Origin: Porpolomopsis calyptriformis
Lineage: Eukaryota > Basidiomycota > Agaricomycetes > Agaricales > Hygrophoraceae
Assembly: GCA_951640195.1 (NCBI GenBank)
Contig: OX621171.1
Location: 186,001 to 250,000, forward strand
Direction: 5' to 3'
DNA: 64,000 nucleotides
Position numbers and translations under genes: made by a program. Position 1 is the first letter of the stretch. Every line of letters starts with the position of its first letter. Under the pieces are notes generated by a model. It did no database searches, was not told the DNA's origin, and worked only from the letters and a program-made list of their open reading frames with translations. This document shows, in pieces, positions 1-64,000 of the stretch.

Positions 1-3
1 GCC

Positions 4-3000
4 TCAGGGAATTTTATTGATGAAGCATTCGTTCATCAAATGGAGATATCGACCTATCCGTTGGATGAGGTTATACTGGTACAAAATGCTGATGGTTCCG
101 AGAACTGAGGAGGTCCCATCACGCACGATACAGACCTGTTTATTGAGGCACCAGATTTATCTTTTCGAGAATGAATCCGGTTGGAGGTCACCAACTTAGG
201 AAGAAAACAACAGGTCATCCTCAGCTTCCTATGGCTCTTACGACACAACCCCACCATCAACTGGACAAAAGGCACCTTAACTTTTGCATCTGGTGACACG
301 CTGTTCAGTAGTATGCGAGTCAGAGTGTTGCCCCCACAGGAAGAACTCTACATCTTCAATTCGAGTCTGAAACATGACTCCTTTATTCACTTGGTTGGAG
401 TCGACCACTCCCAACCAGTTTCCATCAAGGAGGATATTAAATCCTTCATTCCCAGTCGTTATCACAATTTCTGGCGTGTTTTCCATACCACAGAATTCGA
501 CAAACTCCCTCCTCGATGTCCCTTTGATCATGCGATCAACCTCTACCCAAATACCAAATTTCAAGTCAGAAAACTCTATCCCCTTTCTCCCTATGAACAG
601 GTGGAACTCAACAAGTTTATTGATGAAAATCTCCGAACAGGTTGGATACGTCCATTGAAATCACCTCAAGCTGCCCCTTTCTTCTTTGCAAAAAAGGCCG
701 AAGAGATCAACGCTAAAGGTCTCAGTGCTGGTCTACGTCCCATCCAAGACTATCGCTACATCAACTCAAAGACTATTCCTGATCGCTACCCCCTTCCCCT
801 TTTGTCAGAAATCCTCCAAGTACTGAAGCTTGCTACTGCTTCTCTTTTCACAGTTATCGACATCCGATGGGGATTTAATAACATATGACTCAAGGAAGGC
901 GATGAATGGAAAGCAGCTTTCATCACCAATCGAGGACTCTTCGAACCGACTGTTATGTTCTTTGGACTACGGAATTCCCCAGCATCCTTTCAACGAATGA
1001 TAGATGTTCTCTTCAAACCCGTTTTGGACTCTGGCTGTGTTCACATCTACATCAACGACATTCTAATCATGGGCGACACCCCTGAAGAAATTCGCCACTG
1101 GACTGACGAAACCCTTGAACTCATGGAGAAGAATCAATTATCTGCCAAACCCGTCAAGTGTCAAATGGAGAAGACCTCTGTTACCTACCTTGGAACGATT
1201 ATCAGCAAAGGTCAACTCGCTATCAACCCAAAGAAGGTGGACGCCATCATCAATTGGCCAACACCTCAAAAGTTGCAAGATCTCCAATCATTCCTTGGCA
1301 CCACCAACTTTTGGCGCCACTATATCAAGAGTTTCTCCTCAGTGGTTCGTCCTCTCTGTGGCCTTTTACGGAAAGACCAACCTTGGGATTGGTCTCCCTT
1401 GTATCAAAAAGCCTTTGAACAGCTCAAACACCTCGTCACCACAGCCCCTGTCCTTCTTACTCCCCGACCAGACCTTTCTTATCTTTTGGAGACCAATGCC
1501 TCTGATTTCAGTATTGGCGCAGTCTTATCCCAGAAACACAACAATGGTTGGCACCCTGTCGGCTTTTTCTCAAAGTCCTTACTCCCTGCCGAGTATAACT
1601 ATCCTACCCACAATCTGGAGATGCTTGCAATTGTCACTTCCCTCAAGTACTGGTGCTATCTTTTAGAAGGCGCAAGGGATACTGTGTTGATAAAAACGGA
1701 CAATTTAGCGCTCAAGTATTTCATGCAGAACAGATCCCTCTCCAGACGACAAGCACGTTGGATGGAATTCTTAGGCAGATTCGATTTCAATATTAAGTAT
1801 TCCCCTGCAGCCAAAAACAAAGCTGATGGACTCTCTCACTGACCCAATCACCGCCGAACAGATAAAGAAGAACTAGAAGGTCAAGCCCTTCTTCCTCCCA
1901 AATGTTTCATCAATGCTATCATTTCCATGTCCGAACCCTCTTTCATGTCAAGATTTCATTTCCCCGACTTCAATCAAATCCCAGAGGACATTCGCATCAA
2001 ATTATCTGATTCCTCTTCCAGCTACTCCTTCACTGACAGAATTGTGAGAGATGCAGGAGATCGTATTGTTGTACCAGCGGACGTATCGCTACGCACAGAG
2101 ATAATTCAATTGACCCACTCCCTACCCCATGGAGGCCATCCCAGAATTGAGAAAACACGTGAGCTTGTGTTGCGGAACTACACCTGGAGTAGTGCTGCCC
2201 CTGATATCCATGTATTCATATCATCTTGTCCGACCTGTCAACAAGTCAAGCTTTACCCCTCAAAGCCTGCAGGTCTTCTAGAACCCATTCCCCCTTCGTC
2301 TCAACCTTGGGAAGAAATCACCACCAATCTGATCGTAGAACTCCCCCAATCATCTGGTTACGATGCTGTTTTAGTTGTTGTCGATCGTTTTACCAAACGC
2401 GCTCACTTCATCCTGACGACTTCAAACATTTCAGCAGAAGGAGTTGCAAAACTCTTTAGGGACAACATATGGAAACATCACGGCTGGCCAAAGAAGATCA
2501 TAACCGATCAAGGAACTCAATTCGCTTCCAAATTCGCAAAAGCTCTCAACACTCATTTGGGAATCATCTCCGGTTTGTCTACCACTTATCATCCCCAAAC
2601 CGATGGTCAAACGGAACGCACCAATCAAGAACTTGAACAATACCTTCGCTTATATACCAACTTTATGCAAGACGATTGGGCCAACTGGCTATCTCCAGCT
2701 GAATTCGCGTACAACAACCAACAACACTCCTCGATGAAACACACTCCCTTTTACCTTGATACTGGCCAACATCCCTTCATCCCATCCATCCCCATGACTT
2801 CTACCTCTAATCCTGCAGCAGACGCCTTCCACGATCACCTCACAGAAGCCCATGAGAAAGCCGCGAAAGCCCTAGAAACCACGGCAGAAACCATGAAGCG
2901 CTTCGCAGATCGCAAACGGAAAGATACCCAGTTCCAAATAGGTCAATTCGTTTATCTTGATACCCATAACTTAAAAACAGGTTGTCCAACCCTCAAACTC

Positions 3001-3375
3001 GATGTCCGATGCACTGGACCATTCAAAGTTCTAGAAAAAATCAGAAGAGTCTCTTATCGCCTGGCCCTCCCCTTATCATGGAAAATACATGACGTCTTTC
3101 ACGTTTCACTCCTAAGATCCACTAACATTAACTCCAATCTCCATCCAGAAGAAGTGGATGATAATCTCTGCCCACCTCCAGATGTCATTCAAGAAAAAGA
3201 AGAATACAAGGTTGAACAAATCCTTCAGCATTATGGATCCACCTGACGTCGCACGTATTTGGTCAAATGGGTTGGCTATCCCATTGAAGAAGCAACTTGG
3301 GAGCCAAAGAAGAACCTTTCTCATGTGAAAGAACGAATTCTAGAATATGAACAATCAATTCAAATGGCGACTTAA
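4..3375 (+). pseudogene. Ty3/gypsy chromovirus polyprotein E1: protease end, RT, RNase H, integrase, chromodomain
   Basis: One reading frame runs from the left edge to TAA at 3373 and is cut by TGA at 106, 172, 886, 1840 and 3244. Order: tail of the protease region (to about 300), reverse transcriptase (about 500-1300), RNase H (about 1400-1840), integrase with a CPTCQQ zinc-binding half (about 2230) and core (2300-2750), then a chromodomain (about 3205-3350, motif YLVKWVGYP). The element would copy its RNA and insert it into chromatin. Three catalytic Asp are Asn: RT motif YIND instead of YIDD (codon 1054), RNase H ETNAS (codon 1495) and the first integrase Asp (TTNLIVELP, codon 2326). Each AAC or AAT codon follows a C, so each fits CpG to CpA. 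All five stops fit CGA or TGG changed to TGA. gag and the 5' LTR lie outside the window. The copy is certainly inactive. Confidence 0.93.
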
Positions 3376-3499
3376 CCACTCTTTCACAGTATCAACTCCC
3401 CTCTTTTGAAACTTTTCACTTTCATCACCTTTTCCAAACTCCGACTCATCCTTATAACCTCTTTCGCCTCCGTTTTTCCCCTCAAAAGTCAACACCACT

Positions 3500-4078
3500 A
3501 TGCCCACCGAATGCTCTCACCAAACTGCTCGCAAGTCCACTGGTGGTCGTCCACCCCATGCTCCCCGTATGTCCACAGGAGGACAACCCCCTCCTCGCGC
3601 TCCCCCTCCTCTCACTTCCACCTCATCCACTTATGGTGAAGCTGAGCTCGCTGGACAACTCTGGCAACACAACTGATGTGCACAAAACTGGGACCTCGCC
3701 ATATGGCCCAAAGAAATAGTTGCACCACCCATCCCACCCAAGCAGATCATTGAGTCGTTGAAGAAGGACGTTGATTACTATAAGAGTGAGATCGCGAGGT
3801 TGAATGAAGAACTGTACAGTCAGTGGTTGAGTCTAGATGGAGAAAGAAGAACGAGCAAGTATTGGTGAGAACAGGCCAAGTATTGGAAGACGAAACACGA
3901 GGAAGTCACAAAGGTACTTCCCCATCTCAATTCCCCCGCTCCCCTTGTTTTCCCAGGTCCGCTCATTGTTCCCCCCGGTTCATCGTCGAACCCCATCACC
4001 ATTCCTGACGATGACAATACTTCCCCGGCCGACATTATTTCCCTGTCGACCACCATCTCCGACAAGGACTTATCCTAG
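3500..4078 (+). pseudogene. E1 second ORF with a histone H3 tail-like N-terminus
   Basis: Lies between the pol stop and the LTR. It starts at ATG 3500 and ends at TAG 4076, 192 codons, with two internal TGA (at HN*CAQNW and YW*EQAKYW) that fit Trp or Arg codons decayed like those of pol. Residues 8-16 read QTARKSTGG, identical to histone H3 residues 5-13 including the K9 site. A second partial copy, RMSTGGQ, follows, then a proline-rich stretch. The middle (about residues 80-140) looks alpha-helical or coiled-coil with many Lys, Glu and Tyr, and the C-terminus is Pro/Ser/Asp-rich. I do not recognise a named family. The H3 match is seen in the sequence. A role as a decoy or substrate for H3K9 methylation or reading, linked to the element's own chromodomain, is inference. 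Confidence 0.72.
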
Positions 4079-4159
4079 TCCTTCCCCTCCTCCGCACCCA
4101 TCGACACTTTCGAAGGCCACCTCGAATTTTGGGACGAAATTCCTTTTGATGTGGGTGTA

Positions 4160-4526
4160 TGTCACGGATACTTTTTCCTTTTTCTTTTAGTCATACTTGA
4201 TTAATCTTTATTCCGTTTACCCTTCCGCTTTACTGCTTTATATATAGAGACTAGTCACATGTACCTTCTTTCTGACTCTTCACGAGTCACATTCTGTTTC
4301 CGTTATTCTTTTCGTGACTCTTCACTAGTCACATTCCGTTTTGCGCTTTGTAATCATCTATACGACTGACTCATGCTGACTCAGGTAGTTAGTATATAAA
4401 GCCTGACCTCTAGTCAGTAGGTTAAGTTCGATTCCTAGTTAGCTCCCTCACTCTTTAGTTGAATTCCATTTCCTCATCAGCCCCTCCAACGTGAGAAGTA
4501 AAGCCTTCAACTACCGAATCATAACA
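4160..4526 (+). repeat. LTR of element E1 (probable 3' LTR)
   Basis: Begins TGTCACGG just after the E1 ORFs, behind the purine-rich tract gatgtgggtgta, and probably ends at ATAACA. The solo LTR at 54573-54984 starts and ends the same way when read on the minus strand. It holds two TGACTCA sites and a TATA box. The partner LTR is outside the window, so the right boundary is not proven. Confidence 0.6.
4367..4399 (+). promoter_or_regulatory. Twin TGACTCA sites followed by a TATA box in the E1 LTR
   Basis: TGACTCA occurs at 4367-4373 and 4377-4383, one helical turn apart, and TATATAA at 4393-4399. TGACTCA is the consensus of fungal Gcn4/CPC1-type bZIP activators. The layout fits a U3 promoter, but binding is not shown. 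Confidence 0.5.
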
Positions 4527-4670
4527 ACATCTCACTCTAATGTCACTTGCCATCTCAGCCAACTGTTATTGCTTTGTGGAAACCTCTCCAGCAACCTATT
4601 TACAGATCTGCAACATCTTCCACTGTTGATATCTATTCCATCAACCATCAATCATTCTTCTGCAAATGCA

Positions 4671-7670
4671 ATGAGCAATGATTGCACTGACTTCCAAGCA
4701 TTTGAGGGACCATTTGAAGGGTCTTTTGAGAGTGGTCCTGTTGAAAATCCCTATCCCATAACACCAGTATGTGATGACTTCCCTGGGGCAGCAGTTACAT
4801 TTACTTCCAGCCTCACATTCATGGATAAGTTTGACCATGATCAGCACTCTGACAAATGGCACAATAATGTCTATTACCCATTTGCATCACAGAAAGAATG
4901 GAAATTGTCATTATTCCTGCTTTCTTCGGGAATGAGCATGGTACAAATTGACAAGTTCTTATTGCTTGAGCTAGTATGTAAATTGTTATTTCTAACCACT
5001 ATCCACATTGCAAACATTATTTTCAGATCTCTGAGTTACTGCTCTCTTTTCAAACAGCCAAGGAATTGAGGGGCCAAGCTGAGCTCCTTCTGGCAGGTCC
5101 AAAATGGCAAGCTAAACCATGGAAGATGACTCATCCAACAAAGTCACCAATCCAGCTCTACTACTGTGATCCCATTGAGTGTTTAGAATCATTGCTCAAC
5201 TCTCCACTCTCTGCTGATGATATAGAGTTCTCCCTATATCATCAATTCACAACACCTGAGAGACTAGTGCAGATCTACAGTGAATGGATGTCAGGCGATG
5301 CTACTTAGAAAATGCAGGTGATATATTTTCTTATGTATTATTTGGTTGTTCCACTCATCTTCAATTTCAAAAGAACAACTCCCACCTGGAGCCACCCTTC
5401 TTGGAACAATCTTGTCATCAGATAAAACCAATATATCAGTCATGACAGGTGATCGGCTTGCACACCTACTTTTGATCAGTCTGGCTAACATCAAAATGGA
5501 ATATCATTCCAAGGGTTCACACCACGCTTTCCAACTCCTTGCCCTTCTCCCTATCCCTAAGTTCATTGAGAAGGATAAGGTGCTCTAAGGTGTTTTAGAA
5601 AACCACCTCATCCACGAATGCCTTGACTTTATTCTATCACCTCTGAAGGCTGCTGCAAAATTAGGCATCATGATGGACAACACTTGTGGCTTTTCCTGAT
5701 TTTGTTTCACCCCTCTCACAGCTTATATTGCCAATACCCCCAAGTAGCAATGCTTGCTAGGGTTAGTGGGAAAACCTCATATCTTACACTGGCCATATAC
5801 AAGGAGTTTAGTGACCTGTACCAACATCTCCCCTGAATAGCATCCAACATGCTAATAAAACTTCACACCCTGACTTCATCGATTAACCCAACTGAAGATA
5901 TTAAAGGTTACATCTGTGTGGCAAAGAAAGTCCAACTCAATGGCATACATCTTCTGTTTTGGAGAGACTGGGCATTGGCTGATCCATTGATCTTTTCCCC
6001 CCCTGAACTGCTTCATCACTGGCACAAACAATTCTGGGACCATGATGTGAAGTGGTGTATCCATGTCCTTGGTGAACATGAAATTGACTTTCGGTTTTCC
6101 ATTCTCCAACCACACACTGGCTTCAGGCACTTCAAAGAAGGGATCTTGAAGATGAAGCAAGTGACAGGATGGGATCATCGAAACATCTAATGATACATCA
6201 TGGGTGTTATAGCTGGCAAAGTGCCAAATGATTTTGTCACCACTATTCATGCACTAATGGACTTCCAATATCTTGCTCAAGTGCCTGTGGTCAATGATCA
6301 TATTTGCACTAAAATTCAGTCCGCTTTACACGAGTTTCATAGCCACAAGCATGCAATCCTTGAGTCTGGTGCTTGTATAGGGAAAGGTAAAAAGCTGATA
6401 GAGAACTGGCACATACTGAAGCTAGAGTTTATGCAGAGTACCACCCCAAACATCAAGGCTAACAGCGTCACTGTCCAGTGGAGTGCTGATGTTACAGAAC
6501 ATGCACACATTGCTGTCATCAAAGATCTAGGTCAATCTGGCAACAATTAGCATCATGAGGACACTATATGCCATACCCTTGATTGGGAAGATAAGTGCTG
6601 ACAATTCGATCTTGCAACTTCTATCTGTGATTCACAAAGCAACATTGGGGTGACTCTGGGGATGTGTAATGGGCCAGATGCCTGCTTTGATGGGAGCAGG
6701 GATCCACCAGATCTTCACACTATCGACATGATATCCTCACTTCCAACTGCTGTCTCAAGTGTCATCAAATCCCATCAAGTTTCTACAAACTATTTCCAAT
6801 TGCCCTCTCACCCTTCTGCAACCACTCCTTTCCCCCCTTGAACCTTCCATACTAACTCAACCGCATTCCATTTAACCTGGGATCCAACATTCAAAAAAAT
6901 GTTGATAAGTGATGTCTCCATCAAATTTGGAATCCCCAATCTTGCATCTGCCCTTTCTCACTTTCTTATGCATCTTAAGCATGATAGACAATCTTTCCAT
7001 GCCATTGGAGGCCATTGTTCAGTAACCAACCTTCCTCTCCCTTTCTGTGAACTAGATGTGTGGTCAAGTGTAAGGATGCAGGGGAAAGATCACCACTGCC
7101 TAGACATTATATTACCACTGGAAATGCTGAATGCTAACCTGCCCTCACCCAACTGGCCCCTTGGTTACTATGATGCTGTGATCGCAAATGCTAATCCCAG
7201 TATAATATGGCCACAAAGTGGAATGTCTGGTAAGGCTGCCACTCTCTTGAGAACAGTTCTCAAATTGACTCAGACAATTGGACAAAGGGCATTCTGTGGT
7301 ACAGATCCAACTCATCATGCATCCCGTTTCCCCCACCAAATCTCAGTTTCATACCCCATTTGACTCCTTTCTTACATATGTACAATGCTTTGATATTGTG
7401 CCACAACTTATATCAGAGTACTGACGTAACTGTTGCCCTGAGCACACCACACAAATGTATGTCCTGAAATGAAGTAATCACACTGATGGTACATGCATGG
7501 GTGATGTGATTCCTCTGACTTATTTGAGGGTGCAAGCTGATCTTATTCCTCATTTTTTTCATACTGCTAACCCACGATTGATGAAGGAAAGCAGTCTGGA
7601 ATATAGTGCAGAGTTTTATATGAACAAATATTTTAGTAAAGCATTATATTATTCCTTAAACAATGAATAG
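4671..7670 (+). pseudogene. Decayed Plavaka-type DNA transposase
   Basis: Reading across frames gives blocks typical of the basidiomycete Plavaka transposases: FPGAAVTF..FDHDQHS..YYPFASQKEW near 4770-4910, LPPGATLLGTILSSDKTNIS near 5380-5440, LHHWHKQFWDHDVKWC near 6010-6060 and FRHFKEGILKMKQVTG near 6120-6170. The C-terminus ends at TAG 7668. An intron survives at 4974-5026 (GTATGT to CAG) and a second probably lies at about 5315-5373. Stops, for example TAG at GDAT*KMQ near 5306, and a frame change near 7330 break the gene. The N-terminal zinc-finger part usual for the family is missing. The protein would have cut and pasted its own element. It is a dead copy next to the E1 LTR. Confidence 0.82.
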
Positions 7671-8354
7671 CTGTTTGGCAATTTGTGAACCGAAGTTAAC
7701 CTGTTGACCTATTAAATAGTAGTACTACTTTACATGCCCATGTAATTCAGCAGCTTGCTATATGGAGGGCAGAAGTCTATGAAGTGCTTTGATGTGCTGT
7801 ATGACAAGGCCATCACTATAGCTGGCTATGGCTAGCTATGACATCTATGGATTTTCACTTACATCTATGAGCCAAACATGAACAACACATGGTTTTACTG
7901 ATGTAGATGTTTTTTATTAATAAGTCTGAAAACTCAGTGCACTTGACATTTGAAATCAGTGCACTCAACATTTAACATTAGTGCACACAACACTTATTAA
8001 TAAAATCATTTGTTAAAGTGCTATAATTCAGTACCAATGTCACTGTTTTTCAGACATGAAAATGACCTATTCAGTGACAAATATCACTAATATTTTTCAG
8101 TCATTCACTGGTTTTCAGAGTGTTACTGTACTAAAAAGCAGTGATATTAGACACTGATTTTGAATGAAATTACTTCCCACAGTGGTTTGCTGATGTGTAA
8201 AAGAAGTAACAAATTTTTGTGTATTGTTTACAAAGCCTTAGCTCTACTTCTTTACTTGTGAATTCGTATCGGACTAGAGCTGCCATCTACTGTATCGACT
8301 CATACTACCGGCAATTTATGCAACAACACCACCCATTCTATACCCGAAACTATT
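7671..8354. repeat. Noncoding 3' end of the Plavaka element with subterminal repeats
   Basis: No gene seen. At 7936-8000 the motif cagtgcac(t/a) followed by acatt or acaac repeats about three times, and 8040-8190 holds several short CAGTG and CACTG motifs. This is what the subterminal region of a CACTA-like transposon looks like. No exact terminal inverted repeat or target duplication could be fixed. A CACTGTT at 4621 could mark the left end. Confidence 0.4.
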
Positions 8355-10935
8355 TCACATTTCTTCGTCGTCTTCACGATCATAATCGCCGCGTTGGTTC
8401 TCATCCTCTTCCGCCATCCTGTTGTTAAGCTTGTACTTTTTCGACTGAAATGTTTGGGCGCTTTCGATCCTATCCAAATCACTCTTGCGCTTCCTTTCTG
8501 TGAGGAGACTGCTGCCAAACACCTGCCTCGTCGCTTTGTCATCTCTGGGCCAAGATGACCGGTCTTGGACAACCCCCTTGAGCAGTTCGAGCATGAAGAG
8601 CGATGAGCCCAGGAGTCCCTTGTACCGTTCGTAAAGATAGATGGGGTGCGTCTGGATGACAGCATGGTCTTGTGAAAATGAGGTGATCAAGACGTCATAA
8701 GCAGCCTTCTCAACATCACCGGGCGGCTTCTTGTAACGGACAGCAAACATATCATTGAGCTCGGCGAAGGACTTGTCGAGCACCTTGTTGAGAAAGTGCA
8801 CATATTCAGGAACTTCCCGTGCAAGGAGCATATTACGCTTCCTCACTCCGCCCTCGTTTGACTCATAGAATACTTCATCGAAAGCCGCCAGAAGATTGTC
8901 GAGTTTCTCGGGCGACTGGTTGTGGCGAGTATACCGCAAAGAGACCCATAGCAGCACCCAGAAGAACGACTCCAAGTCGTCCTGCAGTTGGTGCTCTCCT
9001 CCTGGTTCCATGAGTAAGCGCACGGAGATAAACTGCCAAGTGCCCTGCATAGCGGATGAGTATGAGGATAAAGAAGGAGCAGAAGAACTTGCAGTGCGAT
9101 CAGGTTGTCTGATGATTGTCTGTGTCGCGATATCTATCCCGGAACCAAGTGCAGGTAGGACAGAAGCATCTGCTTGCTGGTCAGCGTGAGTTGCCCGCGA
9201 GCTTGTTCCAACTTCTCCATGGCTTCTGTCCTCTAGGGGAGGCATCGGTGTACGAGAAGGTGGTACTCGCTTGCAGAGTTCCCAGTCGATTAACAAGCCA
9301 TTCTTTCGATCAGCCGTGAGGAGGACATTGCCGACGCTGATGTCACGGTGGAGTATTTTGGCTCGATCGTACGCCACCCAGTGAGCTACGGTGTGATAAA
9401 TCAAACAATTTTTGTACAGAGAAGGAGCACACTTATTTACCTTCAACAGCATCGGCGATAGCGTTGACGTATTCCCAAGATGATTCAAACAACGTCAGGC
9501 TTATGCCAACTTCACCTAGTACCAGCCTGTAAAGTGAGTACGTCGTTATATCCTGCATACGACAAGCCCAGGGTTGGTTCATCCACTGGTGATTAGATGT
9601 CGTGCAGAGCACACTGCTCGTGATGTCGCCTCCTCTTTCAAACTTGGGAATATGTGGGACATGATGGCGGTGGAGATCCCTATAAATATCCCCCTCCTTT
9701 TCCATACCTGGTCTGTTGATCCGCCAGTAGTCTTTGATCCAGACAACTTTGTCGTTCGCTACATCATAAGCAGTGAAGCCTCGTGTACATCTTCCCATGG
9801 GCGACCGCCGCGTATACGAGGGTGTCTGGGCAATATAGAACGCACCCGCTTCTGTGTCTTCAGGAACTGAGAGTTTGACAAAGGTGGCATCGGTGTCTTC
9901 GATGTGCAGGGCTCCCTTGGCATCATTTACTTCGTCGGTATTGGGAGTCGTGATGGATGGGTCGTAGCCACGCATATCCGACGAAAGCAAGTTATATCGC
10001 CAAAAGAATTCGGCAAGTTTTGTGGGATGCTGAATGTAATTGAAACTCTCCGTCACGACCGCACACGAGTGATCCCATAGGATAATACGCGCATAGTGAC
10101 GACAGATCAGCACCGAAAACAATCGTGTTCTGAATTGTCTTGCAAATACTGCATTGGCATAGGCGACAAGTTGTCCTTGCGTTTGTTGCGCGTATATGGA
10201 CTTGCGATGAAACCATGGACGTTGTTTATGGATGACGCTAGGACCAGAAGCCGAGGGGAGACCATGAACTTGGCGCGATTTCTCTTTGTGGGATTGAGAG
10301 GTCTTGTGGGTCTTGTGTGGCTTCTCGTTACAGGGGGCAGCATCTGTGAAAGGATCGTATGCTGGGGTTGGCTTGACTTCGATCCACATATCCATCGTTG
10401 AGAAGTCGGTTATTTGATCTGGGTTGTGCATTCCTTTGGGATACGCAGCAATGTCGGGTCGCATTTCGTCGCAGGAGTTGTCAGGATTTTCCGAAGTCTT
10501 CACGAATTTGATGGATGAGAGCGGTTGAAAGGCATCAATCTAAACGATACCGCATGAGTGGTCAGTTAAAGGACTTCTTCGTTAATTACTTACAATTTTC
10601 TCGTACATTTGAGGTTCGGTTTTAGTCAAAATCGCGAACAAGTCGTGAGGGATGAGGTCTGCTGGCATTGGCTTCGATGGAGGCAAGTAATGAGCCATGA
10701 AATCGTGAAGCGGCATGGGGCCAAGGAATCGACCATCGGTTTCTCGGGCCAGTTGAAGGAAAGCCTGATCGCGTCTGACGGCATTGGAGGAGAACGACCG
10801 AAAACCCGCTGACCTTGCTTTTATGGGTGTGCTGTGCGCTCTGGGTGGTCGAGCAGGGGGTGTTTGGGCACGACTGGGGAGGGGTTTTATCGGAGAGGAA
10901 TAGAATCTTTCGGGAGGAATCTCTTGGTGAGACAT
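8355..10935 (-). CDS. FunK1-family protein kinase, three exons, 823 aa
   Basis: Complement join 10935-10594, 10539-9441, 9385-8355. The two introns (54 and 55 bp) have GTAAGT/TAG and GTAAAT/TAG ends, and the phases fit. The start is ATG 10935 and the stop TGA is at 8355. The kinase core shows the catalytic loop HRDISVGNVLL at residues 493-503 and a metal-binding DWE in place of DFG at 514-516, as is usual in FunK1. A candidate ATP-anchoring Lys sits in VWIKDYW with a following Glu in EGDIYRDL. The first 120 residues are Pro/Ser-rich. The C-terminus is a basic then acidic tail (KRKSD, REDDEEM) that may be nuclear. FunK1 is a fungal kinase family greatly expanded in mushrooms and its substrates are unknown. 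No lesion was found, so the gene looks intact and could be expressed. Its upstream neighbour on the same strand is 208 bp away. Confidence 0.9.
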
Positions 10936-11143
10936 GAATAAGCCTGCGTCAAGCCCGTGACTGTCGGAAAGTCAACTTGACTGTAAAACAGTATATTACT
11001 CGCCGTTTTCATCATACATATCTGTGAACCAGGATGAACCGACTGAATCCAGGCCTGCCAGCCTAGCGCCAAAAAGCTGGCATTGCTATGTTACTGAACA
11101 GGGCCTCGTTACGAAACCCATGTCGTGGGGTCACTCAATGACT

Positions 11144-12968
11144 CTATGATTCATTTCGATGTACTCTACGTATCTCGCTAAATAAACTCGTACAAAACTG
11201 CAAGGCATTCCGCCATAATGAGCACCGGGTATTCATGTCCTGAGGTGTAAAGGAGACGCCCAGATACCCCTGTAACCCTGCTTGTAATTCCCGCACAAAG
11301 CGATCTGGAAGGTGTGGATCATCCACTTCACAAATGACTTCCGACATACGGACAGGAAGTCGATTGATATCGAAAGGATTCTCTCGTTCATCCCAGTCGT
11401 CACCATTATGTTCAAGAAAATGACGAAGTAAAGCAGGGTTCTCTGCAATTTCCCAATCGACACCATAGCCACCCATGGGACCATCTATATCGTCTTCGTT
11501 GATATCTGTTGGAGAGCCGAGTAAATGTTGGATTCCACGGGGACCGTTTTCGATCATTCCAAAAAGATACATATCGCGTGGTGATCGGTCTGCCTCTCCT
11601 TTGAGGGTGACCTTGTGGCTGTTCCAGGAATCCACCCAGAGGGAAAGATCGTCGTTGATAGAGTCATAAAACAACCAATGTATCAGCCAGATATGCCCAG
11701 GAAGATGTGGGTCAAGGCCATGATACAACTCGAGATCTTCGAAAAATGTCTTCCACTTAGCACCGACACCTTGAGTGAAGTCAAACCAAACGCGTTCTAC
11801 CCGAGTATTGTGGACGCTTCTGCACATCCAGGTGAGACAAGTCATGGTTTGACATCGAAAGACTTACCGTCCCCAAATGTAAGATCCTACCCCGTTCTTA
11901 GCCTCCATCCACTTCGCAACTTCAATATTTTCTGTTCCGTGGTCACCTCGCACTCGCCTAGGGACGCCGTGACGCATTGCATCTTGGAACAGATTCAGAA
12001 CTGTAGCTGCGCGATTGTTGTTATGTGTTCGAGCGCCTGTGATAAACCTGCTTTTCCCGTCGATGAAAAGATGGGTGACAAGCTTGTACCGGATGAGCCC
12101 TAGAATCGTAATAAGCTCAGCCAACAATGGGAAGTGGAAAGACAAACCGTGCTGGCCATCATGGTGCCAGAGGGAGTTAGGTCCGGGAACATAATATGAC
12201 CTTCGTTCAATCGGCCGGCGACTGAAGATAGAAGGGGGACCGTGGACTCGCAGATATGACTCCGTTATCCTACGACGAGAAATATGCAGGCCTTTAGCTT
12301 GGAAGTACCCCTTGATCAGCCGGCGGCCAAAAGATGGGAAGCGTTGAAGAAGTTGTGCCATTTCTCGGTCCAATTCATCGTCAGAGATTCGAGACATATG
12401 GGTGTGTCTGGTAGTACCAGGCCAAAATCGTCTCACAGTTCCATCATCCTGGGGCAAGTCCTGATATAGCGGTTCTCCCGGTTCACTAAGGCCATACTCC
12501 AAAGCTCTTCGGCGTACAGTTCGAGCACTGCACCCAAAGAAGTTCGCAAGCTGTGCCGGCCCACGGAGCTGTAGGGCAAACTCCAAAAACCTTGGATCAA
12601 AGTCCCAGTAAGGTCGACCTCGTCCCCCGGAGTGTCTCTGCTCCAGAACCCTCAGTGCAGGGTCATCGACAGGATCTCTAACTTGATTAAACGCCAATCC
12701 CAGAGCCTCAACCATTGTGGCAATACTTTTACGGAGAGTCTCGTACTCGGCGTTGGAAAATATCTGAATGTTCTGAGGGTCGATGTTAGTTGAAACTGGT
12801 GAAGATTAAAAGAGATGAGATGACTCTTTCTGCAGCGCTCAAGAATCTTTGAGCAAATTCCGATTGAGACCGTAGAAGGGCAATGTCTCCGGCATGACTT
12901 TGGATAGAAATCCTCACTCGTTCCGCTAGGTGATATGCAGCCCGAAAGTTCGAGAGTCGTTGGTCCAT
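11144..12968 (-). CDS. DDE integrase-core protein, three exons, 574 aa
   Basis: Complement join 12968-12825, 12772-11868, 11819-11144, stop TAG. Intron 2 (48 bp) has GTAAGT/CAG ends. Intron 1 (52 bp) uses a weak GTCATC donor and is less sure. A helix-turn-helix-like segment (LANFFGCSARTVRRRALEYG) is followed by an RNase H-like core: WHHDGQHG gives the first Asp and RGDHGTEN the second. A later Glu could be in FFEDLELYHG. The intron falls between YIWGR and SVHNTRVERVW. This family is common in Agaricomycetes as an integrase core domain protein, either a transposase or a domesticated one. No terminal repeats were found around the gene, and the frame is intact. Whether it still catalyses DNA strand transfer cannot be told. 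Confidence 0.8.
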
Positions 12969-13401
12969 AAGTGCAAAGATGTTTTACCTTGTTACCTTGC
13001 TTGATACGGCCTTGGGTAATGAAGCCGTTTTTTTTATAACCCGGTTTGATCCATTATTAATAAATAATTTCCGGTAAGAAAGTCATTGAGGTAATAAGCC
13101 GAATTCCATACTTCTGGAATGACTGGTTATTGAACAAACCAACATAAAGCCTAAGCGATGCGGGTTCTGTCCGTATATGCCACCCCACCATTATCTGGTG
13201 AAGAACTTCACGCTGTTTCACCCAAAATGATGGAGATGAATGATTGAGCTTTCGCTTCTCTGTTTGCGGGGCTGGTTGTGATTGGTGTTCGAGAGGATAT
13301 TATCATGAGTAGAACAAAAATCGGTCTATTCAGACTACGCAACAGAAAATATGAAACGTCAAGCTTTTGATTGCGGCTACATGTCGCATTTGCTCAACTA
13401 C
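12969..13401. other. Intergenic, no gene seen
   Basis: This 433-bp stretch holds the upstream region of the integrase-like gene and the 3' flank of the next minus-strand gene. Nothing else is recognisable in it. Confidence 0.5.
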
Positions 13402-15529
13402 TTAGATGCTTGACGGAAACCACGCCTCTACCATTTTGCTCAAGTCCTCGAGCTTCTTTGATGTCATGTTGAGGGCCTCGCTCTCTACCTTCAGCTTTTG
13501 CCACTCTAACCAAGAGCGATTGGCGACACCCTCAGTGGGGATGAACTGCGAAAATGCGAGTAGCTGAATGGGACCGCCGAGGAGGACTTTGAATAATTGA
13601 AATACATGATCCTGATCCGGCATCAACGGTTGCTTGGAGGAATGCTCGCCGAGCTTTGCTAATGCAGCGGCCGCCCGCTTGCACCGAGCCATGGTGTTCT
13701 TCCATGTCTTAGGTACTTCATGTGCCCACAGGACGATTGTATCGTGGTATGCCTCTCCTTGGCCCTTCTCCATAGCGTTGATGATTCGATATTTTTGGCA
13801 ATGCACATACGCTTTCCCGTATTTTGAAAGCTTGAGTCCGTCCAGGATAGCATCGTACTGGGGGTACAACCGAGTAAGCCAAGTAGCCCTTTGATTTTGT
13901 TAGATTTCGATACTCCAGATGAATGGATGACAACGTACCTGGTGGGATGTTGCGATGTTGGCAATAAAGCCATCCCAGGGCCTGCTTCCGGACAGGGTGA
14001 CGAGTTCTATGAGAGGTAGTCAGTAAAGCACGCACGAGATCGATATAAATCCTACAGACGTCGCAGTAGACATAAACGACAAAAAGTGGTTTATCCTCGG
14101 GTAACTCCACAGATCTGAGGTAACTGCGAAGGGTAGCTGATAATGGTGCCGGTGCGATTCGAGGGGAATCCTTGACGTCATCAAAAATGACTCTAAAACT
14201 CCCTACATCACGGAAATGGGTAGATGGATCACGGTAATCGTCATTCTTGATGTCAATGGGGACTTTGGAGGTAGCGACCCATGTTTTGTCATCAGAAGGT
14301 AACTTTGCAAGCACCCTCGAGGGTGTTGACTGTTCTCGAGCAATAACCGTTTGAAGGAGATCCCCAATGGTTGGGGTATGTTCCAACTGTACGCCATCAA
14401 CTAAGAAAGATGCCCGGAGATTGATGGCACTTCGATCCAGTCCAAGGAAGACTGCGCTAGGAGTCAAAGTAACCGGAGGCAGTGATGAACCAGGAGTAGC
14501 AGGAGTGGCAGGAGGCGATATAAAGGAAGGGTGGGGAGGCGAGATGGCAGCAGAAAAAGGAGGTAATTCAGACGGTTGGGCAAGAGACAATGCGATGTCC
14601 ACAACAGAAACGTCGAACGGACCCTGGATGGCCACGAGACAACCAAGAATGTCTTCAAAAACAGTTTGTTCATATTTGACGGCTGGCAAAAGTATGCTTG
14701 CCGGTTGGGAACAAGGGAGCGAAAAGTGATCTTCCTCCTCATCTGGAGAAGGAGACGGCACGCTATATTGAATTGGCTGGATGCACGAATCTGGCGACGA
14801 TGGAGGATCTAACGATAGTATAAGTGAAAACAGAAGTAAAGGGCAAAAAGTACGCACTTCCGTTCGCAGGGGATACTGGTTCCTGCTCGGAATGGCGTGA
14901 TTGCTGTTGGCGCCTTGAGTTTAATCTATTCGACGAGCGAGAAGTTAAGGGGGAGATATGATCGTCTCTGGTGCGGAGAGTTCTTGGACGAGAACTGCGA
15001 CGAGGTGTTTCAGCCTGCCTCTGTGAAGGAGACGACATAAGGCGCAATAGTGAATAGTGCTGGCAGAGTGGTCTTATATCAATGCGCAACAATGTTAAAG
15101 TCCCTGCGCACTTACCTTGTCACGGCGGGATCTTTTGGCGTCGCCATTATCAGGTGAACACGAGAAGAATGGAGGAAGAACAAATACATTCAATCCAGAC
15201 GAATTAGCGCCGTCAGCCCCGAGATTCCCGTCGATTAAAAATCTTGAAGGCTTCCATTTCTTCCGTATTTCTCGCTCTCCGGAACAAGGCTTCACCACCC
15301 TTAAGTGGCCTAAACCGGTGGTTGAATCCATCTGTGGGATAGCCTGCTTGACTCGCCATCCATAGTAAACTCCGATATTGTACCCACGGCCAGCAGCGCA
15401 CCACTTTTTCGTACCTGCCTTCTGATGGGAGAAGGCGGCGCAAGTTTGAGGTGAGACATGATAGTTTGCATGGCCATTGATGGTGTTTTTACGGTGGGAG
15501 GGAATATAAAGTGGCATCCCCCACTTCAT
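13402..15529 (-). CDS. Multi-exon gene of unknown function with viroplasmin-like N-terminus, possibly broken
   Basis: Exons on the minus strand: about 15529-15116, 15020-14858, 14808 to about 13934, and 13888-13402 (stop TAA). Introns 15021-15115 and 14809-14857 have good borders and phases. The N-terminus (KKWCAAGRGYNIGVYYGW) resembles the viroplasmin / RNase H1 N-terminal fold, but the matching continuation (GYPTDGFNHRF, about 15340-15310) lies one frame away. The middle is Pro/Ser-rich. The C-terminus (WLTRLYPQYDAILDGLKLSK) is a helical domain I recognise only as a recurrent mushroom hypothetical. The last joins, near 13888 and 14050, cannot be phased cleanly: a 50-bp intron-like piece at about 14002-14051 fits by size but makes a stop. 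Either splicing is unusual or the gene carries small indels. Confidence 0.5.
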
Positions 15530-17220
15530 CTGTTGTAGGATTGATCAATCAGTCATCGCGGTCTGATTGGAATCGACGCAACTTCATGGGGTGCTTATAA
15601 GTGGACAGATGGGGCAGAGTCTGAGCAATTTGGGGAAATGTGATGTCTCTTGAATCACCGTTAGTGAGTACGACTTTGTTACAATAAATTGGTCGAGTGG
15701 CCAACCTATGTGGTGTCAGAACTTTTAACGCAAACGAAAAAATACTATAAGGATGAGTACTTGCTTTCCGGTATACTGGGTTCCCCAGGGTTGATCTTGT
15801 TCAGAATAAGAGATCTCCGATAGAACCACGAGTCCAAGCGAGAACCACGAGTCCAAGCCAGTCGAAGTTCGACGGGAGCAAATGGTTGCAAACACCGATT
15901 GTCTGGCTATGAAACGTAAATCAAAAGAAATCCGCTCAGGCTACCACCACAGCCATCATTTCCGTTCGGTTTCTGGAATTTATCTTCGAGCTGATCGGTA
16001 CCTCAATTAGTGCAAAACTTACTGTATGGCTAGAACCAGGTTCGATACTGTGCTTTTCCCAAATTCCATTTTATCATGCATTTTTGGACCCGACAACTAA
16101 TTAAATTACCAGAGATGTGTGCCGATTGGAGCGTGTGTGATATAACGCGTGGTTTCAGACTGGGAAACTCGTAGACATCGTCTCCGATTGAGTGTACCAT
16201 TTGGAGAAGACAAACAATCTTCCCTGTGCAGAACTCAATTAGCCAGTGCTCCTATTTCTACTGAGTCCGCATAACTGACATCCGTTTTGGTCGGTAGACT
16301 CGGGATTATCACGGCAAACCACCCCGTGCCTACACATCCGCCTAATTTCGTACACACAACTTAGCCCACCAACAAATAGAGTGGCTGGGTACAGTTGCTC
16401 CCAGTGGTGAAGATCCACTTCACGTCATGAGGAAAGGTGAGATTAACATATCGCGTTTCTTAGTCTATCAGCTTGAGGTGCTTAGAGAGGAGCCAGTGCA
16501 GGTTCAGGGTGAGGAGTGTCATTTACGATTGCGTGATTGAGAACTCATCATTTTTGATGCAGGAGGATAGATCAGCAATGCGCTACAACGGAAGAAATTA
16601 TACATTGCGGTGAACAGCTCTGGATCTCTGACCTCCCTGTAACGTAACAAGAGGGATGAGATGTCCGGTCCGATTAGTGCAGGAAAAAACATCCGCAAAA
16701 TCCTTATTAATAATAAGCTGAAATGGTACGTATCGATTAGCACACACGGCGATTGAATCGTTTGTTTATTCTCAAGCAACGCTCATCAAATTAAGGCAGT
16801 TTCATGGGTATTCGTTAAGGAGGGAAAGCAAAGACGGAATGGGTTAAGTTCTCCTCATACTCCTGGCCCGAGGAGCAGAAATGGCTTCACCACTGTAGTC
16901 GATTGTTTCCACGTTGTGCTGGTGCTGTAGGTTAGGGGGGTCGGCTGTAATAATCGGGATTGAAATAATCGTTTGGTAATCCGTTCCGAATTTCTCGCAG
17001 TCATCAAACTCGTTTCCAGAAAGCGGCGGATCGCCAAAGTGTTAGCGGTCGAACTCCGGCTGGATTATACAACCCCAAACGTATTAATAGTGGATCGATT
17101 TACAGTAACTCATATCTTTCCCAATCTCGCTATGGTTGCGCTCTATGCTCGAGGACGTTGTCAATTTTTAGCTTGTGAATGTGGAGGGTTTTTGATGGCA
17201 GACTTCTCATCACCGGTGAG
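15530..17220. other. Long intergenic stretch, no supported gene
   Basis: About 1.7 kb. The short open frames here (for example 16519-16779 minus and 16855-17037 minus) show no recognisable domain and no convincing exon chain. The stretch separates two divergently transcribed genes, so it probably contains both promoters. An early Cys-containing frame near 17100-17220 may be 5' leader of the next gene. Confidence 0.4.
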
Positions 17221-20200
17221 ATGTCGTCTTTCCCAAAAATTCTGTCACGACCTATCTTGCAACAGATTCCACTCGATTGCGTGGATGTTTGCATCTGCGG
17301 TCACTTTTGGTGGCAGCACCTCATCGACGCGCCCAATGACCTTTCACACGGACGTGGCGGCAATCTAGAGAGCTCTTGCGGGGGGTTCCATCCTGTAGGT
17401 TCGAATTCTCCACCTGAAGAGTTTGACTTTTCAAGCTTCTTACAGATGCTCGGTGATGGTGACTGGTCTCCGCACTCACTCTGTGCTTGCTCTAAGCCTT
17501 GGATGTCTCATACTACTCTCTGCTTGTGAGTCCGCACTTATTAATCCTTTTTGTGCCTCGATTGACTTTGACTCAGAAGTTCCAATGCCGCCGCTCAAAA
17601 AGGACCTACAGAGTTACAGAGTACGCTCGCAGCGTCTTCCTCTAGCTTCCCTGCTACTCCTATTGACCGAGCACTATTATCTTCAACCGAGATTGCATTG
17701 CATCCGCCCATTAACGCATTTATCACACCTCAGCCCAATCGTGATGGAAATGCCAATGACCGACGTATGGCTGCTGCACAGAGAAGCCTTCCTCACATTC
17801 GGGTCAGCACCACTCGCGGGAGAAGGGGAGGTGCCAGAAGTGGAATGCGGGGAAGTGGCGGAGGACATCTTGGTGGAAGGGTATCGGAGGAATTTTCTTT
17901 ATTGCCAAATACGGAGTTTTTGGCAGTTTGTCTCCCTTTCACTGCAAGTTTCCAGGCATCTTTGTATTTATTTGATTAACGTTTCTCCTTAGATCAAATC
18001 GGATAAAGGGGAACCCGCGCATCCAGCTCCGATTTATAAATTCACGCTAGAGGAGATAGCATCCCTCATCGCTGTGCTTCAGTCTCACAACCTTACGTGT
18101 AACTTATCCTTGATGTCGCGGGGTGAAGTATGGCGATGTGTTAACGATCAGCTGATGAACCACCTAAAGAACTTCAAGATCGAACTTCTTGTTTCACCTC
18201 CGATGTCCAGCAGCCCCACAATTTCTGGAGACTTATACTTTCAGTCTCCCATGATCCTCGTTGCACCTCGCGGGAACAGGCAATCAGATGCAAGGCCGTT
18301 CGTTCAAACGGATCTTGTTGGTGGTGACTTCAAGGTTCCTGCCCTTGTCCTACAAGCTAACAAACTCACGAATCCATGTCCTGGGGATGACCGTCCCGTT
18401 CTATTTTTTGGTGTGTAACGGTCAATGACCGTCATTAGTAGTCGTTTTTAACCTCTTTTAGCCCCCCGGTTCCGAAACCTATGGGGCCCTGTACAGGATG
18501 ACAATATACCCCATCCTTGTTTTCCGTGGAAGGCATGGCACCGCCTGCGACCATTCTCACCCACGACAACAAACGAAGGAGGGCGTTGTATACAGAGTTG
18601 CCCAGGACAGGTAGCTCTTTTTCAAGCTGTTGAGATGCTATCCTGCTTACTGTGTTGACAGCCCGAAAGTATCGGTAGCGCACAGAGCGCAAGCGTTCAT
18701 CGTTCAGGATCCCTCCGGAGAGCGAGGTCTGATACGGTAAAGTTGAACATAATCTGAACTTTGTGATAAAATAGGCTGATCTCACACTCTAGGATTCTTC
18801 AGATATCTGCGAACAGCCCCCTCGCGCAAGGGCCAGAGTCATGGCACAAGAAAATATGGTAATATCCACACATTTTCTGTATTCTGCCTGACACTCATTT
18901 CTGCAGGCTTCGTCACCCTTTCCAATCGTGACTGGTTCTCCTTTGCCATCGGAGAGTCATGCAGATGTTACTTTGACGCCATCGATAGGCCGGGCGGGCT
19001 CTGGACAGTCTGGGTCTCCATCCAATCAAAATCATCGGGTGCATCGGTCAACACCAAATCAACGCAGTCAAACGGTAACAAAACCGTTTTCCTCATCCTT
19101 TCTCGTTTCTGATGTAGACTCGTACCTAAACACAGGATTTCTCGCCATCCGACGGGCAATCTCTTTCTTCGGCGACTTTACCTGTCGCGAAAGCTTCCTT
19201 TCGTGATCTTCTGCATTGGAGACGCTCAGTATTTGCTTTTGCAGATGACGATATCAGTGACGGACTTGCAATATCTGGTCCAAGTGCTCAATCAATCGCA
19301 ACGACCCTTCTCAATCTTCTTCGATACCATTACCCCTCCCACGAGGGAGTTTCAAGTTTTCAGCCTTCACCTGGTGTGACGTGCACCTTGCAGGGACTTA
19401 GCGCGTTTGTTAAAGAGTTCCACTCCATCGAGATGTAAGTCCCGGTTACACATTTCCCTCGGTCTCTGTTAACTCCAGAACAAGTGGAACCGAAGGTGGC
19501 GAAGCTGGATGTGGTGATGGACCGACTCGCGCCGTGTTTCGGGCAGGGGTTAAGAGCCTCATCGAGGATTCGCCGCAGTGGGGACGCCGTGGGGACCACT
19601 ACCATCCAATTCTCTTTCCTTTGAATTGTTCCCTGCGAAATAAGGACTTTTGGGCAGCGGGGACATGGTGTGCCCTTCACCTCATTCATTTAGGATTGGC
19701 ACCGGAACCAATTTCCCCGTGGTGGCTTTATGCTGCCGTGTGGGGACAGGATGGTCTCCCCAACGACCTTGAATCTATTCTCGCCCTCGATCCGGCCTCG
19801 GCCGCTATCCTCGAACCATGGTTTAGCTTCAAGCCGTCAGATGTTCTGGGTACAGATGCCCAGTCTTCTGTTCGGCAGTTGTTAATTGTATATTTGGACC
19901 TCAATGACGTGAGTTTTTGACCAATCTCTATGACCGTCATTTTCACACCCATGAAACGGTCAAGTCGGAAATGTTTCAGAAACCTCGCTCTCCTGATTTC
20001 CATCATCAGATTACAAAAGCACTTATATCCTCCGTCCTTGTCGGTCACCGCGAACCTTGGGCGCATCCGGAATTCTTGGCTTTCAGAGAAGGACTTAATC
20101 TTCGATTGTGTGGAAAGCGCCTATTTGAGGTAAGTTATTATCTCCCCACCGGCAGAGATAAGGGGTGGACTGTTAAGTTTTCTTGCCGATATTGATCCAA

Positions 20201-20819
20201 CAAACCTGTAGACTCTTCAGTCGACTGAATGTCCAGAACTTGGAAAATCTCTCCTTACTGCTATGAGCAATCGCCGAATCACATCTCTCTCTGATGTCTT
20301 GGAACTATTGACGTTTTCCACAAAGGATTACCTGTCGTCCGACTTGGACAAACTGATACAGAGAGCATTTCAATTCCGAGTCTTACGCTGGCTCCATGGC
20401 CGAGGCCATCCACCACCACTCAAAGGAACTTATGTTTCCGACGACTTATACGCTGCCGAGGAACATGATGAGCTAATTAGGGCTAGGTTGTTGCTTCGCG
20501 CCGTGTCAGACTCGGATTTAATCCCATTGAATCCATCTTTTCGGCTAAACGTAGGTTTCCTTACGCAGAGACTTCTTGCTCTAACGTGGGTTTAATTGAG
20601 CAGATTGTTCTGAATATTCCATATGCCATCAGCCCAACTACGGTCGCAGCATGCCCACCTATCCATTTTCACACTTGCGATAGCCGCATGGTAGTTACAA
20701 TGGATGCTTGGGTTCAGAATGCACTCCGACAACCTTGCACATTGGGAGATGAAATTCCGACTGCATTCGACTTTTGGTTTCACACGCAGATGTTGTTGTT
20801 GGGATATAATCGCTCCTAG
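17221..20819 (+). CDS. Twelve-exon protein with Cys-rich start and HECT-like C-terminus, 993 aa
   Basis: Join 17221-17525, 17577-17943, 17993-18410, 18462-18610, 18662-18736, 18793-18858, 18907-19074, 19136-19434, 19479-19908, 19980-20129, 20212-20550, 20604-20819. Every join keeps the frame. Introns are 44-82 bp, and the second is GC-AG (GCAAGT). The N-terminus carries Cys clusters (CVDVCICGHFWWQH at residues 20-33, later CGG and CAC). Residues about 210-400 form a basic, then Ser/Arg-rich, region. The C-terminal half (WCALHLIHLGLAPEPISPWW, HREPWAHPEF, RLLLRAVSDSDLIP) matches a repeated mushroom family. The end has HTC at 945-947, placed like the catalytic Cys of a HECT ubiquitin ligase C-lobe. 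The family pattern is recognised; ubiquitin-ligase activity is inference. ATG 17221 is the likely start. Confidence 0.78.
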
Positions 20820-21019
20820 ACCCGACATACAGGTGTGGTTCAACCCCCATTTGTATTGGGCTCTTATGTCGGTCACTTGTTCCCTAAGTACCAATATTAT
20901 TGTGAGGATTGGATTGACCCTCAGTGAAAGCGAAAAATTGAGTTAGTCACGTACAGTCACTTAAAGGTCAGTCGGGACAGCAGTCTAGACCGCGTTTCAG
21001 GGTAGTGTAGAGGGTATTA

Positions 21020-23603
21020 TTAAAGGATCCAGAGACTATATACAAGCCATCGGGAGAGAACACAGCCGCTTTAAGGGTGTTCAAAGGCGCCCGCTAACTG
21101 CGTCCAACCGCCGAACAGTCTGGTCGTTGGATTCAGACACAATTTTCACGCCATCAGGGGAGAATGCAACCGAGCTTATGGGCCAAGAAATGTCCCATCA
21201 GGGTCTTCAAATGTGCACCGCTGACTGCGCAAACAGTCTGGTCGCGACGACCAGACCGATCCAGACACAATACGCGTGCCATCTGTGGAAAATGCAACCG
21301 AGTTTACCCGGCCGGAATGCCCCTCAAGGGTATTCAGATGTACTCCGCTGACAGCGTCCCACAACCGAATGGTATGGTCCCAGAATCCAGACACAATATG
21401 CGTGTCATTGAGGGAGAATGCGACCGATCCTACCAAGTCGGAATGTCCCTCGAGGGTGTGCAGATGTGCACTGCTGATTGCGTCCCATAGCTGGATGGTA
21501 TCATTGGCAGATCCAGAAGCGATACGCGTGCCATCGGAGGAGAATGTGACCGATAGTACAGAACCGTAATATCCCTTGGTGGTGGTCAGATGTGCACCGA
21601 ATAGTCCTGCCGCCAGATCCAGACACAATACGCGTGCCATCTGCAAAGAATGCGACTGAATGAACACCAGCGGAATGTGCTTGTATCGTCCGTATGCATG
21701 AATCCCACCTCTGGTATATTTTCACCGGAAGGCCCAGCTCTCTCCTATATGTCCTTTTCATTGAGGTTACCTGAGGAGTGAACAGTAACGCGGAGCGGTA
21801 TATTTGAAGCGAAGAGCGGCTGACGATTCAAAAAAATTCCCGGGTAAACCGCTCGCAACCTTGAAGTAAATCCTTGGCATCAGTGATGTCTCCGTTTGTT
21901 TTCAGATGAGCGCTGCCCATTGGAGAGGGAGAAGACAACATACGACATTCGTTTTTTGTGCTACATCTAATGCAGGAAGACATTTCGGACATCTCCCATC
22001 AGACTGAGTGCCTCAACCCAGTACAACAGATATTTCAAACAAAACTCGTTTATGAGGTCGACAAGAATGCCAGAAAACGTCGCGTTTTCTAGGTGCCAAG
22101 ACCAACGACGACATGCATACTGCACTTTAGATGGCCCACTTCGATATTGAGCAAAGACGGATTTTTCGATTCCAGATATCTCGCTTCAACATGTTCATAG
22201 CAAATAGACAAGCGCACGGAAGAATCGTATGTTGCGCCTGAAGGTCAATGACATATTTCGGATTCAGACATCGGGCCGGATATGTGATAAAGTCGAAAAT
22301 TGATGGATGAAGTGTTTGGATCACTTTGGCGTCATCAGGCACCACAATCATCGAACGGAGATGTTGAAGTACCACTCCCACCGTACGTGAGGGCATGCCT
22401 AGTAATCGTTCGAGAGCAATTGGTGATCCGGGAGAAACTGCCTAGGTTCGCTTTCAGCCGTACAGAAAGAGGAAGGGATATGTTGGAGAATGCATCATTC
22501 AACACTTGAGTGTGTAAGCGACCAAGATTATAATGCGGAGAAGAGTCTTCCGTTACCATGGGTGCATTACATGGAGGATGGGAAAGTTGACTTTTCGGGT
22601 CCTAAATGAATCTGATCGTGGTTGACGCAAAGATGAACAGTCCAAACGACATCCGCGTCAGGGCTCAGATATCTGGCTCCAGAGGGCCGATCGTTTTCAA
22701 GATGATGGAGGTCTCGCGTGGAAGCAAGCTTCGCCGAAAGGTAGTGTTTAATGTCACTCTGCAGGACGCTTAATTCCACTTGGTGCAAAACGTATCTTTG
22801 AGTAACTGGGTTCAATTGGAATGATTTAAAGAGGGCGGAAATATGCCTTTCCGGTCGGCTCGTCAATAAGAACTTTAATGGGAATAGTTAGTTGACATGA
22901 CGAGAGAGTGACGATAAGATGACGTCCCAGTCTCTTCGTCCAGTGCATCCAATACAACAACGCATGGAGAGATCGAGTTTCTGAGGTTGCGACATGGCTG
23001 TATAATGAGTTCTTCAGGTTTATATCAGGAGTTGTATAGCCAATGTCGGGATTTGATTTCATAGCAGGAGTAACCTCCGTTCTGAATAAAGGGTTCGAGA
23101 TCTGAGCTGGCATGCGATAGTGGTGAAGATTATATTCGGGTTGCTGTAATCCGCATGGTCCCGGGAGCAGAAGAGGCTTGCGCCGAGCACACCAGTTGCT
23201 CTACCAATCTGTTGATTCAAAATACACAAGTATCCTCCGCAACAGTATTGGTATCTGCTCACAACCGGATCACAACCAGGTCGTGAATCGCGGATATCAA
23301 TCCAGCAATAAATCTGATCAATAATGTCAGCCCTTATACATCGCGGTCGATCTTAGCAGTTGAAAGCAAAGAGGGGTGGTGTTCGTCTAGAACACATCAG
23401 TCATTTTCATTATATCGCTTTTTGAGAACGCAGCGAAAAACAAAACCACCCGCCGACTCACCTTCCGGATAGACATTGATGTTTTGGTTCGCGTTGTACT
23501 GATCACGCCCGGAAAGATTGACCGTGCTGTCGTGGATTTGGGTGCTGGGTAAAGAGGTGCTTGCTGTGATGAGGTGAGGTGAGGATGGGCGATAATCGGG
23601 CAC
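21020..23603 (-). pseudogene. Decayed NACHT-WD40 (STAND/NLR-like) gene
   Basis: On the minus strand, from 23603 down, I read an N-terminal segment with STVNLSGRDQYNANQ; remnants of a NACHT NTPase (GVLGASLFCSRDH near 23165, MKSNPDIGYTT near 23060); the post-NACHT helical part (LHPSIFDFITYPARCLNPKY near 22290); and five to six WD40 repeats at about 21020-21700 with typical DGTRIVSGS and TIRLWDAVSG units. Frames change many times, the expected P-loop is not readable and stops are frequent. Intact relatives are fungal STAND proteins, thought to sense non-self through WD40 repeats and to oligomerise via NACHT. This copy cannot make such a protein. Confidence 0.82.
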
Positions 23604-23629
23604 GGCCTGGGGGGATTTTTTGGTAGGTC

Positions 23630-24471
23630 ATACTCATGACGGTTGAACTCTAAAACAGAAATCTTTTACAGGACTTCCAAGGGATATGGAAATGGAGTGG
23701 AAACCGACCGTTCTCCCTTAGGCCTCGAGCTACTCGTTCAAGACCCGGCACCGCGCGACTGAGTTGGCTTTCTGTATGCTCGAGATCAGTATCAAGTTCT
23801 TGGAGCGGGTCGACATGCACGTCTAGCCCGTCGTTGATCTGCAATGAGAGGTCACGCTGGCGGCTGGTGGAACCTGATAAGAGGTCGAGGTGGCCGTCTT
23901 GTTCTGTCATAAGATGTGAGCATGGGTTGAGTTTATTGGCATGTGCGGCGGCCCATAGGGGTCTTTGCGTCTGCAGCAGGGTATCTTGGTATGCGTGGCC
24001 CAATTCGGGGTCATCTTTGTACCGGGCGAAACGGGGTGGCTGGCCGTTGGTGATGGTGCCATTTGCAACGCGTTTGACGAAGCGCGATAATGGATCAGGG
24101 TTCGGTGGGGATTTGACATGAACTTGCGGCGCTGACTTGGATCGTGTGAGGTGGCTTTGATCGTTGGGAACTGCGGAAAGGATACATACCTGGCCAACTC
24201 TCGACCGTCCTGACCGAGCATGCCCCTCATCCGTTCATACTGGCCTCTGAGTACCTCCGCGGCTTCTGGCTCGGCGCCGTTCGCCCCGAGCTCGATAATC
24301 CCTGCGTGGAGCTCTTTCAAGTTTCGTGTGGTCTGTGGGAGGTAGAGAGGGAGGCAGAGATGACGCGCGGCCTAGCGAGGAATGTTCTGCAAGCGCTGAC
24401 GTTCCAGGAGGAGAGAAAGCTTGGGCGGAAAGGGCGGTAAGTTTTTGGAGCGTCATCATGGCTGCCAGCAA
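23630..24471 (-). pseudogene. Truncated SNARE (syntaxin-like Qc) gene fragment
   Basis: On the minus strand, MMTLQKLTALSAQ (24436) leads, after a frame change and an in-frame TAG, to NLKELHAGIIELGANG (about 24320). After a GTATGT intron near 24190 follow PPNPDPLSRFVKRVANG and a SNARE motif with heptad repeats (LQELDTDLEHTESQLSRA, near 23800-23740) ending RGLRENG. An extra segment near 23970-23915 marks a lost intron border. A last intron leads to the first residues of the expected membrane anchor (G-S-T-V) at about 23635, and then the sequence breaks into unrelated DNA. SNAREs of this kind drive endosomal or vacuolar membrane fusion and need the C-terminal anchor. This copy lacks it and is probably a duplicated fragment. 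Confidence 0.75.
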
Positions 24472-24522
24472 TTGCTAATAAGGTTAGACTTCACCTGTGC
24501 TTCAATGTCACCCTAGTCTTTG

Positions 24523-25932
24523 ATGTCGACAGAAGACTATACCGCTCAACTGGTGATCGCACAAAGCCACCCCGCACCTTACAGGTGCAACTCCAGCCTC
24601 TTAACATCATATCCCTGGCGAAATGGCGTGGTCCTCGAACGTGAAAGCCTGTATTCTTGGGTGGTCAACCACGAACCGCCTTACAGTGATCCCTTACTCA
24701 CCCATATCATTAAAGTGAGTTCTATTTGTTTTTGTCATTCTTTGCTGTTCTGATAATGTTCTCTCGCATTTCTCTTCAGTCGCTTTCTTTTGCTATTGAT
24801 GTCTTTGATAAAGACGGGTTCTTTCAACATCCTTACCGGAATCATGCTTGGTCCCTACTAACTGGAAAGCCCAGCAAGGCGACATTTTCTGGGCAATCTG
24901 GCTACTTTGGCCACCTGATGCTTGGGTATCAACTCATTGACGCTCTTCTTTGGTCCTCGTCTTGGATTTCTCACGCCGCGCTTTCGGTCATTGAGAGAAG
25001 GCCGACCCCCCTTCTGATGCCAAGGAAGTTGCTTGCAATCGTGAAAGCGTTAGGTAACTGGCCAGACTTGATCTCGAAGGCCAGGAAAGCACGGAGAGAC
25101 GAACCCCATACTATGACATCTTGGATACCGTCTGATGTACAAAGCGCTGAAGATATCACTTATGCCATCGCTATGAAAAATCTACAGCACGGCATCACAC
25201 ATTACCGAGCATCTCACTGGCATCATATCTTAATGAATATCCATTCAGTAGCGTTCATTGTACGATGGCACTCGCCTGTAAGTTTTTGAGGTGTCTCCTT
25301 TTGACTGCTTATTCGGCATATAACTAGTTGAATCTGCAAGCTTCCAAACCTGCCGATTCGTTTCTGAAACAATTCTTGAGGTGGGTTTTATTTCACTGCT
25401 TTGCGCCTCCGTCTGATCTCCAGAGTTGTATGCATTCAATCAATTGTAGTCGGGCTGGAAACGCCAATATTAATATTACCCCAAACCTCCATCAGGTTCC
25501 CATCGACAGAATGGTGAACTTGACTCAGGTTGCGTTGAGCCTTAGCCCCTTGGTGTTACTCATGTCTCAGTGGGGTGTTAGTGAATCCTTCAGCAGAGAT
25601 GTTCTCATCGAGGCAAGTGTCTATCTCGAGTGTTTGGTCTGATTATCAACATTGCAAAAATCATGTTACAGTACGCTGTATCATTGGGAACTAAACCACC
25701 TGCATTGGGGTCACTCGAGGCTAAAATTTGGCGAGTTGTATGCTCGGTTGCCACAGGAGGCGATTCAAGTGTCGGAATGTCAGAAATTTTCAAGGAATTT
25801 GATGACATTGTAACTTCGGGGAAACCTCTAATATTTGACTGGTTCTCTCAAGGTCTGCTGGTAGTTGTATCCTGACGCTCGCCTTATTAACAGTTACATT
25901 TTTTGATCCTTCAGAATACACTAATCGCGTAA
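24523..25932 (+). CDS. Unknown five-exon gene, 395 aa
   Basis: Join 24523-24714, 24780-25277, 25328-25612, 25672-25866, 25915-25932. All introns (65, 50, 59 and 48 bp) fall between whole codons. The third is GC-AG (GCAAGT to CAG). Start ATG 24523, stop TAA 25930. I recognise no domain. The protein is helical and rich in Trp, Leu and His (GYFGHLMLGYQLIDALLW, HYRASHWHHILMN) without a clear signal peptide. It sits 152 bp upstream of the JmjC-like gene on the same strand, so the two may be co-inherited as a pair. The tiny last exon (NTLIA) is the weakest part. If it is not used, the frame stops at 25873-25875 with nearly the same protein. Confidence 0.65.
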
Positions 25933-26084
25933 CGAATCGATCCCTTTCTGCTTCCTCCGCCCTCCAACTCAGGATCCCGAGAACTCAAGACGATCACCCC
26001 ACGAATGGCGCCTCCCTTCATGTCTATCACACTAGCATAGATGAACTATCCCTGTTGCCTTCCCCTCATTCAAGTGGTGTTAAT

Positions 26085-28824
26085 ATGTCTAAGCTATCGA
26101 TTGCGGCTTGCTCCAACGATGTAGTTAAGGAACGGATCTCACAGCGACGTGATGTTATCCATCGCGAAAACAACACGGCTGGATCCAACATAAGGGAAGA
26201 CCAGGGCAGTAATCCTGCTCTAGCCTCAGACACAGATTTCGGTGGGTCAGATGGGCCGACGACCGACTCGCCTTCAAGTTTGTCGAGCTGTGGTTGGGAC
26301 AGCTCTTCCTCCACGAGAATTGTCCAGGATCGCCAAGAGGAGGCCGAACGTGAAAGGGAAAATCTGGACCAAACAACCTCAAGTACACTGGGTGGTGGCC
26401 AGGATGAGGTTACGACCTTACAGGGCGGATGTAGACGTAACGATTGTGCCACAAGGTCCGTGTTTGGCCAGAGTTGTAGGAAGATGAACAAGAGACATCA
26501 TAAAGCCAGTTCAAGAAATCAGCGCGGCCCAGATGAGCCTACAGCTCAAGGCTCCAAAACCTTCCCCATTTATGTAGATCTGGACGGTGATGTAAGTTCT
26601 CCGGCGACGGACATTGCAAGATTGAGCTAAGAGTAATGTTGGCCGCAGGCATTCCAGGAGCACAACCTGTTCGAGAAACCGCCTTCTGTCGTGAGTAATC
26701 ATTCTGATGTCGACTTTGTCTAATCATATAACATGTCGTAGTTATCTGATGACAAAATTTCCCTGAAATTATGGCTTCCTCGTCATCTATCTCCTCAAGT
26801 ACTGTATGATTTTCGATCCCCCAAATCCGTGGCGAGTCTTCTGCCACCTTCCGAGCTCCATGTGAAGCAAATTAATCACATTCTACAGGCAGGGTGTGAA
26901 TACCCATTACTCAGGGACATTCAAACCAGCGTCGAGGCGCTGTATGTGGACGGTCGACCACTTTACCACCGCGATAGCGCTCGTAGCCTATGGTTCAACG
27001 CCAACGATCCTTACCAATCCTCTATTTTCGTTGTAGAATACGATGCTTTCGTCAAGATGAGGACGGGAACCTTACAAGAAGTTTTCAAACACAGGCATAT
27101 CCTTGTTCTCAATTCTCCGTCAGAAAAACAAGATTTCAGTTTAGAATCGCTAAGTAAGCTCGGCTCTATCGACAAGGTTCGCCCCATTCAAGGTAAACCA
27201 AACTTTGCCATGCTTGATACCAATTGACAGGATTTCCAGATATACAACTCCGTACGAAGGAGAACCCTCAGGTGTGCATGCGTGGCGGCACACTCGCAGA
27301 GTTCTATGAAGAGTCAACGAAAGGTAGCAACGGTAAAATTTTGAATGTTTTGGACCTCCCAATGGGCGCCATCGATGTCTCAGATACTGTTCAATACACG
27401 TCAGTCCTATCGCGATATATATATCTGTGGTATTCACGTCCGAGCTCGACCAGGTCCCTTGCATCGAATCAAATGGCCTGGCAACAAACACGAGGACAAA
27501 AAGGACTTGTGCGTGAGAACCCACCCTCAGATGAACTCATCTGGGGGACCACCGCACTGGCAGGTGCAACCTCCTGGGTCCATATCAATGCCAACGGCTT
27601 GGGCGCGTATGTAAACAATGTCGCCGGCGCGAAGTATTGGGTCCTCCTGAATCGGCGTCGCGGAGCATCCCGGGACAACCCTTGCGGTGACATGTCATCA
27701 CCGGAAGCTTTCCCTGATAGTTGGAAAGCGTGGTCGTCTGGATGCGGGGTTTTTGAACATGAAGGCATACTTCTCACGCCGGGGTGTTTGTTGTACGTCT
27801 GATTTCGACATGCAGCCTCGCAACTTCTGATTACTCTTGGAACAGTTTTATGAGACCAAATACACCGCATTACGTCTTGACCCTGGGCCACTCAATTACT
27901 TATGGGCGCTACTTTTACGCTACTTCCACCATTCGCGACACTTGCTGGGCAATTGTCCACTGTACGATCGGAAACAATACGTTAACACACACTGAACACC
28001 CGCGCACTACCCAGCTTTTGCGTCGGATTCTGCTTTGGTCCCTACAAGACTACGAACGTACGGTTTATGAGTCCTCGCAATCAAATACAGAGCGTCCCGC
28101 CAGCGAACACCGCATCAATCCCCGGTCGAGCGACGGCTTACTCGATCTAGCCGCCCTTGGGAATCTCCTTGAATTGCTGCCATATTTGGACAGACGTTAT
28201 TACACTGGGGACATCCCACCGTCAGAAGAAGCTGAAATTGAATATGCAAGACTTGCCTTCTCCAGTTTCAAGTCTGTGTTTTGCGCGCACCAGCATCTAA
28301 GATACGGCACAAGAAGAGTTGATCCCATGACACAATTCTTTCGTCTCTCCCTTCTCCAGTTTTCCGTAACTCTCGTCCGATACAAGATGAAGAAACTGGA
28401 GTTCGACGGTGCCTTCACACCTCTAGAACTCAGGCAGCAAATTGAAAACCATCTAGCTAAATTTCATCAATCTCTTTCCGAGCGATTCATACAGGACGTC
28501 CAACGACCTCAAGAGGATCTCCCATATCTCCGTAGCTTCGATTGGACCAATACCAACTTTGTGGTTAGCGATGGCCCATACATCGATACCATCTCATTAG
28601 ATAAACTAGGTCCGAAAACTACTGGTTTGTCTCCTTGTCGACGTGCCAAGGATGGCGGATTAAAATTTCACCCGGCCACCAATCGACGCGTTACAAAAAA
28701 GCGCAAACCCCCTAGTAAGTCCGGCTGTCAGCCCTTTTTAGTATTGGTTGTATCTCAAGGCATTTTTTTCAAAGATTTTGACACATGGCACTATTCTGTC
28801 AAGCGCCGATGCATTCTGCCATGA
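26085..28824 (+). CDS. JmjC-like (cupin) protein, about 828 aa
   Basis: Join 26085-26591, 26649-26690, 26742-27192, 27231-27399, 27454-27792, 27846-28824. All phases agree. The fourth intron (27400-27453) is a multiple of three and could be retained. The first 170 residues are Ser/Arg/Glu-rich and disordered. A cupin core follows, with TSWVHINANGLGAYVNNVAG near residue 430 and LTPGCL..MRPNTPHYV near 500-513. In JmjC oxygenases the iron ligands are HxD/E...H. Here they read H433, N435 and H511, so the middle acidic ligand is Asn. Active relatives hydroxylate or demethylate proteins using 2-oxoglutarate. This one may be inactive or have altered iron binding. The C-terminal end (after about 28710, where a GTAAGT donor occurs) is uncertain. 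Confidence 0.75.
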
Positions 28825-29615
28825 TGTGTTTTGGAGATTAGGTGGAAAGTTGTCAGTTGGCCATCAGGAAAACACCAATCCACTTAATCATCTTAGTATT
28901 TTCATAAGAGTAAGGCAGCTAAGATGATCAAAATGAAATAAGTTAAATAACATTAATTTAAGACAGACAAGAGGGAAAAGGGGAGGGTGCTTGTAGTAAG
29001 GGAAGAGGAGTGAGAGGTTATATTACTACTTGAAAAGCATGATGGTCTATTAGCAAAAGTCCAAGAAGTTTACCTGGTTGGTCCTTGCCAGGTATTGTCC
29101 ATCTGGACCACCTGGAAGACCCCCACCTTGTAATGCAAAACCCCCACATCTTTTGTAGGCCAGGTTCAACTAACCTGGTCAGTTTGCAAGAACAGGGTAT
29201 TCTCACCCATTATATTACATTCCCACTACCTATGGTAGTGGGTCTTAGAATCTACTTGGGTACTAAAACTCACTGTAGATTCAATGATCTGTCCATTGTC
29301 ATGTGTTTTTATTCTCCACATTGTCTGCATTGATCACTGGCTTGATAGGACTGGACTTCATCAGCAAAACCCGATTTTAAGGATTCTACAACAATCTACA
29401 GAAAGCTACACAGTACTCTGTAGAACTCTGTAGATTGACAGATCTACACAGACACATAACCTTTTCTACAACTATCTACAGTCCAACTACAAGTAACTAT
29501 GTAGTTTCCTGTAGACATATCAGGTTTTGCTGATGTTGTTGTCTTCATATGTGTTCTGGCAGATGGAGCATTCAAACCCCCAAGCCCACCACACCTATGA
29601 GTTGGAGGCCAAGAG
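28825..29615. repeat. Gene-free, palindrome-rich repeat DNA
   Basis: No coding frame is supported. At 29071-29180 CCAGGT and ACCTGG units alternate, including a 7-bp perfect inverted repeat CCAGGTT/AACCTGG around 29160-29178. At 29390-29520 CTACA and TGTAG occur about ten times in both orientations. Such dense short palindromes resemble subterminal binding sites of a non-autonomous DNA transposon. No terminal inverted repeat was fixed. Confidence 0.4.
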
Positions 29616-29844
29616 TGTTAGGGTCCAGTCATAACCCTGGCATGCAATGTGCAACTGTATATATACTGGGTACCACATACCAAAATGAGCTTGGTATTGT
29701 GATGCTTTTGGCATAGTGGTGACTACCTTTGATTGTACCTAGTCATTGTAACAAAGAGATAGAGAGGAAAACAGATCTTGCACTGATCATCTCATTATCA
29801 AAAAGATATGAATTTTGCCTAATTTTCATCTGCGACAGCTAACA
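29616..29844 (+). repeat. Possible solo LTR (229 bp, TGTTAG...CTAACA)
   Basis: Starts TGTTAG and ends CTAACA, a perfect 6-bp terminal inverted repeat of LTR type. A TATA-like tgtatatatactgg lies near 29655 and an A/G-rich leader follows. Length and ends recall Ty1/copia LTRs of mushrooms. The flanking 5-mers (aagag and tattc) do not match, so either the target duplication is lost or the boundaries are wrong. No coding part is attached. Confidence 0.45.
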
Positions 29845-30040
29845 TATTCCAAAATCTTATTTATTATGTGATTAGGATTGGTACATGAAATTTAACTTGT
29901 CTCGACTACAGTGTTGTGTATGATATGTATATAAATAGTTTTGGTTGACTTGAATAACAATGCTAGGGTGACTGCACTCCTATGCATATTTTTGCTACCT
30001 TTCATAACTTTACTTCTTTGCAAAATGGAATTTAAGAATA

Positions 30041-30235
30041 TGTAAGGGTTGGGGATAAGTTATCACACTTTGCTCAATACCAGGATATGCACAGAACCAA
30101 TGTATTGGGGCAATCTGGTATAAGCGGGAGTGGGATATAAACTTATTGTTTACCTAAGCGTAACCAGTACTTAAGGTATCCGGTACAAATATGTACAAAC
30201 ACAGCATGGTGGCTGTATGTAACATATCTGTTACA
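30041..30235 (-). repeat. 3' LTR of E3
   Basis: On the minus strand it begins TGTAACAG and ends CCCTTACA. It is 195 bp long and differs from the copy at 39759-39953 at six positions by my count (96.9% identity), all transitions. The purine tract directly outside confirms the start. Confidence 0.93.
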
Positions 30236-30247
30236 TCCTCCCCCTTT
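30236..30247 (-). other. Polypurine tract of E3
   Basis: The minus strand reads AAAGGGGGAGGA immediately before the 3' LTR. This is the expected primer site for plus-strand DNA synthesis and fixes the LTR boundary. Confidence 0.85.
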
Positions 30248-30381
30248 GGCTTAACTGCCAGGGTAAGTTAAGCCTGATAGCCAGGCAGAACACACATAAA
30301 ACAATCTATATACTGCATAGAAATAACTAAGGGAAATAGAAAATAAACGCCATAGTAATACAACTGCGGCAACGACTACAT

Positions 30382-31392
30382 TCATCCGTAGTCCATTGGG
30401 ATGTCAGGTATCTCTGACGTACTATCAATACATTCCTGAAGCGAAGCTGGCTCAGGTTCAGGTATCGGTGAGCCAAGTGAAACTTGCTCGCTATTGCTGC
30501 CTGGTGGTGCAGCGCTGTCTTGTGAATTGCGCCATAAACAGCATCGCGAAGTGTGGGATGAGTCCCAGCCATGGGGTGATCCATGCTCAGCAAGCGTGTA
30601 TGTGATTTGTCCACACCGAGTGAACGAGTTAGATGCATCAAACGCGTCTTGGGTGATAAGGCCTGCGGATGGGGCGACAGACTTGTCATTAGACGAGATA
30701 TGAGACTGGGGACGTTGGTGAGGACATCCATCCAGGAACCATGTGTCATTTCTGTCATGAAGTGATGAAGGAACACCATTCCTTGCCAATGTATTACACA
30801 CAGACTCTCTGTATGTCTCGAGGGAGGATAAGTCCGAGACATTACCCTGGAGGGTGTCCTCGAGCCATTGAAAGGCATAGGCAAAGGCGTTGTCCACCTG
30901 TTCAAATGTAATGCCTTGTCTGGTGAAGAACAGAATGAGGGATTGTTCCATGACATTGGATGATCCAGAGTACTAGGCTGGTTCTCTGGTGGGTTCCGCA
31001 ATGGACAGGTTCGATCCCGTCACAAGTGAGCGATAGTGGCCGGGCATTCCAAACAGGAGGGCTGCCGCTCTGATGTATTGCGACCATATCTGGTCGGCGT
31101 CTGTCGATGATCCAGCGGGAGCACGGGTCTTAGGTGACTTTGGTTTGTGTCGACTAACCAAAAGCATCCTGCGGAGGCTTCGCAGTGAAATGCTGCCATC
31201 TCATTCTAAGCGCACTCCAGGGTGCGCGGCACAGCAGTTTATGTAGAACCAATGAGCCCACTCTTCCGGGGAACTCGTGGTGGTTAGCTGAGACAGGTTA
31301 ATCCGTCCAGGCACAGAAGAGGTCGGCACCTGTACAGGTGTGTCAGTGGAATCACCTGAAGCCCAGGTGGGAACTCTCCAATTGATTAACAT
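30382..31392 (-). pseudogene. E3 extra ORF d, broken by two stops
   Basis: One minus-strand frame from ATG 31392 to TAG 30382 with internal TGA (31201) and TAG (30973). These fit CGA and TGG or CAG decayed by C-to-T change. The N-terminal part includes EEWAHWFYINCCAAHPG; the middle is a helical block (YIRAAALLFGMPGHYRSLV, then FEQVDNAFAYAFQWLEDTL); the C-terminus is Ser/Pro-rich. I recognise the helical pattern only from mushroom hypothetical proteins. Its ATG overlaps the stop of ORF c (ATGTTAA). It is the last ORF before the purine tract, the position an env gene takes in some Ty3 elements, but there is no signal peptide or membrane segment. Function unknown. Confidence 0.6.
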
Positions 31393-31592
31393 GATGCATT
31401 GAGTGTCCGTTCTGCTCTCTCGAGGAGTCGCCTGTGCTGTCGTGACGAACGATCACGCAAGTTTGAGAGCCTTGTTGTTGCCTGATTCTTGGGCTTGAAT
31501 GAACAGAGCGTGCCATTGGCGCGCATTGATGGGGTATCCACGGTCATCCGCAGATTGAGTTCCACGCAGAGGGGGCAATCCCATTGCTTCAT
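31386..31592 (-). CDS. E3 extra ORF c, 68 aa
   Basis: Small basic ORF with a CPLCVE start and Arg-rich end (RDRSSRQHRRLLERAERT). Its stop overlaps the ATG of ORF d, which suggests coupled translation or a spliced joint reading. No known domain, and one CxxC pair only. It could equally be an exon of a longer spliced gene. Weak call. Confidence 0.35.
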   Translation of the reverse strand: MKQWDCPLCVELNLRMTVDTPSMRANGTLCSFKPKNQATTRLSNLRDRSSRQHRRLLERAERTLNASC

Positions 31593-31777
31593 TTCATTGC
31601 GCTGTTAAGAATTGCACTGGGAACATGTGCTTCTTGGCAACGGCTTAGACCACTAAGCCAAAACGTCGCAGAACTGGACTTACCCAGTTCGGTTGTTCCC
31701 AGTGTATATACCATATTACATGTGACCAGCTAGAATCTGCTCGACGTTCATGAGAGACGGCCTCAGTGTGTTCGATC

Positions 31778-32143
31778 TCATGTCTCGAATTTCAGATTTG
31801 TGACACGCGCTGCTTCAGCGCTTGCGCCAACCCAGATGGTCTGGTCAATGGGTGAGTAATGGGCCCCAGCAGGGATGCTGGGCCAAGCAGTAATGGTCAA
31901 GCACTTCTTGCGCTTTTTGATCATCTCGCCACTAGGGCCAGATTGATTATTCACTCCGGGATCTAGGAGGTTTGGGAACTCGACATACGAGGTAGGTTGA
32001 AGGTGAGCCTTCAGTTCCTCATTCTCTTGAATGATTTGAGGGAAGCGTCTCTTGATGTATGCGTTATCCTCCTTGTCGAGGTCTTTGAACATCAGGCTAC
32101 AGCCTGCTAACTCGTCGTCCAAGTATGGATCAAAATGTTCCAT
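31778..32143 (-). CDS. E3 extra ORF b, 121 aa
   Basis: ATG 32143 lies 12 bp after the stop of ORF a; stop at 31778. Acidic N-terminal half (FDPYLDDELAGCSLMFKDLD), then a short coiled-coil-like part (IIQENEELKAHL) and a basic KKRKKC stretch. The end (AWPSIPAGAHYSPIDQTIWV) recurs, as I remember it, in mushroom transposon-linked hypotheticals. No enzymatic motif. Confidence 0.5.
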   Translation of the reverse strand: MEHFDPYLDDELAGCSLMFKDLDKEDNAYIKRRFPQIIQENEELKAHLQPTSYVEFPNLLDPGVNNQSGPSGEMIKKRKKCLTITAWPSIPAGAHYSPIDQTIWVGASAEAARVTNLKFET

Positions 32144-32155
32144 ATCAGCTCTTTG

Positions 32156-32839
32156 TTAAGCCTCCTCGTCAGTTTCTTTTTCCTTGCCCTTGTCTTGGGC
32201 AGAGGGGGTCTTGGTCACAGGGCTGGCCGCCCTTGTGTATTCTGACAATCGTGAATGCAATCCCTCGGTACAGGAGCGCTTGCGCTTTCCTAGTGATTTG
32301 GCTTCGCTAGTGTCGTTAGACTTGTTCAGCTTAGCTATGAGCTGATTGGCTTGATAAAGCTCATCTTGAGTTTGTTCATAACAAGCGCAATAGTAATCAC
32401 CATCGTCTTGAGCCTTCTCGAGTGAGACGGTTAGGTTTCGGATCTTTGTGATGAGTTCCTCTTGGTGTGCCTTGCGGCAGTCATCGAATGCCTCTTTCAA
32501 TGAGGCGTCTTGGTATACGCTGTCTTCGACAACATGGATTACATAGTCTTTGCAGACTTTACACCTCTGGTGACTGGAGTGTATCGCGACATTGATGGTG
32601 CTGTTACACACCCATGTTTTCGGGGGTAACTCTGATGAGTTACTTGTGTTTTGTCGAGAGCGGTACTCTCTCTCCCCTTCAGAAGAGGGCCTACGCCGTG
32701 TCTGGTGTGGGGATCTGATGACTTCGTCGGGACCAGCCATTAGCTGATCCCCGTTGTCTTCCACCATTTCCAGTGGTCTTGGGTCTACAGGGCGGGGGCT
32801 TGTTCTTACGCTTGTGGGCATGTTGTTTTCATTCAACAT
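32156..32839 (-). CDS. E3 extra ORF a, coiled-coil protein, 227 aa
   Basis: Intact frame from ATG 32839 to TAA 32156. The N-terminus is Pro/Arg-rich. A small Cys/His group (WVCNSTINVAIHSSHQRCKVC, residues about 75-97) could bind zinc. A coiled coil follows (ITKIRNLTVSLEKAQDDGD, then ELYQANQLIAKLN, residues about 128-175). The C-terminus is basic then acidic (GKRKRSC, KGKEKETDEEA), suggesting nuclear targeting. The coiled coil with a Cys/His group parallels the antisense gene of E5, but I see no clear homology. Role in the element unknown. Confidence 0.62.
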   Translation of the reverse strand: MLNENNMPTSVRTSPRPVDPRPLEMVEDNGDQLMAGPDEVIRSPHQTRRRPSSEGEREYRSRQNTSNSSELPPKTWVCNSTINVAIHSSHQRCKVCKDYVIHVVEDSVYQDASLKEAFDDCRKAHQEELITKIRNLTVSLEKAQDDGDYYCACYEQTQDELYQANQLIAKLNKSNDTSEAKSLGKRKRSCTEGLHSRLSEYTRAASPVTKTPSAQDKGKEKETDEEA

Positions 32840-33399
32840 TGTCGTATGGGGTAGAAAATTTTCTACTGTTGTTTTTTGTTTATCGTGCTTTTATACAAGT
32901 CACGCTTAGACTTGTGGCATCATTCTGGTGCCTCTAATTACCCCAATTGGGGTGAGTCTGCCACCAGACCAGGTATGTCTGGTCCGTTGATTGCCGATTA
33001 AGGCAATTATCAGTCATGCTCGGTTTAGCGCGCATACAAAGTGTGCTTGTTGGCACACCTCAAGGCTCTGAGTGCAGTCAGCATTCAGTGCCTCTTAACT
33101 GGCCATCTCGGCAGTTGATGAGGGGTATCTACACCCATTAGGGTTAGATATTTATCTAGAGCGCTAAGCTCTTTACACAATGATATGGGCTCCCAAGTCA
33201 TGTCTCTGAGGTTCCAACGAACCTCTAGCTCAAGTTTTCAGTTGTCCCACCTATGGCCGACTATTTCGTTGACTAACCATTCAGTTTGAAGTGGTTCACC
33301 GAAATCATAAGCATCTACTGACGCTCGGTTAGGGAATAACGCATCATCATTCGGATGGTGCGGATGCAGCAAATTTATGTGAAAGTGCGGATGAATCCG
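32840..33399. other. E3 spacer between integrase and extra ORFs
   Basis: About 560 bp inside the element without a supported ORF. It could hold a promoter or intron for the downstream ORFs. Confidence 0.5.
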
Positions 33400-36300
33400 T
33401 CACTTCGCGAGCTCGTCGGGGAGTTCCAACTCATAGTTGGATTCATTAGGAAAGGCCCGTACGACTTTGTACAGCCCAACGAACCTTGGCAGTAGTTTCC
33501 CTGCTCTACCTTGCGGTAGTTTAAGGTTCTTAGTCAATAGGTACACGAAGTCATTTACTTTAATTGACGGTTCTTCCCTTCTACGCTGATTAGCGTAGTA
33601 TCTTTGAAATACGTGATGCGCAATGATCGCGTTGTGAGCAGCTGCCAGATTCTGCAGCACTTGTTGAGCAAATGCTTGGATACCTGGCGGTGTCTCAGCA
33701 GTATTTTCTACCTGCTTAATCATAGCGGGCATATATGCTCCGTTCAGCTTGAATGGGGCGAAGCCTGTAGCTTCACTGATACTTGCGTTAATTGTGAATT
33801 TGGTCATCAGGATCTTTGTGATCCAGTCTCGTTGATCCGAGCTTATGGTTGCTCAGAGAATTTGACCTATTGAACAATTAGCTTGTTCAGTTGCGCCATC
33901 CATCTGAGGATGGAAAGATGTAGACATCAATAGTTTAGCTCCTAAGAGCCTGTGAAGTTTGCTCCACCATTTGGAGGTAAATTTCGAGTCTCTGTCTGAG
34001 ACTATACTTTTGGGAAGGCCGTGAAGCCTTACTACTTCTTTTAAGTAGATCCACGAAAGCTCTAACACTTTCGTTTTGGTATTCACTGGAATTAGGTGGA
34101 TCATTGATGTCATTCGACAAATGACTACCCATAGGTAATTGTACCCATCAATTTCGGGAAACAGACCAATAAAGTCCATTCCTATTGATTGCCACAGTTT
34201 CGTGGGTATGGGTAATGAATGCAACAGTCCTGTCAGGCGCTGCATATCGTCTTTCGACATTTGACAAGTCTGACATGACTTGCAGAATTGTTTGACATGG
34301 CTAAATATCTTAGGCCACCAGTACCATCATCTTACATAGTCGGCGGTACATTATGGACCAAAATGGCCCACTATTGAGTGTGCTTGATCAATGATCAGGC
34401 CGAAAATTGATTCTTGTCCCATCTTTGCAGATGGGATACATAGTACTTCCTCTCCCCCCAAATTCTTGGACCAAATCAGGCCTTCATGGACAGTGAATGC
34501 CTTATGGTGATCAGGTTTCTTGAGAACCTTGCTGAATAATGCGTCGGATATGTATCCTCCGCGAATTGCTACTGTTAGTGATTCATCATGCTCTATACAA
34601 GCGCGCAAGTTCTCTCCTCATTTATGGGATTGGAATATTGTTGGATTGTCTGGGGATGATCTTAATTTTTTCATCGGTTCTGTTTCTGGAATTGGAACTA
34701 GTGCGAGTGCTGCCACTTGCACATCTCTATCTTCTTCTCTTTCAAGAAGACGATTGCTTCGGCGTCATTGAATGTCTTCGATGACCTGGATAGCCTTCAT
34801 TTTGATGGCTCCAGTATTAATTTCATTTAGACGATCCCAAGGGAGATCATCCTTTTCTGGGTCTAGACATATATCTACATCTACGTATTCACTCATAGGA
34901 TGAGCGTCATACCATGTATCACTTTCATAATAACGTGACAATGCATTGGCAACTTTATTCAGTTGCCCTTTGATGTATGTTATGTCAAAGTCAAATCTTG
35001 ATAGGTATTCCATCCAACGAGCTTGTCGGCTAGACAGGCATCTTTGCATCTTGAAAAACTCAAGAGCTTGATGGTCGGTCACAATGTGAACCCGATATCC
35101 TATCAGTTTGTCCTCCCATTTAAGTAGGGCTTCAAGTATCGCGATTGTTTCATGCTCGAACATACAATAATTCCATTGAGCATCTGTAAACTTTCGCGAC
35201 ATAAATCCTGCTGGTCTGCAGGTTTGCCAGGTAGGACCTTGTCTGTACATTGCACTGATGCCATGTATTGAGGCGTCGCAGATGACCCATATAGGTTCAT
35301 CTTTCTTGTGATGTATCAGCACTAGTATAGGTGTCAAGCAGCATATCTGCTTTATTGTTTCAAAGCATTTATCGTGGATTGGTCTCCACGCGAACGGTTG
35401 CCCATTCACTGTCATGGCTGCTAACGGCCCTGTATAACTTGAGATATCTGGCAGGAAATGCACCAGATATTGTATGAGTCCTATAAATTTCTGGACATCA
35501 TTGTAATTGCACGGTTGTCGCCAATCGCATATTCTCGCCATTTTATCGGCATCTGTGTGTAGCCCTTTGTCATCTATCTTATGACCTAGACAGTCGATTA
35601 CATCAGCATACAGTTTGCACTTCTCCTCTTGGAGGTAGAACTTGTATTCTCGTAGTTTACCAAACACAAGACCCAAGTGTTTTTCGTGCTCTGAGACAGA
35701 AGCACTATAGACAAATAGATCGTCAAGATAGGCATGCATGAATATGCCAATAAAATCTCAAAAGATCATTGTCATTACCTGCTGGAACATAGTGGGTGCG
35801 TTGCAGTCTCCTATCTGCATTATATGGCTCACGTAGGTGCCATATATAGTTGCAAATGCACTTTTATGCACGTCTTCAGGTACTGTCTGTAGCTGCTCAT
35901 AAGCATCTGATAGGTCGATTTTTGACCTTATTGTTCCGCTGGCCACATCATATCTGATCTGGTCTTGGTTAGGAAAGGGCGTAATGTCCTTCAAAGTATT
36001 GTCATTGCATTTACGACAATCAATTGGCATCTGTAGAGTGCCATTCTTCTTTGGAATGCACAGCATCGGAGCTGCTTGATCAGTTTGCACCGATTCCCAC
36101 CATCCAGTGTGGGTATACTGTGCGATCTTCACTATAAGCTGAGGCTTTAGTGAGTCTGGACATCTCGGAAGGTAATAATTGTACTTCTTATCTTCATTGA
36201 TAAGAGGTATGTGGTGATTGACACCACATACCAGAGGCAATTCCTTGGGTACTCTGTGCATGATATCTTGGCACACTTCGATCCATTTGGCTCGAAGGCA

Positions 36301-39216
36301 AGGTCTGTTCTCATGTGTGAGGGACGTTTTGGTCCTTTCGTTCGGTTGAACAATTTGAGCTACACTCAGTAGCATCTTTTCATTAGACCCAGTAGGGGTA
36401 CTCTCTTTTATTTTCTTTGTGTTCACGTCTGAACACCTTTTTCTTGAAAACTCCTTGACAAACTCTTTTGGTTTGTCAGTTTCTATGATGTCCTGTCCAG
36501 ATGTCTTCCCTGCAGAACCTTTTGGTTCTGCATCCACTAGTCATTCAGCAGACCTTTGTTCAGTTCATTGCAGTGATTGTCTGCACACGATTTCGTCATT
36601 TTCCTCCCCTTCAGTAAGAGCGGGAGCAGCTACCCTGCGGACCATTATCTGGTTCGCGCTAGGCTCTAGCATAATTTCGAATTCACGCATGAAACCGATG
36701 CCAATTATAGCGTCGAATCTGTTGATATTTACAATATCGAAGTAGTATTTCTTTGCGATACTTTCGTATCGCACAGGACAGTAAGTACTGTAGTTAATCC
36801 GCGATCTGCTACTGCGGCATCCTAGTTGGATCGGAACAGGGTCCTTCAACTGATATATTTTCAAATTTGCAACTCTCGCAAATTCTAGGCTAATGGCATC
36901 AGAGGTGCTGCCTGTATCAAACATTACAATGGCTACGAGGCTGTTTAATTCCATGCGAGCCACTAAAGGCCTTACTTTCGTGCTGAGCTTCGCTGGGCAG
37001 TCCTGCTGTCTGCTGGACTTACAAACCCATGATTTGGGTTGAGTGTCCTCTTTGAACACTTGTTTGTCATTTATAGATGCTATAAATTCACGAGCAGAGT
37101 TACTTGTTTCTCTTATTGAACGTATTTGTTTGTTGACAATGTTATTGTCGTCTTCCTCTTGTGAGTACTCCTCATACTCATCATATTCTTGGAGGTGATA
37201 CTCTTCACCTTGTGATGTATACTGCGATCCTTGTAAAGGATCATCCTCCTCTTCCTCAACTACGATTCTGTAGTTGTTGTGAAGCTCATCTGCCTCTTGG
37301 TCGTTCTCATTGATAGCGTCTTCTGCTACCATTTTGAATGCATCCTCCCCCTCTTGGATTGCTGCCATTTGGGGTTTCCCAAAATTGGGACATTTCGGAT
37401 TGGTCGCATAGTGGCCAAATTTGCCACACGCGTAGCATTTCACACCAGACGATCCTGTCTGGTTCTTATTATATGCTGGCGCCTGCGGCGTCGGTTTACT
37501 TCCAGAACCACTAGGTCTATTTGGCAGTGGTCTGTAAGGCTGATGGTTGTCAGTCGGTCTATATGGTCAGTATGGACCTCATTTGTTAGCGTACTTATTG
37601 TACACTGGCTTCGAATATGACGGCGTCTCTTTATTCATCATCTGATTTGTTGGCGGCTGCATATTTGCAGTTGCTTTAGGCTGACTGGTTACTCCAGATG
37701 TCACCTTGCATCGCTCATCGTAGCGATGCTTTATTCGAATACTCTCTTCAACACGTCAAGCAACTTTAAGGATCATCTCAAGTGACGAGGTTTCGGTGGT
37801 AACACCTTTCTGGACAACTGCGTTGGTTATCCTTGCAGGTAGACCCAATAACAATTGGGTTTTAAACATATACGAGTCAGGCTCGTGTATCATATGACCT
37901 GCGTACCTCTCAAGGTCATAGAAAAATCCTGAGACACCACCTTCCGTGGTGTACTTTCTCGAATAGAATTTTGTCGTAGCATCCTGTATGGATGCTTCAT
38001 GAATGAACTGGTCGTACAGTCCGGTGATGACCTCTTTAAATGTCCATTGGCGTTTCTGCCTAGACACGCTGTCGACATTGTCGTTAAACCATTGTCTTGC
38101 TTTGTCCACAAGATAAATAGCCATTCAAGCGATACACTCTGGCTCAGTATTAGGTCCAGCATAGTTGGACAATTTCAACCATCTCAAGAATGATTGAAGC
38201 CACCCATCAAATTTCTCAATGTCCTCCTCATCGCTATACTCTTTTGGAGTAGGCAGTTTAGGTAATGAGGTTCGGAGACTGGATAGGTTTCCTTTCAGTG
38301 GTTTGCCCACTTGATCATCAATTAATTTATGATATTTACAATGAATGTCTCTGAGGTAATCAGAGCATCAATCTTTCCCCTCATATTTATGAGGTTTATG
38401 GCTACGACTTCTGTGTCGTATTGTTGTTTTTGACGTCTGTTTAGACGTTCTCTTACTACCATGTCCAGTAGCATCGGATGGTCGATTTCTCGACTGGTCA
38501 CTTCCAGTGTCTGTCGTTTCGCTACGATCGGACTCATCATCAGAAGACGATCCTTGATCTGGGTCGTCTGAATCACCGTCGTCTGACTGGTGATACTGCC
38601 TTCTATCTGAGGGCAGCCTGTGGTCTCATTTGGACCACTCATTTTGTCCTTCTGCCCATAAATCTATGGTTTCTCCAGAGGTGTCAAAGGTGATGCCTTG
38701 ATCGTCCAGGCCGGATCTTCCGGTTTCATGGATGTCGCCATTTCTCAACCTTTGGATAGCCACTCTATCCTTGAGTGTGAATGTGCCCAGTCTCAAGGCC
38801 ACTTCATTTTCTTGTTCAAACGATCTGTTCCGGTTGTTCCTTTTCTTACTTCCATGTCGATGTTTATCGACTTGATCAGCCGCGGCTTGCCATCTCTGAT
38901 AGATGGAACTCGCCTCGTCTTGTCGAGGATGGCGAAGCTCAGCTTCCGCTTGTTGCAGAAGTTCATCTTCTTTGTCCCTATCTGGACGAATGGTTATATC
39001 CGTCTTATTTCGACAGGTGTTGTCGCTATTCTTACGCACTATAACCTTGTTAAGGTTGTTGGCTAGCTTCATGAATTCATCATGACTTATTCCACCCATT
39101 CTTGTCTGAACGAGTGCATTGACCCTATCAACTATGTTGGAGAGCATCTCGCTTGGTGCCTCGCAGTTCTGCAGGCGCTTTTCTTTTCGTCTCTTAGTAT
39201 GGGTCACAGTCGACAT
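33400..39216 (-). pseudogene. E3 gag-protease-RT-RNase H-integrase polyprotein
   Basis: A single minus-strand frame of about 1,939 codons interrupted by at least a dozen stops, nearly all TGA (for example 38626, 38368, 38125, 37756, 34765, 34351, 33853). Order: basic/acidic gag N-terminus; gag core (YSDEEDIEKFDGWLQSFLRW near 38240); zinc knuckle CYACGKFGHYATNPKC (near 37440, spacing CX2CX4HX6C); Glu/Asp-rich linker; protease MFDTGST (near 36920); RT with intact YLDD (near 35725); RNase H; integrase zinc part (CQTCQ) and core with both Asp (MDFIGLF, SDRDSKF) and Glu (TEQAN) still present. Most stops fit Arg CGA or Trp TGG. The catalytic residues survive but the frame does not. Confidence 0.92.
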
Positions 39217-39758
39217 CTGACTGGGTGTGGGCGACGGGTCTCATTGCTCATATTGATCGTCTATTTCATTACACTGTAATAGATTTAACATTTGATGAAC
39301 GTATACTCGTTCATTCAGGATTCATGATGAGGAAGGGACTCCTGTCCTTGTTTGACCCTTAGTGAGGGTGTGCATTAATGTATCGAGCGTTGGGTCGATT
39401 GTCATACTTACACGCTGACTCCTCTCTTTCCGTAAGTTAGGAACTGCCATCATCTAAGTTGGCACGATGTCTTCGTTCACTCTGGGGTGAATTTATGGCC
39501 AACGCTGGCCGTCTTTGGGTGTCACTGAGGTCGTGACATGGCACACCGGAATCAGCGACGGTGCTCATCTGCGCCATTCCCAGGTCATCGTCGTCAGGCG
39601 GTTTGCCTTGCAAGTTGCGCGCCGTTGAGGCCCACGTGATTCGAGTCTTCATGTGGATCTTCATCATTGATGGAGGCCATGTCATTTACAGGGAAGCTTT
39701 TTCAATCAAGGTTGATTTACACAGATATTCCACAATTTCTTGTGGATGTGCAAAAAAG
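39217..39758. other. E3 leader between 5' LTR and gag
   Basis: Untranslated leader of the minus-strand element. The sequence next to the LTR (minus strand CTTTTTTGCACATCC) lacks the TGG start of a usual tRNA primer site, so I could not identify the primer. Confidence 0.5.
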
Positions 39759-39953
39759 TGTAAGGGTTGGGGATAAGTTATCACACTTTGCTCAATACTA
39801 GGATATGCACAGAACCAATGTATTAGGGCAATCTGGTATAAGTGGGAGTGGGATGTAAACTTATTGTTTACCTAAGCATAACCAGTACTTAAGGTATCCG
39901 GTACAAATATGTACAAACACAGCACGGTGGCTGTATGTAACATATCTGTTACA
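39759..39953 (-). repeat. 5' LTR of E3
   Basis: 195-bp partner of 30041-30235 with the same ends. It abuts element E4 exactly at TGTAACA (minus strand), inside the RNase H motif RLSNRQTHW. Confidence 0.92.
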
Positions 39954-41725
39954 TCAGACCAATGAGTCTGGCGATTCGACAAGCGAAGATTCTTGGAGAA
40001 ATATCGTAAAGCCAGACTGTCTGTTTTGATGAGGATATCATGTCTTGCTCCTTTGAGGAGGTGGTGCCATTGTTTGAAAGAGTCAATGATTGCCAGGAGT
40101 TCCAGATCATGAGTAGGGTAGTTCTTTTCAGTAGGGGAGGTAGATCTTGAATGATAGCCAACAGGTTTCCAATGTCCATCATGAAGTTGGGAGAGTATTC
40201 CTGCGATTCTGATGATAGAGGCATCAGTTTCTAGACAATAAGGGAGATCGTGATCAGGAATATAAAGGATGGGTGCATTCGTCAAAAGTGATTTGATGTT
40301 GTCAAAAGCTTCTTGTCTTTGAGGGGTCCATTCCCACACAGTTTCATTGTGCAAGAGTTTGTAGAGAGGGGTAGTGACTTTGGAAAAACCCTTGATGTAT
40401 CTTCACCAAAAGTTCGCACTACCTAAGAAGGATTGGAGTTGTTTCACTATTTCTGGAATAGGCCAGGACATGATAGTGTTGACCTTCATTGGATTAGTGG
40501 TGATTCGTCCTTTGGATAGGACTACTCCGAGGTAGATGACTTCTTCCTTCTCGAACTGGCACTTGATGGGTTTGCATGAGAGTCCATATCTCTTTATGAT
40601 ATCCAGAGTTTTAAAGGTCCAGTATCGCAGTTCTTGTAAATCGTCTCCACAAACAAGCACGTCATCAATATAGATGAAAATGTTTCCAGAATCTAGGACT
40701 TCTTTGAATCTTGTGTCAATCATCCATTGAAAGGTGGCTGGAGAGTTTCACAAACCAAAGAACATTACAGTGGGTTCGAAGGCACCTGCTTCAGTGATGA
40801 AAGTGGCTTTCCATTTGTTGCCTTCCTTGATCCTGATGTTGAATCCCCATTGGATATCCATGAATGTAAACAGAGATGCTGTTAAAAGCTTTGGTTGTTG
40901 GAGTATCTGGTGAAGAAGGGGGAGGGGATAGTAGTTGGGAACTGTGTGTTCATTGAGGTAGTGATAGTCCTCAATAGGGCGTAAACCAGTGCTTTTACCT
41001 TTAGCATTCACTTCTTCAGCTTTCTTCCCAAAGAAGAATGGAGAGACTTGTTTTGACTTGGAAGTTCGTATTCATCCAGTAGATAGGTTTTCATCGATGA
41101 ACTTGTATAAGTGATCCATCTCAAGAGGGGACATTGCATATTTCATGCCTTTGACTGGTTTGAAGGTTTCATCCAGTTCTATGGTGTGGTCAAATTCTGA
41201 ATGTGGTCGAAGGCAGTTGAAGGATTCTTTGGCAAAGACGCTAGAGTAGTCTTTCCAGTATACCTCTGGTACAAACTTTCGCATATCTTCTTCCACCATG
41301 CTGGCTCAGGATTCATCTGACTTCGATACGCATCGATTCATAGCCAGCATGACCAATTCCATTCCCAGTGACTCTGCATCGCTGACTATCTATTGATGGA
41401 GGATCTCTTTGCTATCTAGAGCCAGTGTTGCCTTTTTCCAATCGATGTTGGGATTGTGCTTTCTAAGCCACAGGAAGCTGAGGATAATATCCATCTTAGA
41501 TCTGAGATCGGTCACTTCTAATTGGATCCATTCATTGTATCCTCCAGGAGCCTCTAACCAAATATCAATATCGTTCTCGATGGGTCCACCTCAGTTTTCA
41601 GATCTATTAGCATTCCATATGGGGATTGGGGTTTCCAATCATGTTAGAGTAAAATTGTGGCAAGTTGTAAAGGATTCGTCCACGAAGTTTCCAGAGGCTC
41701 CGCTATCAACCAGAGCAGTGGCCAG
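39954..41725 (-). pseudogene. Element E4, 3' part: protease, RT, RNase H
   Basis: One minus-strand frame with stops. The protease motif LVDSGASGNF is at about 41710-41680, directly at the E5 LTR. RT follows with intact IYIDDVLVCGDD (about 40665), then RNase H (ETDASIIRIAGILSQ, about 40220), cut off by the E3 LTR at 39953. Stops (for example FFGL*NSPATF, NFW*RYIKGF) fit CGA or TGG to TGA. Together with 50732-52891 this is a single older element split by E5. Its integrase and 3' LTR are not in the window. Confidence 0.88.
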
Positions 41726-42334
41726 TGATACAACCCCTCCATCCCCTGAGCACTGTATATTCAACTATACGAATGCTAGATGCCTACCAAGTCCTTCGAA
41801 CACGAACTTGAACCCTCCAAATGCTCTCGATAGCTCCCAAACATCCCAAACGACTTCAAGAATCATCAAACGCTCTGAACACGATCGAAGATTTCTGAAC
41901 GCGAATGAAAGTTTGTATATCAAAGGGAAGGCAGTATTCAAAGGCATCAGTTCTCTTCTATTTCTCCCTTTTCATTCGATTCCTTCATTCCCATTCACTA
42001 CTTTCCCCTTAGATCATTAGAGAGGCTCCCCTTTTATCATATACATTCAAAGGGATCCTTGTACTAGAAGATATATATACTGTATGTTGTAGCTAGTGAT
42101 CCAACAAGTTAGATATTCGCTTCTCTCTCGCTCTCGAGTCTAGATCCTCTCTAGATCTTCTAAAAACTTCCTCTTTCGATCTTCCAATTCTTCCAATTCC
42201 CTGATTAATCACGTTCATGAACGATTGAAGACTCCCTATCGACGATCATTAATCATAGACTGTGTCGAGACTCTTAATAGTCATCCTCGCACCTTGTTCT
42301 GTGTTCGGTTCTCATACACGAAGCAGACGTATCA
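41726..42334 (+). repeat. 5' LTR of E5
   Basis: TGATAC...GTATCA, a perfect 6-bp terminal inverted repeat, 609 bp. TATA-like tatatatactg near 42070. The 3' copy has the mutated ends TAATAC...ATATCA. Confidence 0.92.
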
Positions 42335-42337
42335 TTT

Positions 42338-42356
42338 TGGAGCCCACCATGAGGGC
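42338..42356 (+). other. tRNA primer-binding site of E5
   Basis: TGGAGCCCACCATGAGGG begins three bases after the LTR. TGG pairs with the CCA end of a tRNA. Element E8 has nearly the same site at 58726, so both use the same primer tRNA, which I cannot name. Confidence 0.75.
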
Positions 42357-42592
42357 CCACTATTAAATCTTAAAAGATTCCTTCGACTCAGTCCTTCGAA
42401 CCGGCGTTCCCGACACACAATCGAGTCACTCAAAGCACTACCCTACAAGATAGATTCACTCAGAACACCAATCTGACCCAACTAACACTTCCCAGCTCTC
42501 AAATAAATCGAAATTCAACTTCGATCAACCAACCTGATTCACCTGATGAACCCTCTTCTACCTTATCGCTTTCGTCATTATCTTCTATTTCT

Positions 42593-45500
42593 ATGACAAA
42601 TATGATGACTCCACCAACTCTAGTTATGCCTGCTCACAGTTACTCGACTGCCCCGAAGTTTAATCCCGAACAACCTTGTGAACTTCGAAGGTACTTCCAA
42701 GACCTCAGAGGTCTCTTCACTAACTGTAGCATCAACGATGACAATGCTAAGAAGACTTATGCCTGCAAATATGTCAACATCAATACCTCCAAACTCTGGG
42801 AATACCAAACAGAGTTCCAAGCTGGACATACATTCAACGAATTCGTCGCCGCCATCTATAAGCTATACCCAGGATCGGAAGACGATCGAAAGTGGTCCAT
42901 TGCCAATATGGACAAGATAGTCAGAAAACAGCTTCGACTAGGAATCATGAACACAAACGAACTCGGAGCGTATTTCCAATTGTTCCTTGCGATTACTAAA
43001 TTCCTGCAATCGAAAAACAGAATCTCCGAAGCAGAACAAAGTCATGCCTTCATCTGAGGATTCCAACCCAAACTCTGGTCTAGGATCATCCGACAACTGG
43101 AAATCAAGTTCCCCGATCACTTCCCCGATGATCCTTACGGGGTAAACGATATCAACGAGGCGGCCCATTTCGTTCTTTATGGAATGTCTCCGAACACCTT
43201 CCTACTGTGCGAAACTATGACTTCAACGGTGACTACTACCCCTGCCACTAACCAAGAAGACCTCAGTGTCTTCATGGAGAAATTAATGACTACACTGGTC
43301 AAGACTTTGGACAATAGAGGTCCCCCGAAATGAAACCCACCCCCTCGATCACCACAAACATCGGAAAGATGACCCAATGCTCCTAACCCATTTGAGCCAA
43401 AAACTTGCGTCTTCTGTGGAAGTCCCGATCACTTCATCGGAAGCTGCCCAACCTGCCACGAATATATCAAAAACAGTCGATGCAAGAAGAACTTCGAAGG
43501 AAGGATCGTACTCCCAAATGACAGGTTCGTCCCCCAGCAAATGCTGGGAAAAACCTTGAAAGAATGAATGGATGAATGGTATAAGCAAAACCTAACTCCA
43601 ACTGCTGGAATGATGTACAGAATTTCAGCCAGTATCCAATGCGATCCAGCAACCGAAACATACCAACTGACTGCCAACAAACAGATTGCCGCCTTTGAAA
43701 AAGAGATTTTCACATTAAGGAGCAAGAAGATGTTCGATGGAGTAGAGATCGTTCGGCCTTGATGACAGGAACCTGACAAAGAGAAAGCAGCCAACAAACC
43801 ATCAAGCGCTCCGATCGCAACCACCCCAACTCAGCCAGCTACAATGGAACATCCATTCGCAAAAGTGAAAGAGTCTAACTACGTACTGCCCCACATCTGA
43901 AACTTTGGCTCTCCGATGGTGAAGAGAGACAAAGACCCCTCTTACTACACTCAAGCACCAATTCAAGACTCGAAAATCGCTTCCGACGTCTATACTCGTT
44001 TGATGAAAACCCCTTGCGTCACGCTATCCCCTGAGGAGTTGCTATCCCTCTCACCCAAAGTCTAATTGAAGGTTCGAGAGGCAGTGACCCCTAAATGGAC
44101 TCAGCCGACTGGTCAACCAATCGCAGTTAAAACCGTTGAAGTGGAAGCGATTCCAAACGATGCCCTGCCCTATTGCGACAACGATGATTGTTCCATCACC
44201 GTTCCCGACCCCTACGAATTGTATCTGAACACCCTCTCAACCGATGAAACCCCTCACACCGTTACTGTCATGAAGGAATCACACGCTCTCTGATTGATCA
44301 TCATGTTGATCGATCATAAAGAGACAATCGAATGTATCGTCGATCCCGGATCTCAGATAATCACTATGTCCGAAGCCGTTTGTCACGATTTAGGACTAAT
44401 CTACGACTCGACTATCCAACTCAATATGCAATCGGCCAATGGCGAAATAGACCAATCATTAGGTCTCGCGAGGAATGTCCCCTGTCAGATCAGCGACATA
44501 ACCCTCTACCTCCAGATTCATGTGATTCGCGCTCCCACCTATGATATCCTGCTCGGAAGACTGTTCGATGTGTTAGCTCAAAGCCTCGTCAAGAATTTCG
44601 CCAATGAAAACCAGGCAATTACTATTTGCGATCCAAATAGCAGAAGGACCATCACGATACCAATGGTTCCACAAGGACTACCGAAGCATCGTTCAGATTT
44701 TTGCTCATTGAGGATTTGATTCCTGATCAAGGAGAGATCACGATAATTCTAGATTATGACCACGCTATGTCTATGCTATCTGTCAATTCCTGTGTGCCTC
44801 TATGCGCATCAAATAAAGTTTCAACAGTTTCCCATGCCTATTTATCTGCTTGTGACCTTCCCAACCTAATCTCTAAATCTCGATTGACTAGCGATCAACC
44901 TTCCGATTCTGACCATCTCGATCGATCGATGGAAATTGCAACCTTCCTCGCGTCGAAAAAGAAATACAAACCTGTCTCAAAGAAAGTTCGCTCCATAGTA
45001 GCTGAACTCCCCGATAAATTCCGAATAATCCGAAAAATCCTTGGCGATCCACTCGCAGACATGCCAACACTCGACCTGAACCCCCTGATGTTTACTCTGA
45101 CCGAATGATATATGATCGAATGAATGGAGCTTCTCGATAAAGCTCACCCTGGAGATTTCCTTTAGCCTCAAGAAAGGGCCCTCCTTTACGATTTCATGAG
45201 AAAGCAAGATCTCGCTTTCACCTGGAACGACTCTGAATGAGGACATTTCAGATCCAACTTTTTCCCTCCCGTCGATCTTCCAGTTGTACCACATACACCT
45301 TGGGTACAAAAGAATATCCCGATTCCCCCAGGTATCTATCACAAAGTCTGCAAAGTTATCCAGCGAAAAATTGATGCTGGTGTCTATGAACCCTCGAACT
45401 CCTCCTACCGATCGCGATGGTTCACTGTCCTAAAGAAAGGAGGGAAAGAACTTAGAATCGTTCACAGTCTCAAACCACTCAATCAAGTCACAATTTGACA

Positions 45501-48125
45501 TTCAGGAGTGACGCCAATCCCTGAACACTTGGCCGAACAGTTCAGAGGACGATCCTGTGGCGCTATGTTCGATCTTTATGTCGGATATGACGAACGAGTG
45601 ATCACACCTTCACCTCGCGATCTAACCATGTTCCAAACACCCTATGGGGCTCATCGACTAGTTACCCTACCCATGGGATGGACCAATTCTGTGCCCGTTT
45701 TTCACGACGATGTCACCTATATCCTCCAACCGGAGATTCCTGAGTTCACGATCCCTTATATCGACGATATCCCTGTAAAGGGTCCCACGACTCGATATGT
45801 ACTCCCCGACGGATCCTACAAAACGATTCCAGAGAATGACGGAATCCGACGATTCGTGTGGGAACACTTCGGGAATCTCAATCGAATAGTTCAGCGAATG
45901 AAATATTGCAGTGGAACTATGTCAGGCTATAAATCGTTCCTGTGCGCAGAAGAGACCACCGTTCTTGGACATTGATGTACTCACTTAGGATGACTACCCA
46001 ACAAATCGTGTGTCTCAGCGATCCAAAACTGGGGTCCCTGTAAAGACCTCTCTGAAGTTCGAGCCTTCCTTGGCACTATCGGCATCATTCAGATATTCAT
46101 TTGCAACTTTGCGCATCGAGTGAACCACCTAGTCAAGCTCACTAGGAAGGATATGCCCTTCGAATTTGGTCCCAATCAGCTCACTGCCCAAGAGGACTTG
46201 AAACAAGCCCTTCTAGAATCGCCCGCTCTATGAGTTCTCGATTATATTTCTGATGCCCCTGTGATACTCACCATCAAGACCTCCTATATCGCTGTTGGCT
46301 TTCACTTGTGCTAATGCAATCCTGATGACCTGAAGAAATGGTACTATAATCGTTTCAGTTTGATCACATTGAACGATCGAGAGAGAAGGTTCTCTCAGCT
46401 GAAACTCAAAATCTACAGTCTCTATCAAGCCTTGTGATCGCTCCAACTATACCTCATTGGCGTTCGGAACCTCATTATAGAAGTCGACACTCGATATATC
46501 AAAGGAATGCTAGCGAACCCAGACATTGCACCTTAAGCCAGTATTAACAGATGGATCGTAGCAATCCTAATGTTCCATTTTACCTTGGTATATGTTGCTG
46601 GTTCGAACCATGGTCCCAACGGTCTCTCTCGATGCCCCCAACAGCCTGATGACCAAGATGATGAAGAGCCAACCGATAAAGACTTCGATGATTGGATCGA
46701 TTGTGTTCATGGATTAATGCACCATATCAACGATTCACCCGCAATACGAATGAAAACCCTCCAAATGCCCACCTCAGTTTACTCGCAGAGTAAACATTTC
46801 AGTGAGGAGGAGGAGGACCCAATCCATCCATGTACTGATTCCTATAACATCGTTCTGCGATTGGAAGCAGCTCAGCAAGATGATCGATGACTTATCCTCA
46901 TTTGAAAATGGCTCTCAGATCTCAAACGACTGAGCAACATGTCCGACAATGACTATGCGAGCTTTATACAATACTGCGAAGAGTTCTTTATCGACAATGA
47001 CCGACTATGGTGAAAAGATAGACAAGGAGCTCACAAATTAGTCATCGATCTGGATCGCCGATTAGTGATCATGACGGAACTTCATGATTGAACAGGCCAC
47101 AAGGCTATTTTCACTACCTGATCGATCATTTCCGAATGCTTCTGGTAGCCCCATATGGCCCCCGACATAGTCTGGTTCATTCGGACATGTCATACCTGTC
47201 AGGTCTGTCAAACCACGCAAGCCCTCATCCCCCCAACCGTCTCCATGCCAGCTCCCCTATTCACCAAAATCTACGTTGACACCATGCATATGCCCTGATC
47301 CAGCCCATTTTGATATATCATCCAAGGGCAATGCTCCCTCACCCACTATCCTGAATTTCAAATGCTTCGTTCAGAAACAGCAAAATCGATTGGTGAATGG
47401 ATCTTCAAGGATATAATCTGTCATTGGGGCTCTCTTCGAGAAATCATCACAGATAATGGAATGGCCTTCTTAGGAGCCATAGATCACCTCACCAAGTGCT
47501 ATCAAATCAACCACATTTGCATCAGTGGATACAACTCCTGAGTGAACAGGATAGTTGAATGATCTCACTTCAACGTATGACAATCGCTATTCAAAGCTGT
47601 CGATGGCAATCAGAAGCAATGGTTGATCGGAGCCTACTCCATATTCTGGGCTGAGCGCATCACTACCTGAAAGCAATTGGGATGCTCACCCTACTTCTCC
47701 GTCACTGGATCTCAGCCATTGCTTCTTCTAGATATTTCCGAAGTGACATATCTCCTGCCCACTCCAGATTCGGTTCTCTCGACAACTGATCTAATATTGC
47801 AATGCGCGATTGCTCTACAGAAACGAGACACTGACTTAGAGCAACTCTGATTGAAGGTTCTTGCCACTCGCCTACGATCTGCCATTCGATTCAAGAAGAG
47901 ACACGAGAAGACCATTCGCGACTATGACTTCAAGACTGGCGATCTCATACTCATTCGGAACACGAAAATCGAGAAGTCTCTCAATCGGAAGATGCGTCCT
48001 CGATACCTAGGACCCCTAGTTGTGATATCTCGAAACCTAGGGAAAGCTTATATCATCACAGAGCTTGATGGATCCATCTTACATCGCCCGATCACTGCAT
48101 TTAGAGTCATCCCATATTTCACTTG
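42593..48125 (+). pseudogene. E5 gag-pol polyprotein, broken by many TGA and a frame change
   Basis: Gag starts at ATG 42593 and includes a zinc knuckle (CVFCGSPDHFIGSC, about 43405). The protease core is ECIVDPGSQIITMS (about 44330) and LLGRLFD follows. Near 44700 the frame moves by -1. RT follows with NSSYRSRWFTVLKKGG, LPMGWTNSVPVFHDDVTY and intact YIDD (about 45760); then RNase H (about 46230-46640) and integrase with RTCHTCQ, first Asp in YVDTMHMP, second in ITDNGMAFLG and Glu in RIVEWSHF. The end is at TGA 48124. Around 20 in-frame stops, mostly TGA at Trp or Arg positions (AFI*GFQPKLW, VLGH*CTHLG*LPN). The frame change is probably an indel, since no canonical slippery heptamer is in phase. 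Confidence 0.9.
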
Positions 48126-48376
48126 AAGGTTGATCACAATTCCCGAATAATTCCTCGACATATCAACTTCATGACTTAGAGACATGGAACATTTGCTAGC
48201 TAGCGAACCACTCGATAGCGTTGCGATTGAGGACTTGTAACCTGCCGTAACACACCTCTATGCAATATTTTTTTTTTTCATTTCAAGTTCTTTCATTTTT
48301 TTTTCAAGAGACAGAAATACAATTTTTAAAAAAGAGGAGAAGACTAAAGCCTACAAATTATACAAGACAAACAAGC

Positions 48377-49955
48377 CTACAAATTCTCACAGACCATTTC
48401 CTCCTCTTTCTCTTCTAAACCCCTTAGGATCTCTTCTAGAACGACGATTCGCGCTTTTACGCGTGATTTCTCCTCCACGATTGCTGCCAAAACCTCCCAC
48501 GATTTCTCTTCATCAGCCGCCTTTGCCTTTGCCTTCCCTTTCTGACCCGCGATTGGCTGCGCCATTTCCTTCAAACTCTTGCCCATCATCTCCTCCTCAA
48601 GAGGTGGGGTCTCATCGATGTAGACTACTGGACCTATAGAAAGAAGAGATTAAAATAAAGACAACGATAGAAAAAGAAACACTTACGAGACACGGCCCTT
48701 GCCGATTTCCGAACCCCCTTCTTCGACTCTTCCACCGTCGCCAACTTGGTCACGCCCTTCGATTCTGCCTTGGGCTGCAGCTTGAACTTCTTGCCCAAGT
48801 GGGTTTCCCCCTTCCAATAGCACCTGCGCTTGTCCGTTACGCACTTGGCGCATAACGGATCAGCAGGGTCAATCTTGCACTCCGCGCTGACCTTCTCGCA
48901 AAAATCACACTGTGAAATAAAGAAGTCTATTAGTGAAACAAAAATAAGATACAAGAAAGAAAACTTACCTTGCCCTCAACTGGGCACAAGGTCTCCTCTA
49001 TTGCCTTTCACTTGTGGTACTCCTGCATCATTATCACCGGAAGGGACCATCCCTTCTCTGCCATCCTCTCCCAGTAAGCTGCCTTCGACTGCTTGACCAG
49101 TTCTTCAGCAGTCAGTGATTGTGCTGCTGCCGCCAATTCGCCTTCATCGTTCAGGGGCTCGTGCCCATCCTCCATCATCTCTGTCATCGCCCCCGTCGTG
49201 TCTTGCATGTCTGCTGACACCTCCGCCACCTTCATTCCACCTTTGCCCAATGCCTTGTCTCTTGACGGAACTCTTCCTTGTCAATTTTTCTGTCCAGAAG
49301 CAACTGGAGGAGCCTCTCGTAGGTCTCCTCCACCTGCTTCCGATCCTCCACATCCCATTCCTCCCATTCTCATTCTTCTCATTCCTCTCACTCCCACTTC
49401 TCTCACACCTCCCATTCTGCCCTCTCGACCCACTCGCACTCCTCTCATTCCTCTCGTTCCTCACGCTCCACTCGCTCTCGCTCCTCTCACTCCTCACGCT
49501 TGACTTTCTCTTGTTCCTCCCACGCAGATGTCTCTGCCCTCTCCCTCACCTCACGTTCCTCTTCTGCCCTTCGCTCTCGCTCTACCCTCTCCGCCTCTGC
49601 TTTTTCCTCAACCTCCTGATGAACCACCTCTGCCAACCTTGGCATCAGTATCTCCCCTGCCCAATCCAACCACCCTCATTCTTCGAAAACATCGAAGGTC
49701 TCGCGGGCCTCCTTTTGCCACGCAATGACCTCATCGTCCATCGATGTCTCTTTCAGGGTCTTCACGACCTGATTATATGCGATCTAAAAGATGGATTAGC
49801 AAAAGAAAATGATTAGAAAAACAAAAACTTATGAGCAACTTGCATAATTGTTGCCCCCAGATCTTGTAATCTTCGGGTTCAGCAACCCCATCCGGAAGTG
49901 ACCTCATTTGGTCACAAATCTTCTGTTTTGCGATAGTGATGATGTTCTTTGACAT
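48377..49955 (-). pseudogene. Antisense spliced gene inside E5: coiled coil plus Zn2Cys6-type cluster
   Basis: Minus strand, opposite to gag-pol, between integrase and the 3' LTR. Exon 1 starts at ATG 49955 (MSKNIITIAKQKICDQMRSL). After an intron, exon 2 starts at 49783 and encodes a long Glu/Arg coiled coil (ERRAEEEREVRERAE) with several TGA at Trp or Arg positions, a frame change near 49250, then ELAAAAQSLTAEELVKQSKA. Intron 48910-48968 (GTAAGT/CAG). The next exon, 48909-48687, begins with a cysteine cluster spaced CX2CX6CX8CX2CX6C (48909-48820), exactly the fungal Zn(II)2Cys6 pattern, followed by a basic tail. Intron 48634-48686. The last exon ends at 48377 with another coiled coil (ARIVVLEEILRGLEEKEEE). 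Likely a nuclear DNA-binding or assembly factor of the element, now broken. Confidence 0.72.
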
Positions 49956-50110
49956 TTTTGAATGGTTTGTTGCAGTTTTCTTGGCGTCGTGGTACGCAAT
50001 TTGAAGACGGTCATGTCTGAAGATGAATGTGACACACTGGTCACACTTATAAATGCACCTCGGCAATTACCGGCAAATCACGTGATTGACTGAGGACAGT
50101 CAACATTTCA

Positions 50111-50122
50111 GTGAGGAGGAGA
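50111..50122 (+). other. Polypurine tract of E5
   Basis: gtgaggaggaga stands immediately before the 3' LTR. A similar agtgaggaggagga also occurs inside pol at about 46800 and might act as a second plus-strand primer. Confidence 0.75.
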
Positions 50123-50731
50123 TAATACAACCCCTCCATCCCCTGAGCACCATATATTCAACTATACGAATGCTAGACGCCTACCAAGTCCTTCGAACAC
50201 GAACTTGAACCCTCCGAATGCTCTCGATAGCTCCCGAACGTCCTGAATGACTTCGAGAATCATTGAATGCTCTGAATACAATCGAAGCTTTCTGAATGCG
50301 AACAAAAGTTTGTATATCAAAGGGAAGACACTATTCAAAGGCATCAGTTCTCTTCTATTTCTCCCTTTTCATTCGATTCCTTCATTCCCATTCACTACTT
50401 TCCCCTTAGATCATTAGAGAGGCTCCCCTTTTATCATATACATTCAAAGGGATCCTTGTACTAGAAGATATATATACTGTATGTTGTAGCTAGTGATCCA
50501 ACAAGTTAGATATTCACTTCTCTCTTGCTCTCAAGTCTAGATCCTCTGTAGAACTTCTAAAAACTTCCTCTTTCGATCTTCCAATTCTTCCGATTCCCCG
50601 ATTGATCACATTCGTGAATGATCGAAGACTCCCTATCAACGATCATCGATCATAGACTGTGTTGACACTCTTAATAGTCGTCCTCGCACCTTGTTCTGTG
50701 TTCGGTTCTCATACATGAAGCAGACATATCA
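50123..50731 (+). repeat. 3' LTR of E5
   Basis: 609-bp partner of 41726-42334. The right end at 50731 abuts the gag half of E4. Confidence 0.92.
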
Positions 50732-52029
50732 CCGGAACACATCAACCAGTATTAGTAGCTTCAATCCAAACATCCAAAATGAGTCCGAGATTGCCTTCTT
50801 CAAGAGTACTAAGAATTTGAAATAGATTGCATGGGGTGATGATACATTCTTGAGTAGATACGTCCATAACAGTAGGCAAAATGTTTGGACTCTCTAAAAA
50901 CCCTGTTCTTTCAGTTCCTTGATGAGCTGAGCTTTTCTCTCCTTTGGCCAATAATTGATCCCACAGTTGTCCACTACTCAGATAGTTTCCTCTGTAGTAG
51001 CTGGGGAAACCATTTCGTCAACTTGTTCCATCTCGATACCTCATATGTTTCATCCTTGACCTCGCCCTGTGTTTGGTCTTCCTCGATGTCCGGCAGGGGC
51101 ACTACTCAATGGGCGCGCTGACGAAGAAGAGGTGAGAGGGGAATTTGGACACTTGTTCACCCAATGACCTGGTTCTCTGCAGCAATAGCAGTTGCCTCAT
51201 GGAATGCGTGATATTGATGAAGAGGAAGTTGTCTCCTGTTTGATAGGAGCAGAGGAGGGAGTTCAGGTCGCTGGTCAAGCCATGGTTTTCCTAGGAGCGG
51301 CACAACACTCAAGTGCGAGTTCAAGACATTGTCGGTCGAAAGTGGAAGCTTTTCTCTTCCAAGTGTTGAGGGTGGCGGGGATTGGATTGAGGGCATAGAT
51401 CTTTTCGAGGATCCTGGGATTGAGGCTGTTTCAGTAAAAAACTTTGAGCGCGTTGTCATTGAAACCAGTTTCATCCACAAGAGCTCCAAATCATATATTA
51501 TAATTGTCCACAGTGGAAAGTCCTTGAGTTACCTTTTGAATCTTGACCTGCGCTGTTGCCTTAGCATCTACATCTCCAAAACAGTCCTCAATTTCTTCCA
51601 TAAAACCCTCGTAGTCAGCTCAACCCATTGGGTACGATTAAATTCTTGGGTCTGCTGTTGGGCCTATGATTGGGCGACACTGATCTTCATAAATGATAAG
51701 ACGTAGGTAATCTTCTGTCTGTTGGACCACTAGCTGTCATCAAGGACTAGACGACAAGCCTGGATGAAGTTCAGGCATTTGGCTGCAGACCCGTTGTATT
51801 CATCGGGTTTGGCAATCTTGATGGGGGGAGGAGTGGGTTGTTGAGGCAAAGGAGGTTGTTGGGGCAGTTGAGGGGGTTGAGGAGGTTGAGGCTGTTGTTG
51901 TTGTTAAAACTGAGTGATCAGCTGAGTTTGTTGAGCAATGGTCTGCTCAAGTTGGTGAACAGTGGCCATTAAGGTTGTAATATCAATGGTAGGGGGGTTG
52001 GTGGGGGCATTGGTGGATGTTCCTGACAT
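50732..52029 (-). pseudogene. Element E4, 5' part: gag
   Basis: From ATG 52029 (MSGTSTNAPTNPP) the minus strand encodes a Gln/Pro-rich N-terminal region with a coiled-coil start (TVHQLEQTIAQQTQLI), then a gag core (IKIAKPDEYNGSAAKCLNF near 51810, ITYVLSFMK near 51700) and a decayed middle and C-terminal part with frame changes. Internal TAA and TAG fit CAA, CAG or TGG decay. The sequence stops at the E5 LTR and resumes at 41725 with protease. Confidence 0.8.
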
Positions 52030-52481
52030 GTTGGTAGATGTCGTGGGTAGTGGGGTTGTTGGAGCTGTTGGTGTTGGTGTTGATGTTGCAGAGGGAAGTT
52101 GGGAATAAAGGGAACCATATCGTCCTAGTGGGGTGGCAGTCTGTTGATGAACTGGTCTAGTTGCTGGGGCTGAAGATGAAGAGAAGAGTCCTCTTGTTCT
52201 TGATTGAGTTCATGATCCTAGAGGAGTAGGAGCAGGGACAGGAGTAGGGGTGGGGGCAGCTAGGGTTTCTTCAAGATCAGAGGAGAAAGAAGGTTCTTGA
52301 TCTCGGATGGTAGCTGAGAAGGTTGATCTCGAGAGAGGGTCTTCATATTGTTCAGCATCTGAGTTGTCAGTGGAAGCCAGGATGGAAGTGGGTAAGGGTA
52401 GGAGGGGTGATGTCGATAATCACAGTGACAAAGAGTGTTTGGATAAGCAAGTGGGAGAGAACCAGAAGGAAGTCTGATTCT

Positions 52482-52891
52482 TGTTATAAACCGGTTGTTT
52501 AGAATGCGTTTTACTTCGGGTGTTCTGTCCCAAGAGATGAAGGTATTGTTCTAAGTCCTTGTTATGAGTAGCTAATGAGGAATCAGACTTAAGGTCTGAT
52601 ACATACAGAAGGTACCCTTTATATACTGACTACTTATCTGTGTGAGTCAGTGCAACATAAACATGTGTAGAGATAAGGGATGAGTCATTGTGACCAATGA
52701 CGAATGATAAGGGGTTGAAACATAATGGAAATTAAAGGTGTCCACATATGGATAGAGTAATGGGGAATCCCAGAGAAAGGCAATGGGGAATCCCTAGATG
52801 AGATAAGGAAAGATGGTGGGGATTCCCAAGATAAGATACAGGTTTGCATATGATAAGATAAAGAAAAGAAGAAAAATTGCAACTGTGACAG
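52482..52891 (-). repeat. 5' LTR of E4
   Basis: On the minus strand TGTCACAG...TTATAACA, 410 bp, same family as the solo LTR at 54573-54984. It carries TGAGTCA at 52643 and 52681, a TATA region near 52620 and several GATAAG motifs (52790-52865). Its right side (52892) is mid-RNase H of element E6, so E4 inserted there. Confidence 0.82.
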
Positions 52892-55610
52892 TCTCCAAGG
52901 CTTTTACCCCATGGAATGAAATTATCAGATTTATGACCACGAGTTGCTTGCAATCATAACTGCGCTCCAAGAATTCTGCAAATAGCTACTATCTGCTAAG
53001 CAAGTCTTTGAGGTTTGGATGGATCGCACCAACCTCCAATACTTCAAACTGCCTCAGAAGCTGAATAGGTGCTAGGCTAGGTGGCTCACAGAGCTTCAAG
53101 ACTATCACTTCACTCTCCACTATGTCGCTGGCAAGGCCAACTCCAAGGCTGATATCCTGTTGAGACGACTAGGTTTTAAGAGGGGGTGAACAATAATGAC
53201 AATGTTATTTTACTCCCAGCTAATCTCTTCCCCACCCCAGATCATCCTACTGTAGACCTCCATCAGGTTCAGCATGAAGTTGAACCCACTAATTTCCACT
53301 CTTGGATTCAAAATTTGTACTGAAATGAAGAAAAACAAGCCACACTCCTTCAAGAAAAATGCAAAACCGATTGGAAAACCTGAGATAATGGTATTAAGAC
53401 CTTCTTGGACCAGACTTACATCTCAAAGGACACCCCACTCCACAGTGAAATCATTGCTCAATACCACGATAATCCTCTCTCTGGACACTATGGCTCCTTC
53501 AAGACCTCTGAAGCTGTGTGTTGCAACTACTGGTGGCCCACCATCAGGAGAGATGTTGAGACTTATATCTGTGGTTGTGAAATGTGCCAGTGAACCAAGG
53601 CATCCCGATTACCCATGAAAACCCTGCTCCATCCCTTTGACCCTCCTCCTCAACCCTGGGATATGATCATGGTCAATCTCATTGGCCCTATACCTGAATG
53701 TCAGGGCTATAACGCGATCCTCATGATCATTGATCACTTCTCAAAGGCTGCCAAGTTCGAGGCCACCCATATCGAGCTGAACTCTGAAGGGTTCGCAAAA
53801 ATCATCCAGGATTGTGTCATCTGAGATCACGGTATCCCCTGATGCATCATCCACAATCACGATCCGCAATTTGTTTCCAAGTTTATGACCAATCTCTTCC
53901 ATCTTCTGGGCACCTCCCCAAACATTTCCACAGCTTATCATCCCCAGACTGACAGCCAGTCTGAACGAATGAACCAGATGCTCGAACAATACCTTCGCAT
54001 CTTCATCAATCATCATCAAGACAATTGGAAGGAATGGCTTGCGTTAGCAGAGTTCTCATACAATAACTCAGTCCACACAGCCACACAACAAACTCCCTTC
54101 TTTGTCAACTATGGTCAGAACCCCTGGAAAGGAAACAATACTATGAGAGAAGTCTGAAACGAATCTGCAACTCAATTTGCCGATTGTATGAAAAATGTCC
54201 ACCAGGAAGCCAAAGCTACTCTCAGGAGAGCCAACGAAATGATGAAGACTGCTCATGACAAGCACATCCAAGCTACTCAAGAATACTCACCAGGAGACAA
54301 GGTATAGTTAGCTGCCACCAACATCAAAACCAAATGACTAATGAAGAAGCTTGATAACAAATGCTTCGGTCCTTTTAAGGTTGTTGAGAAAGTTAGCTAC
54401 TCTGCCTATAAGCTCGAACTCCCTCCCGAATGGCTGGGACTCTATCCAGTCTTCAATGAATCATACCTCTCTCCTTATCGATCTCCTTCATTTCCTAATC
54501 AGAAAAAACCTGCCCCCCCTCCTCCTATCCAACTTGAAGGTGACTCTGAATACTTCGTTAATGAAATCCTAGTGTTATAAACTGGTTGCCGATGAGATGG
54601 TTTTACTTCGGAGAGCTCTGTCCCAAGACGATGATGATGTCTCAAGTCCTAGTTGTTGGATTGCTAACGAGGAATCAGACTTAAGGTCTGTGTACGACTA
54701 ACTAGGAGTTTATATACTAACTACGCTACTGCGGATGAGTCAGTATAAACACGAGGAATACATGAGGAGTACATGCGATGAGTAAAGATAAACATGATAA
54801 GAGACTCGGAGCATGTGAAGAGATGAAACATAATGGTCGGAAATGAAGTATGTCCTATCTCGGATAAATGAAAAGATATGGAATCGTGGGGAATCCCTGG
54901 GGAATCCCAAGTGGAGATAAGACCTGTCTGACTAAGCAATGATGACTAACATAGAGAGGAAGTGAAAAATTTACGTCCGTGACACCTAGACTCTCATCTG
55001 CGATGAGGAAAACTCCAATACTTGGTACACTGGGAAGGCTACACCAGTGAAGAAAACACTTGGGAGCCTGAATCAAACATCAAGAACACCCAGGAATTGG
55101 TTGATGAGTTTCACACTCTCCACCCTGAATGACCAGCCCCTCAACTCCGACTATGTGTCATTCGAATGGATGACTTCTTTGGAATTGACAAATGTCTCTA
55201 TGATCCAATCACAGACTCCACTGGTGAGGATTACAAACCGCCAAAGGTCAGTGACAATATCGACGTTCTCATTACTCTCCACCCCACAGAAGTCGACTAA
55301 CTACTTGACTGTGATTTCAATGGTTCTATCTTCTTCCCTCATTTGCCTTCAACCACTCATTAAGCATGGATCTATGAAACCAGTCCTATCAATGCAATCA
55401 TGGCTATTCTACGACTAGATAGTCATGGTCAAATGCTCTGAATGTACTAACTTGTTTCCCCTCTGTCTACCCTGGAAATCCATTGGTGATACCAATATCA
55501 TCTCCCAACCTCTCCCTGTTATGCACCTCAGTGGTTACTATGAGACTGTTCAAGACATCTCCAATGCCTGTTCTAAGGTTGTGTGGATGTGAATTTGAAG
55601 AGAGGGTGAT
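52892..55610 (+). pseudogene. Element E6: RNase H end, integrase, chromodomain, C-terminal tail
   Basis: Plus-strand frame starting inside RNase H (NYQIYDHELLAIITAL at about 52925). The integrase follows: zinc part TYICGCEMCQ (about 53565), core at 53640-54160, then the GPFKVVEKV module. The chromodomain is split by the solo LTR: YFVNEIL before 54573 and LQYLVHWEGYTSEENTWEPE after 54989. A further 150 residues (VIRMDDFFGIDKCLYDPI) reach the LTR at 55610. Two catalytic integrase Asp are Asn (MVNLIGP and IHNHDPQF). Stops (CQ*TKA, VI*DHGIP*CI, KV*LAATN) fit CGA or TGG. RT and gag are missing, presumably beyond the E4 insertion. Confidence 0.87.
54573..54984 (-). repeat. Solo LTR inside the E6 chromodomain
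   Basis: 412 bp, plus-strand ends TGTTATAA...CCGTGACA, flanked on both sides by CCTAG (54568-54572 and 54985-54989), a perfect 5-bp target duplication. Same family as the E4 LTR. TGAGTCA at 54736 lies near a TATA region. It formed by LTR-LTR recombination after a full element inserted. Confidence 0.93.
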
Positions 55611-55988
55611 GTCACGGCTACTTCATTTTGTTGTCTCAACCACTTTCCTTATCTTTGGTCTTATCTTATGTTATCTTCCCTTATCTAATCTTTCTATTTA
55701 TATTCTCCTAGATTAGAGGCAATAATGCTATTGGCTGATGAAGACATGCTGTGCAGCAACTCTGCAGTAGCTGTGCAAGGCTGCGCAATACTGCACATTA
55801 GTCAGCCATTCCATGGATTGTTGTTGTGGTTATCACAATCACAGTCCAGACCTGGGTGGAGTATAAGTAGAGTACAGAATGCTTGTACATACCCCAGTTC
55901 TGTTCTTCAATGTTGTCACTGCTAGTTTATACACTAGCTTCTCTGTGATTTACATCAAAGCGACCTGAGTTACTACTGCCGATATAAT
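55610..55988 (+). repeat. 3' LTR of E6
   Basis: Begins TGTCACGG after the purine tract gaagagagggtga. Several CTTATCT (GATA-type) motifs near 55650-55690. It ends at about GATATAA, where gag fragment E7 abuts, so the right end may be truncated. Confidence 0.65.
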
Positions 55989-56656
55989 ATGGTGGGGATA
56001 GCAGGGAGTCGGTAAATAAATTCTATAAACTTGCTGTCAAGTCCAGCTTGGTAAAGATTGATGAGGGTGGCATCATTAAAACCAGTATCAACCTGTAAAG
56101 TGCCAAAGCGCAGGCTATAATCTTCAATCTTCTTTCTTCCCTGTTGGAGGTTCTTGATGTCATTACGAGCGTGAGACTGTCTGTTGATTCCTTCAAATGT
56201 AGATCAGAATTGAGCTACAAATGCAGCCCAGGTAGCAGTTGGGCTAGTCTAGTTGACAGCTCTCATATCATTGGTCTCCTTTTCAGCCCAGGTTTGGGCC
56301 ATGGTCCCTTTTATGAAAGAAAGGGCAAAGGGAATCTTGTGTTCATTGCGGTACAGTTTTCCCATGAAATATAACTTGCAGCTGTTAATAAATTTGTCAA
56401 CGTCCTGCTGTCGACCAGTAAACTCATCTGGTTTGGCCATCTTAATTTCAATAGTGGGAGTGGTAGGAGGTTGCGGTTGAGGTTGCAGTGGGGGCTGAGG
56501 CTGAGCTTGGGCAGCAAGTTGTTGAATGAGATGATGAATCTCCATTGCCTGTTGCATGTTGGAAGCTTGGAGAGCAGCTACTTCTCTCTGCAAGTTATTC
56601 ATGATTGTGAGGATTTCATTGAGGTTGGGAACAGGGGGATTAGCGTGAGAACCCAT
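55989..56656 (-). pseudogene. Gag fragment E7
   Basis: Minus strand from a visible ATG at 56656 (the frame is open further upstream). A coiled-coil N-terminus (ILTIMNNLQREVAALQ) is followed by a Gln/Pro-rich linker and a retrotransposon gag domain (KPDEFTGRQQDVDKF, PFALSFIKGTMAQTWAE, LYQAGLDSKF) with stops fitting decay (VN*TSPTATW, AQF*STFE). It ends abruptly at 55989. Same broad gag type as E4 but a different family. No LTR assigned. Confidence 0.78.
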
Positions 56657-56925
56657 TGGTGGTGGTGATAGTGAAGGTGAAGGTGTTGTTAAAGGTGAAG
56701 AAGGTTGAGTAGGTTGTTGGAATGGGAAGGGTTGATACCTGACAGTAGGGGGAGTAATGGGACATTGTGACTAGGTAGCTGTCATGAAATTGGCGTTCAC
56801 TCTCTTAAAAATTCTATTCTTTTCCTCTCTTTTCTATGCCTATTTTCTTTGGATGGGGGCTGTCTTTATTAGCAGCAGAGACTATTTGTACAAAGGGGAG
56901 GTCTATGTCTGACTAACTAATTAGA

Positions 56926-57523
56926 CTAGTCCATCTTGGTAATCTCCTGCACCATACTATCCCTTAGGAACTCTATGAAACTTGAGACTACTTGACCATC
57001 CAATGTGGCCAACTTATTGCCCCAGTAGATTGCCCCATTGGTATCTCCACCAGAGGCCTGCAACTCAGCAGCCTTCCCCTTGACAAAACTCATCGCAATC
57101 TTTCTTGCTTCTTTGCCCAACCAATCATTGGTAGAACTCCACAACAAACTGGGAGGAACTTCTTCCTCCTCGATCTTGACATTGACATTGGTCAACGATG
57201 TCGATAAATCTTCCACTAAAGAGATAAGGAGTCAATGAACATAAAAAGAGTGAGAGAGTTGAGAGCTTACAACTAGAAACAGGACTTGGACTAGGGGTCC
57301 AAGGATGGAAGGGGGGACTGACAGCCCAGTGCTCAGGCTTAGGATCAGCAAAAGGGAGAGGGTGCCCCCAACGATCAGAACTCCAATCAACGTGCTCCTC
57401 TAAAGGGAGCTGGGAAGTAGGGGGAGGGGCGTCATCATCCCAAACTAAGAAAGGGAAAGCCTATTATCAATAAACAGAGACTAATGAAGACAAAACAAGA
57501 CACTCACCAAGCGGATCCTCCAT
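56926..57523 (-). CDS. Small spliced gene of unknown function, 159 aa
   Basis: Complement join 57523-57508, 57444-57271, 57215-56926, stop TAG. Introns of 63 and 55 bp with GTGAGT/TAG and GTAAGC/TAG ends, and phases fit. Exon 2 is Trp/Pro/Asp-rich (VWDDDAPPPTSQLPLEEHVD). Exon 3 is helical (WLGKEARKIAMSFVKGKAAE). No known domain. It lies between a gag fragment and an LTR, and like the E5 antisense gene it is a short spliced gene next to transposon sequence, so it may be an accessory gene of an element whose ends are lost. No stop-type decay is visible. Confidence 0.55.
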
Positions 57524-57691
57524 CAGACTGCAAGCATGCTAGATTGGCTAGCGAATGAACAGACACTTCTTGACTTTATGCTTGCCACCGCAAGTGAAAC
57601 AGCAGAAAGAAGACCAACAGAGGTCAGCATCAGAGGGGATGCGCTGGAGATGGTAGTGAAAGGAATCACAATCAAGAAAGACAGGGGCAGT

Positions 57692-58725
57692 TGTTATGAT
57701 CCCAAACTGATTTGGTATCAAACTTAACCAAAGATCATGCATTCAGCAAGTAGCATCCATAGCTCAAATATCCTTTATCTTATCTTATCTGATCTTATCT
57801 TAGATAAGATATCACTGTCCTTCACACATTATCTTATCTCAGATAAGATACACTACTATCTTTACTTATGCTATCTTATCATGGACAATAGCATTCTTCC
57901 CATTGTTCTCTGAGTCAGAATGACTCATATCCCATTTCTCTATTGTTCTGTCATCACTCCATTGTTCTCTGAGTCACTATGACTCATATTAATCTTCCCC
58001 ATTGTTCTCCTCATTGTCTGACTCATAGTGAGTCACAATTCAAACTCCTCATTGTTCTTTTGTCCATTGTTCTTATTTCCTATTGTTCTCATTGCCCATT
58101 GTTCTCAAACATATATAAAGGGCCCCCTTTTCACCAGTGAGGAGTTCAGTTCACTTTCAACCCACTTTTACCCCACTCCCCTCCCCTAGTCCACTCTCCC
58201 CCTTTTCCCTTGAACTCACCCCTAGTACTTAGTACCTAGTACTACCCCTTATTGATACTACTTGTCTGTAGTCAATACATCCAATCCAATCTAGTCTATT
58301 AAGCTTATACCCTGTGTGATTTCGCCTAAGCCCTCTTACGTTAAGAACCAACTTAGGAATCACCCCTTGACGTATTTCTGTAAGTTGAAGATAGCCACCG
58401 AGGACTATCTTATCTTACTTCAGCCCCTGCTTATTCATCACATTCTCTAAGTCTCAGTCCTTATTGGAGAGACCTCACTGTGATACATATTCTTCTAAGT
58501 CAGCCGTTGACTTCATTCTTGCTCTCCCAGTCAATACTATCCATTGAGTTTGGATAGCCTGCTCATCTGTACATCCTAGCCAAGGATTACTCAAGCCCCA
58601 TCAAAGGAGGAAGTGATCATTACCCAATCAACTCACATCTCCCCTGAACAACTAGGACCTACTTGATTGACGTATAACTCCAGTAGTCCTAGAAGTGAAG
58701 TATTTATATTTCACCTGATATAATT
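57692..58725 (+). repeat. 5' LTR of element E8, about 1.03 kb
   Basis: Starts TGTTATGATCCC and ends near GATATAA just before the primer site. It contains a dense regulatory block and a TATA box (58112), then a pyrimidine-rich leader. The 3' copy is outside the window, so both ends are approximate. Confidence 0.65.
57781..58120 (+). promoter_or_regulatory. E8 promoter: GATA sites, six TGA(G/C)TCA sites, ATTGTTCT repeats, TATA
   Basis: GATA-type motifs (CTTATCT/AGATAAG) cluster at 57776-57880, including inverted pairs such as ATCTTATCT/AGATAAGAT. TGAGTCA or TGACTCA occurs at 57911, 57921, 57970, 57980, 58019 and 58029. ATTGTTCT repeats about eight times (57901-58105). TATATAAAG is at 58112. 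GATA factors mediate nitrogen control and Gcn4/CPC1 bZIP factors amino-acid starvation control in fungi. That they act here is inference. Confidence 0.6.
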
Positions 58726-58743
58726 TGGAGCCCACCGCGAGGG
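58726..58743 (+). other. tRNA primer-binding site of E8
   Basis: TGGAGCCCACCGCGAGGG follows the LTR. It is nearly identical to the E5 site at 42338, differing at CG versus TG/CA-type positions. Confidence 0.75.
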
Positions 58744-58831
58744 GTGATTGTGATTGATTGTAATCTCACTCCCCAACTTATTCAGACCCCACTCATCAAC
58801 ATAACTCCCAACTTAGTATTCAACACTTACT

Positions 58832-61831
58832 ATGTCTGGACAGTCTCAAGTCCAATCTCAGTTTACACGCACCCCAGACATGATGCCCCTTCTGGGACAG
58901 AAGTCTGCTCCATCTAAGTTCAGTGGAAGCCATGAACAGATCAAGCGCTTCCTCAGACACTTTAATCAGTTATGTAAAGTTTACAATGTACCTGATGTGG
59001 AGAAGGGTGAACACCTCATTGACTACTGTTCTAGTAAAGTAGTCCAGTTAATTGAAGCCCTTGAAAGCTATAGGACCAATGATTGGCCCAAGCTGGAAGC
59101 TGATCTCAATAGGTACTATGATGCTGCCTTAAAGGAAACTCGATACATTGTCAAAGACCTCCTCTCTTTCACTCGTAAGTGGAAGACTAGGCAAATCCAT
59201 TCATTAACACGTTGGAAGAAGTATGAAAGAAGATTCATCACTATTGCAGGATGGCTACAAGCCAAGCAGAGAATCTCAGAAGACGAACAAGCTGCTTATT
59301 TCTGGAATGGAATTAACAAGACTCTCAGACAGGTGATTGAAGCCAGACTTATTAATGCTTCTGGAACCACCCCTCTGGATGTTACTTCCCCATTCCCTAT
59401 GAAGAAAGTAATCAAAGTAGCTGAAGTGTTATTTGAACGTAATCGGTTTGATATCAACCTAGCTGACTCTGACTCAGATATTCCTGGAAGGGATGATGAA
59501 ACAGAGTCAGACACATCTAGTGATAACTCTTCATCATTTGATGAAGAAAGTGAAGTCGAAAGGAGACCTAGAAGGAAGAAGAAGAATAATGGTAAGAAGT
59601 CCCATAAGAGCAGATGGGATTCTGATGATGAAGATCTCAAGAAACCCTCGAAGAAGACCAGTCAGAAGAAAGAAGATCACAAGGGTAAGAAGGCATCTAG
59701 CAAGTCTACTACTCCAGTCCAAGATGAAGTAGAATCTCTTGTCAAAGAGATGGGAAAACTCTCCCTAGATGATTTACGCTATGGACTTGCCTACTATAAA
59801 GCCCTCAAACTTGATCCTGATATAGCTAGGTGTATCAAACCACCTACTCTTCGAGTATCTTCACCAAGATCTTCTATGCTTCCCTCTTCAAACACATTCC
59901 CTATATCCAATACTAGTCCCAGGAATACTGGAGACACAATCACCTGTTATGGTTGTGGAAGTAAAGGACATGGAATGTCTAGTTGTCCCAAGATTGATGA
60001 ACTCATTGCTTCAGGCACACTTATACGTGATGCAAATAGGAAGCTAGTATTCAAGAATGGTGCTTTTATTCGTCGACTCCCTGAAGAGACCTTTATCCAA
60101 GCTGTAGCAAGACTCACTCAAGACAAGACTAAGCCCATCCAGACTCATTTCCTTACTCTGCAAAGTGATTGCTCAGATTACTACCTATCAGAACCTGAGT
60201 TTGAAAAAGATGATTCAGGAGTATATGTAATCCCAGCCACTGAGTATGAGCCAGAAGTCCAGGATGAGGATGTACAAGTTATGGCAGCAGACAGAGTCCC
60301 TCACAAGATTACTACAGCTAGGAAGGAAGTATTTGATGGAGTCTATCCCCCTATAAAGTCTAGGACCAAAGGGAAAGAAAGCACAGCTGCTACCCAAGGT
60401 TCTCACCCATTCCCAAGCACTACACCTAAAGCTGCCCCCTTACGATTCCAAACTCATCTCCCAACTGAGGTACTGAAGCCTCATCACGACAAAGACTTTA
60501 TTAAGGCACTGCCTACACCTATTGATGCCAGAGTTAAACGAATTCCTCCCACAGAAATTAATAAAGATATTAACATGAAGGATATAACTAGAAAATCCAG
60601 AGCTAAACAGACTGCACCCCTACCCCAAGATACCACAGAATTAGCACCCCAAGTCTCTACTAAATCTCCAGTACGTCAATCAGAGATATCCTCTACAATT
60701 GGCGACAACCAGGTAGTTAATCAGATTCTTGATACATCAGTTACCCTGAAAGTCAGAGAAGTCCTGGGATCATCCAAGGAAATATCTGATAAACTCTCAG
60801 AAATGATCAAAAGGAAGAATGTGAAGACTGCTGTTTTAGCTACTTCCTTTCTCACTAGAGACAGAGAGGAACTGATCAAGCTCCAGGTTGAATGTGATAA
60901 GTGCCCTGTATCTGCTATCATTGACACAGGATCCCAATTGAATGTGGTTAGTAAGGATGCATGGAAATTAATCCTTCAGAGACCTAGGGACCTAACTAAG
61001 ACATTAGTTATGAATGATGCTAATGGAGGTGTAGGAACCCTTGCTGGATTGGTATCTAATGTCCCATTAACCTGTGGAGGTATTACTACCTATGCCAATC
61101 TCTTTATTGGGGAGTCAGTCCCCTTTGATTTGTTACTTGGACGCCCATGGCTACGTGATAATCTAGTTACCATTGATGAAAGAACAGAGGGAACTTACCT
61201 CTTGTTCAAGCACCCAAAGAATCCAGAGGCCAAATATGAGATATTTGTAGCCCCTCAGGTTCCCTCCTTAGGGTACCACATTAATCCAAGCCCACTTGTT
61301 AGGCCTGAGGTAGCAGTATGTGCTGCACTTACCAATACGGCCACTGGAAGTAGTTCAAGCCCAGCCGTCGATGGGCCTGTGAGTTCTAAGCTCCGCTCGA
61401 ACTTACTTCCAAAAGCGTCGGTACCGACCATAACCTCGGGACCGACAGAGAACAATAAGAATTCGAGCTCAGACGTGATATATCCTATTATGGGTATTAC
61501 AAATCCTCCGAAAAACGGACTCCGAGACGGAGGTTTATTGTTTTTTAGCGCATATCTGACTGAATTAGTTACTAACAATGGGAATTCTATTTTTAAAGAT
61601 GCCACCACTGTTCCCAATAAGCATATAAGTCCAAAATTTATTCCAAAGAGGCAATCGTTACTGCTAAAAACGATGCCTCATGCCCAGACTATGTCCCAAA
61701 GCGCTCCCTACGTCCATGTGACCCCCTTTTTACCGCCCCCCTTTTCCCCCAACATTCTCCCGCTCCCAGTACACGTCGACTGGGGACCCCTCCCTCATGA
61801 GGGCCCCGATATGTTCAGTCTGATGACGTGA
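58832..61831 (+). CDS. E8 gag-protease polyprotein, 999 aa, intact
   Basis: Open from ATG 58832 to TGA 61829. A gag core (residues about 25-215: KFSGSHEQIKRFLRHFNQLC, HSLTRWKKYERRFITIAGWL) leads to an acidic then Lys-rich linker, a CCHC zinc knuckle (C-Y-G-C...H...C, residues about 372-385, spacing CX2CX4HX4C), a long Pro/Ser/Thr spacer and a retropepsin domain (AIIDTGSQLNVVS, catalytic Asp near residue 698; LLLGRPWL near 765). Gag would form the particle and the protease would mature it. There is no internal stop, in contrast to every other element here, so this is the youngest or best protected copy. The same frame stays open beyond the terminal TGA, which fits a CGA changed to TGA. Confidence 0.9.
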   Translation: MSGQSQVQSQFTRTPDMMPLLGQKSAPSKFSGSHEQIKRFLRHFNQLCKVYNVPDVEKGEHLIDYCSSKVVQLIEALESYRTNDWPKLEADLNRYYDAALKETRYIVKDLLSFTRKWKTRQIHSLTRWKKYERRFITIAGWLQAKQRISEDEQAAYFWNGINKTLRQVIEARLINASGTTPLDVTSPFPMKKVIKVAEVLFERNRFDINLADSDSDIPGRDDETESDTSSDNSSSFDEESEVERRPRRKKKNNGKKSHKSRWDSDDEDLKKPSKKTSQKKEDHKGKKASSKSTTPVQDEVESLVKEMGKLSLDDLRYGLAYYKALKLDPDIARCIKPPTLRVSSPRSSMLPSSNTFPISNTSPRNTGDTITCYGCGSKGHGMSSCPKIDELIASGTLIRDANRKLVFKNGAFIRRLPEETFIQAVARLTQDKTKPIQTHFLTLQSDCSDYYLSEPEFEKDDSGVYVIPATEYEPEVQDEDVQVMAADRVPHKITTARKEVFDGVYPPIKSRTKGKESTAATQGSHPFPSTTPKAAPLRFQTHLPTEVLKPHHDKDFIKALPTPIDARVKRIPPTEINKDINMKDITRKSRAKQTAPLPQDTTELAPQVSTKSPVRQSEISSTIGDNQVVNQILDTSVTLKVREVLGSSKEISDKLSEMIKRKNVKTAVLATSFLTRDREELIKLQVECDKCPVSAIIDTGSQLNVVSKDAWKLILQRPRDLTKTLVMNDANGGVGTLAGLVSNVPLTCGGITTYANLFIGESVPFDLLLGRPWLRDNLVTIDERTEGTYLLFKHPKNPEAKYEIFVAPQVPSLGYHINPSPLVRPEVAVCAALTNTATGSSSSPAVDGPVSSKLRSNLLPKASVPTITSGPTENNKNSSSDVIYPIMGITNPPKNGLRDGGLLFFSAYLTELVTNNGNSIFKDATTVPNKHISPKFIPKRQSLLLKTMPHAQTMSQSAPYVHVTPFLPPPFSPNILPLPVHVDWGPLPHEGPDMFSLMT

Positions 61832-63893
61832 GCCATCGCTGAGCGGATAGTCCACCCCACGGCTCCCTCCGCTACCTTCATGGTCGTGTCCCCTTACGCC
61901 CAACGGTTCCCTCCACAATTGGACGAGCGCGGGATCCCGTTCGAACACGGGATCCTCCTCAACGCTACTCTCGCGGCCATCACGTCTGACAATCCTTACG
62001 CCCCCCCCTCTGTGAGGGTGGGGCAACTGTACTTCAAGTTTTACCCCAACGCGTTGGCAGTCGGGGAAGTAGCCCTGGCCGCGCCCCCTCCTTCCCCGGG
62101 TGCTGGGGGCTCTCGCATCCCCACCAAGCCATCTCCAGCCTGGAGAAGTGGCCCAGAAGTAATTTGTGAGTACCTGGAAGAAGTAAATCAAATGGAAACT
62201 GACGTACCTCCAGTGATGCGGTGCGTCGACGCTTTCCATCCCCCCACTCGCGACCCGCGAATGGACCCACCCGGGTCCAATCGCTACGTCCCTGCCCCCT
62301 CGTCCGTCGACCACGACTATGAGGGTGACGACGCCAACACGGAGATGTCGTCGCCCATGGAGGTAGAGCGCGGGTGGGGCGATTACCCAGTCGACAGTCA
62401 GGAGCTGTGCGCGCCCCTGTCGCCCCCGCCCATGGTTTTACTTGCTACGTCTGCGCGACCCCCCCCCACCTGTTCATCACCCTCTCCCGCTCCGACGCCC
62501 CCTCAGTGATGCCCAGTCGTCACTCGACGCACAGTGGGCCCGGACCCGCGACTCAGTGTCGCCCCCGCCTCCACCGCCGACTTCCCCATTCAACGCGGTC
62601 GGCCTAGCCCCCACAACCACAGCCGTCCATGTCCCTGCCCGATGCCCGGCTAACGACACCCCGACGTCGTTAGTCCATTCGTATGGGCGCACCTACGTGC
62701 GCCCCTGCGCTCAGTCCTACCCAGAGTGGGACCACGGCGCATATGACTGCCCACCAGCCCCTGCACTTCGCTATTCCCCACTCCCCCCCATCGACACATG
62801 CGACGAGCGCCCGACCGCTCGTCGCACCCCCTTGTTCCTCCCGTCACCGCCCACTTCCGTGTCCGATAACAACGGCATTTACCGCCCGTCGCGCCCTTCC
62901 CTCGATTCCCCCCCATATACCCCGTACTCACCCACTGACGTAATGTACGACAGCAGTGTGTCCCTGCGCGAGCGCGGGGACCCCTTCATAAATACGTCGT
63001 ATGATAGATATCACGAGTATGTAAATGGTGCCGGGCACCATTGGGATGTCCGCACGGAATCAGATGCTTCCTCTGATTCTGATATTTCCTCGGAAGATGA
63101 TGTATCTTTTGTATACCCCTCCAATACATTATCTTCTCTTTACATGTCTGATCTAAGTCACAATCAAGAGACTGATATCTGTCCTCCCCCCCCTATGAAA
63201 CCTATGATCTTCAGAGACACCCCCAATACCCTTACTTCCCTTCAGTCAACCCACTATCCAGAGCAGAACCTGCTCAACCAGTTGCAGGCAGAGCCTGTAC
63301 TCAGCTCAGCAGAGCCCATCTACATCCTGAATATCACAGCCAAGGGGGAAGGCTTGCCTTTACCCACATGCCCCACTATGCAGTCCCTCATTGGGCCTGA
63401 CCATTTCATTGACAGTGCCAAGGTCCACCTAGCCTTCTTGGCTGGAATCCGCAAGGCCCTTCATACATGTATTGGGCATACTGCCACTATCCTCAACACC
63501 CCTGCCTGGAAGACTTATGTCCATACCATGCCAGTCAGTAACCCAGCCCACCATTACTTTCTATACCACAGCCAACTGTTCCCTCATTGGAGGAAAGAAG
63601 ACTCATGCACCCCATACCAGATGCCTTGGTGCCCTCATCCTAGTCCATTTGTTTTTCCTGTTGAGCAGGAGAGAGCTGGGTGTAACCCATTGCTCTCAGA
63701 AGAGGAAGCAGAGTTTTTTCTGTATTCAGCTGCTGTATTTCAAGCAGCAAACAGACTACTTCTTGCTGATGCAATCAATGCAGTTCTTAACATGGAATTT
63801 CGTAACCCCTCCCTCATCTCAGATCTGTTTAATGAAGGGTACTTTGGTCCTTACTTTAACACCAGAGACCTTCAGGTTTATCCTCAGGATTAA
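61832..63893 (+). pseudogene. E8 downstream ORF of unknown function, one stop and one frame change
   Basis: In frame with gag, after TGA 61829, AIAERIVHPTAPSATF and further sequence run to TGA 62507. The reading continues in another frame (62442 to TAA at 63891-63893), the change falling at or after a run of nine C (62459-62467). The first part is Pro/Asp-rich and very GC-rich (DAFHPPTRDPRMDPP, VDHDYEGDDANTEM). The last third is AT-richer with a helical region (HFIDSAKVHLAFLAGIRKAL, AEFFLYSAAVFQAANRLLLA). No RT, RNase H or integrase motif is seen. Such proline-rich blocks occur, as I remember, next to gag in mushroom Ty3 elements. Function unknown. pol must lie outside the window or be absent. 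Confidence 0.6.
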
Positions 63894-64000
63894 ACCTACA
63901 GCCAACTCCCTCTCCCATATGCAAAACTCACTTACTTTGTCCCCTGCACCAAGATACCCTCTTCTATGCTCAGACCAATCATTTTGCCCACTGTTCTCCT
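63894..64000. other. Window end, no gene seen
   Basis: The remaining 107 bp show no supported ORF. They probably still belong to element E8. Confidence 0.5.

Follow-up and report, generated by a model that had tools for sequence, protein, structure and literature searches.

One family of LTR retrotransposons in this genome carries, just downstream of an integrase that ends in a chromodomain, an accessory open reading frame (ORF2) near whose start lie nine residues, QTARKSTGG, identical to positions 5 to 13 of histone H3. The stretch of H3 around K9 is the one marked by cells to silence transposable elements. ORF2 is under selection, with the motif among its best-kept parts; that selection has kept a stretch identical to H3 suggests that the element meddles with the host silencing machinery. 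The reading leaned towards here, with some reservation, is that the ORF2 tail is a selected mimic of the H3K9 site and acts on host H3K9 methylation. If so, it is a case of histone mimicry by a transposable element, and of an element that carries both a reader of H3K9 methylation, its chromodomain, and a copy of the substrate of that mark. A search of the literature (open-licence PMC papers) found no retrotransposon-encoded H3 mimic.

The window, i.e. the whole stretch of 64,000 nucleotides that was analyzed, starts inside the pol frame of one copy of the element, with the 5′ part of pol upstream of it and the 5′ end of the element likewise outside. The element features described here are on the + strand. 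The 3′ part of the Ty3/gypsy pol frame (1..3375, frame 1), encoding reverse transcriptase, RNase H and integrase, has in-frame stops at 886-888, 1840-1842 and 3244-3246 ahead of its terminal TAA at 3373-3375, and integrase domains are detected in the frame of this copy itself. The last of the internal stops, a TGA, falls within the HP1-like chromodomain at the integrase C-terminus (about 3199..3363); that the element has such a domain had been claimed in the original prediction, and it is indeed present just upstream in the integrase frame and is named as such by Pfam in a related copy (L022). A spacer of 124 nt in the window copy (3376..3499) leads from the pol stop to the ATG of ORF2, the product of which begins MPTECSHQTARKSTGGRPPHAPRMSTGG. 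ORF2 (3500..4078) had been taken for an open frame and in this copy is not one, as TGA codons at 3674-3676 and 3866-3868 break it; with these stops the window copy is dead, and a motif-bearing peptide would still precede the first of them. Most intact relatives have an ORF2 of 192 codons plus stop.

The motif is encoded at 3521..3547 in the frame of the ATG at 3500, with the K9 equivalent at 3533-3535, and all nine of its residues are as in H3. ORF2 had been said to start with it, but MPTECSH precedes and the motif is residues 8-16. The second, partial STGG motif also reported is found as MSTGG (3569-3583), within a degenerate repeat, PRMSTGG (3563..3583), that has Met at the K9 position. A helical, coiled-coil part is predicted at 3740..3934 from a low-confidence model of related copies, and the same part resembles an ORF found in a different family of LTR elements. 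Comparison with other copies sets the limits of the 3′ LTR, TGTCACGG...ATAACA, at 4160..4526. Expression of ORF2 from a spliced message was considered, and an acceptor AG near the ATG is absent in some copies (e.g. L012, L016); as there is no such AG common to all copies, a spliced message is not supported.

The fuller layout comes from related copies. In L022 Pfam identifies protease, RT, RNase H, integrase and Chromo in the order of a chromovirus, Chromo at E 7.4e-13, and the solved chains that come top for its chromodomain are the Oxpecker, CBX1, CDYL and HP1 chromodomains; Tyr, Trp and Tyr of the element chromodomain presumably occupy the positions of the methyl-lysine cage. LTRs of ~369 bp, 6.3 kb apart start to start, are present at several loci (40 of 225 LTR candidates were scored), and the full elements seen are ~6.7 kb. 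By its LTR pair with TG...CA ends, its domain order and its C-terminal chromodomain, the family fits the definition of a chromovirus. The chromoviruses described in PMC2864245 have the same LTRs, protease-RT-RNase H-integrase order and C-terminal chromodomain, and those of fungi can have extra ORFs of undetermined function; however, the part of that paper drawn on here mentions no H3-like motif, whereas the extra ORF of the present family has an exact H3K9 site. Among chromodomain copies of the family, 87 of 89 have ORF2 within 1.5 kb downstream. For the other two the ORF2 row lies on the same contig at a distance of 7-8 kb, and these may be nested insertions. Farther along the window (53843-55111) is what is left of a further integrase, including a piece like a chromodomain, in pieces 36-48% identical and with no ORF2 match nearby.

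The tail of ORF2 is basic, rich in Arg and Pro, and has no predicted structure (low-confidence model, mean pLDDT 54.6), with a probable coiled coil modeled after it. For a related intact ORF2 no Pfam family is over the cut-off, none of three matches below it is to a histone, and no histone domain that would indicate a histone fold is among the Pfam matches up to E 1. What ORF2 has is an exact match to a histone tail at a modified residue within a non-histone protein, and this is what is expected of a histone mimic. Chance or misreading is a negligible explanation for it. A codon-degenerate pattern for the nonapeptide, which detects uninterrupted coding only, has 70 exact sites across the 17 contigs (33.5 Mb) of the genome, 67 of them in the ORF2 family and the other 3 in histone H3 genes, while its reversed control has 0. 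When residues 1-35 from a natural, related copy are searched against the sequences of solved structures, the best matches are H3 peptides (E 0.0045), aligned ungapped over RSHQTARKSTGGRPPR. In related copies, though not in that of the window, the match continues in register, 12 of 16 residues being identical between RSHQTARKSTGGRPPR and RTKQTARKSTGGKAPR; at the K14 position 32 of 39 intact copies have Arg.

As a query, the C-terminal part of ORF2, from which the motif is excluded, gives 127 rows in the genome. Leaving out short fragments (e.g. C4:397110-397656) and a family of 33% identity, the count of copies is 101, and in 67 of these the nonapeptide is exact, in 34 not. Those read number 72, namely the one in the window, 37 taken as pieces of 6 kb and 34 as pieces of 0.76 kb; the pattern search shows the exact motif in every one of the remaining 29. 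Forty of the exact sites were fetched, of which 37 are ORF2 and 3 are H3 genes, and 29 of those 37 have no stop ahead of the end of the ORF. The 67 exact copies use 16 synonymous nucleotide spellings of the nonapeptide. Nineteen of the 34 others have QTA(H/C)KSTGG, QTARKSTSG or QTARKSTGS, each one C-to-T or G-to-A change away, and changes of this type also create TGA and TAG stops. The absence of the motif or the ORF from other copies was one outcome that could have overturned the original prediction, and it is not what is seen, with the motif exact in 67 of 101 copies overall and in 29 of the 39 that were read and are intact.

Some of the copies have moved lately. In two elements (C6:1399609/1405921 and C2:2680341/2686653, among the 40 scored of 225 candidates) the LTR pairs are 100% identical, so these insertions are recent, and of four copies that do not differ over the part of ORF2 that was tested, no two have the same flanks and one sits inside the ORF2 of another copy. 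Taken together, the identical LTR pairs and the identical ORF2 parts with different flanks imply that recent movers carry the motif. The family was examined within one genome, and outside it no ORF2 homologue was found at E 1 or better among 157 candidates. Three loci, C1:520864 (L009), C4:420336 (L030) and C5:733147 (L043), are of a different type: their 6-kb stretches are near-identical (7 differences between L009 and L030, with L043 not identical either), and in each a divergent ORF2 subfamily adjoins part of another LTR element. They look like a segmental duplication or composite unit rather than separate insertions.

Selection was assessed on 71 aligned copies, 39 of them intact, a truncated row (L066) having been dropped before counting. 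Q5, T6, A7, K9, S10 and T11 are kept in every one of the 39; R8 is His or Cys in 7 (CpG-type changes), and G12 or G13 is lost in 3. H3K9 methyltransferases need R8, and its loss in 7 of 39 intact copies counts against the H3K9-mimic reading. Mean pairwise pN/pS (Nei-Gojobori counts, 741 intact pairs) is 0.09 for the motif, the lowest of eight segments, the other seven being at 0.15-0.50 and ORF2 at 0.23. Between L009 and 35 others it is 0.05 for the motif and 0.30 for ORF2, and when the four members of the L009 lineage are compared with these 35 it is 0.09 for the motif. Parsimony on a tree of the intact copies assigns the motif 9 amino-acid steps and 24 silent ones, against a neutral expectation in which at least two-thirds would be amino-acid (P 4e-6 or 1e-7, depending on the site fraction used). 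With regard to the standing of the motif within ORF2, 8 of 182 windows of 9 codons, the motif included, are at or below its pN, and 20 of 182 by pN/pS; its ratio of amino-acid to silent steps is not significantly lower than that of the rest of ORF2 (Fisher P 0.07), and comparison with the N-terminal flanks gives P 0.007. Over all 71 copies, decayed ones included, no constraint specific to the motif is apparent (ratio 0.85, ORF2 0.83), a count inflated by four decayed rows (L068, L071, L080 and L081) that are non-homologous over the N-terminus. In decayed copies the motif drifts, with 46 amino-acid and 47 silent steps. The codon counts for intact copies, windows and flanks thus mark ORF2 as selected and the motif as one of its best-kept parts, and a lack of codon constraint on the nine residues, the other outcome that could have told against the prediction, is likewise not observed.

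That constraint covers the whole of ORF2, and not the motif alone, is pertinent to a reading unrelated to H3K9, in which the tail serves RNA or DNA binding, nuclear localization or packaging and its identity to H3 results incidentally from capture or chance. The Arg and Pro richness of the tail accords with this. However, a basic tail would tolerate swaps of K and R, yet Lys is at K9 in 39 of 39 and S10 and T11 are invariant, and the exact identity over nine residues is preserved in 16 synonymous spellings; such a use of the tail is considered unlikely.

With respect to origin, the H3 gene at C2:3412913 has a predicted micro-exon, between apparent GT-AG introns, that consists of Q5-G12 plus the first base of G13, and an apparent intron lies right after STGG in all three H3 genes. 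The ORF2 nonapeptide has the same limits as the predicted micro-exon, which suggests that the motif may have arisen by exon capture from host H3. Stepwise convergence is also possible, given flanking similarity at R2, P16 and R17 and a MPAxRSxQ start shared with the ORF of a sister family (below). Each of the 67 element motifs has between 1 and 7 differences from the three H3 genes over 26 positions, every one of them synonymous, which does not separate descent from H3 from convergence. An extreme version of capture, where the H3 identity is the functionless fossil of a host exon, takes its plausibility from the micro-exon and the position of the introns, but is very improbable: the codon analysis disfavors it, the motif being constrained and present in recently moved copies, and part of the ORF2 start may be older, MPAxRSxQ being found in the sister ORF2 also. 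An origin by capture is in any case compatible with function. For the host machinery, there is one Pre-SET match, which we take to be the mark of H3K9 methyltransferases, and there are six DNA-methylase matches; a search for an HP1 chromoshadow domain, done without a positive control, had no match in the host genome. A divergent H3-like gene at C1:1282163-1282647 (48% in one piece) is possibly a centromeric H3 variant.

The sister chromovirus family is 61-64% identical in the chromodomain region (at least 61 rows among the best 150 of 795 candidates) and has, at the position of ORF2, an ORF that in the one copy read (L089) starts MPATRSTQSPSP and is without the motif. This ORF as a query gives at least 150 rows, these being the best 150 of 289 candidates. 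The main family and the H3 genes between them take up all 70 motif sites, so that none is in an ORF of the sister family, and the presence there of a motif-free ORF at the same position confines the mimic, within this genome, to a single family. The sister ORF and ORF2 have the MPAxRSxQ start in common, and match with a BLASTP E of 0.010 in the coiled part and a global alignment z of 4.4; since this similarity is weak, homology is put no higher than likely. A third LTR family (L083 at C3:1283400-1285400, and L084-L088) also has a 3′ ORF, the coiled part of which is 33% identical to that of ORF2 (E 6e-10); Pfam finds no Chromo in a 344-residue piece of its integrase, and those of its copies that were read at the start of the ORF have no motif. 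To judge from these sequences, a 3′ coiled-coil ORF seems common to different LTR elements here, and with no motif found in the sister or third-family ORFs, it seems to be older than the H3 motif. The sister family also provides a built-in natural control in the same genome.

If the tail is indeed an H3K9 mimic, a host methyltransferase of SUV39/DIM-5 type would take it as substrate, HP1-type chromodomains would bind the methylated form, and the coiled coil would present several tails at once, with the result that writer and reader would be drawn off the element's own chromatin. Such use as an anti-silencing decoy is plausible, though short of probable. More broadly put, the product may be an accessory protein whose copy of H3K9, substrate plus pseudo-substrate, disables or diverts the host heterochromatin machinery, and this version is just as tentative. 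H3 being abundant, titration would need ORF2 expression that is high or local. The footprint of a chromodomain reader on H3 is not known to reach residues 11-13. ORF2 keeps R8-G13, and so keeps whole the footprint of R8, S10, T11 and G12 that, in the portion of PMC8303541 used here, is read by SUV39H2; conservation beyond S10 fits the footprint of a writer better than that of a reader alone.

The next likeliest employment of the same mimic has to be weighed given the HP1-like chromodomain in the very same element and the proximity of ORF2 to 87 of 89 chromodomain copies, namely that the host methylates ORF2 and the integrase chromodomain of the element itself then binds it. This is rather unlikely, as is its elaboration, in which an ORF2 oligomer would join or regulate the integration complex or occupy the chromodomain until integration. 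Residues 11-13 are kept though beyond the chromodomain footprint, and the same-place ORF of the sister family lacks the motif. As that family has a chromodomain, a chromodomain needs no mimic, making the suggestion in the original prediction that the mimic recruits the element's integrase less compelling, and it is mainly for this reason that the decoy is favored. Were the mimic to work, the way in which an LTR element escapes from H3K9-based silencing would be directly testable with one peptide.

The second repeat is a separate matter. Residues 22-28 are P(R/H)MSTGG in 31 of the 39 intact copies. All 39 keep the Met, and the residue ahead of it is Arg in 21 and His in 18. It is weakly kept, with a pN/pS of 1.33 between L009 and the others and loss of its GG in the L009 lineage. 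In H3K9M mutants Clr4 is sequestered on the altered histone, according to the part of PMC8443253 drawn on, and the likeness is in the Met at the K9 position. The ORF2 repeat, in contrast, is not nucleosomal and has a degenerate flank (R or H at -1). It could serve as a weak pseudo-substrate of H3K9M type, a resemblance to be treated as a lead only.

Viral histone mimics include influenza NS1 and SARS-CoV-2 ORF8. Among host proteins, mimics at the automethylation sites of G9a/GLP bind HP1 once methylated (PMC9768651), and H3K9-like motifs have been proposed for partners of EHMT and CBX proteins (PMC10611923). ORF2 is like the host and viral cases in having a short linear motif resembling the H3 tail within a non-histone protein, and differs from them in being encoded by an LTR retrotransposon, in the identity of nine residues, and in belonging to an element with a chromodomain and a second repeat with Met at K9. 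Accessory proteins of transposable elements that counter host silencing have a precedent in the VANC proteins of Arabidopsis VANDAL elements, which are sequence-specific in the excerpts of PMC5735166 and PMC10398659 relied on. ORF2 is an accessory protein of a transposable element too, and its anti-silencing action would be by way of a histone-tail mimic. Elsewhere in the window, at 8355-10539 on the - strand, are two large ORFs that resemble a fungal FunK1-type kinase.
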